64,000 nucleotides of DNA from Kiritimatiellia bacterium (lineage in GTDB: Bacteria > Verrucomicrobiota > Kiritimatiellia > SLAD01). This document shows positions 1 through 64,000 of this stretch, one piece after another. The stretch is taken from contig SLKG01000037.1 of the NCBI GenBank assembly GCA_007134735.1, forward strand, positions 1 to 64,000, given 5' to 3'. The notes under the pieces were generated by a model. That model saw only the letters and a program-made list of their open reading frames with translations, was not told the DNA's origin and made no database searches. The position numbers and the translations under genes were made by a program. The first letter of the stretch is position 1; the number at the start of each line of letters is the position of its first letter.

Positions 1-105
1 CCGATGGAAATACGCCGGCGCCGCCCACCCCGCCACCCGCCCGCCCATTCGACTTCACGCGGACGTTCCGGTAGGGTATGATTTCGACGAGAGGAACGGA
101 TCATC

Positions 106-513
106 ATGACGAAAGGCGCCCGAAAAGCCGACGATCCCGAAGTGCGGGTCGAACTGAATTTCCTGGAGGGACTGAATAACCGCTGTCCCGACGATGCCCG
201 GATCCTGAAAGCCCTTGGCGATCTGTACACGGGCGTCGGGGAGCACCAGAAAGGGCTTGAAGTGGACGAGCGACTGGTCCGTCTGTGTCCCGACGAATCC
301 GGGGTCTGGTACAATCTCGGATGCAGTTACGCGTTGCTTGGGAGGAAAGACGACGCGTTCCGGGCGCTGTTCAAGGCGGTGGAACTCGGTTATGTCGATC
401 ATGACTGGATGTTGCGGGACAAGGACCTGGAATCCATCCGCCGGGACACGCGATTCCGGCAATTGTTGAAGCGCGTCATTTCGGGAGACACTGCTTCGCA
501 GGGTTCCAACTGA
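106..513 (+). CDS. TPR-repeat-like protein
   Basis: 135 aa ORF with TPR-like spacing (ALGDLYTGVGEHQKGLEVDERLVRLCPDESGVWYNLGCSYALLGRKDDAFRALFKAVELG); directly upstream of rpiB. Confidence 0.75.
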   Translation: MTKGARKADDPEVRVELNFLEGLNNRCPDDARILKALGDLYTGVGEHQKGLEVDERLVRLCPDESGVWYNLGCSYALLGRKDDAFRALFKAVELGYVDHDWMLRDKDLESIRRDTRFRQLLKRVISGDTASQGSN

Positions 514-526
514 AGAAGGAAGTGGA

Positions 527-964
527 ATGAAAATTGCGCTGGGCACCGATCACGCCGGATACGAATACAAGGAACGGATCAAACAGCATCTGATCGAGCG
601 CGGGCACGAGGTGGTCGATTTCGGAACCGATTCCGCTGAATCCGCGGATTATCCCGTGTTTGTGCGCCCGGCCGCCGAGGCGGTGGCGAAGGGCGAATGC
701 GACCGGGGCATTGTGCTGGGCGGATCCGGTAACGGCGAAGCCATCACGGCCAACCGGGTCAACGGCATCCGCTGTGCGTTATGCTGGAACCTCGAAACAG
801 CCCGGCTGGCGCGTCAACACAACGACGCCAACATGATCTCCATCGGCGCGCGCACGATCGACCTCGACCTGGCCCTGCAGATCGTGGACACATGGCTGAC
901 CACCGGATTCGAGGGCGGCCGCCACGCCCGCCGCATCCGGATGATTGATGAACCCGGCTCATAG
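527..964 (+). CDS. rpiB: Ribose-5-phosphate isomerase B (RpiB/LacAB family)
   Basis: MKIALGTDHAGYEYKERI..., GGSGNGEAITANRVNGIRCALCW and HNDANMISIGAR are characteristic RpiB motifs. Confidence 0.93.
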   Translation: MKIALGTDHAGYEYKERIKQHLIERGHEVVDFGTDSAESADYPVFVRPAAEAVAKGECDRGIVLGGSGNGEAITANRVNGIRCALCWNLETARLARQHNDANMISIGARTIDLDLALQIVDTWLTTGFEGGRHARRIRMIDEPGS

Positions 965-1149
965 CCGTGTTCGAAAAGGGTATCGCCCTCTGCTTCCCTT
1001 GGTTTTATCGCGCTGATTATAACGGACGGCGCAGGCGTACTCCTGTCGGAGAATCCTTTATCTTGCCCGGCATATGAATAATTAACTTTCATTGTCGTCA
1101 AAATAGAGACGCAATCGAGAGAGGCAGAGATAATTATAAGGAGCAACCC

Positions 1150-1902
1150 GTGAAAAATATCCATCACGCAATCCTTGCTGGAATCATTCTGGCATCGTCT
1201 TCATTCATGGCGCAAACCGCGTCAGCCGATGCCGGCGAATCGCTCAGGCCGAGTCATCCGCCCCCCGTTGTCGTCGGCGATATGTTTCAGTTCGTGGAGG
1301 GCGCCTGGGCCGAGTATGAGGTTTTGGACAAGGCGGATAACACAACCCACACACTGCGCATGTCCATCCTGGGGCAGGAGCAGGTACGGCGCACGATATT
1401 TTCCCGTCGGCGTGCGTACCGCTGGCTCGAACTGGATGTGCGTGTGCCTGATGAACCCCGGGTGGTGATCAACTATTTAGCGCGTGAAACTTCTGAGGGC
1501 CCGGGCGAACCGCATGAGATGATCCTTCAGATTGAAGACTTCGAGGATCCGATTCGATTGGGTCGGAGGTGGCTGCGGGGCGGCGATGAAGAGGTTGTGG
1601 ATGCCGATTATGAGTGGATCCGCCAGGAAGCGGATGAAGAGATCATCACGCATGGGGATCGTTCGTTCACCGCCTGGCGCGTGCAAGCGGAGGCGGAGGA
1701 TGGGACGACCGTGGAGGCCGTTGTCAGCGAGGAGCTTCCCCCTTTTGGGCTGTACTTCGTGGAAACAGCCGAGCAGCGTATGACCCTGCGCGACTGGGGT
1801 ATGGGGGCTCAGAGCACGATTACCGGAGAGCCGATTGGATTGTCCCGTTGGATCGCGCGTCAAGTACGGGGCCACGGTCAAAAAGACTTGCATGAAAAGT
1901 GA
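1150..1902 (+). CDS. Hypothetical secreted protein
   Basis: GTG start after taaggag SD; N-terminal signal peptide (HHAILAGIILASSSFMAQTASA). Confidence 0.7.
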   Translation: MKNIHHAILAGIILASSSFMAQTASADAGESLRPSHPPPVVVGDMFQFVEGAWAEYEVLDKADNTTHTLRMSILGQEQVRRTIFSRRRAYRWLELDVRVPDEPRVVINYLARETSEGPGEPHEMILQIEDFEDPIRLGRRWLRGGDEEVVDADYEWIRQEADEEIITHGDRSFTAWRVQAEAEDGTTVEAVVSEELPPFGLYFVETAEQRMTLRDWGMGAQSTITGEPIGLSRWIARQVRGHGQKDLHEK

Positions 1903-2410
1903 TGAAGAACAGGCCCATTTGAAATATGGTCCGCAAGCCCGTGGCTTCCGCTTCGCTCAACGTGATGCCCAGTTTCCGGGCGGTTTCCTCCCCTCCGTTC
2001 TTTTTGGAGAGACGAAGGGAATAGGTCCCGTTTTCGGCATTCCGCTGGAATCCGATCAACGTATTACTGTTCCCCGCGGCATGATACAGGCCGCCCCGTT
2101 TACCTCCCGCTTCCATCGCCCGGCCGTCCAGTACGGTCAGGAATTCACAGACGTCCGTGAAGTCCAGTTTGACGGTGATTTTCGAGCCCCAGTCAAATGT
2201 GGCGGGCTGGCGCCCCTCGGGTGTGCGTCCGGCCACGCTCTTCTGCCGCGCCATTTCCAGAAAGAAGCAGTTGTAGCGATCTCCCGGCGCCCGGTTCATG
2301 CGTAATTCAACACGAACGGCACAACCCGTTCCCTTCGCGTTGGGATGGTAATAACAGATGTTTTCGTTTCTCTTGTACGAATCCGTTTTGTTTGCCGATT
2401 TCTCGTTCAT
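1820..2410 (-). CDS. Hypothetical protein downstream of ssb, possible nucleic-acid-binding fold
   Basis: ORF trimmed to MNEKSANKTDSYKRNENICYYHPNAKGTGCAVRVEL...; longer ORF-track version reads through REP-like sequence. Same strand as ssb. Fold suggestion is only inference. Confidence 0.6.
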   Translation of the reverse strand: MNEKSANKTDSYKRNENICYYHPNAKGTGCAVRVELRMNRAPGDRYNCFFLEMARQKSVAGRTPEGRQPATFDWGSKITVKLDFTDVCEFLTVLDGRAMEAGGKRGGLYHAAGNSNTLIGFQRNAENGTYSLRLSKKNGGEETARKLGITLSEAEATGLRTIFQMGLFFITFHASLFDRGPVLDARSNGTIQSALR

Positions 2411-2449
2411 GGTGTTGTTTCCTTTGTGCTCTATGCTGTCTCCATTCAT

Positions 2450-2652
2450 TCTCCGGCGGGTCCGTCCGGCTTCGCTCGGAAGCTGCCCCGTGACCGGGCG
2501 GCCCCGCCTTACCAATTTTAAATCCACCGCGGGCAGGTAGGGCGGTCGCGCTGCGACCGCCGAGCCGGGCTGATTCGGCCTGTCACAACCCATTCTCCGG
2601 CGGGTCCAGCGGCCCCGCCCTACCTGTCCCAGATCCACCGCGAGCAGGCAGG
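2450..2652. repeat. REP-like repeat cluster (family 3: ggcgggtccRgcggccccgcc / ggtagggcggtcgcgc-gcgaccgcc)
   Basis: ggtagggcggtcgcgctgcgaccgcc at 2536-2561 recurs 25/26 at 51652-51677; internal hairpin ggcggtcgcg/cgaccgcc. Confidence 0.75.
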
Positions 2653-2732
2653 CGCCGGGCGGGTCCCGGATGCGCACCGGGACCGCCCCGACGTCCTCGA
2701 CGCCACGCCAACCGTCGAGGGCCGGACCCGGA

Positions 2733-3140
2733 TCAGAACGGGTCGTCATCCCCGTCGACTCCGGTTACCGCCGCGACGGCCTCGCCGTTCCGGTCAGCCG
2801 TTTTCCCGTTCTGCCGGCCGAGGAACTGTACCCGCCGGGCCCGGATGCGAAGTTTGCTTCGATTCTCGCCCTGCTCATTTTTCCACTGGTCCAACTGAAG
2901 ACAGCCTTCGACCATGACCGGTGCGCCTTTCTTCAGATATTGGGCGCAGGTCTCCGCCTGGCGCCCCCAGACCACAATGTCGGCATAACAGGTGCGCTCG
3001 ACCTGTTCCCCGTCCTTGTTCCGGTAAGAATCGTCCACGGCCAGACCCAAATCGGATACAGCCGTTCCAGACGGCGTCTGCCGTACTTCCGGATCCCTCG
3101 TCAGGTTCCCCATCAGGAACACATGGTTCATGGAGCTCAT
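2733..3140 (-). CDS. ssb: Single-stranded DNA-binding protein
   Basis: MSSMNHVFLMGNLTRDPEVRQTPSGTAVSDLGLAVDDSY... OB-fold motifs and acidic C-terminal tip DGDDDPF. Confidence 0.95.
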   Translation of the reverse strand: MSSMNHVFLMGNLTRDPEVRQTPSGTAVSDLGLAVDDSYRNKDGEQVERTCYADIVVWGRQAETCAQYLKKGAPVMVEGCLQLDQWKNEQGENRSKLRIRARRVQFLGRQNGKTADRNGEAVAAVTGVDGDDDPF

Positions 3141-3442
3141 GATTATTCCTCCTGTGTTTTTGGTTGTGGTTTCGCGATCGGACATCCGCCCGATATCATG
3201 GCTTCCACACCTATAAAGAAACGGGGCCGGGCGAATTCCGGGGAAAAGTGAAAATAAATTCGGGGAGTGGGGAGGGGGAAGGAGATTAGGATTACGATTA
3301 AGATTATGATTAGGATTGAAAATCCGCCACGCGACACCCGCCACCCGCCACGCGACACGGTATGGGGGGGCGGGATTCAGCGCAATTTGCCCTTCCTTTT
3401 TGGGTACCTGTCCCTATGATTCGATCGAAAAGGAGGGTGTGC

Positions 3443-4315
3443 ATGGGGATCGATTCTGGTACGAGCGGTGAGGCGGCGTGGCGTGAATGGAAGGCGCAAT
3501 GCGCTCTTGACCTGTGTTCGGAACGCACGGCGGCGCATCTGTGCCGGTTTGGACAGAATCGTTTCCGGCGCTATGTGGAGCGTTGCCTGCCCCAAAGCGG
3601 ACCGGTGCGCGTATCCGGCGATCTTCTCTCCCCGCGCAATGCCTGGCATCGATTTGAAATCCATTTGTGCGTGCATGAGACGCGCGCGGGCAAACGCTAC
3701 AAGGATTGGTTGTTTCAGCGGGCAAACAACATGGGAGCCCATTGGGAGCGGATTGTCGAGGCGGGCGCTTCCGTGCTCATGCGTGATGTGGTGCGCGAAT
3801 ATCTGCGTCATGAACATGCCATCCCATGGATGCGATCGCTTCAGGAACCCGTGGCCGTGGCCAACGGGGCGGTGCTCACCGCGGAGGATTTGCTTCCGGG
3901 AACATTGGATCCGTCCGGCGAAGTCGAGCAGAAGGAAATCCAGGAGGCCGCCGATCGCATGGCGGAAGAAGTACTGGCCGGTCTTGTCCCGCGGGAACGA
4001 GTCGCCCTGGCCGCCCGGGCGTCGGGGATGCCTTTGTCTCATGCCGGTGTTCTGAAAGCCGCCGGGTGCGGGAAGACGGTTCTCTATACAGCGTACCAGA
4101 ATATTTTCAGGAAAATTGCCGTTCGCGTGCGGGAAGAAGCGGAAATCGCCGGGGCCGCCGAACAAACCGTTTTTGCCCTGCATGTTTATGAACAAATAAA
4201 AAAAATGGTTCATTCGGAAATATCTCCGGAATTTCGCATGCGGCATTTCTCTATGGATATGGAAGACGTTTCGGTCCGCCGGGGGAAGGCGGGATACGGA
4301 AGTGTGACATCATGA
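3443..4315 (+). CDS. Uncharacterised protein, possible sigma-factor-like/HTH regulator
   Basis: ATG after aggaggg SD; C-terminal ERVALAARASGMPLSHAGVLKAAGCGKTVLYTAYQNIFRKIA looks like a sigma region-4/HTH module (inference). Confidence 0.55.
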   Translation: MGIDSGTSGEAAWREWKAQCALDLCSERTAAHLCRFGQNRFRRYVERCLPQSGPVRVSGDLLSPRNAWHRFEIHLCVHETRAGKRYKDWLFQRANNMGAHWERIVEAGASVLMRDVVREYLRHEHAIPWMRSLQEPVAVANGAVLTAEDLLPGTLDPSGEVEQKEIQEAADRMAEEVLAGLVPRERVALAARASGMPLSHAGVLKAAGCGKTVLYTAYQNIFRKIAVRVREEAEIAGAAEQTVFALHVYEQIKKMVHSEISPEFRMRHFSMDMEDVSVRRGKAGYGSVTS

Positions 4316-5259
4316 CCCGATGGCCATTTATAAAAGTGACGCCGAGTACGCCGGATCAGCGGGAGCGATTGGCCCGTTGGCTGGACGAATGGGCTCTGGA
4401 CCGCCGGCTGCGCGAGAGCGATGGCGGCGTGGATGATTTCCCTGAGCCCGTTTCTTTCCAGGAAGGCAAGGCCGGGGAGGAGGTCCGGCCGGGCGATATC
4501 CGTTTGTTGTATCCGGGGCAGGAAATCCATGACGGTCCCGCGTATGTCGCGGTAACGGAAGCGGCGGGGGACCTGTATCTGATCATTCCTTTCGGCCGTT
4601 TCGAGGAGCCGGCCACGCCGGAGGAATGGCGCACGGAACGGGACGCTTTCCCCCTTCGCGTTTTGTGCCTGTGGAATGCGCGCGCGTTATCCGCCGATGC
4701 ACTGACCCGAAGTTGGCGGGTGGATTGTCTGACGGCCAGGGAGAAAGAGGATGTGCGGATTTTGAATGAGTGGATGGAGTCGGAACGAGCGTTGCCGTCC
4801 GGTCTGGCGCATGCGGTCGGCCCCCCTCTGGTTCATCCTCTCGACCCGCGGCACGATTACCTGGAAGAGGAAACCGGAAGATTGGATCGCGCGTTGGGAA
4901 AGGATTGGTGGGCGGAGCGTGACGGGTATCCCGCATTGAACGAACCAGACGAATCCGCCCTGTTGCTGGCCGCCGATAAACGGGAAACATACGGCGGGGA
5001 AGCCGCCCGGTACCGGGTGCTTCAAACAGCCCTGCGTCTGCAGGTATTCCGGCCGGAAGGCGATCATTGCCGGGTTCGCATATCCGACCGCGCAGGAGAA
5101 ACGGTTACCGACCTGGACGGCGGCATGTTGTACGGGACGGGGGGGACCGTCTCGGATGTCATCCGCAAGGGTTTAACCCGCGTCCCGGTTTCTTTTCTTG
5201 AATCCACCTTCTGGGTTGTCGATCCGCGCGGACGCCGTTACCGTGTGAAGAGAGCATAG
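4312..5259 (+). CDS. Hypothetical protein, translationally coupled to upstream gene
   Basis: ATGA 4-nt overlap with preceding stop; 315 aa ORF; no family recognised. Confidence 0.65.
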   Translation: MTRWPFIKVTPSTPDQRERLARWLDEWALDRRLRESDGGVDDFPEPVSFQEGKAGEEVRPGDIRLLYPGQEIHDGPAYVAVTEAAGDLYLIIPFGRFEEPATPEEWRTERDAFPLRVLCLWNARALSADALTRSWRVDCLTAREKEDVRILNEWMESERALPSGLAHAVGPPLVHPLDPRHDYLEEETGRLDRALGKDWWAERDGYPALNEPDESALLLAADKRETYGGEAARYRVLQTALRLQVFRPEGDHCRVRISDRAGETVTDLDGGMLYGTGGTVSDVIRKGLTRVPVSFLESTFWVVDPRGRRYRVKRA

Positions 5260-5264
5260 GAAAC

Positions 5265-7454
5265 GTGTGCGTGGATATGAAACAGAACACCCAATCTCCG
5301 GAGAAATCCGGTTGCCTGCGCAAAATGGTCCTGTATGCGGTGTTGTTCCTGTTGCTTGCGCTGGCATTGAACAACATTCCCGGCTGGTACACGTTTGATA
5401 CCCTGCGCGAAACCTATGATCGTGACAGCCCGGAAGGCGTTGCGCTGGAAGGGCTTGCATCCGGCCGGTTTCGAGCGGAACTGTTCTTTGAGGAAGCGGC
5501 GGTTCAGCAAATCAGCCGCAGTACCCGTTTCAGCATTCCGGCGGGTTCCACGCTGTACCTGGGCGCACATGTCGAAACGCGCACGGATGAACAGGAAAAC
5601 AAGGTCTCTGTGGTGTTCCGCGATGTGCGGGTCGTATCCGACAAACCAATCACCTATAAATATCGCAATCTGCCCCTCGGGGTTTTCAGAATCCTGGAAT
5701 CCGTACCGGACGATCCGAAACACCGAATCCGCGCACGCGGATGGTATCGCATTCCGGGCGCCTTGTTTCACCTTCGGGATTACGGCCGGGCCCGCGGTCC
5801 GAGGCGCGTGTGGCAGATGCCCACGCGGGCCGAGCTCGTCGCCTCAGCGGAACTGAAGCCTGAACACACGTTTGTATTCGAGGACGCGATTGAATTCAGC
5901 ACTTCGGCACGAGCCGGCGCCATCCATATCGAAGATGCGGTATTCGAGAATGACGAATGGCGGGACGGCCAATTAGCCGTTACGCTACATTTGGGAGACG
6001 TATTGCGGTCCGGAAAGGTCGTGTTATCCGGCGTTCAGGACGGCGAGGCGGCGCTGCATGCCGGCCTTGGGCATCGGGGCGGTACGGGTCCGGAACTGAC
6101 CGCGCACGGCCGCATTTCGCTGTCCGCGGCCACCCTGGACTATGACGATCAAACCGCCACGGCACAGTTGTCCCAGGTGCGCGCCCGTCCTCAAGCCACT
6201 CTTATTCTGGCCGAAGAACGCCGGATTCTCCGGGAAGGCGCGATGGTAGAGCTGTCGGGCCGGGTGGGAGACCTGGTGATTGATAACGATCGGGACCGGA
6301 TTTCCATCCCGCTGTTGGATTTACAACAGCCGTTGTTTTCGGTGCGCCTGGACGATGACCATCCGGTGGCCTACCTGCACATGCCGGAACCGTTGAATGT
6401 GCGGGATTTGAATTGGACACGTACACGCGCGCGCGAAACACTTCGTATAGAGAATGCCGGGATACAGCTGGAACCGCTCGTCTATCGCCTGTGCCCGGAA
6501 GAGGGGGGGGCGGGTTCCGATCTGCGGGGCTCGTTGTGGGCGGGATCGGCGCGAATTACCCGGAGGGACGATCAATGGATCGGGGTGGACCAGGCTCCGG
6601 AATTGGAGCTTGCCGCGGAAGCGGTACGCTTTCATGACGGGGAAATCCTGATTCATCACGGCTCGGTCGACGGCCGGGCCGGTCTGTTGGCGACGCAACA
6701 GCGGGATTTCAGCGCCCGTCTTAAAGAGGCCGAAGTAAGCGCCCGGATCAACCGGGAAGAGCCGGATATGTTCACGTACCAGGGCGAAGCCCGCGCGGAT
6801 GGAGGCGGGGATATCCGTATCGAGGGCCGAACGGATGTCCCGGACCTGACCATTACGGTTGTTGCGAAACCGATGGCGTTTGAGGGCGATCCGGATCATA
6901 CGCGCGTCACGTTGCCGGAACTCACATTTTCGGTATCCGGAGACGATCTATTGGCTTTGCTCCGTGAGGCCTTGGATCAGAATCGCGAACGTATCCGTGA
7001 GGAAACCAGAAGGCGAGGCCGCTTTATACTGGATCTACATGATGTCGAATCGATTGAAGTGGGTGATAATGAAGCCGAGGTGTTCATCCGGGGACGGGTG
7101 CGGATGATGGGCCCGCGGATATGGGGTGAGCGCATTCGGATGACACGGAGTTTTACGGTCGGTTTTATTGCGGAATTTGACCTGCCGACGGCGGGACTGC
7201 TGCATGAAGCAGAACTCGGTGTCCGGGTGGAATCCGTCCGCCATCTGGCTTTCAGGGCGTTACCGGATCCTGTTAACCGAATGCTTCCGTACCTGGTTGA
7301 TTATTTGCATGACGGTCCCATCATCCATGAGCGCCGTTCCTTGGATCAATTCATCAGGGATGTTCCCGAGGGCATTCATGTCCATCACATCCGGTTGCAT
7401 GGAGAGGGCCGTCAACCGGCGGTGGAAGTATCCGGGGAATTCGAAATCAGGTAG
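5265..7454 (+). CDS. Large membrane-anchored, probably extracytoplasmic protein (AsmA/DUF748-like character)
   Basis: Starts 5 nt after previous gene; one N-terminal TM (KMVLYAVLFLLLALALNNIPGW) followed by a long beta-rich region. Confidence 0.65.
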   Translation: MCVDMKQNTQSPEKSGCLRKMVLYAVLFLLLALALNNIPGWYTFDTLRETYDRDSPEGVALEGLASGRFRAELFFEEAAVQQISRSTRFSIPAGSTLYLGAHVETRTDEQENKVSVVFRDVRVVSDKPITYKYRNLPLGVFRILESVPDDPKHRIRARGWYRIPGALFHLRDYGRARGPRRVWQMPTRAELVASAELKPEHTFVFEDAIEFSTSARAGAIHIEDAVFENDEWRDGQLAVTLHLGDVLRSGKVVLSGVQDGEAALHAGLGHRGGTGPELTAHGRISLSAATLDYDDQTATAQLSQVRARPQATLILAEERRILREGAMVELSGRVGDLVIDNDRDRISIPLLDLQQPLFSVRLDDDHPVAYLHMPEPLNVRDLNWTRTRARETLRIENAGIQLEPLVYRLCPEEGGAGSDLRGSLWAGSARITRRDDQWIGVDQAPELELAAEAVRFHDGEILIHHGSVDGRAGLLATQQRDFSARLKEAEVSARINREEPDMFTYQGEARADGGGDIRIEGRTDVPDLTITVVAKPMAFEGDPDHTRVTLPELTFSVSGDDLLALLREALDQNRERIREETRRRGRFILDLHDVESIEVGDNEAEVFIRGRVRMMGPRIWGERIRMTRSFTVGFIAEFDLPTAGLLHEAELGVRVESVRHLAFRALPDPVNRMLPYLVDYLHDGPIIHERRSLDQFIRDVPEGIHVHHIRLHGEGRQPAVEVSGEFEIR

Positions 7455-7508
7455 ACGCCTCGTTGTGCGCCGCGGGAACCGAGCGCGGACCGGGTGATGG
7501 TGCCGCTC

Positions 7509-7551
7509 AAAAAAAAAGAGCGAGTATGGGGCTGTTGCCCCATACCCGCTC
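7509..7551 (-). terminator. Rho-independent terminator of the RRM gene
   Basis: Stem 7518-7532/7537-7551 (gagcgagtatggggc-tgtt-gccccatacccgctc, 14/15 paired) with nine A at 7509-7517, i.e. a T-tract on the minus strand. Confidence 0.9.
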
Positions 7552-7565
7552 CAGTATTTCGCGTA

Positions 7566-7856
7566 TTAGCGACGAAAACCGCCGCCGCGACCGCCGCGCG
7601 GACGATCTTCGCGGGGACGTGCTTCGTTGACGGTCAAGGGACGGCCGTCAACCGATTTCCCATTGAATTCAGCAATCGCCTTGTTAGCTTCTTCCTGGGT
7701 GGACATTTCCACAAACCCGAAACCGCGGGACTTGTTCGTGCCCTTATCCATGATAAGCGTGCAACTGGTTACCTGCCCGACCTCTTCGAACATGCGAAGA
7801 AGATCACCTTCGGTGGTTTCGAACGACAGGTTTCCGACATATAACTTCGTGGCCAT
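7566..7856 (-). CDS. RRM-domain RNA-binding protein with Gly/Arg-rich tail
   Basis: MATKLYVGNLSFETTEGDLLRMFEEVGQV... RNP2 LYVGNL, RNP1 KSRGFGFVEM, tail PRGGRGGGFRR. Confidence 0.95.
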   Translation of the reverse strand: MATKLYVGNLSFETTEGDLLRMFEEVGQVTSCTLIMDKGTNKSRGFGFVEMSTQEEANKAIAEFNGKSVDGRPLTVNEARPREDRPRGGRGGGFRR

Positions 7857-8000
7857 ATAACTACTCTTTCCTTCTGCTGCGGGGGAGGTCTGGTGACCGT
7901 TCCCGACTCGTTCGGGTTTCAGATCATCACCAGCACCGACTACTGCGGGCGACTGACAATCTACCATCTCACGTAAGACCTTCTCTCAACTAGCGGATGC

Positions 8001-8028
8001 ACCATACCATTCGCGGTTGGAAGATCAA
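8001..8028 (-). promoter_or_regulatory. Candidate promoter for the RRM gene
   Basis: Minus strand TTGATC-N16-TATGGT; would leave a ~130 nt 5' UTR. Confidence 0.25.
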
Positions 8029-8225
8029 CCGCAAATTAACAATATTTCCGACTGCTCCTTGACGGCATAAAGGCGGCGAGTCTAGACTTTTACGCTTCTT
8101 TTAGGCTTTAGGCGGGTTGGGGCCGGGCCCATGGCCGGGAGAGGGATGGGGCATGACCGGGTTATCGGGATTCCGGAATATCATCCGGGAGCTGAACATC
8201 TTATAGACCACGCGAAGGGAGGGAA

Positions 8226-8816
8226 ATGATCGAACGTACACAGGATTGGGATATACGTGCGCGCGGAGAAAGCTGCGGTGATTGCGGACGACCCTTCGCG
8301 GACCGGGAAACATTATATTCGCGGCTGACCTTCGGCTCCGACGGATATCAGCGCGACGACTACTGCGAGCCGTGTTGGAGCCGGCAGAAGGAAGAACCTG
8401 CCTTAAGCGTCTGGCAAAGCGTATTTCGCGTGCCGCCGCCTCCGCCCGAGGAGCCCTTGAAGAAGGAGACGGTCGAATCCCTGCTGCGCAAACTCATGGA
8501 GGAGGGGGCGCCCGGCGCACTCAATACCATCTATATCCTGGCCGTGATGCTCGAACGCCGCCGGCTGCTCACAGAGAAGGATGTTCAGACCCGTGACGAC
8601 GGCATGAAAGTGCGCGTGTACGAACACCGCAAGACGGGGGAAACCTTTCTGATCCCCGATCCGGAACTGAAGCTTTCGGAATTGGAACAGGTCCAGGAGG
8701 AAGTGGTGATCATGCTCGGTGGCGAACCGAGGAACAAGGCGGCAGAAAACGAAGAAGTGTCCGAAAACGAAGACAAGGAAGAGTACGAGGACGAAGAGGA
8801 AGACGAGGACGTATGA
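8226..8816 (+). CDS. Zinc-ribbon-like protein with acidic C-terminal tail
   Basis: aagggaggg SD; CGDCGRPF ... YCEPCW double CxxC; tail EENEDKEEYEDEEEDEDV. Confidence 0.75.
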   Translation: MIERTQDWDIRARGESCGDCGRPFADRETLYSRLTFGSDGYQRDDYCEPCWSRQKEEPALSVWQSVFRVPPPPPEEPLKKETVESLLRKLMEEGAPGALNTIYILAVMLERRRLLTEKDVQTRDDGMKVRVYEHRKTGETFLIPDPELKLSELEQVQEEVVIMLGGEPRNKAAENEEVSENEDKEEYEDEEEDEDV

Positions 8817-8875
8817 CGACCGATGGGTTCATCCCGCCCCACGGGGGTTCGTCCCATCCGTCCCGGGAACCACCC

Positions 8876-10438
8876 ATGACTCTTGACCTCAAAATTACCG
8901 GCGGCGCCGTGTTCGACGGGTTGGGCAACCCGCCGCAACACGTGGATATGGGTGTGCAAGGAGACCGGATCGCAGCGATCGGGGATCTGTCGGGTGTTCC
9001 TGCGGGAGAGGAAATCCGCGCGGATGGCCGATATGTCTGCCCCGGGTTCATTGATGCGCACACGCATTCGGATACGTATGTGTTGATTGAGCCAGATGCG
9101 CGGTCGAAGGTGTTCCAGGGCATCACCACCGAGGTGGTCGGGAATTGCGGCGCCTCTGCCGCGCCGCTCATGGGCGAATACCGGTTGCCGGCGGATTGGG
9201 GGGCTCATGACTATCCCGGCGACTGGAAAAGTGTGGCGGACTATCGAGAGCGCGTGACGGAGGTCGGTCCCGCGGTAAACGTGGTTATGCTGGTCGGGCA
9301 CAACACCTTGCGTGCGGGGGTGATGGGTTACGAGGGTCGTCCGGCAACGCGCGATGAACTGCGCCGTATGTGTGCGGTATTGGAGGAAAGCCTGGAGGAG
9401 GGCGCGCGCGGTTTTAGCACGGGACTGATTTATATTCCGGGCCGGTTTGCCCCGCCGGAAGAGATCGCGGAACTGCTGCGGATTGTTGCCCGGTATGACG
9501 GCCTGTACGCCACGCATATGCGGAGTGAAGGTGACGCCCTGTTGGAGGCGATTGATGAAACACTGGGTTATGCCCGGGCCGCCGGTTGCCGCACGCAGAT
9601 ATCACATTTAAAAACCTCGGGGCGGCAGAACTGGCATAAACTGGATGCCGTATTGGATTCCATCCGTTCGGCTCAGGAGAGCGGCCTCGATATCGCCGCC
9701 GACCGGTATCCGTACACGGCCGGTTGCACCGACTTGGATATTGTGCTGCCCGAATGGGCCTTGAAAGGCGATCATGCCGCCATCCTCGGCCGGATACGCG
9801 ATCCGGATACGCGATCCCGGATTCGGGCGGAACTGCTGGAACAGCATGATCCCGATTATTGGTCGGGCGTACATCTCGGATCGACGCGCCATCCGGATCA
9901 CAAATGTTTCATGGGGCGTCCGATTCCCGAAGTGGCGAAGGAACTGGAATTGGAGCCCGTGGATGTGGTGTTGCGCGTACTCGAGAAGGATGAATTACAG
10001 ACCACCGGTATTTTCTTCGGCCTGAGCGAGGACAACATGTGGCGCATACTTGCCGAACCCTGGGTCATGCTGGGAAGCGACGGGTCCATTCACGCGCCGG
10101 ACGGACCGTTGTCCCATGATCATCCGCACCCGCGCGCATACGGCACGTTTCCCCGTTATGTGCGGGCCGTGTTGGACGGCCGGAGTGTGCCCGTGGAGGA
10201 GGCGGTCCGGAAAATGACCTCATTACCCGCCGAGCGTTTCGGCCTCGGAAATCGGGGGGTACTTCGACCGGGCGCCATGGCGGATGTGGTGCTGTTTGAC
10301 CCGGCTTCGATCGGTGATGCGGCAACCTTTTCCAAGCCACATCAGCTTGCCCGCGGAATCGACGCCCTGGTGGTCAACGGTGTGACGGTCCTGCGCGATG
10401 GCCGGTTGACCGGGCGGCGCGGCGGCCGGTTTCTGTAG
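8876..10438 (+). CDS. D-aminoacylase / N-acyl-D-amino-acid deacylase family amidohydrolase
   Basis: MTLDLKITGGAVFDGLGNPPQHVDMGVQGDRIAAIG..., GFIDAHTHSD metal site, C-terminal GVLRPGAMADVVLFDP. Confidence 0.88.
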   Translation: MTLDLKITGGAVFDGLGNPPQHVDMGVQGDRIAAIGDLSGVPAGEEIRADGRYVCPGFIDAHTHSDTYVLIEPDARSKVFQGITTEVVGNCGASAAPLMGEYRLPADWGAHDYPGDWKSVADYRERVTEVGPAVNVVMLVGHNTLRAGVMGYEGRPATRDELRRMCAVLEESLEEGARGFSTGLIYIPGRFAPPEEIAELLRIVARYDGLYATHMRSEGDALLEAIDETLGYARAAGCRTQISHLKTSGRQNWHKLDAVLDSIRSAQESGLDIAADRYPYTAGCTDLDIVLPEWALKGDHAAILGRIRDPDTRSRIRAELLEQHDPDYWSGVHLGSTRHPDHKCFMGRPIPEVAKELELEPVDVVLRVLEKDELQTTGIFFGLSEDNMWRILAEPWVMLGSDGSIHAPDGPLSHDHPHPRAYGTFPRYVRAVLDGRSVPVEEAVRKMTSLPAERFGLGNRGVLRPGAMADVVLFDPASIGDAATFSKPHQLARGIDALVVNGVTVLRDGRLTGRRGGRFL

Positions 10439-10647
10439 CTCCTCCACACGACGGAACGAGGGGCTTGTCATGCCGTTTTCGCATCGTGTTTCGTTCGTAT
10501 ATTCCGCTGTTTCAGGCGTTTTGGCCCAAGCAGCCAAGCTTCCCCCGCAACGTGATCAGCGAATTTCGAGGCCCGTTTTTTATCTGGCACGCGGCCGAAA
10601 ACGGGGGTATGCTTGCAGGGTGGTAATCAGGCAGGGGCCCAGTTCTT

Positions 10648-11748
10648 ATGATCCGGCGAAATACATCCGAAGAAGCCCGCAAAATCACTTTCGAAATCAC
10701 GACCATGACCCCCTTGCCGGTGGGCGAACAGGTATTCATTTCCGGAAATGCCGAGGGCCTGGGCGACTGGAATCCTTCCGGGTTGCCGTTGGCGCGCGAG
10801 GATGATTTCGTTTGGAGTGCATCCATCGTATTGCCGGCGGGCCGGACCGTTGAATACAAGATCACGCGTGGTTCCTGGGACACGGAAGAATGCCGGGTCG
10901 ACGGCGCCATACCGGAAAACTATGAACTGTCCACCGGTCGTGATCGTACCGTAAAGCACCAGGTGCATCAGTGGAAAGATCACCGGATGTCCCCGTCGCG
11001 CATTGCCGGTGATTATCGCGTGCATGACCGGGTCTCCTCGCTCTGTCTTCGCTATAATCGACGGGTCATTATCTGGCTTCCCCCCTCCTACGAACAGGAA
11101 CCCGACCGCCGTTACCCGGTGGTGTACATGCATGACGGGCAACAGGTATTCGATCCCGCCACCTCCACCTGGAACCAGGACTGGGAAGTGGACGAGTGGT
11201 GTACGAAATTGATTGATGAGGACCGCTTGCAGGAAATCATCGTGGTCGGGATTTACAGCACGGATGATCGGTTCGTTGAATACAATCCCTCGCAAATGGG
11301 CCCCGAATACACCCGGTTTGTCGTGGAGGAACTCAAGCCGTGGATCGATCGTGAATACCGGACGTTATCCGGCCGCGATCATACCGTGGTGGCGGGCGCG
11401 TCTTTGGGCGGCAGCATCTCGTTCTATATGGCATGGACGCATCCGGAAGTATTTTGCGGGGCGGCCTGCCTGTCGCCCGCGTTTCGTTTCAACGACGATC
11501 AATTCATGCTGGACGCGGTTCGGGAGGCGGATTCCGTGCCGGATTTGAAGATATACCTGTATGGCGGTCAGGGAGACGAATTAGAACAACAATTGATTGC
11601 CGGGATGCGTGAAATGGCGGCCCTTCTCAAGGGCAAGGGGATGAAGAAAGACCGCCTGTTGGTGGTGGAAGATCCCCGTGCGGAGCATAACGAAGCCGCT
11701 TGGGCGCGTCATACCGATCACTGGCTTCTATACTTTTTTGGGAAATAG
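10648..11748 (+). CDS. CBM20-like starch-binding domain fused to esterase D/enterochelin-esterase-like alpha/beta hydrolase
   Basis: N-term PVGEQVFISGNAEGLGDWNPSG (CBM20-like), C-term RRYPVVYMHDGQQVFD ... VVAGASLGGSISFYMAW (GxSxGG nucleophile). Confidence 0.85.
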   Translation: MIRRNTSEEARKITFEITTMTPLPVGEQVFISGNAEGLGDWNPSGLPLAREDDFVWSASIVLPAGRTVEYKITRGSWDTEECRVDGAIPENYELSTGRDRTVKHQVHQWKDHRMSPSRIAGDYRVHDRVSSLCLRYNRRVIIWLPPSYEQEPDRRYPVVYMHDGQQVFDPATSTWNQDWEVDEWCTKLIDEDRLQEIIVVGIYSTDDRFVEYNPSQMGPEYTRFVVEELKPWIDREYRTLSGRDHTVVAGASLGGSISFYMAWTHPEVFCGAACLSPAFRFNDDQFMLDAVREADSVPDLKIYLYGGQGDELEQQLIAGMREMAALLKGKGMKKDRLLVVEDPRAEHNEAAWARHTDHWLLYFFGK

Positions 11749-11753
11749 ACCGG

Positions 11754-12887
11754 ATGTTCAAATCATTGATCTATGGATGGGCGGCCCTGTGTGTCCTCCT
11801 GTTGGCGCCTTGGGCGACATGGTGTGCGACCGCCGATGACGACATTCCCGTGGCGCCCATATCGGCCGTTGAATTCCGGGGTTGGACCAATGCGTATCGT
11901 TTACGCAACGAGGTGGCCGAAATGGTGATCGTTCCGGAAATCGGCCGCCTGGTGCACTGGGGGTATGTGGGGGAGACGAACCTGTTTCGCCTGGATTCGG
12001 CGTTGTCGAAAGACGCGGCGGATGTGGACGAACCCGGCATCTGGAACAACTTCGGCGGAGACTGGATCTGGCCGGTGGCCCAATCGCATTGGCCTTTATT
12101 CCAGGACGGTGACTGGCCGCCTTCCCGCCTGCTCGACGGACGGCCCTGGACGGGGCGGGCCTGGCGGAGCGCCGATGGAAGCCAGTATGCCCTGATGACC
12201 CAGACATACGGTGAACCTTTACATATCAAGGTCACTCGCACCATCCGATTGGATCGCACCAATGCCATGGCTTCCATTCGCCAGCGCATCGAGCGAACCG
12301 GTCCCTCCGACATACCTGTAACCTTGTGGAACATCAGTCAGATTCGGGATGCCGAATGGGTGGTCATCCCCGTAGATGAAGACTCCGCGTTTTTCGGAGG
12401 ATTCAAGTCGATGAAATTCGAGGAACCGGGCCCGGAACACATCCAGTGGTGCGGTGACACCATTGTGTACGATGCGCAATTGGGCGGAGAACATAAAATC
12501 TGTTCCGATTCAGAGCGTCACTGGATCGCGGCGATGCGGGGCGGAACGGTGCTGTTTGAACGTGTAAAGGAGCGAAATGCGGTGGGCGCCGGGTATCCCG
12601 ACGGGGGATGCCGGATTGAGATGTATGCCCATCGCGGGCTCGGCTACGCCGAGATCGAAACGCTTTCCGAAGAACGAGTCCTGGAACCGGGCGAGACCTT
12701 GGAGAATGCGCTTGTGATGCGTTTGTTTCGGGTGTCGCCGGATCTGGACTCCTGTGCCCTGTCCGACGCTATTCAAATCCGTATCGGTGAAATGGAAAAG
12801 CCGAAACCCGAACCGGAAGAGGAAGAGGAAGAGGAAGAGGAAGACCGGGAAGACGGGGTTGCACAACTGCGTCAAGAACGGCGATAG
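11754..12887 (+). CDS. DUF4380-like protein with signal peptide and poly-Glu tail
   Basis: Signal peptide MFKSLIYGWAALCVLLLAPWATWCATA; VEMVIVPEIGRLVHWG-type motif; tail PEPEEEEEEEEEDRED from a gaggaa microsatellite. Confidence 0.7.
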   Translation: MFKSLIYGWAALCVLLLAPWATWCATADDDIPVAPISAVEFRGWTNAYRLRNEVAEMVIVPEIGRLVHWGYVGETNLFRLDSALSKDAADVDEPGIWNNFGGDWIWPVAQSHWPLFQDGDWPPSRLLDGRPWTGRAWRSADGSQYALMTQTYGEPLHIKVTRTIRLDRTNAMASIRQRIERTGPSDIPVTLWNISQIRDAEWVVIPVDEDSAFFGGFKSMKFEEPGPEHIQWCGDTIVYDAQLGGEHKICSDSERHWIAAMRGGTVLFERVKERNAVGAGYPDGGCRIEMYAHRGLGYAEIETLSEERVLEPGETLENALVMRLFRVSPDLDSCALSDAIQIRIGEMEKPKPEPEEEEEEEEEDREDGVAQLRQERR

Positions 12888-12927
12888 GCGAACCTGCGGA
12901 GTCTGCTCATGCGCTTCGCCTGTTTCA

Positions 12928-12952
12928 CGGCTCGGCAGGGGCTTCGCCCTCC
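12928..12952. repeat. REP family 1 half-site
   Basis: cggctcggcaggggcttcgccctcc, near-identical to one arm of the 30.3 kb satellite. Confidence 0.6.
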
Positions 12953-13047
12953 ACAAGTAATGATGGTTGTGGAGGGAATCTTGAGGGCGCACACGCGACA
13001 GCGGGATAAGCGGTTTCTTGGCGCAGCCCTTACGGCCCCCGAAAGCA

Positions 13048-13911
13048 TTACCGGAACCGAATGACTATCGTTTTGTCGGGATCTTCCACCTGGATGCCCG
13101 GGACACCCTTCTCCTTCAGCTTGTACATGGCGTCGGGATCCTCCGACATCAGGAGTTGCATGGCCTCGGGATCATTCAGGAAGCGATCGAACTCCACATC
13201 CATCAGGGTAATGAGGTTGTCACGACCGGGGGCCGGGTAGTCGGCATTGCTTTCCACGACGGTTCCGTCCACCTGTACCCGCATACGTACCCGCATTCCC
13301 TGGAACAGGTCGCCGAACAGACCTTCCATGCCGTTCAACATCTCCTGGTCATCCATGTCCGGCGTTTCGGTCATGTGGAAATCGTCTTCATCCATTGGTT
13401 CCCTTTCCCGTACCTGGGCGGCGGTATCCGGTCGGGCGGGAATGATGCGTAACGTGGCCGTTTCCCCGGGAGTAAATTGGAACGAATACTGCAATGCGTC
13501 ATCATTGGTCTCGGATATATCCCCGCCGCCCAACCGGATCTGATTGATGTCCGAGAACGCATACATCGCTTCAAATCCTTTCCAGCCCCGCGCGTTCGTT
13601 GTTTCATGAAAGCTGTCAAGCGTGACGCCCGGCCCGTACTCCATCAATTTGGCCATGATCTGTTCCTGGAACAGGCCCGATGCATCCGCTTGCCGATGCG
13701 TATCGTCTTCGTGCTCCTGCGGCATTTCCATCCAGTGCATCTCGTCCGGGAATCCCTCCAGCATGGACATGATCTGGGGCGAATAGAATTCGAGCACCCG
13801 GATGGTTCCGCTTCCGTCCGTTTTGACTTCAACCATCGTGGTGGATTCGATGCAACCGGAGAATATGGCGGGCAGGATGACAAACCCGAGAGTGCGCAGA
13901 AACGGCTTCAT
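13048..13911 (-). CDS. Hypothetical lipoprotein
   Basis: MKPFLRTLGFVILPAIFSGC lipobox. Confidence 0.75.
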   Translation of the reverse strand: MKPFLRTLGFVILPAIFSGCIESTTMVEVKTDGSGTIRVLEFYSPQIMSMLEGFPDEMHWMEMPQEHEDDTHRQADASGLFQEQIMAKLMEYGPGVTLDSFHETTNARGWKGFEAMYAFSDINQIRLGGGDISETNDDALQYSFQFTPGETATLRIIPARPDTAAQVREREPMDEDDFHMTETPDMDDQEMLNGMEGLFGDLFQGMRVRMRVQVDGTVVESNADYPAPGRDNLITLMDVEFDRFLNDPEAMQLLMSEDPDAMYKLKEKGVPGIQVEDPDKTIVIRFR

Positions 13912-13993
13912 GGAATGCTCCTTATCTTGAGTAACCGGATGCATCATAGGCTTCGGAAACCGGGACGGACAGCAAAAAAATGATGATGTCCGA

Positions 13994-15217
13994 TCAGAAT
14001 TGCAACCCGGCCTGTTTCAATCGCCGGTCCAGTTCCTCGATGACCCGTTCGTCGTCCTCGGTTCCCGCCGATTCAAATGTGGCGGAGAAGCGCAGGTATG
14101 CGCCCGCGTCATCCCATGGAACGGTGGATACGGAACATTCCCGGATCAGGTACTGTGAGGCGTCTTCCGCGCTGTGAAACGCCTGGTTTCCCGCACCTTT
14201 AGGAGCCGGCACGTACAGGTAGAAGGTTCCGCCCGGCATGGACACGTCGAATCCATGCTGCTTCAGGCAGGCCACGAGCCGTTCCAGGCGGGTCCGGTAA
14301 TGAGTGCGAATGGCTTCGGACAGGGCGAGGTCCGCGATTCCCGCGCAGGCAGCCACCTGGATGGCCCTGAATTGACCCGAATCGATGTTGTCCTTCATCT
14401 CGGCGAACGCCTGGACGGCCCGGGATTGTCCCGCGACAAAACCCAGCCGCCATCCGGTCATGTTGTAGCTTTTGCTCATGGAGTGAATTTCCAGCGCCAC
14501 ATCCTTTCCGCCGGGCCGGTTGAATATGGATAGGCGGTCCCGCCCGTAGGTCAACGTGGCATAGGCCGCATCCTGCACAACCAGGATGTTGTGTTTCCCG
14601 GCAAAAGCGATGAGCTCGTCGTAGAACGATTCCGTCGGCGCCGTGCCCGTTGGATTGTTCGGATAGTTGACATAAAACAACTTGGCCCGGTCGGCGACGG
14701 ATGGGTCGATGGAGGAGAGATCGGGAAAAAATCCGTTTTCCTTGAGCAGGGGAAGCTTTATGACCTCGCCGCCCAGGTATCCCGTGTGCGTTGCCAGTAC
14801 CGGATATCCGGGAACCGTGGTGAGCGCCACATCGCCGGGATTCACGAAGCACAGCGGCAGCATGGCCAGCGCCGGTTTGGCCCCGATGCAGTGGTTGATC
14901 TCGGTGTCGGGATCGAGGTCGGTCACTCCGAAGAAATTCTTCATGTACGTCGTGGCGGCCACCCGGAACTCACGGATGCCGTTATCGGCATATCCGCGGT
15001 TGGCGGGATCATCCACGGCCCGTTTCAGCGTTTCGCGAACCGCCTCCGGCGCCATGCGATCCGGTTCGCCCACGCCGAAATCAAGGATTTCCACATCGGG
15101 CCGGGCTTTACGGGCCGCCTGTTTAGCGCGTTTGATCTTTTCAAATTTGTAGATTTCCGTGGCTTCGCCAAATTTTCGGCCACCGATCCGTTCGGCAAAT
15201 AAACTTTGAAGATCCAT
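13994..15217 (-). CDS. dapL: LL-diaminopimelate aminotransferase
   Basis: MDLQSLFAERIGGRKFGEATEIYKFEKIKRAK..., SMSKSYNMTGWRLGF PLP-lysine region; class I/II aminotransferase of the DapL type. Confidence 0.85.
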   Translation of the reverse strand: MDLQSLFAERIGGRKFGEATEIYKFEKIKRAKQAARKARPDVEILDFGVGEPDRMAPEAVRETLKRAVDDPANRGYADNGIREFRVAATTYMKNFFGVTDLDPDTEINHCIGAKPALAMLPLCFVNPGDVALTTVPGYPVLATHTGYLGGEVIKLPLLKENGFFPDLSSIDPSVADRAKLFYVNYPNNPTGTAPTESFYDELIAFAGKHNILVVQDAAYATLTYGRDRLSIFNRPGGKDVALEIHSMSKSYNMTGWRLGFVAGQSRAVQAFAEMKDNIDSGQFRAIQVAACAGIADLALSEAIRTHYRTRLERLVACLKQHGFDVSMPGGTFYLYVPAPKGAGNQAFHSAEDASQYLIRECSVSTVPWDDAGAYLRFSATFESAGTEDDERVIEELDRRLKQAGLQF

Positions 15218-15523
15218 GTCGCCCTCGTATAATTCGTATGTGCTGTATGGAAGCCAAACGGTAGGAAAACCGGTCAACAACGTCAAACGGAAAGGAAGGC
15301 ATGCGAAATCGGGAGGCCTTCAGCCATGCGTAGTCGCCCCGCATGGGCGGGGTGGGCGGCAGGCCCGGCCGTCGTGATATGAACCGCCACGCCTTATCAG
15401 GCGCGGCTACAACCCCCGAAACCCATAACCTGCCACGTCGGCGGCTCCGCCGCCAAGTGGCCGCTTGCCGCAGTGCGGCGACGCGGCAACCTGTAACCTA
15501 TAACCTATAACCTGCAACCCCAT

Positions 15524-16345
15524 ATGAATATTCCCTTCTACAAAATGCACGGCGCGGCAAATGATTTCATCGTCGCGGATGATCGCGCACAAACCTTTCC
15601 GATCAAGGATCGGGAATGGATCGCCCGTATCTGCTCCCGGAATACCGGGATCGGCAGTGAAGGGGTGTTATTGATTCAGCCGTCTGAACAGGCGGACTTC
15701 CGCATGCGTTTTCTGAATCCCGACGGCGGCGAAGTGGATATGTGCGGAAACGGCGCCCGCTGTATCGCGCGGCTCGCCTGCGAATTGGGTGTGGCGGCGG
15801 AGAAGATGGCGTTTGAGACCCTGGCCGGAATCATCCGGGCCGAAGTATTGGCGGAAGATACGATTCGTTTGCACATGATGCCGCCGAAAGATTGGCGGAT
15901 GGACCAGGCACTCGAACTGGATGGATCGCACCTGGAATACCATTTTATCAACACGGGTGTTCCCCATGTCGTTATACCCCTGGAAGAGGGCCTGGGTGAG
16001 GTGGATGTGGCGGGACGGGGCCGGCGGATACGGAATCACAAGACGTTTGCCCCCGATGGAACCAATGTCAATTTTGTGCAGGTAGCGGGCGGGGATTCCC
16101 TTTATGTGCGCACGTATGAGCGGGGTGTCGAGGCCGAAACGCCTGCTTGTGGTACGGGCATTGTCGCGTGTGGATTGATCGCGGGGCGTCTGCACCTGGT
16201 TTCCGTTCCGGTCAGGATTACCAGCGCGGGCGGGCATGAGTTGGAAGTCGGGTTTACCATAGCGGGCGACGAGGTCGATCATGTCACCCTGACCGGCCCG
16301 GCCGAACACGTCTTCCGGGGAGAAGTGGAATACCGGCCGGGCTGA
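15524..16345 (+). CDS. dapF: Diaminopimelate epimerase
   Basis: MNIPFYKMHGAANDFIV, DMCGNGARCIARL, ETPACGTGIVACG catalytic cysteines. Confidence 0.96.
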   Translation: MNIPFYKMHGAANDFIVADDRAQTFPIKDREWIARICSRNTGIGSEGVLLIQPSEQADFRMRFLNPDGGEVDMCGNGARCIARLACELGVAAEKMAFETLAGIIRAEVLAEDTIRLHMMPPKDWRMDQALELDGSHLEYHFINTGVPHVVIPLEEGLGEVDVAGRGRRIRNHKTFAPDGTNVNFVQVAGGDSLYVRTYERGVEAETPACGTGIVACGLIAGRLHLVSVPVRITSAGGHELEVGFTIAGDEVDHVTLTGPAEHVFRGEVEYRPG

Positions 16346-16360
16346 ATCTGTCCGGCCGTC

Positions 16361-17395
16361 TTATTCGGCGTTTTTTACCTCATCGGCGCGGAAGCAGGCG
16401 CTTTGGCGGGTGGGGTTGTCCTGTAGCGGATCCAGCGGCGGTCTTTCCTTCCAGCACCGGTCGATGGCCAGCGGACAGCGGGGCGCGAATGCGCAGCCGT
16501 TGGCGGGTTTGGGGCGTTCGACGCCTTGTGCATCGAGTTCCACATTTTCGGCATCGGAAGAAAGTGCCAGCCAGTTGGCTTTGGGGTCGGGGATCGGAGC
16601 GGCCGCGATCAGGGTGCGGCTGTAGGGATGCCTGGGTTCTTGAAAGATTTCTTCGCCGTCGGCCACTTCGACAATGCGTCCGCTGTACATCACCGCAACG
16701 CGATCGCAGATATACCGGATGACGCTCAAATCGTGCGCCACGAAGAGGTAGGTCAGTCCCAACTGTTTCTGAAGGCGATTCAGGAGGTTGAGAATCTGTG
16801 CCTGTACCGAGACATCCAGGGCGGATACCGGTTCGTCGGCGACAATCAGCGATGGATTGAGGGCCAGTGCCCGGGCAATGCCGATGCGCTGGCGTTGACC
16901 GCCGCTGAACGCGTGGGGGTATCGGCTCATCAAGCGCGGATCCAACCCGACCAGTTCCATCAGCTCGTGCACCCGTTCGCGCCGTTTCTTGAAGCTCCAT
17001 CCGTGCGCGCGCAGTGGTTCGGCGATCAGGTCCAGCACCGGCATACGCGGATTCAGTGAGGAAAACGGGTCCTGAAAAACCATTTGCATATGGTGGCGGA
17101 TCCCTTTCAATTCCTTTCGGTCCAAAGCGGCGACATCGACCACGTTGCCGTTATGCCGGAACAAAATGCGGCCGTCCGTGGGATCGATGGCCCTCAATAT
17201 GCTTCGGCCCACGGTGGTTTTCCCGCTTCCGCTTTCACCGACCAGTCCGAGCGTTTTACCGCGCGGTATGGAAAAACTGACGTCGTCCACCGCCTTGATG
17301 TATTCGCTTACCCGGCGGAAAAAACCGGCACGGACGGGAAAGTATTTCTTCAGGTTATCCACGCGCAGGATAATCTCTGGAGATAATTCAGGCAT
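16361..17395 (-). CDS. oppF: Peptide ABC transporter ATP-binding protein (OppF/DppF)
   Basis: Walker [26 protein letters not shown]-terminal [12 protein letters not shown]. Confidence 0.93.
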
Positions 17396-18428
17396 ACGTA
17401 AGATCCTCCGATTCCCTCGAAATGCCCGACTCCGCGGGCGAATGAATAAAGCAGCGCACATAATGGCCGTCGCCGAGATCCGTCATGCCCGGTTCCCGCG
17501 TCCAGCAGGTTTTACCCACGCGTTTCCGGCACCGCGGATGAAACATGCACCCGGGGGGCAGGGCGGCGCTGTGTGGTACCGTGCCCTCGATATGGGCGAG
17601 TTCCTCCCTTGGCCCCGTCATCTTGGGAATGGAATGAAGAAGATCGATCGTGTAGGGGTGTTTCGGGTTTTCGAACAATTCCCCGACCGGCGCGGCTTCG
17701 ACCACTTCGCCCATGTACATGACATAGACATAATCGACCATGTGCGCAATGACGCCGAGGTCGTGGGTGATCAGCATCAACGAAAGATTAAACTCTTTCT
17801 GTATCTTCTTGATCAGGCGCAGGACCTGGGCCTGGACGGTTACATCCAGCGCGGTGGTCGGTTCGTCGGCAATCAGCAGCCGGGGGTTGGAGGCGAGCGC
17901 CATGGCGATCATGGCACGTTGTCGCATGCCGCCGCTGAACTCGAACGGGTAGGCGTCCGCGCGTTGTTCCGGATCCGGAATTCCGACATGTCCGAGCAGA
18001 TCAACCACCCGTTTCCGGATGGCCTCCTCATCCATGTCCGAATGAATGCGGAGTACTTCGGAAATCTGGTTGTAGAGAGTATGCACGGGGCTGAACGCGG
18101 TCATGGGTTCCTGGAAGATCATCGCGATTTCCCCGCCGCGGATCTGCCGGATCGTTTTGCCCTTCTCGTCCAGTTGTGCCAGGTCGATCGTCTCTCCGTT
18201 CTTGCGTTTGAATCGCAGGGCGCCGCGAACAATTTCGCCGCCGCGGGGCAATATGCGCAACAGGGCATAGGCCGTCATGGTCTTTCCGCATCCGCTTTCT
18301 CCGACCACGCCGACCGATTTTCCGGAGGGAATGGAGAGCGAGACGCCGTTCAGCGGTTTAATTACGCCCTCGTCGCGGTAGAACCGGATAAACAGGTCTT
18401 CGACTTCTACAATATTCTCTTCTTTCAT
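17388..18428 (-). CDS. oppD: Peptide ABC transporter ATP-binding protein (OppD/DppD)
   Basis: [47 protein letters not shown] motif. Confidence 0.93.
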
Positions 18429-18459
18429 AAGCGATACGCCTTTGTTACGGCGTGCCCGG

Positions 18460-19644
18460 CTAGTCCGAATACGGATCGGCCGCGTCACGAAGCCCGTCGC
18501 CGAGTACGTTGAACGCCAGCACCACAATAATCACAAAAAGGCCCGGATACATAAGCCAGGGCGCCATGGCCAGCACCTGGAAATTCTGGGCCTGCTGCAA
18601 AAGGACCCCCCAGCTCACCACCGGGGGCCGCAAGCCGATTCCGAGAAAGCTCAACGCCGTTTCCCCGAGGATCATGCCCGGCACGGCCAGCGTGGCGGAG
18701 GCGATGATATGGCTCAGAAACGAAGGAACCATGTGCCGGAAAATGATCGACGTCTCGTGGGTGCCGCACAACCGGGCGGCCACGACGAAGTCCTCTTCCC
18801 GGAGCGCGAGGAACTTCCCGCGCACCACGCGGGCCAGGCCGGTCCACCCGAGAAACGAAAGGATCACGGTGATGCCGAAATAGATGCGCAGGGCGGACCA
18901 ATGGCCGGGAAGGGCGGCGCTCAAGGCCATCCAGAGCGGCAAGTGCGGAATGCAGATGAGCACCTCGATAATTCGCTGGATGACGTTATCGGTAATTCCC
19001 CCAAAATAGCCCGCGATGCCGCCCAGCAAAATGCCGATGACAAAAGTCAGGAGGACGCCGATCAGGCCGATGGTCAGGGATATGCGGGAACCGTAGATGG
19101 TACGGCTCAACACATCGCGCCCCAGTTGATCGGTGCCCATCAGGTAGGCGCGGCCGTGTTCCAAACCGAACAGACGGCGTTCCATGGGAATCAGGTTCCA
19201 GAGTTTGTACGGCTCCCCCCGGGGGAAGAATACGATCGGTCTTCGGTCCTCGGTGTCCGGGGTGTACAGGCGCCGCCAGGTTTCGGAATCGATTTCCATG
19301 CGATAGCCGTACACGAATGGGCGCAGATGAAACCGGCCGTCCTCATCCACAAACCGGATGGTTTGGGGCGGCGCGAGAATGTGCGTCACATCGCGCGTTG
19401 AGGGATCATAAGGCGCGAAAAACTCGCAGAAGGCCGCGACGATATAGAAAATGAACATAATGACACCGCCGATGAGGGCGAGCTTGTGTTTCCGAAAGCG
19501 CCACCACATCAGCTTCCACTGCGATGCAAACACCACCCGGCTTTCTTCCGGCGGCGCCCCGGAATCGTCGACACCGGCGGCGTCGCCTGCGTCGGCCGGT
19601 GCTCCCGGGGGAATCGGCAAGTTGGTTGTTTCGTCGTTGTTCAT
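18460..19644 (-). CDS. oppC: Peptide ABC transporter permease (OppC/DppC)
   Basis: HKLALIGGVIMFIFYIVAAFCEFFAPYDP and GTDQLGRDVLSRTIYGSRISL; extended periplasmic insertion. Confidence 0.9.
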   Translation of the reverse strand: MNNDETTNLPIPPGAPADAGDAAGVDDSGAPPEESRVVFASQWKLMWWRFRKHKLALIGGVIMFIFYIVAAFCEFFAPYDPSTRDVTHILAPPQTIRFVDEDGRFHLRPFVYGYRMEIDSETWRRLYTPDTEDRRPIVFFPRGEPYKLWNLIPMERRLFGLEHGRAYLMGTDQLGRDVLSRTIYGSRISLTIGLIGVLLTFVIGILLGGIAGYFGGITDNVIQRIIEVLICIPHLPLWMALSAALPGHWSALRIYFGITVILSFLGWTGLARVVRGKFLALREEDFVVAARLCGTHETSIIFRHMVPSFLSHIIASATLAVPGMILGETALSFLGIGLRPPVVSWGVLLQQAQNFQVLAMAPWLMYPGLFVIIVVLAFNVLGDGLRDAADPYSD

Positions 19645-19654
19645 AATTTCGGCA

Positions 19655-20638
19655 TCAATCGTAACGAATTCTCGGATCCAATGCGGCCAGCGCAAGGTCG
19701 GATATCAGGGTGCCCAGCACCGTCAACGTGCTCATGATCATAATAAGACTTCCCGCGAGAAACATATCCTGCGTCATCAATGAACTCAGAAGAAGAGGCC
19801 CGATGGTGGGGAGATTGAGCACCACCCCGACGATGGCGTCACCCGAGAAGATCATGGGCAACATCCAGCCGATGGTGCTGATGAAGGGGTTGATGGCGAT
19901 CCGGACGGGGTACTTGAAGATCAGCCGCAAGCTTCCGACGCCCTTGGCCCGGGCCGTGACGACATACGGTTTCTGGAGTTCATCCAGCAGGTTGGCCCGC
20001 ATCACGCGCACCAGGCCCGCCGTGCCGGCCATGCCCACGACCACCATGGGGATCCAGAGATGCTTAAGCAGATCGACGAATTTTCCAAAAGAGAACGGTT
20101 CCCCCATGTATTCCGGCGAGAACAAGCCGCCAATCGTCGTCCCGAAATAGCGGTGCCCCAGATACATGAGTCCCAGTGCGAGCAGAAAATTGGGTGTGGC
20201 CATACCCAGAAAGGCAATGATGGTGAAGGTGTAATCGGACGCGGAATATTGACGGATGGCGGAATAGAAACCAATGGGGAAACCGATGACCCAGGTGAAC
20301 AGAACACAGGAAATTGCAATGAGCACGGTATATCCAAGGCGGTCGTACACGAGGACATTGACGGGTTGTTCCTGGACGATGGAGTAACCGAAATCACCGC
20401 GCAGAAATCCGGTAACCCAGCGAAAATATTGAACGGGCATCGGGTCATCCAGGTGAAAACGCGCGCGCAGGGCGGCGATTTGCGCCTCGGAAACCTCCGC
20501 TCCTTCGGCGTGCAGTTCCGCAAGACGGGACGTAATGGCGTCACCGGGCGGCAGCTGGATCAGAAAGAATACCAGCATGGAGATCGCCACCAGGGTGGGG
20601 ATCATCACCATCAAACGTCTTAGAATAAAGTGTACCAT
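19655..20638 (-). CDS. oppB: Peptide ABC transporter permease (OppB/DppB)
   Basis: MVHFILRRLMVMIPTLVAISMLVFFLIQLPPGD; DELQKPYVVTARAKGVG EAA-like loop. Confidence 0.92.
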   Translation of the reverse strand: MVHFILRRLMVMIPTLVAISMLVFFLIQLPPGDAITSRLAELHAEGAEVSEAQIAALRARFHLDDPMPVQYFRWVTGFLRGDFGYSIVQEQPVNVLVYDRLGYTVLIAISCVLFTWVIGFPIGFYSAIRQYSASDYTFTIIAFLGMATPNFLLALGLMYLGHRYFGTTIGGLFSPEYMGEPFSFGKFVDLLKHLWIPMVVVGMAGTAGLVRVMRANLLDELQKPYVVTARAKGVGSLRLIFKYPVRIAINPFISTIGWMLPMIFSGDAIVGVVLNLPTIGPLLLSSLMTQDMFLAGSLIMIMSTLTVLGTLISDLALAALDPRIRYD

Positions 20639-20685
20639 GATTGTCCTACTGATCAGGACCGGGTTCCCGGTTCCTGTGTACTATC

Positions 20686-22767
20686 TCATTCCTCCGCCTC
20701 CAAATACCAGCTTTCCGCATAATAGGGTGTAGTCCATCGGTTATCCCAGCCCCAATACCCCCGCGTCGGGACATTGCGCAGCCGGGTGCTGACCACGAGA
20801 GGTTGGGGCGCGAGGCCCACGGTGCCGATGACCCACAGATTCTCCGCCTGGGCGCCCAGGATTTTTCTCCCCAGTTCGAGGCGGCGCTCCGGATCCATGC
20901 TCATTCGGAATTCCCGATACCAATCCAGAACCTGGCGGGCTTCCGGAATCGGTTCCTCCCCGCTTTCGCCGTCGGACCGATACCATTCGACCCAGAGCGG
21001 CCAGATGCTGACTTGCCAATCCCTCAAAATCGGAACAAACCAGATGGGCTCGGTCGTGAACAGAATGTCGGTAGTCCGGTCCGCGTGCCAGAGCGTGGCC
21101 TCCATCATATTGCCCACGGAACGCGAATGTTGAAGAGAGGCGCTGATTTCGCGCAGACTGACATGTATGCCGATATCGCGCCAATGGGCCGTCACCAGTT
21201 CCATGGTCTCCATCTTGGGTGTTTCCAGTGCCAGCCATTCCAGCGTGATGTTCAAGGGACGGCCATTGGGGCGGTTGCGGCGGCCGTCCCCGGTCTGATC
21301 GACCAGGCCCATTTCGTCCAGGAGCCGGTTGGCTTCCTCCGGGTCATAGTACGCATAAGCGCTCGCGAATTCCTCGTCGAAGAAGATGCTGGACGAACTG
21401 ACCGTCGCCTGGCGTGGGGTGGCCCGGCCGAAATAGATCACCTCGTTGATTTCATCGCGATCGATGGCGATGGACAGGGCCCGGCGGAATCGCACATCGC
21501 GGAAGATTTCCCGCAGCACCGGATCGGGCGTGGTCAGGTTGAACTGGAGTATCACGTCCGACGCGTGGAGGCGGTTCCAGATAAAGGTTTCGTGTTTGCC
21601 GGCCGTTTCACCGAGCTTGAACAACGGGATGTCCGATGTCCGTAATCGCATGCCTTCAACCGTGATTTCGCCCGTGCCGGCCCGCGCGGTGAGCACTTCC
21701 TCGTCCAGGTCCTTGTGCATTTCAAAACGATCGATATACGGCAACTGGCGTCCTTCCGGATCGACTTTCGGGTAGTAGGGATTGCGCTCGAAGACGTCCA
21801 CCTGCATGGTGATGGATTTGAGACGGAAAGGGGTAATGACCGGGGTGCCCAGCACTTCCCGGGAATGGCGGCCGCCGTACACGCTCCAGAAATAGCCGAT
21901 CCAGTCCTGGTAACCCAATTGCCGTGCCCGGGCGCGCAATTCCTGGCGCTCGACAAAGTCAACATGATGATGCTTGAGGAAGTGTCGCGGCGCCACGTAG
22001 CGCTCGCTGACATGCGCCAGGTGTTCCCGGATGAAGGGTTGCGGTGTTTCGAAACGGTACTGGAACGTGGTCTCATCGATTACAATGCACTCGGCCTCGT
22101 TCAAGGGAGCCGGTTGTATCGGCGTTAATTCTTCATTTCTAAAAACATGGTCAAAATAGAATTTGAAATCAGCGGACGTGTACGGGTGCCCGTCCGACCA
22201 TTTCAGCCCTTCGCGGAGCTTGATGGTGGCGACGCGCCCGTCTTCGCTCACCTCCACCGATTCGGCCAGATTGGGAATGGCGCGTCGGGATTCCGGCCCG
22301 ATGCGCAACAGGGATTCCGGTGGATTCAGAATCCAATGATCCACCACCGTGGCCGTGCCGCCGTATCGCCCGACACCTTCATAGGGATGAATGACAATGG
22401 GATCGACGGGCAGTCGCTCTTCCACGGGCGGCAGTTCTCCTCGCTCGACGAGTTCCTTGAGCATCGGCGCTTCCTGGAAGGCGGTAATGCCCATTTCCGA
22501 CGCCGTCCGGGGCGGCTTGAACCATTCCGCCGGCCATGAATCCGGGGGAATCGAGCCGTCCGGTTCCGTGGCGGGCATTGGGTCGGAACGGCGTTCAAAC
22601 TCCACGCGGGGCGGTTCGGCAACCCGGTCCAATAACCATCCCAGAAACCAGATAGCGGCGATCAACAGGATAATCGCTTGAACCGCACCGCGCATTCGTT
22701 CCCAGAGGGATTGTGAACCGCGTGGACCGACGGGTTTGCGTTTCTTCTTTTCTCGTTTCCTGAACAT
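20686..22767 (-). CDS. Peptide ABC transporter substrate-binding protein (SBP family 5) with N-terminal TM anchor
   Basis: SBP_5 motifs (LREGLKWSDGHPYTSADFKFYFDHVF; RFRRALSIAIDRDEINEV); starts MFRKREKKKRKPVG with TM QAIILLIAAIWFLGWLL. Confidence 0.88.
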   Translation of the reverse strand: MFRKREKKKRKPVGPRGSQSLWERMRGAVQAIILLIAAIWFLGWLLDRVAEPPRVEFERRSDPMPATEPDGSIPPDSWPAEWFKPPRTASEMGITAFQEAPMLKELVERGELPPVEERLPVDPIVIHPYEGVGRYGGTATVVDHWILNPPESLLRIGPESRRAIPNLAESVEVSEDGRVATIKLREGLKWSDGHPYTSADFKFYFDHVFRNEELTPIQPAPLNEAECIVIDETTFQYRFETPQPFIREHLAHVSERYVAPRHFLKHHHVDFVERQELRARARQLGYQDWIGYFWSVYGGRHSREVLGTPVITPFRLKSITMQVDVFERNPYYPKVDPEGRQLPYIDRFEMHKDLDEEVLTARAGTGEITVEGMRLRTSDIPLFKLGETAGKHETFIWNRLHASDVILQFNLTTPDPVLREIFRDVRFRRALSIAIDRDEINEVIYFGRATPRQATVSSSSIFFDEEFASAYAYYDPEEANRLLDEMGLVDQTGDGRRNRPNGRPLNITLEWLALETPKMETMELVTAHWRDIGIHVSLREISASLQHSRSVGNMMEATLWHADRTTDILFTTEPIWFVPILRDWQVSIWPLWVEWYRSDGESGEEPIPEARQVLDWYREFRMSMDPERRLELGRKILGAQAENLWVIGTVGLAPQPLVVSTRLRNVPTRGYWGWDNRWTTPYYAESWYLEAEE

Positions 22768-22812
22768 GTAAGAACGTTTCCTTGCTGACAACCATCCGGC
22801 CGGCGCGCTCGA

Positions 22813-22946
22813 CTCGACAGGACCCCGCACATGCGGGGCAAGCTCGAACGCTGTTCTCGCCCTGTCTCGTGCTGGCGCACTCGACAGAACCCCGCACATG
22901 CGGGGCAAGCTCGAACGTTGTTCTCGCCCTGTCTCGTGCTGGCGCA
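22813..22946. repeat. Two tandem 67-bp units abutting the tRNA-Arg 3' end
   Basis: ctcgacag at 22813, 22880 and 22947 (67-bp spacing); each unit holds ccccgcacatgcgggg and a copy of the tRNA 3' acceptor strand. Confidence 0.85.
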
Positions 22947-23016
22947 CTCGACAGGACTCGAACCTGTAACCCTCTGATCCGAAGTCAGATGCTCTATCCA
23001 ATTGAGCTACGAGTGC
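22940..23016 (-). tRNA. tRNA-Arg (anticodon UCG), CCA encoded
   Basis: GCACTCG-TA-GCTC...GAGC-A-TCTGA-CTTCGGA-TCAGA-GGGTT-ACAGG-TTCGAGT-CCTGT-CGAGTGC-G-CCA; all stems pair. Confidence 0.95.
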
Positions 23017-23152
23017 CTCAATACTCGGCCGTAGTATGATTTCCAGCGAATGCGATGTCAAATCGTGTTATCAATGTCTTTGCGCCCGTGCCGCCCCGGT
23101 TCCGGGGCGCGATGGCGCTCCCGCGGAGGGCCCAATTCTTTTCTCCGTGATC

Positions 23153-23845
23153 TTACCCGTTCGCCATCAAACACTTTTCCATCGCCGCGTGTAGTTCCCG
23201 CAGCGATTCGAATACCGGCACGCCACAGGCTCCCAGGCGGTCGCGGTGCTGATTCCCGGCCGCCACCAGTGCGCATTGAGCCCCCATGGCGCGCGCCACC
23301 TCGTAATCGTGTTCGGTGTCGCCGATCATCAGGATTTCCTTCGGGGCGTATCCGGTGGAGGCCGCCCACGCCCGGCCCTTGTCCAGTTTGCCCGCCGCGT
23401 AATGATCGTCATTGCCGATGACGTCATCGAAATAATGGCGTACGCCGAAATGTGCAAGCAGGGTTTCCAGCGTCTCGTGTTTATAGGCCGACAGAACCGA
23501 TTGACGTATTCCGGCGCGATATATCGCATCCAGGAGTTCCGTGGCATGGGGGTGTAATCCGCTTTCCAGTCGCCGCCGTTCGTATTCAAGAATGAATTCC
23601 GTGCCGACTTCCGCGAACGATTCCCGGGCCAGGTCCACGCCGGCCGCCCGGTAGAAGTTTTCGACCGGAAATCCGAATGTGTGCAGATAGCGGGCCATGG
23701 TCAATGCGGGCAATCCGCGCCGTTGCAACATGTTGTTGAACACATCGAGACACAACGCCGCGTCATCAAACAACGTACCGTTCCAGTCCCAGGCGATATG
23801 CCGGATCGGTGCGGCGAATGCGAATTTGGAATCGGTATCTTGCAT
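23153..23845 (-). CDS. HAD-family hydrolase, phosphoglycolate-phosphatase-like
   Basis: HIAWDWNGTLFDDAALCL motif I; LSAYKHETLETLLAHFGV; EILMIGDTEHDYEVARAMGA motif IV. Confidence 0.88.
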   Translation of the reverse strand: MQDTDSKFAFAAPIRHIAWDWNGTLFDDAALCLDVFNNMLQRRGLPALTMARYLHTFGFPVENFYRAAGVDLARESFAEVGTEFILEYERRRLESGLHPHATELLDAIYRAGIRQSVLSAYKHETLETLLAHFGVRHYFDDVIGNDDHYAAGKLDKGRAWAASTGYAPKEILMIGDTEHDYEVARAMGAQCALVAAGNQHRDRLGACGVPVFESLRELHAAMEKCLMANG

Positions 23846-23907
23846 GTATTTAAGTAGTCCATGCTATAATGGAAAACGTGATGGAACAAGGGTTGGAGGA
23901 ATAATCC

Positions 23908-25779
23908 ATGAACCAACAACCACATGACCCTATACCGAAACCCATTTACTGGGACCCCTCCGCGACCCCGCCGGATGTGGCCGGCGCACTGGATGCGCTG
24001 GCCGAAGAATATCCCCTGGCGGCCGGGGAGGGCCCGTCTTCCGGCGCGTTACGGCGCGTCACCTTTGAGCCGGGATTCGGGGATTCCGGCGTAGATGTCT
24101 CGGAGGAGGGCGCCCGCACCGTAATCCGGTACGGCCGTTTGGCCGACGCGTTGCGCGGAGTCGGAGGGCTCTTGTCGGGCCTCGCGCGCCGGGAAGGCAC
24201 CTCGTTTCAATCCTTGGGGCTGATGCTCGATTGCTCGCGCAATGCGGTGATGAAGCCCGAACACGTGCAACGCTGGATGCGGCGTATGGCTTTGCTGGGA
24301 TACAACCGGCTTATGCTCTACACCGAAGACACCTATGCCCTGCCCGGAGAAGACTATTTCGGGTATTTGCGCGGGGGCTATACGGAGGATGAACTGAAAC
24401 AGTTGGATGCGTACGCGTCGCGCCTGGGCATCGAACTGATCGGATGCATCCAGACGCTCGGGCATCTCGAACAGATGTTGAAATGGTCCGCCTACGCCGA
24501 CATCAGGGATACGGCGTCCGTATTATTGGTGGATGAAGACCGGACCTATGAATTGATTGAAAAGATGATTGCGCGGTGCGCGGATTGTTATCGGTCCCGC
24601 CGCTTGCATGTGGGGATGGACGAAGCGCACGGTCTGGGGCGCGGCCGCTTCATGGACCGGCACGGATACGAACGCGCGTACGATTTGTTCAACCGGCACT
24701 TGAAACGCGTATGCGGAATCTGCCGGCGCCACGGCCTGGAGCCCATGATCTGGTCCGACATGTTTTTCCGCATGGGCAATTCCCGGCAAAGTTATTACGA
24801 CCCGGAAACCGTCATACCCGACGAGGTCAAGCAGGGCATTCCGAAAGACGTTCGGCTCGTATATTGGGACTATGAACACGAGGAGCCGGCTTTCTATGAG
24901 GACTGGATCGCGCGTCATCGCGCGTTGGGGTTCGAGCCGGTCATGGCGTCCGGCCTTCATATCTGGGGGGCGCATCTGTGGTATGGGCATGATACCACGA
25001 CGCGCCGCATGCTTCCGTGTGTGAGCGCCTGCCGCAACGCCGGTGTCCAGGATATCTTCTTCACGTTGTGGGGCGACGACGGCGCCTATGCGGAATACGA
25101 TTCCGCGTTGGCGGGCGTGGTCCTGGCGGCGGAAAGCGCGTATGGGGGCGATGCCGGCGGGGAAGAAGTGGCCGCGCAATTCGCCGCCGTATGCGGCGCC
25201 GATTTCAAGGCCGTACTACAGGGCGCGGACATTCAGAAACGCATCCGGGCGGGATTACTGCTCTGGGACGATCCCCTGTTGAAGATCTACTGGAAGAATG
25301 AACGGCTTCAAACCCAACGCATCTGGGACCGGGTGTTGCGGGATTACAACGGATTGTTGCGGCGATTAAAGCCGTTCCGGGACCTGACGGAGCCGGTCGA
25401 CTTTCACCATATAGGCACCGTCCTCACTTTTCTGCGCGACAAGATCAAGGTTCAACTCGCCGTGGAGCAGGCGTATGCCGCCCGGGATGCCGAGGCATTG
25501 TTTTCCGCGTGCCGGAAAGCCCGTCGCATGGCGCGCCGCACCGACGACTTGGAACAGACCTTCCGGCGGCAATGGATGCGCCGCAACAAACCGCATGGGT
25601 TCGAGACCATCCAGATCCGGCTGGGGGGACAGCGTCAGCGCTGGCGGGAACTGGCCGCGCGGTTGGAGGAGCTTACGGAAGGCCGAATCGACGCCATTCC
25701 CGAGCTTGACGAAACCCCGGCTGCTCCCATCACCCTGCTGTCCCGCTGGCGCGATATCGCGGGAGGAGGGATTGTGTGA
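23908..25779 (+). CDS. GH20-like glycoside hydrolase (beta-hexosaminidase-like)
   Basis: LMLDCSRNAVMKPEHVQRWMRRMALLGYNRLMLYTEDTY; HVGMDEAHGLGRG resembles the GH20 H-x-G-x-D-E motif. Confidence 0.83.
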   Translation: MNQQPHDPIPKPIYWDPSATPPDVAGALDALAEEYPLAAGEGPSSGALRRVTFEPGFGDSGVDVSEEGARTVIRYGRLADALRGVGGLLSGLARREGTSFQSLGLMLDCSRNAVMKPEHVQRWMRRMALLGYNRLMLYTEDTYALPGEDYFGYLRGGYTEDELKQLDAYASRLGIELIGCIQTLGHLEQMLKWSAYADIRDTASVLLVDEDRTYELIEKMIARCADCYRSRRLHVGMDEAHGLGRGRFMDRHGYERAYDLFNRHLKRVCGICRRHGLEPMIWSDMFFRMGNSRQSYYDPETVIPDEVKQGIPKDVRLVYWDYEHEEPAFYEDWIARHRALGFEPVMASGLHIWGAHLWYGHDTTTRRMLPCVSACRNAGVQDIFFTLWGDDGAYAEYDSALAGVVLAAESAYGGDAGGEEVAAQFAAVCGADFKAVLQGADIQKRIRAGLLLWDDPLLKIYWKNERLQTQRIWDRVLRDYNGLLRRLKPFRDLTEPVDFHHIGTVLTFLRDKIKVQLAVEQAYAARDAEALFSACRKARRMARRTDDLEQTFRRQWMRRNKPHGFETIQIRLGGQRQRWRELAARLEELTEGRIDAIPELDETPAAPITLLSRWRDIAGGGIV

Positions 25780-25919
25780 GCCGGGGGAGAATGACCTCTG
25801 CGCTTGACTATCGCCGCCGGGGGGCGGATTAATAGGAGCGCACAAGGCACGCCGCGCGACAGCCCTCCGGCTTCTCGCGTGGCGGGCATGATGTTGGAGC
25901 GTGTTTTGGAACCCGCTCT

Positions 25920-25993
25920 CGGGGCGTAGCGCAGCCTGGTAGCGCGTCAGCTTTGGGAGCTGAAAGTCGCCGGTTCAAATCCGGCCGCCCCGA
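25920..25993 (+). tRNA. tRNA-Pro (anticodon UGG), CCA not encoded
   Basis: CGGGGCG-TA-GCGC...-TCAGC-TTTGGGA-GCTGA-...-GCCGG-TTCAAAT-CCGGC-CGCCCCG-A. Confidence 0.95.
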
Positions 25994-26005
25994 TAGCGGG
26001 TTTCA

Positions 26006-26096
26006 TGGCGGAGAGGGAGGGATTCGAACCCCCGAGACGCTCATCACGTCTACGCGAACTCCAATCGCGCGCATTAGTCCACTCTGCCACCTCTCC
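26006..26096 (-). tRNA. tRNA-Ser (anticodon GGA), CCA encoded
   Basis: GGAGAGG...CGCGA-TTGGAGT-TCGCG, long variable arm, GGGGG-TTCGAAT-CCCTC-type T arm, CCTCTCC-G-CCA. Confidence 0.94.
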
Positions 26097-26174
26097 CCGG
26101 GGATTCCGTAATTTGCCTGTGACGCCGTGTTCTGTCAACCTCCGGGCGGGCGGGGCGTTCGTTCCCGGAACGCA

Positions 26175-27950
26175 TTATCGTGCCCGGTTCTTTTTTAGCC
26201 GGTGAAAGAAATTCCGCCATTCATCCGAGAGTTCGGTGTCGTCGGAAATGTGCGGGCCGATGTCTTCAAGCGCCTTGAGCAACGCCCCGAAAATGGCATT
26301 GGTTTGAAGGTATATCCGGTTTTTGGGCAGGATTTCGCGCATGCGCGCTTCGGTGATCACGCGGGTCGACTGCGGTTGTATGCCGCACAGGTACAACGTT
26401 CCCCCGTTGCGATCAAAGGCCCGGGCAAAATCGAACAGGGCGCTCCAGCAGGAGGAATCAATGGAATGCGCACGGCGCAGCCGCAAAAGCAGATGACGGG
26501 GCTGTTGTTCCCGGGCAATTTCATTCAACTGGGCGCGCAGTTCGTGCGCCACCCCGAAGAACAGATTGCCCGATACGCTCATGGCCACGACATCGCTTTT
26601 GTCGTGACGCGTCAGCGGCGCATACGGGCGCTCTTCAAACCCGCCCCCCGGCAGCGGGATCAGCTCCACCATGTGGAGTTCGCAGGCGCGATTCAGAAAG
26701 ATGATCATGGACGCCAGGATGCCCGCAAATATTCCGTATTCAATGCGGCCGAAAACCGTGACGGCAAACGTCAGTACAAGGACGAATAAATCGGCGCGGG
26801 ATGTGGCCCGGACCTGTCGGATGCGTGACGGGTCAATGAGCCGTGTGCCGAGAAACAACAGCAGCCCGGCCAGCGCCGTTACGGGAATGCGATTGAGCAG
26901 ACCGGGAATCAGGACGATCAGCAGCGCGGTATGCAGGCCGAACGCAATATTGGCCATGCGCGAGCGCGCACCGCATTGTGCCAGCAGGGTGGATCGCACA
27001 AAGGAACCCGAACCCGGAAAACACTGAAAGAAAGCGGCCACGATCTGGCTGACACCCTGGCCGAAGAAATCCTGGTTGAAGTTCACGTGACGCCCTGTGC
27101 GAAGCGCCAGGTACTGCCCGACAACGGCGGCTTCGATCAGGCCGATGACGGAAATCGCCAAAGCCAGGGGAATCAGCGCCGGTATTTCGGCCCGTGCTAT
27201 TCCGGGAAAAGCCGGCGCGGGCAGGGTGCGCGTTAACGGGGCGATATCCTGGACCAACGCTACGCCGCTGTCTTCTCCCAGCACGAAAACGATTGCGGTC
27301 GCCGAGAGAATGACGATCAACGCCGCCGGCAGGCGCCGGGCGTACCGGTTCAGCGCTACCATCAATCCAAAAGCGCCCAAACCCACGATGAAGGTCGCAA
27401 CGTGCAGGTCCGGCGTTTGAATAATGACATCCGTAAATCGCCGGATAAACCATCGATGCGTGGAGGCATCCACGCCGAACAGGTGATGGAGCTGTCCGAA
27501 AGCGATCAGTACGCCGGCCCCGACCATGAATCCGAGGAACGCCGGTTCCGGCACAAACCGGACCAGCGCGCCCATTCTCAGCAGCCCCATGAGCAGGCGA
27601 AATATGCCCACCAACAGGGCCAGGGTGAACACGACGGAAAACAGATCGGGATGCGACGCGAGCGGCACGGCCACCGCCGCGGTCAGCAGGGCGGCGGAAT
27701 TGGTCGGGCCCGTGTTCAGCAGTCCGGAATGACAGAACAGGGCCGCGGTAATGGACATGACAATGGCCGTATAGAGTCCGTACGCAGGCGGCAGTCCGGC
27801 CAGCACCGCGTAGGCCATGACCTGTGGAATGGCGAAAATCGCCACGGTCAACCCGGCCAGCAGGTCCAGGCGCAGGGACCCGACACCGTAATGACGCCAA
27901 TCCGGACGCCAGGCCCGAAGAAGGACCCGGTTCTGAAAGGGATGGATCAT
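26175..27950 (-). CDS. SulP-family anion permease with STAS domain
   Basis: LRLDLLAGLTVAIFAIPQVMAYAVLAGLPPAYGLYTAIV; C-term RRAHSIDSSCWSALFDFARAFDRNGGTLYLCGIQ. Confidence 0.92.
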   Translation of the reverse strand: MIHPFQNRVLLRAWRPDWRHYGVGSLRLDLLAGLTVAIFAIPQVMAYAVLAGLPPAYGLYTAIVMSITAALFCHSGLLNTGPTNSAALLTAAVAVPLASHPDLFSVVFTLALLVGIFRLLMGLLRMGALVRFVPEPAFLGFMVGAGVLIAFGQLHHLFGVDASTHRWFIRRFTDVIIQTPDLHVATFIVGLGAFGLMVALNRYARRLPAALIVILSATAIVFVLGEDSGVALVQDIAPLTRTLPAPAFPGIARAEIPALIPLALAISVIGLIEAAVVGQYLALRTGRHVNFNQDFFGQGVSQIVAAFFQCFPGSGSFVRSTLLAQCGARSRMANIAFGLHTALLIVLIPGLLNRIPVTALAGLLLFLGTRLIDPSRIRQVRATSRADLFVLVLTFAVTVFGRIEYGIFAGILASMIIFLNRACELHMVELIPLPGGGFEERPYAPLTRHDKSDVVAMSVSGNLFFGVAHELRAQLNEIAREQQPRHLLLRLRRAHSIDSSCWSALFDFARAFDRNGGTLYLCGIQPQSTRVITEARMREILPKNRIYLQTNAIFGALLKALEDIGPHISDDTELSDEWRNFFHRLKKNRAR

Positions 27951-28030
27951 GGCGGTATTATAGGGTACCGGACAGGAGAATGGGAGCGCGAAAAAACGGT
28001 ATGTGTGCGAACGGCGCCTTCCGAACCCGT

Positions 28031-29515
28031 TCACAGGGCGTTCAGCAATCCCGTCGCCTCATTAAATTCATTGATTAACGCGTCCCATTCGCGGACCTGT
28101 TCCGCCGAGAACAGTTCCTTCCAGAAATCCTCGTCCCAGAGCCGGTTCAGGTCGTCGGAGGATTTGCCCTGCTGTTCCACCCAGGTGAAATACTTGAAGT
28201 TGTGCAGGGCCTTGCGATCGAAATACGTCAGTTCGCGCACGTAGTCCGGCGTCATGCCGGCGAGATAGCGTTCGAAATGGCCAATGGCCGTTTCGGTCTT
28301 GTACGCCCCGTGCTGTTCGCGCATTTCGTCCATGCGTGAGTTGTACAACTCCATGGAATCCGTCAGCGGCAGAAAGATCACGTCCCGCGAATCCATGTCA
28401 TAGTATTTCGCTGTTTTAACGGCGGCAACCAGGTTGCAGATACAGGAAATACCCAGCCGGTCGAGGCGCTTGACGGTTTCCTCGTCCACGCCGCGTTTAA
28501 CGAGGTATTCCCGGCCCGCGGATTCGTTGAACAGGCGCATCAATTGCATGGTTTGCTCATCGTCCACGGCGATGACCATGTCCGTGTTGCGCACGTTGTG
28601 AATCCACGGAATGTGCTTATCGCCGATGCCTTCGATCCGGTGCGCTCCGAACCCGAACTGGTACAGGGTCGGGCATTGCAGGGCTTCCACGGCCACGACT
28701 CGAATCGAAGGGTGGCGGGTCCGCAGGAAATCACCGGCCGCGATGGTGCCGGCTGAACCCGTCGCACTGATGAAGGCCGACAGGCGACTGCGATCGTTCT
28801 TGTAGTGGTTCTCGTAAATCTCGTCGATGACGCCGCCGGTCATGTTGTAATGCCACACGGAATTCCCGAATTCATCGAACTGGTTGAAGATCACAATCTG
28901 GTCCCCGCGTTCGCGCCGCAGTTCCCAGCATTTATCGTAGATCTCCTTTACATTCGATTCGGTGCCGGGGGTGCCGATGATTTCGTCCGTGCCGATTTCC
29001 CTCAACCACTCAAAGCGTTCCCGGCTCATGCCCTCGGGGAGTATGGCCACAGCGGGGCAATCGAGCAGGGCGCAATCGTAGGCGCCGCCCCGGCAATAGT
29101 TTCCCGTGGACGGCCAGACGGCCTTTTGTGTCGTCGGATCGAAGTTGCCGGATACCAGCCGCGGCACCAGGCATCCGTAGGCGGCGCCGACTTTGTGGGC
29201 GCCGGTGGGAAACCATTTGCCGATCAGGCCGACGATCCGCGCTTCAACACCGGTCAACTCGGGAGGGAATTCAAGCCAGTTGCCTTCCCCGAACCCGCCG
29301 CCGGAGAGCGTGGGCTCGTTTTTCCAGGTAATCCGGAACAGGTTCAGCGGGTTGATATCCCAGAGTCCGACCTCCTTCAGCTTGTCCTTGATTTTTTCGG
29401 GTATTTTGGAGGGATCCCGCTGTTGTTCGAACGTTGGAAGAATCACGCCCCGTTCACGGGCTCGTTCGATGGATTTTTGCAACACGTCCTGGTTGATGGA
29501 TTCAATGATCTTCAT
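28031..29515 (-). CDS. PLP-dependent fold-type II (cysteine-synthase-like) enzyme
   Basis: GKWFPTGAHKVGAAYG (PLP lysine region), WPSTGNYCRGGAYDCALL, ISATGSAGTIAAGDFL phosphate-binding loop. Confidence 0.8.
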   Translation of the reverse strand: MKIIESINQDVLQKSIERARERGVILPTFEQQRDPSKIPEKIKDKLKEVGLWDINPLNLFRITWKNEPTLSGGGFGEGNWLEFPPELTGVEARIVGLIGKWFPTGAHKVGAAYGCLVPRLVSGNFDPTTQKAVWPSTGNYCRGGAYDCALLDCPAVAILPEGMSRERFEWLREIGTDEIIGTPGTESNVKEIYDKCWELRRERGDQIVIFNQFDEFGNSVWHYNMTGGVIDEIYENHYKNDRSRLSAFISATGSAGTIAAGDFLRTRHPSIRVVAVEALQCPTLYQFGFGAHRIEGIGDKHIPWIHNVRNTDMVIAVDDEQTMQLMRLFNESAGREYLVKRGVDEETVKRLDRLGISCICNLVAAVKTAKYYDMDSRDVIFLPLTDSMELYNSRMDEMREQHGAYKTETAIGHFERYLAGMTPDYVRELTYFDRKALHNFKYFTWVEQQGKSSDDLNRLWDEDFWKELFSAEQVREWDALINEFNEATGLLNAL

Positions 29516-29645
29516 GAGCGCCTCGTATGCGTATGTGATTGAATCGTAAATCGTAGCGAATTCGGGTGGGAACGTCAATGACCGGGCGGTGCAACAAGCA
29601 GATAGGCACGACCCGGAATAATCTATCCTTTTATTCATTTCTTCC

Positions 29646-29800
29646 GGAGGGGCGCGCTTTCGCGCGTCCAGGTCACGCAGAAGCGTGCCCCTCCAGAAGA
29701 AGGCGCCCGGATAAACAAGAACCTGGAGGGTCACGCTTCCGCGTGACCCGGATACGCGGACCTCGCATGGGCGGGCAAAAGTCGTGCCCCTCCAGCGAGC
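29646..29800. repeat. REP family 2 hairpins (ggaggggcRcgctt-cgcg)
   Basis: Arms 29646-29664 and 29676-29694 pair; a second copy lies at about 29728-29800; related copy at 45708-45760. Confidence 0.75.
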
Positions 29801-29879
29801 GCCCATGGGACACCTCCAAGCCGGGCGGGTCGGCCTATGATTTTTTTGCCTATCGGAAATCAGGTGGTATGCTGTTGCC

Positions 29880-30083
29880 ATGAAAGTTCGTGTGGACCAA
29901 TCGATCTGTACCGGATGCGAGCTCTGTGCCGCCATCAGTCCCGATCTCTTCGAGATGAACGGCGAGGGGCTTTCCCAGGTTAAATCCGAAGCCGTTCCGG
30001 AAGACCGGACCGAGGAATGCCGGGATACCGCGGACACGTGTCCGGTCGAAGCGATCCGGGTGGAAGAACAAGATGAAGGTTAA
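29880..30083 (+). CDS. Small [4Fe-4S] ferredoxin
   Basis: MKVRVDQSICTGCELCAAISPDLFEM ... CRDTADTCPVEAIRV. Confidence 0.92.
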   Translation: MKVRVDQSICTGCELCAAISPDLFEMNGEGLSQVKSEAVPEDRTEECRDTADTCPVEAIRVEEQDEG

Positions 30084-30306
30084 AGTCGAACATGTGGCCA
30101 TGTTGCATTGCGACCGCCTTGCGGCGGATGGAATGGTGGAATTGAGCGAGCCGGCCACGATTCTCGATTTACTGAATGCCCTGGGCATCCGACCGGACCA
30201 TCAAAACGTCGTGGTTCCGTTCATCAACAGCGAGCGCGCCAAACGAACCAGCTCCTTGAGCGATGGAGATGAGGTCTTTCTCACGCTCGCCATCGGCGGC
30301 GGATGA
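30073..30306 (+). CDS. MoaD/ThiS-like beta-grasp sulfur-carrier-type protein
   Basis: 77 aa, hydrophobic beta-grasp pattern, ends LSDGDEVFLTLAIGGG (C-terminal GG); overlaps ferredoxin stop by 11 nt. Confidence 0.75.
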   Translation: MKVKVEHVAMLHCDRLAADGMVELSEPATILDLLNALGIRPDHQNVVVPFINSERAKRTSSLSDGDEVFLTLAIGGG

Positions 30307-30662
30307 TGGGGGGCGAGGCTTCCGCCGAGCCGGATTCCGTTCAGCGGTCCCGCCTTACTCGCGGCTCAGCAGGAGCTTCGCCCTCCAGGCTTCCCGAGTT
30401 CTGTTATTCGCGTGGTGGAGGGCGAGGCTCCCGCCGAGCCGGATTCCGTTCAGCTGCCCCGCCTTACTCGCGGCTCAGCAGGAGCTTCGCCCTCCAGGCT
30501 TCCCAAGTTCTGTTATTCGCGTGGTGGAGGGCGAGGCTCCCGCCGAGCCGGATTCCGTTCAGCTGCCCCGCCTTTCTTACGGCTCAGCAGGAGCTTCGCC
30601 CTCCAGGTTTGCCGAGTTGCGTTATTCGCGTGATGGAGGGCGAGGCTCCCGCCGAGCCGGGA
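30303..30662. repeat. 109-bp-period satellite of REP family 1 hairpins (about 3.3 units)
   Basis: ggcgaggct starts at 30312, 30421, 30530 and 30639 (109 bp each); arms ggagggcgaggctcccgccgagccg / cggctcagcaggagcttcgccctcc. Confidence 0.93.
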
Positions 30663-30675
30663 TCCACCCGTGCGC

Positions 30676-31560
30676 TTAATCTCCCGGCGCCCAATAATCG
30701 AGCATTTCCGCGAACAGGTCGAACGCCGGCTTGCTGAATCCGTATGGCGTTTCGAAGTGCACGCCGAGGGGGAATCCCCGTTCCCGGACGCCATCCACGA
30801 TCCGCCGGTACAGATCGAGCAACAACGGTTTCTTCTCCTTCAGATTCCATTCGGCGAGGCGCCGGACAAAGGCCTGCTCTTTTTCCGCGATCGGGTTGCC
30901 CGGGTCCTGGATCAACCACTGAATGATTTTCAAGCGGGTTTCCACCTGGGGGACATAACCGAAAGAAAGCAGGATCTCGGGTCGATGGGGATAACGATCG
31001 GCGAAGTCCGCGAGAAACCGGACGATGGAATCGGAAAAGAGCAGTTGGGTCAGCGCGAACGTGGCGCCCTGTTCACATTTGAAACCGAACCGTTCGATTT
31101 CATCCGCCCGTGTCGGTATCAGGATGACGCCCCGATGCGGTACCTGTTCCTGGAATCGCGCGAGCGCGTCGGTCGGCGACACGCCGTCCCCGTCGCCGTC
31201 GGTCATCGTGCGCGGGACGCCTACAAAAACGACCCCCTCAATCCCGGCCTCCAGCAGATTTTGAAAGCGGAATTGCAGTTGATCGGCATCAAGAAATGAG
31301 GTGACCTGGGTGCACAGGCCTTGAAGCCCGGGGAGTTCAGGCGCCGCGGCCTTCCATACGTCGAGCGGATCCATCCGGGGCTGCATCGGCACGGGCCGAT
31401 CGTCGTCCTCGTCGATCATACCCGGGATCACCAGGCTGTTGACCCGGTCCTCCATCCCAAAAGACCGGGAAAGTTCGCGCAGTTTCTGCGCGTTTTCCTT
31501 GACCCGATCCACACCGCCCTCAACGGTCGGAGGCACAAATTCCAATGCGATTCGATTCAT
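30676..31560 (-). CDS. Methylenetetrahydrofolate reductase-family protein
   Basis: MNRIALEFVPPTVEGGVDRVKENAQKL; TIM-barrel pattern; FKCEQGATFALTQLLFSDSIVRFLADF. Confidence 0.75.
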   Translation of the reverse strand: MNRIALEFVPPTVEGGVDRVKENAQKLRELSRSFGMEDRVNSLVIPGMIDEDDDRPVPMQPRMDPLDVWKAAAPELPGLQGLCTQVTSFLDADQLQFRFQNLLEAGIEGVVFVGVPRTMTDGDGDGVSPTDALARFQEQVPHRGVILIPTRADEIERFGFKCEQGATFALTQLLFSDSIVRFLADFADRYPHRPEILLSFGYVPQVETRLKIIQWLIQDPGNPIAEKEQAFVRRLAEWNLKEKKPLLLDLYRRIVDGVRERGFPLGVHFETPYGFSKPAFDLFAEMLDYWAPGD

Positions 31561-31729
31561 ATTACTTCCTGCTCCGCCAAGCCGGGGTGGAGGGTGACAG
31601 GAAACAGCAGAAATCACAAGTCCGAACCGGTGAATTCCCGGAAAGAAACATTGCTATCAGGGAGCGAAATGGCCAGACTGAAGTGGAGAACGATATACAC
31701 GGAACCGGATACAAAGAGAGGGGTGTATC

Positions 31730-32323
31730 ATGAAGAAAGCCCGTTACGTGTTCATCGCCGGTCTCCTGGCCATGACCCTGCCCGTACAGACGGTCGAAGC
31801 CGAACTGCTCCGCAATACCCGCTTCGATTCGCCTCCCATCCGGCGTCATCAGAAGGATACGGTTCCAGACGGCTGGCTTGTTTTTTCAAGCGCCGGCCGG
31901 GCCAACCGTGTGACAATGACCCGTTCGGTTTCGCATGAAGGCCGGCAGTCCGTGCGCATGCAGGCACAGAAGCAGCCCATGGCCTTCCAGGGCATATGCC
32001 AGGCGGTCCGCGTTCAGCGGGAAAGGGAGTACGAGTTCGTCGTGCATGTCTATATTGATGAGTCGGAGCCGCTGGAAGGGGCGGTACACGGCCAGATGGT
32101 CATCGAATGGCTTGACCGGGATGAGGCCGAGATCAGCCGCGATCTGGGGCCGGAATGGGATCATGAGCTGGAACCCGGGGAATGGCATTGTTTCCGTTTC
32201 ACGGTGCAGGCGCCCGAAGATGCCGTGGCGGCCGTTTTCAGCATTATACAGCACGACGGCCGCACCGGAACCGGATCGGGAACCTTCTATGTGGATGCCG
32301 TGTCCGTGCAACGATCCCGGTAG
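31730..32323 (+). CDS. Hypothetical secreted protein with carbohydrate-binding-like beta sandwich
   Basis: Signal peptide; LLRNTRFDS..PDGW...G.QSVRMQAQ...ICQAVRVQREREYEFVVHVY... CBM-like pattern (inference). Confidence 0.65.
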   Translation: MKKARYVFIAGLLAMTLPVQTVEAELLRNTRFDSPPIRRHQKDTVPDGWLVFSSAGRANRVTMTRSVSHEGRQSVRMQAQKQPMAFQGICQAVRVQREREYEFVVHVYIDESEPLEGAVHGQMVIEWLDRDEAEISRDLGPEWDHELEPGEWHCFRFTVQAPEDAVAAVFSIIQHDGRTGTGSGTFYVDAVSVQRSR

Positions 32324-32379
32324 ATCGCGTCCATGTCCGGGTCGTTTTTTCGGAAAGCGCGTTTCCGGCATCGGAATTT

Positions 32380-32820
32380 CTAGTAGCTGTACACCCCGCG
32401 CATGAGCGCGTCCCGTATCGCAGAAACCATCTTGGCGGAGCGCATCGTGGCGGCGGTAAGCCCGTCCACATCATCCGCAATGTTTTCCGGCCTGTACAGG
32501 TCCGTGAGGTGGGTTCGAATATCCCGGCCTTCGAGATATTCGATCAGCTTGACATACTCGTCGCGCAACCGGGCCTCCTTCGTGCCGTTCTCGGCGTGCA
32601 GATATTCGTCGCCCTGGGCCTGAAGGTGTCGGAACCCGATTTGAGTGACGCGGTGGTCCCGCAGGGTGAATTCAATGCCGACCTGGATTTCATCCCTGTC
32701 GATGAAGACGCCGCGATAGGTGCCGTCCTCGTATACCGGAAGCGCTTCGGGATGCCTGGCGCACCCGGCCAGATATCCGAGTGAGAGCAACGCGATGAGA
32801 GTTATGATGCTGTATTTCAT
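32380..32820 (-). CDS. FMN-binding-domain lipoprotein
   Basis: Lipobox SLGYLAGC; DGTYRGVF start of repeat; DGLTAAT resembles the flavinylation motif D-x-(I/L)-(S/T)-(G/A)-A-T. Confidence 0.82.
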   Translation of the reverse strand: MKYSIITLIALLSLGYLAGCARHPEALPVYEDGTYRGVFIDRDEIQVGIEFTLRDHRVTQIGFRHLQAQGDEYLHAENGTKEARLRDEYVKLIEYLEGRDIRTHLTDLYRPENIADDVDGLTAATMRSAKMVSAIRDALMRGVYSY

Positions 32821-32892
32821 ATTCCATCTCCTGTAATTCACCTGTCACGCCGGGTGGGGGAGATCCACGACGCAAGGCCGCATTGCTCCCGG

Positions 32893-35235
32893 CTATTCGC
32901 TTTTCACTTCGGGCAGGTTCCCGTTCAGGCCCTGCCAGACTTTTTCGGCCGTGAAGGGGCCGGACCGCAACCGAACGCCGCAGGCGTTGTAAATCGCGTT
33001 GCCGATGGCCGGCATGGGGCCGTTGATTCCGATCTCCGCGATGCTCTTCGCGCCGTACGGCCCGGTTTTCTCATAACTCGGAACGAGAATGGTCTTCATC
33101 TCGGGCAGATCGCGTAGCGTGAACAGCTTGTACTCTCCGAAGCCCGGGTTCGTCATGCGCCCCTTATCGTTGAAGAGGTATTGCTCCGTCATCGCGTAGG
33201 TAATGCCGTTCATCACGGCGCCTTCGACCTGGCCTTCCGCGAGTTTGGGGTGGATCGGCGTGCCGCAATCGGCGGCGGCGACGTACTTGATCAGTTGCAC
33301 CCGGCCGGTCAGCGTGTCCACTTCCACCTCGGCGAAATGCGCGGCGAAGGGCGGCGGCGAGTGATGCACGATCTTGGATGAGATATCCCCGATCTGGAAC
33401 TGGTTCGTGTTGTACATGGAGTACAGCGCGATTTCCGAGAAGGAGACCTGTCCTTCGCCGTTCTTTTCCACGACCTTTGAATCCTGCACGGTGACTTCGG
33501 AGGGTTTCCGGTCCAGCATCTCCGCGCCCACCTTGAGGATCTGTTTGCGGACCTTCTCCGCCACGTTCTGCACGGCCTGACCGCTCAAGTACGTGGTGCT
33601 CGACGCGTAGGCGCCGACGTCGAAGGGCGTCATGTCGGTGTCGGATGAATAGACGATGATCTGTTCGAGATCCGTGCCGAGCGTTTCGGCGGCGATCTGG
33701 GCGAGCACGGTATCGCTCCCGGTGCCGAGATCGGTCGCTCCCAGGAGCAGGTTGAACGATCCGTCCTCGTTCATCTTCAGCGTGGCGGCGCCCATGTCGA
33801 TTTCCGGAATGGCGGAACCCTGCATAAGGCAGGCCATACCCAGGCCGCGGCGGAACCGGCCCTTCTTGTCGGAGTGCGGTTTGCGTTTGCGCCAGCCGAT
33901 TTCGCGGGCGCCCGCCTTGATGCAACGGGCCAGCTCGCAACTGGTGATGGCCTGGTCCACGCCCTCGCGTCCTTCGCCGAGCGCGCGGAATATGGGCGAG
34001 GTGTCGCCGGACTTGATGTGGTTCATGGCGCGGAATTCGAGCGGATCCATCCCGATCTTCTCGGCGACCTCGTCCATCGCGCATTCCAGGGCGAAAGCGG
34101 CCTGGGTCGCGCCGTACCCGCGGTAGGCGCCCCCGGCGGGCAGGTTCGTGTACACTACCGTTCCATTGAAGTGTATATGTTCGCACCGGTACAGCGGCAG
34201 TACCTTGCTCCCGCAATTGCACACCACGGTCAACCCCTGGCTCCCGTTCCAACCGGTATTCGAGAGGCAGTCGAGACCGAGCGCCGTGATGGTGCCGTCA
34301 CGTTTCGCGCCGATCCGGATTCGCATGAGCATGGGATGGCGCGTGCGCGCGCTGATGAATTCCTCCTTGCGCGTGTATTCCCAGTACACCGGCTTTCGCG
34401 TGCGCAGGGCCATCATGGCCACGACGTCTTCCAGCACGATTTCCTGCTTGGCGCCGAACCCGCCCCCGATGCGGGGCTTGATCACACGCACCCGGCGCAC
34501 GGGGATGCCCAGTGTCTGCGCGACAATGCGCCGGCAATGGAACGGCACCTGCGTGCTCGTCGTGATGATGATCCGGTCCTCCCGGTCCACCCACGCCATC
34601 GAAACGTGCGGCTCGACCGGACAATGCTGTCCGTAGTGATTGTAGAAGCGGTGATCGACCGTGGCGTCCGCCTCCGCCATGCCCTTTTCGAATTCCCCGA
34701 TGTCCATGTCCACCTTCGCGGCCATGTTGCGGTCCTTGTCGTACGGGACGGGAATCACGGCGCGCGCCTCCGGTTCGTCGTGAATCACCGGCGCGCCTTC
34801 CTTCATGGCGTCCTCGATGTGAAGCACGGCCGGCAGGACCTCGTATTCCACCTTGATGGCCTTCAGGGCGGCTTCCGCGATCTTCTCGGTCTCCGCGGCC
34901 ACGGCGGCCACGCGGTCGCCGACAAAGCGCATCTTGCTGTCGAACATAAAGGTGTCGTAAGGCGACGGCTCCGGATATCCCTGTCCGGCGGTGGTATGCA
35001 CGATGCGCGGCACGTTGCCGTAATAGAGCACGGCATGCACGCCCGGCATCTGTTCCGCTTCCGAGATGTCGATGGACGTAATGCGCGCGTGCGCATGCGG
35101 GCTCGTGAGCATCTTGATGATCAAGGCGTCCCTCGGTTTCAGGTCGCCGACATAGGACGGCTTTCCCAGCGCCAGTGTCATGGCGTCGATCTTGCGAAGC
35201 GGTTTATTGACGACTTTGAAATTTCTCTTTTTCAT
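32893..35235 (-). CDS. Xanthine-dehydrogenase-family molybdenum-binding subunit
   Basis: DAMTLALGKPSYVGDL, PRIGGGFGAKQE, LPAGGAYRGYGATQAAFALE, GQAVQNVAEKVRKQILKVGAEML. Confidence 0.93.
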   Translation of the reverse strand: MKKRNFKVVNKPLRKIDAMTLALGKPSYVGDLKPRDALIIKMLTSPHAHARITSIDISEAEQMPGVHAVLYYGNVPRIVHTTAGQGYPEPSPYDTFMFDSKMRFVGDRVAAVAAETEKIAEAALKAIKVEYEVLPAVLHIEDAMKEGAPVIHDEPEARAVIPVPYDKDRNMAAKVDMDIGEFEKGMAEADATVDHRFYNHYGQHCPVEPHVSMAWVDREDRIIITTSTQVPFHCRRIVAQTLGIPVRRVRVIKPRIGGGFGAKQEIVLEDVVAMMALRTRKPVYWEYTRKEEFISARTRHPMLMRIRIGAKRDGTITALGLDCLSNTGWNGSQGLTVVCNCGSKVLPLYRCEHIHFNGTVVYTNLPAGGAYRGYGATQAAFALECAMDEVAEKIGMDPLEFRAMNHIKSGDTSPIFRALGEGREGVDQAITSCELARCIKAGAREIGWRKRKPHSDKKGRFRRGLGMACLMQGSAIPEIDMGAATLKMNEDGSFNLLLGATDLGTGSDTVLAQIAAETLGTDLEQIIVYSSDTDMTPFDVGAYASSTTYLSGQAVQNVAEKVRKQILKVGAEMLDRKPSEVTVQDSKVVEKNGEGQVSFSEIALYSMYNTNQFQIGDISSKIVHHSPPPFAAHFAEVEVDTLTGRVQLIKYVAAADCGTPIHPKLAEGQVEGAVMNGITYAMTEQYLFNDKGRMTNPGFGEYKLFTLRDLPEMKTILVPSYEKTGPYGAKSIAEIGINGPMPAIGNAIYNACGVRLRSGPFTAEKVWQGLNGNLPEVKSE

Positions 35236-35320
35236 GGCTGAAATTTCCCGTTGAGGTTTGGATGGACTGTGGCGTTTGTATATCGATATGACATCTGGAA
35301 AACGGGGGGCCGACCCACGT

Positions 35321-35345
35321 CCTCTCCCCGCTCCCCGGGGAGAGG
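35321..35345. repeat. Perfect 10-bp stem hairpin between molybdenum and 2Fe-2S subunit genes
   Basis: cctctccccg-ctccc-cggggagagg. Confidence 0.85.
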
Positions 35346-35398
35346 GGGAGATGGTTGATGGGTTTGATCGAGAACAGTGTTTTCATCACATAATCATT

Positions 35399-35869
35399 TC
35401 AGGACTCGGCGCGCGCGCCTGCCGAGCAGCTCAACAGGGCGTCCCGGATTTTTACATAGCCGGTACAGCGGCACAGGTTGCCGTCCAGATGCCGCCGGAA
35501 ATCCTCCTCGCCGGCATCCGGCTTCTGGTCGAGCAGGGCCTTGGCGGCCATCACCATGCCGGGCGTGCAATAGCCGCACTGCACCGCGCCTGCGTCCGCC
35601 ATGGCCGTCTGCAACGGGTGCGGACGGTCGAAATCGCCGATGCCTTCGATGGTCTCCACGATGCGTCCGGCCACCTGGAAAGCGAACAGGATGCAGGAAT
35701 TGACAGCCCGCCCGTCCACGATAACCGTGCACGATCCGCACATCCCGTTATCGCATCCGCACTTCGTGCCCGTCAGCCCCGAGCGGCGGAGCAGGTCGAG
35801 GAACCGTTCGTCCGGCTCGATATCGAACGAGCGTTCCCGGCCATTCAAGGTAAAGGTAATGGATTTCAT
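35399..35869 (-). CDS. [2Fe-2S] subunit of xanthine-dehydrogenase-family enzyme
   Basis: GCDNGMCGSCTVIVDGRAVNSCI and CGYCTPGMVMAAKALL ... NLCRCTGYVKI. Confidence 0.95.
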   Translation of the reverse strand: MKSITFTLNGRERSFDIEPDERFLDLLRRSGLTGTKCGCDNGMCGSCTVIVDGRAVNSCILFAFQVAGRIVETIEGIGDFDRPHPLQTAMADAGAVQCGYCTPGMVMAAKALLDQKPDAGEEDFRRHLDGNLCRCTGYVKIRDALLSCSAGARAES

Positions 35870-36711
35870 GATCGTTCTCCCTTTGCTTCTTCATAAGCTT
35901 GTGTGAGGACATCCACGATGCGCACCGAGGCGAGATGCCGGATATAGTCGTCCGACAAACCGGCTGAACCTCTCCAGCGAACTTCCTCCAACCCGGCCTC
36001 GGCGGCCTCCGCGAATTTCTTCGGTCCGGGCCGCGCGCCCACGAGCGCTTTTTCAACAGCGGTCAGACGTGTCGGCAGCGGGACGCCCGAACCGGCGGCT
36101 ATCCGGAGTCCGCCGACGCGCCCTTCGCGCACGTCCAACCGTGCCGCCAGCGTCAGCCGGCTGAAATCACTGCCGGTTCGACGTTCCTTGTGATAACCGA
36201 ACCCTTCGCCTGCGACGAGGGGGGGGACGCGGATGGCCGTCAACAGGTCACCCGGCTGGAAGTGATGAAACGGCTGTGAGGCGAAATACGTGTCCGCGTC
36301 CACTACGCGATCCGAATCGCCGGTGATGATCATGGAGGCGTTCAGCACCAGCAGGGCCACGGGAAAATCGGACCAGGGGAAGGTGCGCACGATGGAGCCG
36401 CCGACGGTGGCTGCGTTGCGCACGGTTTGACTCACGAACGCGTCGGCGACCCGGTCGAGCACCCAGCCGTCGTCGCGGAATTCCAAAAGCTCCGCAACCC
36501 GCGTGGTCGCGCCGATCTCGAAGTTACCCTCCTCGCGGCGGATGCCGTCCAGGCCAAGCCGTGTGATATCCACGGCGATTCGGGGTGTTTCATCCCGCAG
36601 GAATACGTGCAGGGTGGATCCGGCGACCGGCACGGCCGCGTCGCCCAGTTCCTTGAGCAGGGCTCGGGCTTCATCGAGCCGGGTTGGTGTTTTGAAGTCG
36701 GTATAGTTCAT
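35866..36711 (-). CDS. FAD-binding subunit of xanthine-dehydrogenase-family enzyme
   Basis: MNYTDFKTPTRLDEARALL; QTVRNAATVGGSIVRTFPWSD; ATGA overlap with the 2Fe-2S subunit gene. Confidence 0.92.
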   Translation of the reverse strand: MNYTDFKTPTRLDEARALLKELGDAAVPVAGSTLHVFLRDETPRIAVDITRLGLDGIRREEGNFEIGATTRVAELLEFRDDGWVLDRVADAFVSQTVRNAATVGGSIVRTFPWSDFPVALLVLNASMIITGDSDRVVDADTYFASQPFHHFQPGDLLTAIRVPPLVAGEGFGYHKERRTGSDFSRLTLAARLDVREGRVGGLRIAAGSGVPLPTRLTAVEKALVGARPGPKKFAEAAEAGLEEVRWRGSAGLSDDYIRHLASVRIVDVLTQAYEEAKGERS

Positions 36712-36735
36712 GATGGACCTCCGGTGTGGGAGAGC

Positions 36736-36903
36736 GGTTGTAGGTTTTGGGTTATAGGTTTTAGGAAGGGTGTGAGGAAAGGCGGGTTTCCAATGATTGG
36801 AAACGGGAACAGTAATTCTTTCCAACGATTGGGAAAACGACACCGAAAACTTTCCAACGATTGGATGTTCTTCCCTGGAACCTGTAACCCAAAACCTAAA
36901 ACC
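36736..36903. repeat. Inverted repeat (21/23) enclosing three TTTCCAAYGATTGG palindromes at exact 32-bp spacing
   Basis: Arms 36736-36758 and 36881-36903; palindromes start at 36787, 36819 and 36851. Confidence 0.88.
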
Positions 36904-36907
36904 TTCC

Positions 36908-38323
36908 TCATCGGTACTTCACCCCCAGTTTATCCTCCGTCGCCTTCAGCATCCGTTCCGCGATTTCGTTGGCGCGGTGGAAGAGGGCTTGCTCGTCCAG
37001 GTCCACCAATTGCCCGTGACGGACCAGGATACGGCCGTTGACCATGGTCAGGTCCGCGCGCGGTCCGGCCCCGCAGAAGAGGAGGGCATGGGCCGGATCG
37101 GCCATGGCCCCGGCATAATCGATGCGGTCGAGCCGGAACATGGCCAGGTCGGCGGCGGCGCCGGGCTTGATCCGGCCGATTTCCGGCTGACCCAGAATGG
37201 CGGCGCCGCCCGTGGTGGCCATTTCCAGCACACGCCGCGGCGGCATGGATTCCACGGATGTACCCACCCGGTGCACCAGCAAGGCCATCTGCAGTTCACG
37301 GGCGAGATTGGATGAATCGTTGCTGGCGCTGCCGTCCACCGCGAGCCCCACGGGCACGCCGGCCTGCCGCATGGCCGGGATCGGCGCGATGCCGGATCCC
37401 AGGCGCAGGTTGGAAGAGGGGCAATGCGCAATGCCGGTCCGGGTATCGGCCAGGCGCCGGATTTCGTCCTCGTTGAAATAAATGCCGTGGGCAAACCAGA
37501 CGTCGTCGCCGATCCAGCCGACCTCCGCCATGTAATCGAGCGGGCGTTTTCCGTACACCTCCAGGCAATATTTCTCTTCGTCCAGGGTCTCGCACAGGTG
37601 CGTATGACAACGCACCCCGCGGCGCCGCGCGACCTGTATGGTTTCCTCCAGCAGTTCCGTGGTGACCGAAAACGGGGAGCAGGGCGCCAGAATGATCCGG
37701 CACATGGAGTGGGGGGCGGGGTCGTGGTATTTATCAATGACCCGCTCGCAGTCGGCCAGGATCGCTTCCGGTTTCTGAACGAGATCGTCCGGCGGCAGAC
37801 CGCCCTCGGATTTGCCGCGGCTCATACTGCCGCGCGTAGGATGAAAGCGGACGCCCATTTTCCGGGCCGTCTCGATTTCCACGTCGAGCAGTTCGGCCGA
37901 GGCTTTGTTCGGAAAGACGTAAAAATGATCGGTCGTCGTCGTACAGCCGTACAGCAACAACTCCCCGACGCCCACCTGCGTGCTGACTTCCACCGCTTCC
38001 TCGCGCAATTCGCGCCAGACTTCGTAGAGGCCGATCAGCCAGTCAAACAATTTGGCGTTCTGAACCCGGGGAATATTGCGGGTCAGCGTTTGGTACAGGT
38101 GGTGATGCGTATTAATGAAACCCGGATAGACGACGCAATGGGATCCGTCGATGATTTCGAGGTTTTCCTGTTTGAGCCGTGTATTGAGCCGATCGGATTG
38201 ATCGGCGGGGATGATTTCGGAAATCCGTCCGTCTTCAATCAGGAGATGAGCCCCGCGCAGGTCCGGTTCACCGTCAACCATGGTGACCAGTGTGTGAATA
38301 TCGCGGATAAGATAATGACTCAT
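36908..38323 (-). CDS. Amidohydrolase (8-oxoguanine/guanine deaminase-like)
   Basis: YPGFINTHHHLYQTLTRNIP, CHTHLCETLDEEKYC, WFAHGIYF, VDGSASNDSSNLARELQ. Confidence 0.87.
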   Translation of the reverse strand: MSHYLIRDIHTLVTMVDGEPDLRGAHLLIEDGRISEIIPADQSDRLNTRLKQENLEIIDGSHCVVYPGFINTHHHLYQTLTRNIPRVQNAKLFDWLIGLYEVWRELREEAVEVSTQVGVGELLLYGCTTTTDHFYVFPNKASAELLDVEIETARKMGVRFHPTRGSMSRGKSEGGLPPDDLVQKPEAILADCERVIDKYHDPAPHSMCRIILAPCSPFSVTTELLEETIQVARRRGVRCHTHLCETLDEEKYCLEVYGKRPLDYMAEVGWIGDDVWFAHGIYFNEDEIRRLADTRTGIAHCPSSNLRLGSGIAPIPAMRQAGVPVGLAVDGSASNDSSNLARELQMALLVHRVGTSVESMPPRRVLEMATTGGAAILGQPEIGRIKPGAAADLAMFRLDRIDYAGAMADPAHALLFCGAGPRADLTMVNGRILVRHGQLVDLDEQALFHRANEIAERMLKATEDKLGVKYR

Positions 38324-38506
38324 CTTATTATCCCAATCGGTACTGCGGCATATGTGATCAACCATAACTCTAGGCCGGGAGCGAGCGCAGGGTCAAGGAA
38401 AAGGCGTGGGGGCTGATCGTCGGACCCCGGCGTTCGCAACCCACTCTTTCACCGGCAACGTCTCCCGGAACGATCGGGGTGAGAGCATGTGCCCTGAATA
38501 CGAGTT

Positions 38507-39829
38507 TTACTGGATCCGGCTCCAGACGCCTTTTGCGCGCTCCACGCAGTGGGCGCGGACGGCTTCTTCGTCGATGCCGGTCATGCGGCCGTTTTCGACG
38601 ATGATTCTGCCGCGCGCGATGGTGGTGCCGACGCGGGCGAAGCTCAGCCCGTAGAGCAGGTGCCCGTAAAAGGTGTCCTTGTTGAGGGGTGTAAAGGGCA
38701 CATAATCGGGAATGATGACATCGGCCAGTGCGCCGGGCGTCAGGGTGCCGCGTGGTTTTTTGAAGATCCGGTTGCAGATTTCCCGATTGTTCTTGAGCAG
38801 GATTTCCGCCGCTTCGACGAAGGCTACGCGGGGATCGCGCCGGTATGCGCGTTGAAGCAGGTAGAGCGCGCGCGCCTGGGAGATCATGTGCGAGGACATT
38901 CCGTCGGTGCCGAGCCCCACGGGAACCCCCCGTTGCAGCAGTTCAAGGATGGGGGTTATCCCGAGCCCGTTGTTCATGTTGGATTCGGGGTTGTTGACCA
39001 GGATGGAATCCGTGGTTTTGAGCAGGTCCATTTCACGCGCTCCAAAGTGGATGCCGTGCGCGAAGATGGTCTGGGGACCCGGGATGCCGAAATCGTTGAA
39101 GCGATCCATGACGCGCCGCTGGTATTTTTCGTAGGCGATATCCACATCGATTTCCGCCTCCGCCACGTGGGCGTGAAAACCGGTATCCAGCTCATGACCG
39201 ATTTCGGAACAGCGCTCCAGGGTCGGGGTGCTCAGGGTCATGAGCGCATGCAGGCCGAACAGCGCGGTGATTTGGTCGTCGTCCGTTTCCCGGCATTTCC
39301 GGATGAACCGTTCGTTTTCTTCAATGCCGTGCCCCTGTTCGTTGCGGTCTGAAACCTCGTAGCACAGGCACCCGTTTAACCCGACCTCTCGAAAGGCCTT
39401 TTCGACAAGATCCAGGCTCCCGTCGGCACAGGACGGTGATGCGTGGTGGTCGATGATGGTGGTGCAGCCGGCGCGGGCGGCGTACATGACCGCGATGAGC
39501 GCCGAGTAATACACGTCTTCCGGGTCCAGGGCGCGATCCAGTTTCCACCACAACCGTTCGAGGATCTCCTTGAAGTTGCGCGCCGGTTCGCCCGGCGGGG
39601 TGAATCCCCGGGCAAAGGTGGAATAGAGGTGGTGATGTGCATTGATCAGGCCGGGCATGACCAGGTTTCCGCCGGCATCGATCTCGCGGTCGGCCGGGTA
39701 CTGGTCATCGGGGAAAACACCGGCGTCGACGATGGTATCGTCTTCGATATACACGCTGCCTCCGGCGATCATGTCGTCATCATGGTTGAGGGTGACCACC
39801 ACGCCGTTCTTAATCAGTAATGAGCTCAT
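38507..39829 (-). CDS. SsnA-like putative aminohydrolase
   Basis: MPGLINAHHHLYSTFARGF, GFHAHVAEAEIDVD, IFAHGIHF, GLGTDGMSSHMI. Confidence 0.83.
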   Translation of the reverse strand: MSSLLIKNGVVVTLNHDDDMIAGGSVYIEDDTIVDAGVFPDDQYPADREIDAGGNLVMPGLINAHHHLYSTFARGFTPPGEPARNFKEILERLWWKLDRALDPEDVYYSALIAVMYAARAGCTTIIDHHASPSCADGSLDLVEKAFREVGLNGCLCYEVSDRNEQGHGIEENERFIRKCRETDDDQITALFGLHALMTLSTPTLERCSEIGHELDTGFHAHVAEAEIDVDIAYEKYQRRVMDRFNDFGIPGPQTIFAHGIHFGAREMDLLKTTDSILVNNPESNMNNGLGITPILELLQRGVPVGLGTDGMSSHMISQARALYLLQRAYRRDPRVAFVEAAEILLKNNREICNRIFKKPRGTLTPGALADVIIPDYVPFTPLNKDTFYGHLLYGLSFARVGTTIARGRIIVENGRMTGIDEEAVRAHCVERAKGVWSRIQ

Positions 39830-40085
39830 GCCGTGCCTCCAAAACTATTTATAATTGATCAACTAACCGGTATTGTAGCAACACATGGAAGTATTGTACG
39901 GTTTTTTGCGGATCATGAGCATCATTATTTTTTCCCAGACTCTTGTAGCCGCGCCTGTTCCGGCGCGGCGGAGCGATCGGGAGGGCCGGTCACCGCTTAT
40001 CCGCCTTCGCGCGGGCTTCGCCTGCGCTACGGCGCGACAGGTCAGCGACGGCTATGGGACGCGTATTCTCAAACGAGTCCGGATT

Positions 40086-40952
40086 ATGGGAGGGCTTTTG
40101 GGGGTATGGCTTCTGGCGGGCTTCATGAGCCACCAGGTTTACGCGGCGAATTTGGAGTACACGGTTCAGGCCGGCGACACCTTGAGCGGCATTGCCCAGC
40201 GGGAGGGGGTCAGCGCGGATCTGATTCAGCGGTACAACAACCTGGCCCATCCGGACCGGCTGCGCGTCGGACAGGTTCTGCGGATTCCGCCCGGTCCGGA
40301 CGCGCCGGTTCCCTACGAGGTTCGCCGCGGCGAATCGCTGAGCGTGATTGCGCGCCGCCATGGGATGACGACCGGGGAACTTGCGGAATACAACGACATC
40401 GGCGATCCCGATCAACTGCGCGCGGGTCAGATTATCCAGGTGCCCGCGCGGGCGGCCCTGCGGCATACGCCGTTGCCGCCGGATGTGCGGCGTGCGCTGG
40501 ACCGGATTCGGGTCCGGCCGGGATGGCGGGTGATTGTGCTTCATCACAGCGGCGTGAACCGGGGCAACATGAAGGACATGGACCGGTACCATCGCGAACA
40601 GCGCCGGATGCAGAACGGCCTGGCGTATCATTTCGTCATCGGCAACGGGCGCGGCGGCATGCGGGACGGGGAGATCGGCATCACGCATCGCTGGCGCCGG
40701 CAACTTGACGGGGGGCATCTCCGCAGCGCGGCGCAGAATCAATACAGCATCGGGATCTGTTTGATCGGCAATTTCGAAGTGGATCGGCCCACGCCGAGGC
40801 AGATGGAAAGCCTGCGCGCGCTGGTGCAATACCTGCAAAGCCGAACGGACATCGGGATCGATGGTGTGCGAACACATCAACAGGTTAATCCCCGGCCCAC
40901 GCAGTGTCCGGGCCGGCATTTTCCGACGGCGCAATTCGTGGGGAGCTTGTAG
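40086..40952 (+). CDS. LysM-repeat N-acetylmuramoyl-L-alanine amidase
   Basis: Two LysM repeats (YTVQAGDTLSGIAQREGV; YEVRRGESLSVIARRHGM) and amidase_2/PGRP domain (VIVLHHSGV... SIGICLIGNFE... CPGRHF). Start chosen downstream of repeat-derived N-terminus. Confidence 0.87.
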   Translation: MGGLLGVWLLAGFMSHQVYAANLEYTVQAGDTLSGIAQREGVSADLIQRYNNLAHPDRLRVGQVLRIPPGPDAPVPYEVRRGESLSVIARRHGMTTGELAEYNDIGDPDQLRAGQIIQVPARAALRHTPLPPDVRRALDRIRVRPGWRVIVLHHSGVNRGNMKDMDRYHREQRRMQNGLAYHFVIGNGRGGMRDGEIGITHRWRRQLDGGHLRSAAQNQYSIGICLIGNFEVDRPTPRQMESLRALVQYLQSRTDIGIDGVRTHQQVNPRPTQCPGRHFPTAQFVGSL

Positions 40953-40957
40953 GGGCG

Positions 40958-41152
40958 ATGTTAAAAACCCTTTATTCCATAGTACGCCTGGTGGCTTATG
41001 TGTCCGGGATTGCGGGGTTGGTGCTCATATTGGTGGCCCGCCGGACCGCCGGTCCGGGCATAGGCCTGGCCGAGGTGGGGTTTATCCTGCTGGTGATTAT
41101 GTTTGTGTGCTTCGTAATCTCTTATTTTGTGTATTTTATAAAGCGGGGTTGA
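40958..41152 (+). CDS. Small two-TM membrane protein
   Basis: 64 aa, two hydrophobic helices. Confidence 0.6.
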   Translation: MLKTLYSIVRLVAYVSGIAGLVLILVARRTAGPGIGLAEVGFILLVIMFVCFVISYFVYFIKRG

Positions 41153-41212
41153 CAGGGCCCCCCTCCTTGGCTATGTTTCGCCCCTCATCCCCCGAAAAGG
41201 GCGTATTTGAAC

Positions 41213-41644
41213 ATGAAAACCACATTGGTCAAAGAGAACGAGATTACCCGGTCGTGGCATCTGGTGGATGCCGCGGATCAACCTGTCGGCCGGGTGGCGG
41301 TGCGTGTTGCGCGGTTATTGCGGGGCAAGGACAAGGTTACGTTTGCGCCGCATATCGACCAGGGCGATTTTGTTGTCGTGATCAACGCCGCGAAGGCGAA
41401 ACTGACGGGTTCCAAGGAAGCGCAGAAAATATACAAGCATTACACCGGGTATCCGAGTGGGCTGAGGGAATTCTCCGCGGCGCTGATTCGTGAAAAGAAT
41501 CCCACCCGATTGATCATGCAGGCGGTGGGTGGTATGCTGCCCAAGAACAAGCAGGGCCGTCAGATGATTCGGCGTCTGCGTGTGTATGCGGGGTCGGAGC
41601 ATCCTCACGAGGCGCAGCATCCGGAACCCGTTCAACGGGGATAG
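41213..41644 (+). CDS. rplM: 50S ribosomal protein L13
   Basis: MKTTLVKENEITRSWHLVDAADQPVGRVAVRVARLLRGKDK; QAVGGMLPKNKQGRQMIRRLRVYAGSEHPHEAQ. Confidence 0.97.
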   Translation: MKTTLVKENEITRSWHLVDAADQPVGRVAVRVARLLRGKDKVTFAPHIDQGDFVVVINAAKAKLTGSKEAQKIYKHYTGYPSGLREFSAALIREKNPTRLIMQAVGGMLPKNKQGRQMIRRLRVYAGSEHPHEAQHPEPVQRG

Positions 41645-41655
41645 GAAAACAGGAC

Positions 41656-42060
41656 ATGGCCGTACAGACAAAAATTGCTGAATACATGGCGACCGGCCGG
41701 CGAAAGACCGCGGTGGCGCGGGTGCGCCTGGCGCTGGGTGTGGGGAAGATGATCATAAACGGCCGGGACGTGGATCGTTATTTCAACAGCGAGGCCCTGA
41801 CCCGGTATATCCAGCAGCCGTTTCAAGTGGCCGATGCCGTTAAACGATATGATGTGCTGGCCAACGTGCATGGCGGCGGCCTGGCCAGCCAGGCGGGCGC
41901 CCTCCGGCACGGTATTTCCCGGGCCTTGGTGGAAGCCGATCCCGATCTCAAGGCCGCCCTCAAGGAGGCGGGTTGCCTGACCCGCGATTCGCGTATGAAG
42001 GAGCGCAAGAAAGCCGGACAACCAGGGGCGCGCAAGCGATTCCAGTTCTCCAAGCGCTGA
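41656..42060 (+). CDS. rpsI: 30S ribosomal protein S9
   Basis: YMATGRRKTAVARVRL; C-term LTRDSRMKERKKAGQPGARKRFQFSKR. Confidence 0.98.
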   Translation: MAVQTKIAEYMATGRRKTAVARVRLALGVGKMIINGRDVDRYFNSEALTRYIQQPFQVADAVKRYDVLANVHGGGLASQAGALRHGISRALVEADPDLKAALKEAGCLTRDSRMKERKKAGQPGARKRFQFSKR

Positions 42061-42084
42061 TACGGGTATTTCTTATTGCTTGTC

Positions 42085-42121
42085 GACCCCGAATGTGTTT
42101 AGCGTTCGGGGTCGTTTTTTT
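42085..42121 (+). terminator. Rho-independent terminator after rplM-rpsI
   Basis: gaccccgaa-tgtgtttagcg-ttcggggtc followed by gttttttt. Confidence 0.93.
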
Positions 42122-42235
42122 GTGTGAGAAGAAGGTCTTTCGTGTCGCGTATCAGGTGTCGGGTGTCGGGGGTAAGAATTGGGGAGCCGATTGATCTGAT
42201 TTGAGCGTAATGGCGATAAACGGTTGCGGACGAAC

Positions 42236-43432
42236 ATGAAATCTACTGTACGGGATGACAACGTATTGCCGGCCGGATTCAAGGCGGCGGGCGTTCGGGC
42301 GGGTATCAAGAGGCGGACAGCCAAGGATATGGCCCTGCTCGTTTCGGATTTGCCGGCCACGGTGGCGGGCGTGTTTACGTCCAACCGGGTCGCGGCCGCG
42401 CCGGTCCATCTGTGCCGGGAGCGGGTGCGGGGCGGTACGGCCTGCGCGGTCATCGTCAACAGCGGAAACGCGAATGCCTGCACGGGCAAGGCGGGCATGG
42501 CGGACGCGAAGAAGATGGCCGGCTTTGCCGCGAAAGGATTGGGCGTCAAGGCGGAAACGGTATTCGTCTGTTCGACCGGTCATATCGGCGTGAGACTTCC
42601 CATGGACGTGATCGAGCGGGGCGTGGAGAAGTTGCTGGGCGAATTGTCCGAACGGGGCGGAAGGAATGCCGCCGAGGCTATCATGACGACGGATGTGCGG
42701 CCCAAATACCGGACCGTCCGGCTGCGTATTGACGGAAAGCCCGTTACGATTTCCGGCCTTGCCAAAGGATCCGGCATGATCGAACCGAACATGGCCACGA
42801 TGCTGTGTTTTCTGATGACCGACGCGGCCGTGGAGCGGAAAGCCCTGCAAACGGCCTTGAAAGAGGCGGTTGATCAGAGTTTCAACCGGATCACGGTGGA
42901 CGGCGACGAAAGCACAAACGACACGGTCCTTTTCATGGCCAACGGCGCGGCGGGCAACAGGCCCTTGAACAGGAAGCATCCTGACTGGGCGAAGTTTACG
43001 GCGGCGCTCCACGGGATCGCCCTGGAACTGGCCCTGGCTATTGTGGGCGACGGCGAGGGCGCCACGAAGATTATCACGGTGCAGGTGCGCGGCGCCGCGG
43101 ACGACCGGGATGCGGACCGGGCTGCCCGGGCGATCGCGAACTCGTTCCTGGTGAAAACCTCCTGGGCGGGGAAGCGACCCAATTGGGGGCGGATCATGGA
43201 CGCCGTCGGTTATTCCGGCGCGCGGGTCGATCCGGAGAAGGTGGATATCTTTTTCGGGGAAATCCAGGCTACCCGAAACGGGGTCGCCGCGGGAGCGGAT
43301 ATCGAAGATCTGAAATCCGTGATTGCGGGGGATGAATTCACCATTACCGTGGACCTGGATCTCGGCGAGGGGGCGGCGGTGATCTATACCTGTGAAATCA
43401 CGGAGGAATACGTGCGGATCAACGTAAAGTGA
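42236..43432 (+). CDS. argJ: Bifunctional ornithine acetyltransferase/N-acetylglutamate synthase
   Basis: GIKRRTAKDMALLVSD; NSGNANACTG; autocleavage-type motif NMATMLCFLMTDA. Confidence 0.96.
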   Translation: MKSTVRDDNVLPAGFKAAGVRAGIKRRTAKDMALLVSDLPATVAGVFTSNRVAAAPVHLCRERVRGGTACAVIVNSGNANACTGKAGMADAKKMAGFAAKGLGVKAETVFVCSTGHIGVRLPMDVIERGVEKLLGELSERGGRNAAEAIMTTDVRPKYRTVRLRIDGKPVTISGLAKGSGMIEPNMATMLCFLMTDAAVERKALQTALKEAVDQSFNRITVDGDESTNDTVLFMANGAAGNRPLNRKHPDWAKFTAALHGIALELALAIVGDGEGATKIITVQVRGAADDRDADRAARAIANSFLVKTSWAGKRPNWGRIMDAVGYSGARVDPEKVDIFFGEIQATRNGVAAGADIEDLKSVIAGDEFTITVDLDLGEGAAVIYTCEITEEYVRINVK

Positions 43433-44340
43433 ATGTTATGGCCAGGATTCAAAACAAGACCATGCAGAATGTCATCGAAAAGGCCGCCGTTCTGATTGAG
43501 GCGTTGCCTTATATCCAGCGGTTCCGTGGGGAAACCGTGGTGGTCAAATTCGGCGGCAGCATCATGGATGATGAGACGGGTGTGAGCAATATCCTGAAGG
43601 ATGTGGCTTTCATGGAATGCGTGGGGTTGCGGCCGGTGATCGTCCACGGCGGCGGCAAGGCGATATCGCGGAAGATGAAGGAACGGGGGTTGAAACCCGC
43701 TTTTTTGAACGGGCTTCGAGTGACGGACGAGGCGGCGATCGGACTGGTGGAACATGTGTTGAACCACGAAGTGAACCCCCGGCTTGTATCCGTCCTGCAG
43801 ACGTTTGAATGCAAGGCGCGCGGAATGCATGGCGATGATCTTCTTCGGGTGGTTCGGCATACCGAGAAGGACGAAAAAACCGGCAAGGAACGGGATTGGG
43901 GGTATGTCGGTGATGTGACGGAAGTGGATACCACGCCCCTGGACGCGTTTCTCCGCGCCGGGATCACGCCGGTGGTCACCCCGCTGGGTCGTGGGGAGGA
44001 CCGGAAGATTTATAATGTGAACGCGGACGATGCCGCCGCGGCGCTGGCGCGGGCCTTGAAGGCGCGGAAACTGGTGTTTCTTTCGGACGTGCCGGGCCTG
44101 TTGGCCGATCCTTCGGATCCGGAGTCGCGTATTTCCACGGTCAAGGTCCAGGAGGTGGAATCGCTGATTCATCGAAAGGTGATTGACGGCGGGATGTTGC
44201 CGAAGATTTCGGGCGCGGTCAAAGCGCTCAAGGAAGGGGTGCGCAAAACGCACATCATCGATGCGGCCATGCCGCATTCGTTGCTGCTCGAGCTGTTCAC
44301 GGACAAGGGCGTCGGCACGGAGATCGTGCAAGAGTTGTGA
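43429..44340 (+). CDS. argB: Acetylglutamate kinase
   Basis: VVKFGGSIMDD, RPVIVHGGGKAIS, YNVNADDAAAALARALKARKLVFLSDVPGL. Confidence 0.96.
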   Translation: MNVMARIQNKTMQNVIEKAAVLIEALPYIQRFRGETVVVKFGGSIMDDETGVSNILKDVAFMECVGLRPVIVHGGGKAISRKMKERGLKPAFLNGLRVTDEAAIGLVEHVLNHEVNPRLVSVLQTFECKARGMHGDDLLRVVRHTEKDEKTGKERDWGYVGDVTEVDTTPLDAFLRAGITPVVTPLGRGEDRKIYNVNADDAAAALARALKARKLVFLSDVPGLLADPSDPESRISTVKVQEVESLIHRKVIDGGMLPKISGAVKALKEGVRKTHIIDAAMPHSLLLELFTDKGVGTEIVQEL

Positions 44341-44393
44341 CCGTGAGCGATGACGACGAATCCCGGGTACAATACAAAAATAAAGAGGTGCGC

Positions 44394-45596
44394 ATGAGCC
44401 GGGCTGATGAAATCAGGAATCTCCATCAGGACTACGTCATGCCGACGTATGCGCCCGGCTTGGCGTTGGTCCGGGGCAAGGGATCAAAAGTGTGGGACGC
44501 GGATGGAAACGGGTACCTGGATTTCCTGTCCGGCATATCCGTGGTGAACGTCGGGCATTGTCATCCCCGGGTGGTACGGGCCATACGGGCCCAGGCGGGA
44601 ACGCTCATGCATGTATCCAACCTGTACTTCAACGAACATCAACCCCGGCTCGCCAAGGAGTTGGCGGCGCGGTCCCTGGGCGGGAAGTGCTTCTTCTGTA
44701 ATTCGGGCGCGGAGGCCAATGAGGCGCTGATCAAGCTGGCCCGGTTGTGGGGACACGAGAGCGGCCGGTACGAAATCATCACCTTTCGGAACTCCTTTCA
44801 CGGGCGGACGCTGGCTACGCTGACGGCGACCGGTCAAGCCAAGGTGCAAGACGGGTTTGAACCGTTGCCCGCCGGTTTCGTATACGCCGATTACAACGAC
44901 CTGGATTCCGTCCGGGCGGCCGTCACGGACAAGACCGTAGCCGTGCTGGTGGAGGCGGTGCAGGGGGAGGGCGGCGTGCGGCCCGCAACCGGGGCCTTCA
45001 TGTCCGGATTGCGCGCGCTCTGCGATGAAAAGGATTTGTTGCTGTTTTGCGACGAGGTACAGTGCGGCATGGGCCGGACGGGAACATGGTTCGGCTATCA
45101 GCTTTATGACATGGAGCCCGATGCCATTTCACTGGCAAAAGGATTGGGCGGCGGGTTTCCCATTGGGGCCATCGTGAGCAACCGGAAACTGGCGGATGTG
45201 TTTCAGCCGGGCCGGCACGCCACCACGTTTGGCGGAACCCCGCTGGCCTGCGCGGCGGCATGCGCCGTGATCGAGGTGATCGAAGAGGAAGGGCTTCTGG
45301 AAAACGCTTCGGACATGGGCGACCTGTTCCGGGAACTTCTCGAAAAAACGGCCCGGAAACACGATTTTATCCGCGAGGTTCGGGGCGCCGGGTTGATGAT
45401 CGGCATGGTCCTGGACCGGCCGGCCAAGCCTTTGGAAACCCTTTTGCAGGAAAAGGGACTGCTTGGGCTGGCCACGTCGGAAAACGTGCTCCGGTTTCTT
45501 CCGCCCCTCAACGTAAAGGCCGCCGAAGTCCGCAAGGCCGCCCGCCTTGTGGGAAAAGCGTGTGCGGAGTGGGATAAAACCCTGCACGCATCCTAG
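44394..45596 (+). CDS. argD: Acetylornithine aminotransferase
   Basis: CNSGAEANEALIKLAR, FRNSFHGRTLATLTATGQ, LFCDEVQCGMGRTG, ISLAKGLGGGFPIGA. Confidence 0.94.
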   Translation: MSRADEIRNLHQDYVMPTYAPGLALVRGKGSKVWDADGNGYLDFLSGISVVNVGHCHPRVVRAIRAQAGTLMHVSNLYFNEHQPRLAKELAARSLGGKCFFCNSGAEANEALIKLARLWGHESGRYEIITFRNSFHGRTLATLTATGQAKVQDGFEPLPAGFVYADYNDLDSVRAAVTDKTVAVLVEAVQGEGGVRPATGAFMSGLRALCDEKDLLLFCDEVQCGMGRTGTWFGYQLYDMEPDAISLAKGLGGGFPIGAIVSNRKLADVFQPGRHATTFGGTPLACAAACAVIEVIEEEGLLENASDMGDLFRELLEKTARKHDFIREVRGAGLMIGMVLDRPAKPLETLLQEKGLLGLATSENVLRFLPPLNVKAAEVRKAARLVGKACAEWDKTLHAS

Positions 45597-45707
45597 CGCA
45601 AGTTCGACCGTAGTTCTTTAAGCGGAAGGAACATCTACTGTCGGATCGATGCCCCATCATGCCGTGTGGGTGGGTCGCGGTCGGCGAGTCCGCCGACCCT
45701 CCCGAAG

Positions 45708-45760
45708 ATGGAGGGGCACGCTTCCGCGTGACCCGGACGCGCGGAAGCGCGTCCCTCCAT
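45708..45760. repeat. REP family 2 hairpin
   Basis: atggaggggcacgcttccgcg (45708-45728) pairs with cgcggaagcgcgtccctccat (45740-45760), 19/21. Confidence 0.85.
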
Positions 45761-45774
45761 TATTCAAGAAACTA

Positions 45775-45808
45775 GCTTATCCGGCGGGAGGCCTCCCGCC
45801 GGATAAGC
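45775..45808 (-). terminator. Perfect 34-nt palindrome at the 3' end of the Rrf2 gene (terminator-like)
   Basis: gcttatccggcgggaggcctcccgccggataagc; starts 4 nt past the Rrf2 stop on the minus strand; short T-rich tail only. Confidence 0.55.
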
Positions 45809-45811
45809 CCA

Positions 45812-46261
45812 TCAGCGCTGTTTTCCCGGTATGTCGGACAGGCGCAAATTATTCGATTTGATCTGATCGGCCACGCGCGACAGGCGGGCCTCTTTGAAGA
45901 GCTTCTTGAGGCGGCGCCTTTGCACGGCCCACTGCTTGTGCACCGGACAAGGTGTTTGCTCACCGCAAGCCGGAAGCCCGAGCAGGCAGGAATCGAACAA
46001 ATCATTTCCGTCCAATACCACAATCACATCCAGCATGCTGATCCTCGCCGCGGGACGGGCCAGGCCCACCCCTCCGGCCGGGCCTCTCCAGGATTTCATC
46101 AGCCCGCCCTCGGTCAATTGCTGAATGATCTTGGTTAGAAAATGAAAGGAAATATTGAGCCGCTCAGAAATTTCCCGGATCGGCACATAGGGACGATCCT
46201 CCCCGTGGGCGGCCACATAAATGATCGCCCGCAATCCGTATACACACGCTCGTGAAAACAT
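45812..46261 (-). CDS. Rrf2-family transcriptional regulator, probable Fe-S cluster ligand set
   Basis: MFSRACVYGLRAIIYVAAHGEDRPYVPIREISERLNISFHFLTKIIQQLTEGG; C-x6-C-x5-C (CLLGLPACGEQTPC). Confidence 0.9.
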   Translation of the reverse strand: MFSRACVYGLRAIIYVAAHGEDRPYVPIREISERLNISFHFLTKIIQQLTEGGLMKSWRGPAGGVGLARPAARISMLDVIVVLDGNDLFDSCLLGLPACGEQTPCPVHKQWAVQRRRLKKLFKEARLSRVADQIKSNNLRLSDIPGKQR

Positions 46262-46273
46262 GGCTTATCCTTT

Positions 46274-46798
46274 CTATTCCGTTTCCGTGCGCAACTCCGG
46301 GGGCAGTTTGGTTGTCAGTTCGGGATGGGTTTCGACCAGCCTCAGGATGTCCGCGAGATCTTTTTGTCGCTTGCTCCTGCGTCGAGTTTGGTCCGAATAC
46401 GCCCAGATTTTCCCTTGAAGGACGTCGTGAAGCGAAGCCACATACAACTCATAACCCAACACCGGTTGTTTGCAGGCCCGGGCGGGAAAAGGTTGGTAAC
46501 GCGGATCGGTCTGGAGTTGCACGCGGAGATCCGAACCGGACATGGACAAATTCACGCTGTGTTCAAAATGCTCCACGGAAAATCCCCGGGACGAGGCCGC
46601 TTCAATGATTCGGGGGATATTTTCAGACACGACGACCAGGTCGAGGTCAAGACTGACCACCGGCTCGGCATAGGCATTCACGGCCAAACCACCGATTACG
46701 CAGTAGGGGGTTTCGGTTTCGTGTAAAATGTCGAGCAAGGTCTTGAGGATATCCACCTCTCCCCCGCCCACCGAATTTAGAAATTCCTTACCGGTCAT
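46274..46798 (-). CDS. Nucleotidyltransferase-like protein (AbiEii/MNT-type fold)
   Basis: YCVIGGLAVNAYAEPVVSLDLDLVVV (GG and DxD of NTase fold). Confidence 0.65.
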   Translation of the reverse strand: MTGKEFLNSVGGGEVDILKTLLDILHETETPYCVIGGLAVNAYAEPVVSLDLDLVVVSENIPRIIEAASSRGFSVEHFEHSVNLSMSGSDLRVQLQTDPRYQPFPARACKQPVLGYELYVASLHDVLQGKIWAYSDQTRRRSKRQKDLADILRLVETHPELTTKLPPELRTETE

Positions 46799-46997
46799 GA
46801 TCTATCTCCCGACCAAGCAGTATATCATGAGGCATTAAGAAGAGACAGGGTTTTGTATAAAGATATTGATTTACGAGCCGGTGCGGTGACAATGCACGAT
46901 GAGAGTGCGAATGGGCTACTTGGAAGAGCGCCCTGCTGGCTGCGGAGTGACAGGGGTGCGATCAGGATTTTATAAACAGTATGAAAGCAGGGCCGTT

Positions 46998-47922
46998 CGG
47001 TTGACGACTACGGCGACGACTACGGATTACGAAAGGATAAATTCTAAATCGTCTACCGTTGTCGTCGCCGTAGTCGTCAACCGAAATGGATCACGCAGCG
47101 AGGTGTAACGTGCAAGCAGAGTTGTCTCACGAGCGACTTGACATCTACAAGGTGTATCTCGATGCCGCGAGTTTATGCGGAGATATCGTATCATGCGCGG
47201 CGGCGCCGATCGTGGCCCTTGACCATCTGGACAGAGCCATAGAGAGCATCGGGGTCAATTTCATGCATGCGAACAGGTTGCCCTTTGGATCGCCGCAGCG
47301 GGCGTCCTACCTGGACGTTTCGATGGCCTCTACGCATGAATGCGCTGCTTCGCTGGATGTGTGCTTAGCCCGGGGAGTGGTTGAATCGCGCGCGCATACG
47401 GACGCATTGGGCAAGCTTTGGCGAATACGGGGGATGTTGCTGGGGTTGAAGCGAGTGGGAGGCAACCGTTTGAGGGAGGTGTCCGAGGTCTACGGCGGCG
47501 CCCGGTTCCCGTTTGCAGAGTTGGACTTGTATCAGGTGGCCCTCGACGGGGTACGATGGACACACGAATTGCTGGAAGAACTGGAGCCGAAGGCAAGAGT
47601 CGAACGGAAATTCGACGCAAGCACCACGGGCACCGTGCTGAATGTGGCCGAAGGCCATGGTAGGGCGAGTATTGCCGATCAAAACCGGTTTATGAATATG
47701 GCGCGGAACCATGCCTGTCAGACGCTACTACTACTCGACTTGTCGGTTGCCAGGAAGGAGATCTCGGTATCCCGTGTTGCCGAGGGTAAGGCCATGCAGG
47801 TCAGGGTCATCTCAATGCTCCATGCCTGGGGTGCCCGTAATGAGACGAAACAGGAAACAGAACATAAGAATCGGTTTACGACTACGGCGACGACTACGGA
47901 TTACGAAAGGATATATAGCTGA
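46998..47922 (+). mobile_element. Candidate IVS-like element: inverted/direct repeats bracketing a double S23 ORF
   Basis: Copy A 46998-47039, inverted copy C 47056-47083 (27/28 vs A), direct copy B 47872-47913 (41/42 vs A). C and B are terminal inverted repeats around the ORF. Confidence 0.6.
47110..47922 (+). CDS. Tandem-duplicated four-helix-bundle (S23/IVP-type) protein
   Basis: GTG start after gcgaggtg; two S23-like domains ([20 protein letters not shown]... and [20 protein letters not shown]...[39 protein letters not shown]); C-term [14 protein letters not shown] encoded by repeat B. Confidence 0.75.
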
Positions 47923-47936
47923 AGAAGGATAAAGAT

Positions 47937-49130
47937 ATGAAGGTAGTGTTGGCTTATTCAGGCGGATTGGACACGTCGGTCATTATCCAGTGGCTGATGG
48001 ATGAGTACAAGGCGGACGTCATCGCGTTTGCGGCCGATCTTGGGCAGGAAGAGGAACTGAGCGGATTGGACGAGAAGGCGAAGAAATCCGGCGCGGTCAA
48101 GGTCTATATCGACGACTTGCGCGAGGAATTCGCTCGGGATTTCGTGTTTCCCATGATCCGGGCGGGTGCGGTGTACGAATCGGGCTACCTGCTCGGCACC
48201 TCGATTGCTCGGCCCCTGATTGCCAAGCGCATGGTCGAGATTGCGCGGAAAAACCGGGCGGAAGCCATCAGCCACGGCGCCACGGGCAAGGGGAACGACC
48301 AGGTCCGGTTCGAGGTGACGGCCTATGCGCTGGAACCCGATATCCGGATTATCGCGCCTTGGCGCGAATGGTCGTTCAACTCGCGGACGGACCTGATCAA
48401 CTACGCGAAACAGCACGACATACCCGTGCCGGTAACAACGGAAAAACCGTACAGCATGGATCGCAACCTGTTGCATATCAGCTATGAGGGCGGCATCCTG
48501 GAGGATCCCTGGGCCGAACCGCCGAAGGACATGTTTAAACTGACGGCGGCACCCGAGGATGCGCCGGACGAAGCCGAGGAGGTGACCCTCGACTTTAAGG
48601 CGGGCGATGCCGTGGCTGTAAACGGGAAGCAAATGGACCCGCTGGAAGTCATGCAGACGCTGAACCGGCTTGGGGGTCGGCACGGAGTGGGCCGGATCGA
48701 CCTGGTCGAGAACCGTTTTGTCGGCATGAAGAGCCGGGGGGTGTACGAAACGCCGGGCGGGACGATCCTGCACCGGGCGCGGGAGGCGGTGGAACAGCTC
48801 ACGATGGACCGGGAAGTGATGCACCTGCGGAATTCGCTGGTGCCGCAATATGCGAAGCTGGTGTACGACGGGTTCTGGTACGCGCCGGAACGCGAGATGC
48901 TGCAGAAGGCGATGGACGAGGCGGCTTCGGCGGTGACGGGGACGGCGCGGGTGAAACTGTTCAAGGGCAGTTGTACGGTCGTCGGCCGGAAAGCGGATCG
49001 GTCGTTGTACGATCCGGAGATTTCGACGTTCGAAGCCGGTGACGCGTATAATCAAAAGGACGCGGAAGGGTTCATCAAGCTCAATGCCCTGCGATTGCGG
49101 ATCAGGGCGGCGGGAAAGAAAATGGAGTGA
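47937..49130 (+). CDS. argG: Argininosuccinate synthase
   Basis: [46 protein letters not shown]. Confidence 0.97.
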
Positions 49131-49242
49131 TGGAGTGCTGGAGTACTGGAGTATTGGAGGAATGGAGGAATGAAGTAATGGCGGGAGGCTGATCCGAACG
49201 AAGTTCCTACAGCACTCCTTCACTCCAGTACTCCATCACTCC
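49124..49242. repeat. Inverted repeat, no ORF inside
   Basis: ggagtgatggagtgctggagtactggagta (49124-49153) vs cactccttcactccagtactccatcactcc (49213-49242); about 25/30 paired. Confidence 0.8.
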
Positions 49243-49259
49243 CAATCTTCGAAGGGATT

Positions 49260-50537
49260 ATGTTGTCATCTTTACACATACAGGAATTTCCCTATCAAAA
49301 CGGCGAACTCTACGCTGAAGACGTGCCGGTACGCGCGTTGGCGGAACAGTACGGCACGCCGCTCTATCTCTACAGCCGCTCGCATTTGCGGCGGCAATAC
49401 CATGCGTTGGTTTCCGCGTTGCGCGCGATCAATCCGGAAATCTTTTTTGCGGTCAAATCCAATTCCAATCTTGCGGTGATCCGCGCCTTGGCGGATGAGG
49501 GCGCGGGTGCGGATGTGGTGTCCGGCGGCGAATTGTTCCGGGCGCGGCGGGCCGGCGTGGAAGCATCCCGGATCGTCTTCGCCGGTGTCGGCAAGACGGA
49601 GGAGGAAATCGATTACGCCCTGCGGGAAAACATCCGTTTCTTTACGGTGGAATCCGAACCGGAACTGGAACGCATTTCGCAACGAGCCGAGGCACTCGGG
49701 GCGGTCGGCCGCATAGCCGTCCGGGTGAATCCCGACGTGGACCCGAACACGCACCGGTACACGATGACCGGCAAGGCGGAAAACAAATTCGGCGTTGATG
49801 TGGACCGAGCGGTAAAAGCGTACGAACGGGCCGACCGGCTGCCCGCCATCGAAATCGCGGGTTTGCACATGCATTTGGGCTCGCCCATCATGACCCCGCA
49901 GCCCTACGTTGAGGCGCTGGAAAAAGTCCGTCCCTTGTGCGAAGAACTGAAGGGACGGTATGAAACCTTCCGCCATCTCGATATTGGCGGAGGGATGGGG
50001 ATTCCGTATCGACCCGATGAGCAGGGGTTGAATCCCCGCGATTTAGCCATGGCGATTTTCCCGGTCCTGAATGGGCTCGATCTGGCCGTGGCCCTAGAAC
50101 CGGGCCGCTTTCTAACCGGCCATGCGGGGATCCTGGTCGCCCGGGTCCAGTACGTGAAGGAGAATTCCCTGAAGAAATTCATCATTGTGGATGCCGGTAT
50201 GAATGACCTGATTCGCCCCGCCCTGTATGAGGCGCATCATGAGATCGTGCCCGTGCGCGAGACGGGTGGGACCCTGTTCGGCGACGTGGTCGGGCCGGTA
50301 TGCGAATCCGGCGATTTCCTGGCGGTCGATCGTGATCTGCCGGCGGTTGAGCAGGGTGATCTGCTGGCCGTGATGGGGGCGGGCGCCTATGGGTTTGTCA
50401 TGTCCTCCAATTATAACAGTCGTGCCCGCGCGGCGGAAATCATGGTCGACGGCTCCGAAGTGCGTGTGGTGCGGGAACGGGAAACGCCCGAGGATATGAT
50501 ACGGGGCGAATCGATTCCGGAATGGACAAAGCGCTGA
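49260..50537 (+). CDS. lysA: Diaminopimelate decarboxylase
   Basis: GTPLYLYSRSHLRRQY, FFAVKSNSNLAVIRAL (PLP Lys), HLDIGGGMGIPY, EPGRFLTGHAG, GAGAYGFVMSSNYNSR. Confidence 0.95.
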   Translation: MLSSLHIQEFPYQNGELYAEDVPVRALAEQYGTPLYLYSRSHLRRQYHALVSALRAINPEIFFAVKSNSNLAVIRALADEGAGADVVSGGELFRARRAGVEASRIVFAGVGKTEEEIDYALRENIRFFTVESEPELERISQRAEALGAVGRIAVRVNPDVDPNTHRYTMTGKAENKFGVDVDRAVKAYERADRLPAIEIAGLHMHLGSPIMTPQPYVEALEKVRPLCEELKGRYETFRHLDIGGGMGIPYRPDEQGLNPRDLAMAIFPVLNGLDLAVALEPGRFLTGHAGILVARVQYVKENSLKKFIIVDAGMNDLIRPALYEAHHEIVPVRETGGTLFGDVVGPVCESGDFLAVDRDLPAVEQGDLLAVMGAGAYGFVMSSNYNSRARAAEIMVDGSEVRVVRERETPEDMIRGESIPEWTKR

Positions 50538-50672
50538 AGAAGTGGGAGTAATAACGGGATACGGGATACGGGATGCGAGATACGGGATGCGGGGTGTTAT
50601 TCTGAACGTGGTCATAACCGGCATTATCGCGGATCCCGTAACACGTAACGCGCATCAGGAGGGAATCTCAAC

Positions 50673-51539
50673 ATGTTCAAAGGTTGCTACACAGCCATGG
50701 TCACCCCGTTCGCGAAGGACGGCTCGGTGGATTATGACCGTTTTGGCGAGCTGATCGAATTCCAGGTCGAGGGTGGTGTGGACGGGATCGTGCCGGTCGG
50801 GACGACGGGGGAATCGCCCACGCTGGACGTCCGCGAACATCACCGCGTTATTGAATATGCCGTTAAAGCGGCGGCCGGCCGGATCAAGGTGATCGCCGGA
50901 ACCGGCGGGAATTCCACGGCGGAAGCCCTGGAGCTGACGGCGCATGCGCGCGAAGCGGGCGCCGACGGGACCCTGCAGGTGACACCCTATTACAACAAGC
51001 CGAACCAGAAGGGATTGATTCAACATTTCTCCGCGGTGGCGGATGTCGGTTTGCCCGTGGTGCTCTATAATATTCCGGGTCGGACCTCGCGCGAGATTGC
51101 CTTGGAGACGGTCGTGGAGCTGGCCGGTCATGAACACGTTGTGGCGATTAAGGAAGCGGCCGGCGACGTGGACCGGGTGAGTCGGTATGTGCATGCCTGC
51201 GATATCGAGGTGTTGTCGGGCGATGATCCGTTGACCGTGCCGATGATGGCGGTGGGCGCGATTGGCGTCATCAGCGTCGCCAGCAATGTCATCCCCCGGG
51301 AGATTGCGGCGATGGTTCATGCCGCGCTGGACGGAAAATGGGATGAGGCCCGGGCGTGCCATCGGAAATGGTACGGGCTCTTCAACGCGCTGTTCGTGGA
51401 TACCAATCCCATTCCGGTCAAGGCGGCGCTGGCCATGATGGGCCGGGTCGAAGAGGTGTACCGGCTCCCGCTGTGTTCCATGGATGAGGCGAAGAAGGAT
51501 GCGTTGCGGGAGATGTTAAAGGAGATGGGATTGATTTAG
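50673..51539 (+). CDS. dapA: 4-hydroxy-tetrahydrodipicolinate synthase
   Basis: MFKGCYTAMVTPFAKDGSVDYD, GTTGESPTLDVREH, PYYNKPNQKGLIQHF, VVLYNIPGRTSREI. Confidence 0.97.
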   Translation: MFKGCYTAMVTPFAKDGSVDYDRFGELIEFQVEGGVDGIVPVGTTGESPTLDVREHHRVIEYAVKAAAGRIKVIAGTGGNSTAEALELTAHAREAGADGTLQVTPYYNKPNQKGLIQHFSAVADVGLPVVLYNIPGRTSREIALETVVELAGHEHVVAIKEAAGDVDRVSRYVHACDIEVLSGDDPLTVPMMAVGAIGVISVASNVIPREIAAMVHAALDGKWDEARACHRKWYGLFNALFVDTNPIPVKAALAMMGRVEEVYRLPLCSMDEAKKDALREMLKEMGLI

Positions 51540-51605
51540 CGCGGTCGGGCATCGGGCGCTGTATGCGCCGTGAACGTATGATCCGGACGTGTATGGTGAT
51601 GAACG

Positions 51606-51680
51606 GCGGGTCCGGCGGCCCCGCTCCACCCGTCCCGAATCACCTTGGGTAGGTAGGGCGGTCGCGCCGCGACCGCCGGG
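51606..51680. repeat. REP family 3 copy between dapA and dapB
   Basis: ggcgggtccggcggccccgctccacc ... ggtagggcggtcgcgccgcgaccgcc (25/26 vs 2536-2561). Confidence 0.8.
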
Positions 51681-51743
51681 ACGCTTGTACCGCATTGACG
51701 GTGAAAAATCGGCCGGGGAGCTTAACCAAATACTGGAAATATC

Positions 51744-52556
51744 ATGAATAATCTCGTCATCATCGGCGCCGGAGGGCGCATGGGAAAGGCCATTACCCGG
51801 TGTGTGCTTTCGGGCGTGGTGCCGGATCTGCGTCTGGTGGGCGCGGTGGATGTGCCGGAGTGCCCGGAGTACGGGAAGGATGTCGGTCTGGCCGCCGGCC
51901 TGCCGGAAGCGGGCGTGTTGATTTCGTCCGAATTGGAAGCGGTGGCGTCCCAGGCGGATGTTTTGATTGATTTCAGTTTTCACACCGCAACCGCGGACCA
52001 TGCGGTGCGCGCCGCGAAATGGGGCCGGGCCCTGGTAACCGGAACAACCGGGTTCACGGAGGAAGAAAAGAAGGCGCTGGCAAACGCCGCGGAAGCGGTG
52101 CCCATGGTCATGGCCCCCAATATGAGCCTGGGCGTGAACCTCTTGTTCTCGCTGGTGGCGGAAGCGGCCCGGGCCCTGAAGGATCGGGGATATGACGTGG
52201 AGATTGTGGAACGTCATCACCGGCGCAAGAAGGATGCGCCGAGCGGGACCGCCCTGCGCCTTGGGGAGATGGCCGCGGAAGGGCTGGGTTTGAATCTTCG
52301 GAATGCCGCGGTTCACGGGCGTGAAGGGATATCGGAGAGCGAAAGGGAGTTGGGTCAGATAGGATTTCATGCCATACGCGCCGGTGATTTTGTGGGCGAT
52401 CATACGGTGCTTTTTGCCGCGGAGGGGGAATCGATCGAATTGTCCCACCGGGCGACCAGCCGCGACACGTTCGCCATCGGCGCCCTGCGCGCCGCCGCCT
52501 GGGTCAAGGGACGTCCGGCGGGAATGTATTCCATGCGGGACGTGTTGGGGGTGTAG
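51744..52556 (+). CDS. dapB: 4-hydroxy-tetrahydrodipicolinate reductase
   Basis: MNNLVIIGAGGRMGKAI, VTGTTGFTEEE, EIVERHHRRKKDAPSGTALRLGE. Confidence 0.97.
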   Translation: MNNLVIIGAGGRMGKAITRCVLSGVVPDLRLVGAVDVPECPEYGKDVGLAAGLPEAGVLISSELEAVASQADVLIDFSFHTATADHAVRAAKWGRALVTGTTGFTEEEKKALANAAEAVPMVMAPNMSLGVNLLFSLVAEAARALKDRGYDVEIVERHHRRKKDAPSGTALRLGEMAAEGLGLNLRNAAVHGREGISESERELGQIGFHAIRAGDFVGDHTVLFAAEGESIELSHRATSRDTFAIGALRAAAWVKGRPAGMYSMRDVLGV

Positions 52557-52593
52557 ATTCGGACAATTCCCCCAACACGCGTGTATCCGGGAT

Positions 52594-52672
52594 GGAGGGC
52601 GAGGCTCCGGCCGAGCCGGAATCAACCCATACTCCTCGCCATGGTCGCGGCTCAGCAGGAGCTTCGCCCTCC
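52594..52672. repeat. REP family 1 hairpin between dapB and folK
   Basis: ggagggcgaggctccggccgagccgg ... cggctcagcaggagcttcgccctcc. Confidence 0.9.
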
Positions 52673-52720
52673 ATGGATGAAATCTCTTCCGCCCATCCAT
52701 GGTTATTATCCGGGGGTGTC

Positions 52721-53221
52721 ATGGAAGTCGGATTGAGTTTGGGTAGCAATCAAGGGGATCGCCTGGCGCATATGAAAGCGGCCCGGGATCGCATTCTGTC
52801 CGCGTCCGATGTGCGATTCGTGGCGCAGTCCCCCCTCTACGAAACCGAGCCCGTGGGCGTACGGGACGAATTCCGGGATTTGAAATTTCTGAATGCCGTG
52901 CTCGTGATGGAAAGCGCCCGCCTCCCCGAACGGTGGTTGGCAAATTTGCGCGAACTCGAATACGACATGGGGCGCCTGCGCGGGGCCGACCGCAATGCGC
53001 CGCGCCCGATTGACGTTGATATTCTATATATCGACGATCAATGCATTGACAGCGGTGGTTTGGTGGTTCCGCATCCGCGATGGGCGGAGCGATGCTTTGT
53101 CGTGCAACCGCTTGCGGATGTCCGGCCCGATCTCGTCCTGCCCGGCATGGGACGGTCCGTTCGGCAGGTGCTGGGTGACCTTGGAAAACAAGGGGTCGTC
53201 CTGTTTGCCCGGGATTGGTAA
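52721..53221 (+). CDS. folK: 2-amino-4-hydroxy-6-hydroxymethyldihydropteridine diphosphokinase
   Basis: GLSLGSNQGDRLAHMKAA; ELEYDMGRLRGADRNAPRPIDVDILYID; start moved past the REP-derived N-terminus. Confidence 0.93.
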   Translation: MEVGLSLGSNQGDRLAHMKAARDRILSASDVRFVAQSPLYETEPVGVRDEFRDLKFLNAVLVMESARLPERWLANLRELEYDMGRLRGADRNAPRPIDVDILYIDDQCIDSGGLVVPHPRWAERCFVVQPLADVRPDLVLPGMGRSVRQVLGDLGKQGVVLFARDW

Positions 53222-53262
53222 GCGGGCCCGCAGGACGGGTATTCCTGTTATCGCCGTCTCTT

Positions 53263-56007
53263 CTACGGGACCCGTACGCGCACACGATAGTAGCGGAAAT
53301 CATTCGTGGCCGGAGGCGCATTCGAGGTCGGCCATTGCGTGAGGGTGTCACCACCCTGAAATTCGCCGCCCGCCGCAATCCATTCGCCTTCTTCCGTCAG
53401 TTTGGCGTCCCGGTATAGAACCTGGTACAGGCGGCCCGTGCTGGACACGAAGGAAAAAGCGTCCAGTTCCGTGCCGGATCGAACCGGATTGAAGATATGG
53501 AAGAAGCTGTCCGCATCGGTCGGGTCGGTATCGGCGATATATTCCGCCAGATTTGTCGTTCCGTCACCGTCCGCATCGGCATCGGCCACGGCGCCGGTGG
53601 AAGAGCCGAAATGAACGTATTCCCACCAGTCCGGGATGCCGTCGTCATCGGTGTCCGTATATACCCGGATCCGGACGATCTCGCTGTTCAGCCGTTCCCC
53701 GCCGTCACCGAAGGCAACGGCCTGTAACTCAATCACACCGGCGCCGCTGGTCGAAGTATCCCAGATGAATTCATGCGGTTCGCTTTCCGATACGTCCACC
53801 AGCCATCCATTGGCGGAAAAAGCGACGGAGGTAATCGCGCCGGGCGAAAGCGTCGCGGTGACTTCGGCGGTAACGATCGTACCGGCCTTGAACATGGCCG
53901 GAGGCGCCGGGTTCTCAATGACGCAGGAACCGTTGACGTTGCTGACGATAAACGGGATCACGGCGTGGCCCTGTGTTTCCAGGGAAGACCCCTCATAGGC
54001 GACCGCGCGCAGGGTATGCGGTCCATCCGCGAGACCGGCCGTATCCAATGTGTAGCCGGCCGACACTTCATCCGCGCCCCGGCTCAGGAAGATCATGCCG
54101 CGCGCGCCGATGACGTCTTCGTTCCCGGTCAGCTTCCCCTCGTAGGCGCCGGTTACTTCCGTTCCAATGGCCTCAAAATGGATCTCCACGTGGTAACCTT
54201 CCCACGTGTTGGTGCGCGAACCCACCCACGCTTCGACCGTGTTTCCGACGGTGCGCACATTGAACACCTCCACGCCCGTAACACCCTGTAGGCCGGAATC
54301 GGCGTTCACCTGGTTGCGCAGGGCCGTCATCATGTCGGACAGGCTGGTTTCCGATGAAGCCGTAACGGTGTTGCTGACCACCACGTGGTCCAGGCGGGTC
54401 ACCACAAGCCGGAACACGTCGTCCTCCTGTAGCGTGCCGGTGGCCGAGATCATCTGTCGCGCGGGAAACGGTGTTTCCATCAGGTTGGTTCCGGGCGTAT
54501 GGGCGAACAGGACCGGAGGCCCCGGAGACGAGGTGGTTCCTGCGGTATAGGTGATATGCGCGCCCGCTTCGCCCAACGCGGTTTGAGTCAATTCGATCCG
54601 GTCCGAATGGGCGTACGCGGTAACCGGTGTGAAGAGGGGCGGCGGGGCAACCGACGCATTGATGGCCTCGGCGAGGCCTTGTGCCGCGTCGGCGAGGGTA
54701 TCGCCCGGCTGAATTTCGTACGCGCGTTTTTCCCCGTTGATTTCAGCAAAGATCTCGTCTCCCGCCCGGAGCGCGATATTGGTCAGCGTGGTTACCAACA
54801 GATCGTCAATGAAAAGATCGATCCGGTCCACGGTTCGATCCACGCGCGAGGCCGTGGCCGTAAACGCGATATTCACCAGGCCCTCAAGCACCTCGCCGGG
54901 TTCCAAGCCGTAGACGGCGATGCCGGGCGGCACGGCGTACGGTGCGGTAAGTGGATCGCCGATCACGACGCCCTGGTAAGGGTTCCGCAGGGACATATAA
55001 TAGCTTTCCCCGAGATTGAATCCGCGCGCGTACCAGAAATGCACGCGGGCCTGTGGAAACTTGTTGGTGAACGCACACGGTTCCGTCACGGTGCCGTACG
55101 AACCCGATGCCCCGGCGGAAACCCAGTCGAGAATGGACATTTGAGCGGAATCGAACAGCCGTCCCCCGAAGGAGGTCATGTGATCGGCCAGGGCGCCGGG
55201 CGCGTAATGATTATCCGCCAGGTCGTTGACGCTGCTCAAGCCGGTCAGGTATCCCATGATGTTGGTCTGTCCGGAGAGGGTGTTGGCCCTGAGAATATGA
55301 CTGGTGACGGACGGGTCGAGGAAAAGGGAGAGAAAGGCCGACCGGTCGAATTGCGGCCATCGGACATTGCGCGCGGTGCTGCTGGTGAACATGTAGAAGA
55401 TGTTGGCCTGGGGCGCGGTCTGATCGGCCGACGCACTTCGATCAATCAATCGCCGGTTGTCGTCATCGTTCCAGGCCGTGAGCATGGTGGTGATATAGTA
55501 GCGGCCGTCGCTGGGCCATCCGGAATGGGTGAACGCGATTTCCGTTTCAAAGTAATCGCTTTCGGTATCCACTCCGAGATTGCAGGAATGCGGGGGTTGC
55601 GGCCAGGCCGGCGGCGAAAATTTGTAGTCATAGAACATGGCTGAAGTGAGGGCATTCATATTGGTGCCCCCGCTTCCGAGCTGAACCCGGGAAGGGATGT
55701 CGCGCGAAAATACGATATAGTCGATCTGACTGCCGAGACCGGCCGCGTCGATGTAGTTCAGGATGGGATTGCGGACCTGGTTGCTGAACACGGTTGTGTT
55801 GATCGTGTAGTTGGTGGTTACGTTGATCCGGAACAGGTTGCGGCTGGGAATCCCGCGGATTTCTCGGTAGTAGTTGCCTAGGTCGAGCGAGTGGGGACTT
55901 GCCTCATTTACAACGACCAGCACGTTCTGGGGGCCGCCCCCCGCCCATACGGTGGCGGTCATCAACCACAGAGATAGAAACGGCAGCCAACGGATTTTCA
56001 TTTGCAT
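53263..56007 (-). CDS. Large secreted TIGR03790-like protein with calcium-binding repeats
   Basis: Signal peptide LPFLSLWLMTATVWA; NVLVVVNEASPHSLDLGNYYREIRGIPSRNLFRINV; DTDDDGIPDWWE ... DADADGDGTTNLAEYIADTDPTD. Confidence 0.8.
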   Translation of the reverse strand: MQMKIRWLPFLSLWLMTATVWAGGGPQNVLVVVNEASPHSLDLGNYYREIRGIPSRNLFRINVTTNYTINTTVFSNQVRNPILNYIDAAGLGSQIDYIVFSRDIPSRVQLGSGGTNMNALTSAMFYDYKFSPPAWPQPPHSCNLGVDTESDYFETEIAFTHSGWPSDGRYYITTMLTAWNDDDNRRLIDRSASADQTAPQANIFYMFTSSTARNVRWPQFDRSAFLSLFLDPSVTSHILRANTLSGQTNIMGYLTGLSSVNDLADNHYAPGALADHMTSFGGRLFDSAQMSILDWVSAGASGSYGTVTEPCAFTNKFPQARVHFWYARGFNLGESYYMSLRNPYQGVVIGDPLTAPYAVPPGIAVYGLEPGEVLEGLVNIAFTATASRVDRTVDRIDLFIDDLLVTTLTNIALRAGDEIFAEINGEKRAYEIQPGDTLADAAQGLAEAINASVAPPPLFTPVTAYAHSDRIELTQTALGEAGAHITYTAGTTSSPGPPVLFAHTPGTNLMETPFPARQMISATGTLQEDDVFRLVVTRLDHVVVSNTVTASSETSLSDMMTALRNQVNADSGLQGVTGVEVFNVRTVGNTVEAWVGSRTNTWEGYHVEIHFEAIGTEVTGAYEGKLTGNEDVIGARGMIFLSRGADEVSAGYTLDTAGLADGPHTLRAVAYEGSSLETQGHAVIPFIVSNVNGSCVIENPAPPAMFKAGTIVTAEVTATLSPGAITSVAFSANGWLVDVSESEPHEFIWDTSTSGAGVIELQAVAFGDGGERLNSEIVRIRVYTDTDDDGIPDWWEYVHFGSSTGAVADADADGDGTTNLAEYIADTDPTDADSFFHIFNPVRSGTELDAFSFVSSTGRLYQVLYRDAKLTEEGEWIAAGGEFQGGDTLTQWPTSNAPPATNDFRYYRVRVRVP

Positions 56008-56161
56008 CAGCCGACAATTACAGGTACTGATCGTACCAGCCAATATAAGTCAACATGAGGCGTCCGTCAATGCGTGCCTCCCGTGCCGATGCTTGACCTG
56101 GCCGCGACGGATGTTTAGAGTTGCGAACCGCTTGATAAGGGGAAACCCGGGAGAACAGCAT

Positions 56162-56908
56162 ATGGTTGTAAAGTCAGACGTCGAAGAACATCCTAAAGGA
56201 ACGGAAACCGGCGTGGAGGAACAAGGTTCCCCTTACGCGCTTCTATTTGAACTGGAGGGGGTGGCGATTGAGGCGCGCAAGGCCGAATTCGAGGTATTGC
56301 AGAGCCTGCTTCGCGAACACAAGGTTGATGTGACGGCGCATCATTTCTCAAAGCACTGCCTGAACACCAGCCCGCGGCACTATCTTCCGGATCTACTGGA
56401 GCTTCTGGGCGCCCGGAAGATCTCCGCGAACAAACTGGCGGAGGAAATCGACAGCGGGATGGCGCTGTATTTTTCTTCGAGCGAGGCGGTGTTGAGGTCG
56501 ACCCTGCAAGCGGTACTGGCGGCCGCGGCGGAGAGAGACATGCCGTTGGCCATGCTGACCGCCATCAAACCTTCCACGGCCGAATCGCTGATGAAGCAGT
56601 TGGGTTTGGATCAATGGAATGTGCAGTTGTTTGATTTTGAGCGTCAGGACCGGGTCTTTCCGCGGGCTGATAGTTGGCTGAAGATGGCCAAGTCCCTTTC
56701 CCGCACCCCCCGACAGTGCCTGGCGCTGGCGGGAAGCATGGTTTCAAGCAAATCGGCATTGTCCGCCGGCATGCGCTGTGTGGTGATTCCGGATGAATTT
56801 ACCCTGTTTCAGGATTTCGGCGGCGCGGACGTGGTGGTGGATTCGGATGCGGAGCTTGATCCGAATGAATTGCTCGACATGCTGTGTCCGCTCGAAAGAC
56901 CGTTTTGA
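56162..56908 (+). CDS. HAD-like protein with degenerate catalytic motifs
   Basis: YALLFELEGVAIEARKAEFEVLQSLL in place of FDxDG; HAD-like order of later segments retained. Confidence 0.65.
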   Translation: MVVKSDVEEHPKGTETGVEEQGSPYALLFELEGVAIEARKAEFEVLQSLLREHKVDVTAHHFSKHCLNTSPRHYLPDLLELLGARKISANKLAEEIDSGMALYFSSSEAVLRSTLQAVLAAAAERDMPLAMLTAIKPSTAESLMKQLGLDQWNVQLFDFERQDRVFPRADSWLKMAKSLSRTPRQCLALAGSMVSSKSALSAGMRCVVIPDEFTLFQDFGGADVVVDSDAELDPNELLDMLCPLERPF

Positions 56909-57005
56909 AGCCGGGAATATTGCGAATGCGCGGCGGCGGCCCGGACGAAAATATTCCCGGCAGGCGCCGCACTTCCCTGTAAACCATGCCTGATGATGTG
57001 TTCCT

Positions 57006-57788
57006 ATGAAGGCCCCGAAACAATCCGATCCGGTCAAGCGGCTTCTCGAAATCATGCGGATTCTGCGATCCGGGGAAGGGTGCCCGTGGGACCGTGAACA
57101 ATCCCTGGAAACGTTGAGACCGCATCTGGTCGAGGAAAGTTATGAAGTACTCGATGCCATGGAGAGCGGGGACCGTGAGAAATTAAAAGAGGAGCTGGGG
57201 GATTTGCTCCTGCAGATTGTATTTCAATCCCAGATCTGTTCGGAGGAAGGCTCCTTCACGTTTGAGGATGTGGCCGGCCGCATTGCCGATAAACTGGTGC
57301 ATCGCCATCCGCACGTATTTGGCGATGTACAGGTGTCCGGTTCCGGGGAAGTGCTCAAGAACTGGGAGCGTATCAAGCGGGATGAGAAAGAAGAAGGTCC
57401 GCGCTCGGTAACCGAAGGCATTCCCCGCCACCTGCCCGCCTTGCACAAGGCCGAGGAGGTTCAGAAACGCGCGGCACGCGTTGGTTTCGACTGGTGCGAG
57501 ACGGAACAGGTCATGGCAAAGCTGGACGAGGAAGTGGCCGAACTCAAGGAGGCGATGGCCGGCGGAGATCCCGCGCGGGTGCGCGACGAATTGGGTGATG
57601 TGCTGTTCACCGTGGTCAATCTGGCACGCTTCGAAAAACTCCATGCCGAACAGGTTTTGAATGACGCAGTTACGCGTTTCTCCGAACGTTTCCGCCGGAT
57701 CGAAAACCATGTTCACGAACAGGGCCGGGCGCTGACCGACTACACACTGGACGAACTCGAGACCCTGTGGCAGGAGGGGAAGAGGTAG
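57006..57788 (+). CDS. mazG: Nucleoside triphosphate pyrophosphohydrolase MazG
   Basis: GCPWDREQSLETLRPHLVEESYEVLDAME; EELGDLLLQIVFQSQI; second MazG half with VRDELGDVLFTVVNLARF. Confidence 0.97.
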   Translation: MKAPKQSDPVKRLLEIMRILRSGEGCPWDREQSLETLRPHLVEESYEVLDAMESGDREKLKEELGDLLLQIVFQSQICSEEGSFTFEDVAGRIADKLVHRHPHVFGDVQVSGSGEVLKNWERIKRDEKEEGPRSVTEGIPRHLPALHKAEEVQKRAARVGFDWCETEQVMAKLDEEVAELKEAMAGGDPARVRDELGDVLFTVVNLARFEKLHAEQVLNDAVTRFSERFRRIENHVHEQGRALTDYTLDELETLWQEGKR

Positions 57789-57789
57789 G

Positions 57790-57957
57790 AAGTGTTCAGT
57801 AATCAGTGATCAGTATTCAGTAATTAGTAATCAGTATTCAGTGTTCGGTATGGAAGAGGAATGGAGGGAATATCCTTAATAGTCGACCATGCCGGACACC
57901 GCGCCATCATCGCACGATCGAAGTAACGCCCCACTGAATACTGATTACTGAACACTT
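57790..57957. repeat. Inverted repeat between convergent mazG and cysteine-cluster gene, no ORF inside
   Basis: aagtgttcagtaatcagtgatcagtattcagt (57790-57821) vs actgaatactgattactgaacactt (57933-57957); 18 nt contiguous plus 7 nt after a gap. Confidence 0.88.
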
Positions 57958-57965
57958 CTTACTTC

Positions 57966-58382
57966 TTACTTTCCCTCCGGCTTCGGCCGCCGCTTGTATC
58001 GCCAATCGATTTTCTTGCGGTCGAGATACCGTTCATATTCCTCCGGGCGGCTGAACCGGGCCTTGTAGGGCGAGGCAAAGTGTTCGCATGTGCCGACGGG
58101 CCACCCGTGGTCCCGGCAGATCTGCGGCCGGGTGTCGTATTCCCGGCACTGGTGATGGTCCGTGAGGGAGCGGCATCGGGCTCGTAGCTCGACGTGCCAT
58201 GCGTTCTCGTGATCAATGAATACGTTGACGTCCTCGTGCAGCAGGTACCAACGAATATCATCGTATTCCCGCTTGGTTTTCGGCGTGTCGATTTCAATGG
58301 CCATATAGCGGCAGCATTCCGCGCCGCATTCCCGGCAGGGCAGTGATTTTCGCGATGTACGGCAGTTTTTCTTTCTTGTCAT
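57966..58382 (-). CDS. YkgJ-like cysteine-cluster protein
   Basis: CRECGAECCRYMAIEI ... CRSLTDHHQCREYDTRPQICRDH. Confidence 0.87.
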   Translation of the reverse strand: MTRKKNCRTSRKSLPCRECGAECCRYMAIEIDTPKTKREYDDIRWYLLHEDVNVFIDHENAWHVELRARCRSLTDHHQCREYDTRPQICRDHGWPVGTCEHFASPYKARFSRPEEYERYLDRKKIDWRYKRRPKPEGK

Positions 58383-58484
58383 GCGGTGTTCCTCGAATTA
58401 CCGGGCAATACTATACGGGTTTATCACGATGCATCACGCCAAAAAAGTTCGCAAATTAACGGCAAACAGGGTTTAGTTCTCCGC

Positions 58485-60080
58485 ATGAAGAAAAGACGTA
58501 TTGTTTTCTGGCTGCTTCTACTTTTGTTTGCGGGCCTGGTATGCCTCTGGCTGTTTCATGTGCCTTACCGGCCGAACCGCATGTATCGCTTGATCCCCGC
58601 CCATGCGACTTTTGTGAGCACGCATATCGACCTGGCGGCGCACCGGGACGACTTCTTTGGAAATCCCATTGTCATGAGCTTGTTCCGGGTGATGGGGTTG
58701 GACATGACCGAGTGGCAACAGGAATGGAGTGAACCCGGAACGGCGTACTGGATTGATAAACTGCTGGCGGACCGGACGGTGATGGCTCATGTGCCCGCGC
58801 TGGGCCGCACGGGGGCGCCCGCCTGGATCGGGGTAAGTTGGGTCGGGGCCGAAAGCATAAAACTCCGGTGGATGCTTAAACGGGGCCGCTTGGAGGATAT
58901 GACGAGGGTGGATCATCATGCGGGCGGGATGTTCTGGCGCGTTGATGGAGAACCCGGCGACCGGGAGTTCCTGTCCCTGGCCGTTGTGGAAGGCATGGTC
59001 GTGGCGGCCTGGTCCCCGGATCGGAACGCTGTGCAATATGCCTTGGACGCCTATAACGGGACCATTCGGTCGATAGCCTCCGGACGGGGCGGCATCGAGC
59101 AGGGATTGGCTCCGGGGAACGGGTTCGATCCGCGATGCACGGAATCGGCGATGAGCTGGGGTTGGTATGATCCGGGCGCGGACCCTGCCGGATATTTCCC
59201 ATTGTATTTCTCATTTGACCGAATTGATTCCGACGGCATGCGGGGCGCGGTCTGCGCGGCGCGGCCGGAGCGTTGGGAGCGGATTCCCCTGGTGGGGATT
59301 GAGGCACTGGGCCAATTGCTGGGACCGTTGCCCTTCACGTTGGTGGGAGCGCATCCGGACGGATTCTGGGCCTTATGGGATCAATTTGCCCCGGAAGCCT
59401 GGAACGCGGCGATCGAGCACACGCTGCGCGCCGTACCGATTGAAGGTCCGGTAATCGTATCCGTCATGGGGAATGAATATGGCGGGCGTTTTTTCGGGAT
59501 CGGGGTGCCCTCGTTGTTGCTGGCCGCGTACGTGGGGGACGAGGAAACCGGCATCCGGGCCGCCAAGGAAACGCTGGATCGGTTAAACGCGCAATATCGA
59601 TGGGGATTGGTTCCGGAAACCGGTCACGTCGGTGATCAGCCGATCTATGTGGTCGAAAGCACGTCGGACACCGCGTATGCCCGGTTCCGCTATCGTGATC
59701 GGATCGCGTACACGCAGCGGAACGGCTGGTTCCTGGCGGCCAGCCATGCCGATGCCTTGATGAAGCTGATGTCGCGATCCGAGCGTATCGAGGCCGTGGT
59801 GGAAGCCGACGAAGGGCCGTGGCGGACGGGCCTCATGGAGGCCGAAGACGCCGCTTACGGCTGGATCGATTTGAGCAGCGCCGCGACCGTGATCCGGACG
59901 GCCCTCATGGCCTGGTCCCTGAAGCTTTTGTTTGAAGACCCCGTGGAAACGGAAGACACCCGTCGGCATTTGAATGAGGCACGGGCCTGGGTGGACGCCA
60001 TGGCCCCCATGCTCCGCATGCAGTTGTGGCTCGACGCCGACGGCGAAATGAAAACGCTGAAGTTTGAATTAGGAGAATAA
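58485..60080 (+). CDS. Hypothetical membrane-anchored protein
   Basis: N-terminal TM RRIVFWLLLLLFAGLVCLWLF followed by a long extracytoplasmic domain. Confidence 0.75.
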   Translation: MKKRRIVFWLLLLLFAGLVCLWLFHVPYRPNRMYRLIPAHATFVSTHIDLAAHRDDFFGNPIVMSLFRVMGLDMTEWQQEWSEPGTAYWIDKLLADRTVMAHVPALGRTGAPAWIGVSWVGAESIKLRWMLKRGRLEDMTRVDHHAGGMFWRVDGEPGDREFLSLAVVEGMVVAAWSPDRNAVQYALDAYNGTIRSIASGRGGIEQGLAPGNGFDPRCTESAMSWGWYDPGADPAGYFPLYFSFDRIDSDGMRGAVCAARPERWERIPLVGIEALGQLLGPLPFTLVGAHPDGFWALWDQFAPEAWNAAIEHTLRAVPIEGPVIVSVMGNEYGGRFFGIGVPSLLLAAYVGDEETGIRAAKETLDRLNAQYRWGLVPETGHVGDQPIYVVESTSDTAYARFRYRDRIAYTQRNGWFLAASHADALMKLMSRSERIEAVVEADEGPWRTGLMEAEDAAYGWIDLSSAATVIRTALMAWSLKLLFEDPVETEDTRRHLNEARAWVDAMAPMLRMQLWLDADGEMKTLKFELGE

Positions 60081-60126
60081 AAAACTTTCGATTCCGATTT
60101 TTGATTGTTAGAAGGCCAGAAATGAT

Positions 60127-60326
60127 CTCGCAAAGGCGCAGAGATCGCAAAGATGGATGAAAACAGTATAGGCAGGGAAATCGTCGACGCTGCGCTGAAG
60201 CTCACCGGCATGAAACTCGGTTACCTGCTGAACTTCGGCGAGGCGTTGATGAAAAACGGAATCACGCGAACAGTCAATGGTCTTTCCTGTTGAGGAATTT
60301 CTTTGCGATCTTGGCGGCTTGGCGAG
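60127..60326. mobile_element. Small inverted-repeat-bracketed element with GxxExxY remnant
   Basis: ctcgcaaaggcgcagagatcgcaaag (60127-60152) vs ctttgcgatcttggcggcttggcgag (60301-60326): 22/26 paired. Confidence 0.6.
60153..60293 (+). pseudogene. Internally deleted GxxExxY protein remnant (46 aa)
   Basis: MDENSIGREIVDAALKL|TGMKLGYLLNFGEALMKNGITRTVNGLSC: N-terminal helix joined directly to the C-terminal segment; GPGLLE-x-Y core absent. Confidence 0.75.
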
Positions 60327-60404
60327 AGAAGAATATTCGAACAAGCCTCCGGGCGTACACCGCTTCGCGGCGCCGCTCAAGGGCGACGATGAAGGGGGGC
60401 CAGC

Positions 60405-60683
60405 ATGATCGAGGCGGAACTGAAGGAGCGCACGAAGAAGTTCGAATTGCGCGCCATTGATGTGGTTGAGGCCCTGCCGGGCGGTATGGCGTCCGAGATC
60501 ATAGCGCGTCAATTGGTTGGTGCCGCGACGACTGTTGGGGCGAATTATCGTGCCGTATGCCGTTCGAAATCGGATGCCGATTTCATCTATAAGCTGACGG
60601 TTGTAGAAGAAGAAGCGGATGAAAGCGGTTTTGGGTTGGAGATCATATCGAAAATCGAAAATCTAAAATCAAAAATGGAGTAG
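60405..60683 (+). CDS. Four-helix-bundle (S23/IVP-type) protein
   Basis: ERTKKFELRAIDVVEALPGGMASEIIARQLVGAATTVGANYRAVCRSKSDADFIYKLTVVEEEADES; C-term ISKIENLKSKME encoded in repeat. Confidence 0.85.
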   Translation: MIEAELKERTKKFELRAIDVVEALPGGMASEIIARQLVGAATTVGANYRAVCRSKSDADFIYKLTVVEEEADESGFGLEIISKIENLKSKME

Positions 60684-60696
60684 GGATCCCCGCATT

Positions 60697-61203
60697 ATGC
60701 AAAAAACCCCCATTAGCACGAGAATGACCGTGGCTTTTGCCACGGGTTTCGGTCTGGGATTGAGCCCGGTCATGTCGGGTACGGTAGGCAGTCTATGGGG
60801 CGTGGTCCTGGTGCTGGCCATGGCGCCGCTATCCGTGCCGTGGTATGCACTGACCGCTTTTCTGCTGGTCCTGCTGGCCGTTCCCGTTTGCGATGTGGCC
60901 GAGCGTTATTTCCAGAAAAAGGACGATGGACGAATCGTGGCCGATGAATTCATGACGTTTCCGATTTGCATGATCGGCCTTCCGGTAAGTCTCGAATTCT
61001 GGTGGGTCCTGCCCATGGCCTTTGTGACCAACCGGATGTTCGATATATTTAAACTGCCGCCCGCCCGGCAATTCGAGCGTATGGGAGGGGGTGCGGGAGT
61101 GGTGTTCGACGACGCCGCCGCATCGGCGTACAGCCTGATCCTCAATCACGCCCTGTTTCGCCTCATAGTCGGGCTGGGGATTGTCGAATATCTGCTTGGA
61201 TAG
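60697..61203 (+). CDS. pgpA: Phosphatidylglycerophosphatase A
   Basis: FATGFGLGLSPVMSGTVGSLWG; DDGRIVADEFMTFPICMIGLP; RMFDIFKLPPARQFERMGGGAGVVFDD. Confidence 0.95.
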   Translation: MQKTPISTRMTVAFATGFGLGLSPVMSGTVGSLWGVVLVLAMAPLSVPWYALTAFLLVLLAVPVCDVAERYFQKKDDGRIVADEFMTFPICMIGLPVSLEFWWVLPMAFVTNRMFDIFKLPPARQFERMGGGAGVVFDDAAASAYSLILNHALFRLIVGLGIVEYLLG

Positions 61204-61320
61204 GATGGATCCGGGCGGTGATGTCCCGGCCGGCCTTATGGGTTGCGTCCGTGGGGGCCGCGTGGTATGTGTATTCCATCAGCCGGACGGGATGAGTCCC
61301 CGTTCGATGACCGTCGGACG

Positions 61321-61397
61321 GTGGGTGTAGCTCAGCTGGTTAGAGCGCCAGGTTGTGGCCCTGGAGGCCGCGGGTTCAAGTCCCGTCACTCACCCCA
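61321..61397 (+). tRNA. tRNA-His (anticodon GUG), CCA encoded
   Basis: GTGGGTG-TA-GCTC...GAGC-G-CCAGG-TTGTGGC-CCTGG-...-GCGGG-TTCAAGT-CCCGT-CACTCAC-C-CCA; G at 61320 available as G-1. Confidence 0.96.
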
Positions 61398-61479
61398 TCC
61401 CCGCATGTTCTTCCTTTTCCTTGCTGGGAGCTCATGCCGGTGTATGGGATCCGTCCGGATTCAAGGGGAAGCCGTCTTT

Positions 61480-62403
61480 ATGCCGATGATGAAACCATCC
61501 TGTCCCACGCTTGCGCTGCTTTTATTCGGATTGATCGCATGTGCGGCTCCGGCGCAGGGCGGATCTCCGGCGCGGCGCGTTGTAAGCCTTGCGCCCAGCC
61601 TGACCGAACTGATTTTCGATCTTGGATTGGAAGCCCACCTGGTCGGCCGGTCAAGTGCCTGTGATTATCCCCCGGAGGCGCTGGCCCTTCCGGTAGCCGG
61701 CCCGTTCGGCAAGCCCAATACCGAACAGTTGCAGTATTTGCGCGCGGACCTTGTGCTCGCCACGGATCTGGAACGTCCCGGATTATTGCAGGCGCTTCGG
61801 CGCGCCGGCACGGAGACGCTTGTGCTTCCTTGTGAGAGCTGGGATCAGTTGATGGTTGCGGCGGTAACCATAGCCGAAGCGTTGGGTGATCCGGAAGCCG
61901 GTCGGACATGGTCCGGGGAGATGAACGGTCGGCGCCAGGCACTCGAAAGGCGCGTGAACGCGTTTTACGAATCACGCGAGCGGCCGCGCGTATATCTGGA
62001 GATTTGGGGGCGTCCGCCGACAACGGCCGGCGCCGGCACGATATTGAACGAGACCGTGACCATGGCCGGGGGGCGCAATATAGCGGGCGGGTTGCGGACG
62101 GGGTACCGGCCCATAAGCAGCGAATGGGTGATTCGCGAAGATCCGGACGTGATTGTTTTCGCTTATATGCTTCCGGGACACGAACCGGCTGAAGCCCTGC
62201 GGACGCGTAAGGGATGGTCCTCCCTGCGCGCGGTACGGAAAGGTGCGATGTGTGACGGGATCCCTCCTGATTGGCTTCTCCGGCCGGGTCCACGGCTGAT
62301 ACGGGGTGCGGAAGCCCTGGCGCAATGCCTGATGGACATGTCGGAAGAAAGGGAACATGCCGGGGGCGATGGAAACAGGCAAACGGTCGACCCGGGAGAG
62401 TGA
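61480..62403 (+). CDS. btuF: BtuF-like periplasmic substrate-binding protein
   Basis: RRVVSLAPSLTELIFDLGLEAHLVGRSSACDYPPEA; followed by FecCD permease and ABC ATPase. Confidence 0.85.
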   Translation: MPMMKPSCPTLALLLFGLIACAAPAQGGSPARRVVSLAPSLTELIFDLGLEAHLVGRSSACDYPPEALALPVAGPFGKPNTEQLQYLRADLVLATDLERPGLLQALRRAGTETLVLPCESWDQLMVAAVTIAEALGDPEAGRTWSGEMNGRRQALERRVNAFYESRERPRVYLEIWGRPPTTAGAGTILNETVTMAGGRNIAGGLRTGYRPISSEWVIREDPDVIVFAYMLPGHEPAEALRTRKGWSSLRAVRKGAMCDGIPPDWLLRPGPRLIRGAEALAQCLMDMSEEREHAGGDGNRQTVDPGE

Positions 62404-62456
62404 ATGCCGCTTTGGCGCTTTCTTGAAGGCCGGGTCCGTGTTATTCCGGTTGGATC

Positions 62457-63434
62457 ATGCAATACAAACGTAATCGTGCCTTTCGGCTTGTGCTGGTGTT
62501 GAGCCCGCCCCTTATTGTGTTGGCGGTGTTTCTCGGCGACGAATGGCATCGGCCCTGGATGCTGTTGGAGGCCGAACGCGCGGGCATACTCGAACTCCGC
62601 GCCTGGCGCGTATTGCTTGGGGGGGTGGTGGGCGCTTCACTGGCGGTATCGGGCGCGGTTCTGCAGACCTTGTTGCGCAATCCGCTGGCCGAACCTTATG
62701 TGCTGGGGCTGTCGTCCGGTGCGGGACTGGCCACGGTCGTGGCGCTGGTTGCGGGAGCCGCCGCGTGGGGAGTCTTCGCGTTGCCCGCCGCCGGCTTTCT
62801 GGGGGCGCTGATCAGCCTGGCGGTTGTGTACCGGCTGGCCCGGTCGGGCGCCACGACCACGTCCCATACCTTGATCCTGGCCGGGGTTATCTGGGGTTCC
62901 CTCTGCGGCAGTGTCCTGATGTTTCTGGTGTCGCAGTCCACCGCGGAAGGGTTGCGCGCCGTCATGTGGTGGATGCTGGGCGATCTGCAGGTATACGACA
63001 CACGCCTGCTCCAGGCGGTGGCCTGCCTGAACGGCGCGGCCCTGCTGGGTCTCCTGCTCATGGCCCGGGATCTCAATGTAATGTGGCTGGGCGATGAAGC
63101 GGCCGGCCATATCGGGCTGAATCCCGAACGGCTGAAGGTAATGGCCCTGGGCGGGGCGGCCGTGTTGGCGGCTTCCGCGGTAAGCGTGAGCGGATTGATC
63201 GCGTTTGTAGGGCTGGTCGCGCCGCATGCCGTACGGGCGCTGGTAGGGCCGGATCATCGCCGGTTGATTCCGGCCTGCGCGTTGGCGGGGGCCGTATTCC
63301 TGGTCTGGGCGGATGGGATCGGGCGGACCATCCTGTTCCCGATCGAAGTGCCGGTGGGCGTGTTGACCGCTCTCACGGGGGCGCCTTTCTTTCTTGTATT
63401 GCTCCGGCGCCGGCATCGGACGATGTGGAAATAA
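62457..63434 (+). CDS. btuC: FecCD/BtuC-family permease
   Basis: RAWRVLLGGVVGASLAVSGAVLQTLLRNPLAEPYVLGLSSGAGLATV; GLIAFVGLVAPHAVRALVGPDHR. Confidence 0.93.
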   Translation: MQYKRNRAFRLVLVLSPPLIVLAVFLGDEWHRPWMLLEAERAGILELRAWRVLLGGVVGASLAVSGAVLQTLLRNPLAEPYVLGLSSGAGLATVVALVAGAAAWGVFALPAAGFLGALISLAVVYRLARSGATTTSHTLILAGVIWGSLCGSVLMFLVSQSTAEGLRAVMWWMLGDLQVYDTRLLQAVACLNGAALLGLLLMARDLNVMWLGDEAAGHIGLNPERLKVMALGGAAVLAASAVSVSGLIAFVGLVAPHAVRALVGPDHRRLIPACALAGAVFLVWADGIGRTILFPIEVPVGVLTALTGAPFFLVLLRRRHRTMWK

Positions 63435-63438
63435 GGAA

Positions 63439-64000
63439 ATGACGGATAATAGTCACAGCCTGCCGAAGAATTCCGGGATGTCTCCGGATGAGCCGGCCTC
63501 GGCCCTCGAAGTGCGCGACGTAACGGCCGGATACGGGGACCGGATGGTGTTACGGAATCTTTCCTGCCGCATGCCGAGCGGAGGTTGCAGTGGGATTATT
63601 GGGCCGAACGGCTCGGGCAAGACGACCTTGTTGCGCGTATTGAGCGGCGCGCTGGTCCCTGTTTCGGGATGGGTCGGGCTGGAAGGGCGGCTTCTCCGCG
63701 ATATGCCCCGGCGCGCATTGGCGCGGCGAATGGCCTGTGTTCCGCAATTCCTGGATATTCCGGTTTCGTTTACCGTGGAAGAACTGGTGGCACTCGGACG
63801 GACGCCGCACGTGTCGCCCCTGCGCGCATTGGGGGAGCATGACCGGCTCGTTATCCGCGAGGCCATGCACATGACCGATCTGACCGGCCGCGAAGACCGG
63901 CTGATGGATGAGTTGAGCGGCGGAGAGCGCCACCGATGCCGTATCGCCATGGCGCTGGCGCAGGAACCGGAGTGGTTGCTGTTGGATGAACCCACGGCTC
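63439..64000 (+). CDS. btuD: ABC transporter ATP-binding protein (BtuD/FecE-like), truncated by window end
   Basis: ALEVRDVTAGYGDRMVLRNLS, IIGPNGSGKTTLLRVLSG, MDELSGGERHRCRIAMALAQEPEWLLLDEPTA. Confidence 0.9.
   Translation, partial: MTDNSHSLPKNSGMSPDEPASALEVRDVTAGYGDRMVLRNLSCRMPSGGCSGIIGPNGSGKTTLLRVLSGALVPVSGWVGLEGRLLRDMPRRALARRMACVPQFLDIPVSFTVEELVALGRTPHVSPLRALGEHDRLVIREAMHMTDLTGREDRLMDELSGGERHRCRIAMALAQEPEWLLLDEPTA

Follow-up and report, generated by a model that had tools for sequence, protein, structure and literature searches.

The open reading frame (ORF) with two S23 domains that lies directly upstream of argG in the stretch of DNA analysed here (64 kb, hereafter the window) is quite probably a copy of a horizontally mobile and very widespread S23 element, whose protein we infer to recognise the repeats that surround it. 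This reading is supported by the anatomy of the locus, the dispersal of its repeat and the pairing of repeat units with protein clades. The protein is moreover under purifying selection and the module has spread horizontally; a sister genome has one empty site, and target duplications occur at several loci. The host genome (G000) is a 2.58-Mb Kiritimatiellae draft, 91% complete, and belongs to the same family as genome G006. S23 (or IVP) proteins were first described within rRNA intervening sequences (IVS), which are ORFs between hairpin arms. They are common in bacteria and have been known for decades, and to our knowledge neither a function nor a catalytic site has been assigned to them. Nor do we know of any agent for the intergenic heptanucleotide repeats, a kind of array that includes the cyanobacterial STRR. 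The pairing of S23 proteins with repeat units joins these two puzzles, the function of S23 and the agent of the heptanucleotide repeats, and makes both testable.

The element is inserted between a nucleotidyltransferase-like ORF and argG. Its neighbourhood (names read from translations) reads argJ-argB-argD, an Rrf2-like gene, the nucleotidyltransferase-like gene, the element and argG-lysA-dapA-dapB. The locus starts with a REPIN-like hairpin of about 90 nt (46996-47085, forward strand), which is made up of repeat copy A (46997-47042, forward), a loop and the inverted copy C (47049-47085, reverse) and recurs elsewhere in the genome. A 278-aa ORF (47086-47922, forward) follows and overlaps a second direct copy, B (47871-47916, forward), the end of which is 20 bp upstream of the argG start. 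The direct repetition of A and B described in the initial annotation is confirmed, with 41 of 42 positions identical between 46998-47039 and 47872-47913 and 96% identity over 46 nt. Copy C was also rightly reported to pair with both A and B, but its arm is longer than the 28 nt first given: the arms 46996-47032 and 47049-47085 span 37 nt each, are 89% complementary and enclose a 16-nt loop, and the partner of the first arm pairs with B as well. As RNA, the A-C hairpin folds with -65.1 kcal/mol, whereas shuffled sequences average -28.8 (z -11.6). C and B are indeed inverted around the ORF; however, they are not the simple terminal inverted repeats that had been proposed, since in the clade of the window element the gene has a palindromic hairpin on each side, both in the same orientation. 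The right-hand copy in the window is a truncated half-hairpin. A tentative left leader, TTTATAAACAGTATGAAAGCAGGGCC (46960-46995, forward), bears a weak resemblance, judged by eye, to the leader TTTTATGAAAAGGTGAATGGG that precedes the hairpins of genome G001. The element encodes no transposase gene. The window copy may be immobile, because no target duplication is recognisable there and its right hairpin is truncated.

As first read, the window ORF does encode a protein with two S23 domains. The whole protein matches PF05635 with 52.6 bits (cut-off 33.8) and TIGR02436 with 42.2 bits (cut-off 24), and profile searches also link it to 2gsc and 2rld, two S23 proteins of solved structure. Its AlphaFold2 model consists of two four-helix bundles (pLDDT 88), and one bundle is matched by the same two crystal structures with a TM-score of 0.76-0.89 on the target. 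When the two halves were searched separately, the C-terminal domain (47518-47823, forward) exceeded the PF05635 cut-off with 34.2 bits, but the weaker N-terminal domain (47215-47439, forward, 22.3 bits) fell below it when taken alone (22.2 bits). The dN/dS ratio is 0.22 against the homologue of genome G004 and 0.18 against that of G001, and the protein is therefore under purifying selection. It is near neutral (pI 6.8), and nucleic-acid binding is not suggested by its bulk charge. Translation bears out the claim that the ORF reads into copy B, so that the repeat provides an in-frame tail of 14-15 residues. The G004 homologue (82% identical) does so too; those of G001 and of contig C54 of the same genome stop before the repeat, and conservation of the protein therefore does not extend to the repeat-coded tail. 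A domain duplication by unequal recombination or nested insertion at this locus, as initially envisaged, was rejected in view of 17 double-S23 proteins from many families which can be aligned across both domains. To judge from these sequences, the doubling is ancestral and the doubles form an ancestral subfamily.

Within the window the S23 locus is the only occurrence of the repeat; the genome search suggested in the initial annotation nevertheless shows that it is not confined to this locus. Indeed, its 21-mer core was found at 51 sites of the 2.58-Mb genome (at most 3 mismatches), against none for the reversed pattern used as control, and it occurs as hairpin doublets, as single copies and in tandem arrays of about 145 bp. 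Window-type hairpins are present on contigs C37, C135, C148 and C167, and tandem arrays of the repeat with the 145-bp period (approximately) on contigs C100 (locus L054) and C53 (locus L053). Genome G001 has dozens of hairpin matches, typically just upstream of start codons; its sister G005 has only a few, and no close double-S23 homologue. Among 239 genomes of the class, 20 carried both the repeat pattern and a double S23, 16 only the one, 16 only the other, and 187 neither (Fisher p 2.4e-10, a value which overstates independence, as the genomes are related and host kinship was not corrected for). One genome of the class, G134, has eight double-S23 matches and is promising for recent movement.

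In its behaviour the window repeat is closest to the REPINs (PMC3116915). As in the REPIN/RAYT systems (PMC3116915, PMC8266576), we find short hairpin repeats, inverted doublets dispersed over the genome, many extragenic copies and one or a few genes flanked by the repeat. The differences are that the associated gene encodes an S23 protein and not a Y1 (HUH) transposase, that the single repeat is not palindromic (copy B alone folds no better than its shuffles, z 0) and that many relatives have arrays of 6-9 nt units instead. The likeness nourishes what remains the main rival explanation, in which a transposase acting in trans (Y1/RAYT, as for REPINs, or DDE) moves the hairpins and the S23 gene is no more than a passenger enclosed by two of them. 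In favour of this, the genome has ten Y1_Tnp matches and the doublet is REPIN-like. However, none of the eight Y1 loci examined had the repeat nearby (at most 6 mismatches), on which ground we rejected a RAYT as the agent, and the single copies, unlike REPs, do not fold. Moreover, a passenger would be expected neither to be under purifying selection, nor to be paired with a unit across phyla, nor to occur with many unrelated units. We thus consider a transposase in trans unlikely, if still a serious contender, and prefer the S23 element proper.

Evidence for horizontal movement of the module is comparative throughout. Double S23 proteins 60-82% identical to that of the window, with the same hairpin family on both sides, were found in G004, G001, contig C54, G163, G112 and G144. 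These hairpin-S23-hairpin modules of the relatives occupy other loci and occur in other taxonomic families: those of G004 and G001, whose S23 proteins are 76-82% identical to the window's, lie at other loci, and those of G163, G112 and G144 belong to three other families. The C54 copy and the modules of three other families are 81-83% identical in nucleotides over some 910-980 bp, hairpin to hairpin; in this comparison the S23 proteins share 84-85% of their amino acids against 36-37% for argG (possibly not orthologous). Within the family, the S23 dS is 0.48 with G004 and 0.79 with G001, whereas argG and lysA are near or at saturation (1.6 to unmeasurable). Finally, a 1.1-kb module separates two operon genes in G001, and the same genes are 15 bp apart in the sister G005, an empty site. 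That the S23 dS is so much lower than the argG and lysA values argues, together with the dispersal and the empty site, that the module is horizontally mobile.

The argG site itself is less telling. No S23 gene was found upstream of argG in any of the eight relatives with at least 370 nt of upstream sequence, so the ORF is not syntenic there. The comparison of argG intervals called for initially thus gave the absence of S23; it did not give a clean empty counterpart of the exact window site, because the relatives keep argG-lysA but the sequence upstream of argG is unrelated, and we regard this site as uninformative beyond that absence. The site of contig C165 in G006 was likewise rejected as a clean empty site in the sister G008, where S23 is gone and yet an array remnant and other sequence are present.

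Traces of insertion were sought as direct repeats outside the arms, which measure 45 bp at locus L091, 40 bp at L120, 53 bp (83% identical) at L100 and 98 bp at L087. The duplicated sequence includes a start codon at L091 and L120, and the downstream gene therefore stayed whole. Such repeats were present in 16 of 136 observed pairs and in 3 of 272 permuted control pairs, although several of these 16 represent recurring hairpins and not target duplications, and clear target duplications are limited to a few loci. At 66 of 71 S23 loci the neighbouring gene upstream has the same orientation, compared to 125 of 186 control pairs. There is also a duplication of about 9 bp in G001. In G112, an 11-bp duplication, TGCAAGCGATG, stands beside an 11-bp terminal inverted repeat, GTTCTGTCAAA/TTTGACAGAAC, as would result from DDE transposons; this also counts in favour of the trans-acting transposase. 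Locus L149 of G112 (on contig C180) shows at 612-960 of the locus a tandem duplication that includes, between hairpins, a truncated copy of the C-terminus of the double S23.

Long and variable target duplications, and insertions in transcribed operons and rRNA, could also be read as mobility at the RNA level, the excised hairpin RNA being reverse-transcribed and reinserted with S23 acting like Avd. S23 does resemble the Avd protein of diversity-generating retroelements (PMC10053308), and both belong to the same four-helix-bundle superfamily. However, no reverse transcriptase, template or variable repeat was found at the window element, no reverse transcriptase was noticed adjoining the S23 genes viewed, and PF00078 has 0 matches in the window genome (91% complete), on which ground such a partner was rejected. 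Reverse transcription is therefore disfavoured, and we hold this route to be quite improbable.

The association is far more general than the window locus. In the class and in about ten other phyla, inverted arrays of short units flank the majority of the S23 genes that were looked at, and each protein clade has one unit (RGTRATC, for example). In the genome of the window nearly every PF05635 gene has a separate unit, and in the family and the class most PF05635 genes are flanked by mutually inverted arrays of 6-9 nt units. Most of their flank scores are above the 95th percentile of the controls, and the top-scoring controls are themselves S23 genes or their neighbours; the window ORF scored low because the scored span took in copy B. 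Arrays that lack an ORF are dispersed over whole genomes; they were found in G002, G006 and G008, and ORF-less hairpins in G001. A cross-phylum set of 80 loci (Verrucomicrobia, Chloroflexi, Bacteroidetes, Deltaproteobacteria, Planctomycetes and others), collected with a single protein as query and hence representing one S23 clade only, keeps the heptad RGTRATC in constant orientation. An inverted-flank score of at least 13 was reached by 63 of 78 S23 genes of this set and by 9 of 97 control ORFs. The heptad RGTNNNN occurred in the right orientation upstream of 65 and downstream of 71 of the 78 genes, against 8-9 in the wrong orientation and a background of 21/732. Among 34 double proteins, protein and array similarity are correlated (Spearman 0.40, 0/2000 permutations), and arm sequence is shared by 67% of the pairs that are at least 45% identical and by at most 2% of the other pairs. 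Part of this pairing between unit and clade is simple co-inheritance of linked DNA.

That tandem-repeat noise and errors of assembly or binning around a fast-evolving gene could produce such a picture is hardly credible. The genomes are drafts, it is true, with many contig ends at repeats; the contrast with control ORFs is nonetheless strong, and the same anatomy is found on complete cyanobacterial and Azospirillum plasmids. On the complete cyanobacterial plasmids S23 genes are flanked by inverted arrays. Two such genes, with short arrays, lie among CRISPR genes on Picosynechococcus and Anabaena plasmids (L260 and L262), in the arrangements Cas10/Cmr2-S23-Cmr3 and cas6-S23-cas4-cas1d.

Arrays of this kind have been described before. 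The TAACTGA repeats of Beggiatoaceae, Cyanobacteria and Bacteroidetes were seen as possible regulatory or mobile features (PMC4679880), and the GGGAATC-type heptads of Xanthomonas and Nostoc were studied as quadruplexes (PMC4692102); in both cases, as with the S23 arrays, 7-nt units are repeated between genes close to start codons, and the reverse complement of TAACTGA agrees with the heptad of one S23 clade. Neither paper mentions S23, and the link is proposed here. The regulatory role put forward for TAACTGA (PMC4679880), the same heptad on the opposite strand, suggests that the arrays could be binding sites of a post-transcriptional regulator: S23 would attach to repeats in the leaders of mRNAs and regulate the genes that follow, and the arrays would have spread by selection. 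Arrays and S23 genes do lie in operons, on the same strand and just upstream of start codons. However, the neighbouring genes are unrelated between genomes, and the sister empty site, the target duplications and an S23 dS lower than the host's are difficult to reconcile with such a role, which would also leave the rRNA IVS unexplained. We judge it distinctly unlikely, and less probable than the trans-acting transposase.

A mobile S23 element, by contrast, accommodates the IVS. An S23 frame and its heptad-like inverted arms are situated within the 23S rRNA gene of Azospirillum lipoferum, which connects the intergenic elements with the classic IVS; on this reading the 23S rRNA IVS is the version of the S23 element that resides in an rRNA gene. 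Like the IVS known for instance from Coxiella (S23p; PMC4990558), the window element has an ORF of the S23 family enclosed by inverted repeats that form a long stem (here C and B surround the ORF, and A-C is a separate hairpin), and both have a patchy, horizontal distribution. It differs in lying upstream of argG and not inside an rRNA gene, in having two S23 domains, in its palindromic hairpin repeats of about 90 nt in place of one terminal stem, and in its many ORF-less genomic copies. The initial idea of an IVS-like mobile cassette outside rRNA is thus upheld by the dispersed repeat, the sister empty site of a homologous module, the dS values and the rRNA IVS with the same inverted-array anatomy. 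The IVS and its proposed mobility are already known, the latter with the mechanism lacking (PMC4990558); in the open-licence literature searched we found no paper linking S23 to these repeats, and the pairing of S23 with repeats beyond rRNA appears, on this comparison of sequences, to be new.

How might such an element move? We propose that an S23 oligomer would bind its own repeat units in arms folded as a hairpin, in single-stranded DNA or RNA. A ring contacting several units at once is plausible, since the crystal of a Xanthomonas S23 is a pentamer (stated in PMC4990558). This recognition could allow the element and its ORF-less derivatives to be copied or inserted by host enzymes, presumably at staggered breaks near translation starts, which would give rise to the long target duplications. 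By analogy with rRNA, RNase III could cut the hairpin out of the transcript, and insertions would then be tolerable. If S23 is needed for movement, mobility would be driven by a protein devoid of any known catalytic domain. The element is IVS-related, with a fair chance of being a class of its own. Such a separate class would be defined by a matched pair of a non-catalytic oligomeric protein and a unit, by spread across phyla, by insertion mainly at translation starts with long duplications, by ORF-less arrays that are the long-known heptanucleotide repeats, and by its being the origin of the rRNA IVS; on this fuller proposition our opinion is evenly balanced.

The window contains further arrays and one more S23-like frame. 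An ORF-less inverted array at 36736-36903 is built of GGTTTTA-type units and is similar to the arms found around the S23 gene of contig C112 (L004). Between argG and lysA, at 49124-49242, another ORF-less inverted array has the unit TGGAGTAC, which also forms the arms of an S23 gene on contig C108 (L007). The units of a third, at 57780-57967, read CAGTRATC, which is the heptad also seen in the cross-phylum S23 clade. Lastly, a second, single-domain S23-like ORF at 60426-60671 matches with 20.4 bits, below the cut-off, and has weak inverted flanks (score 12).
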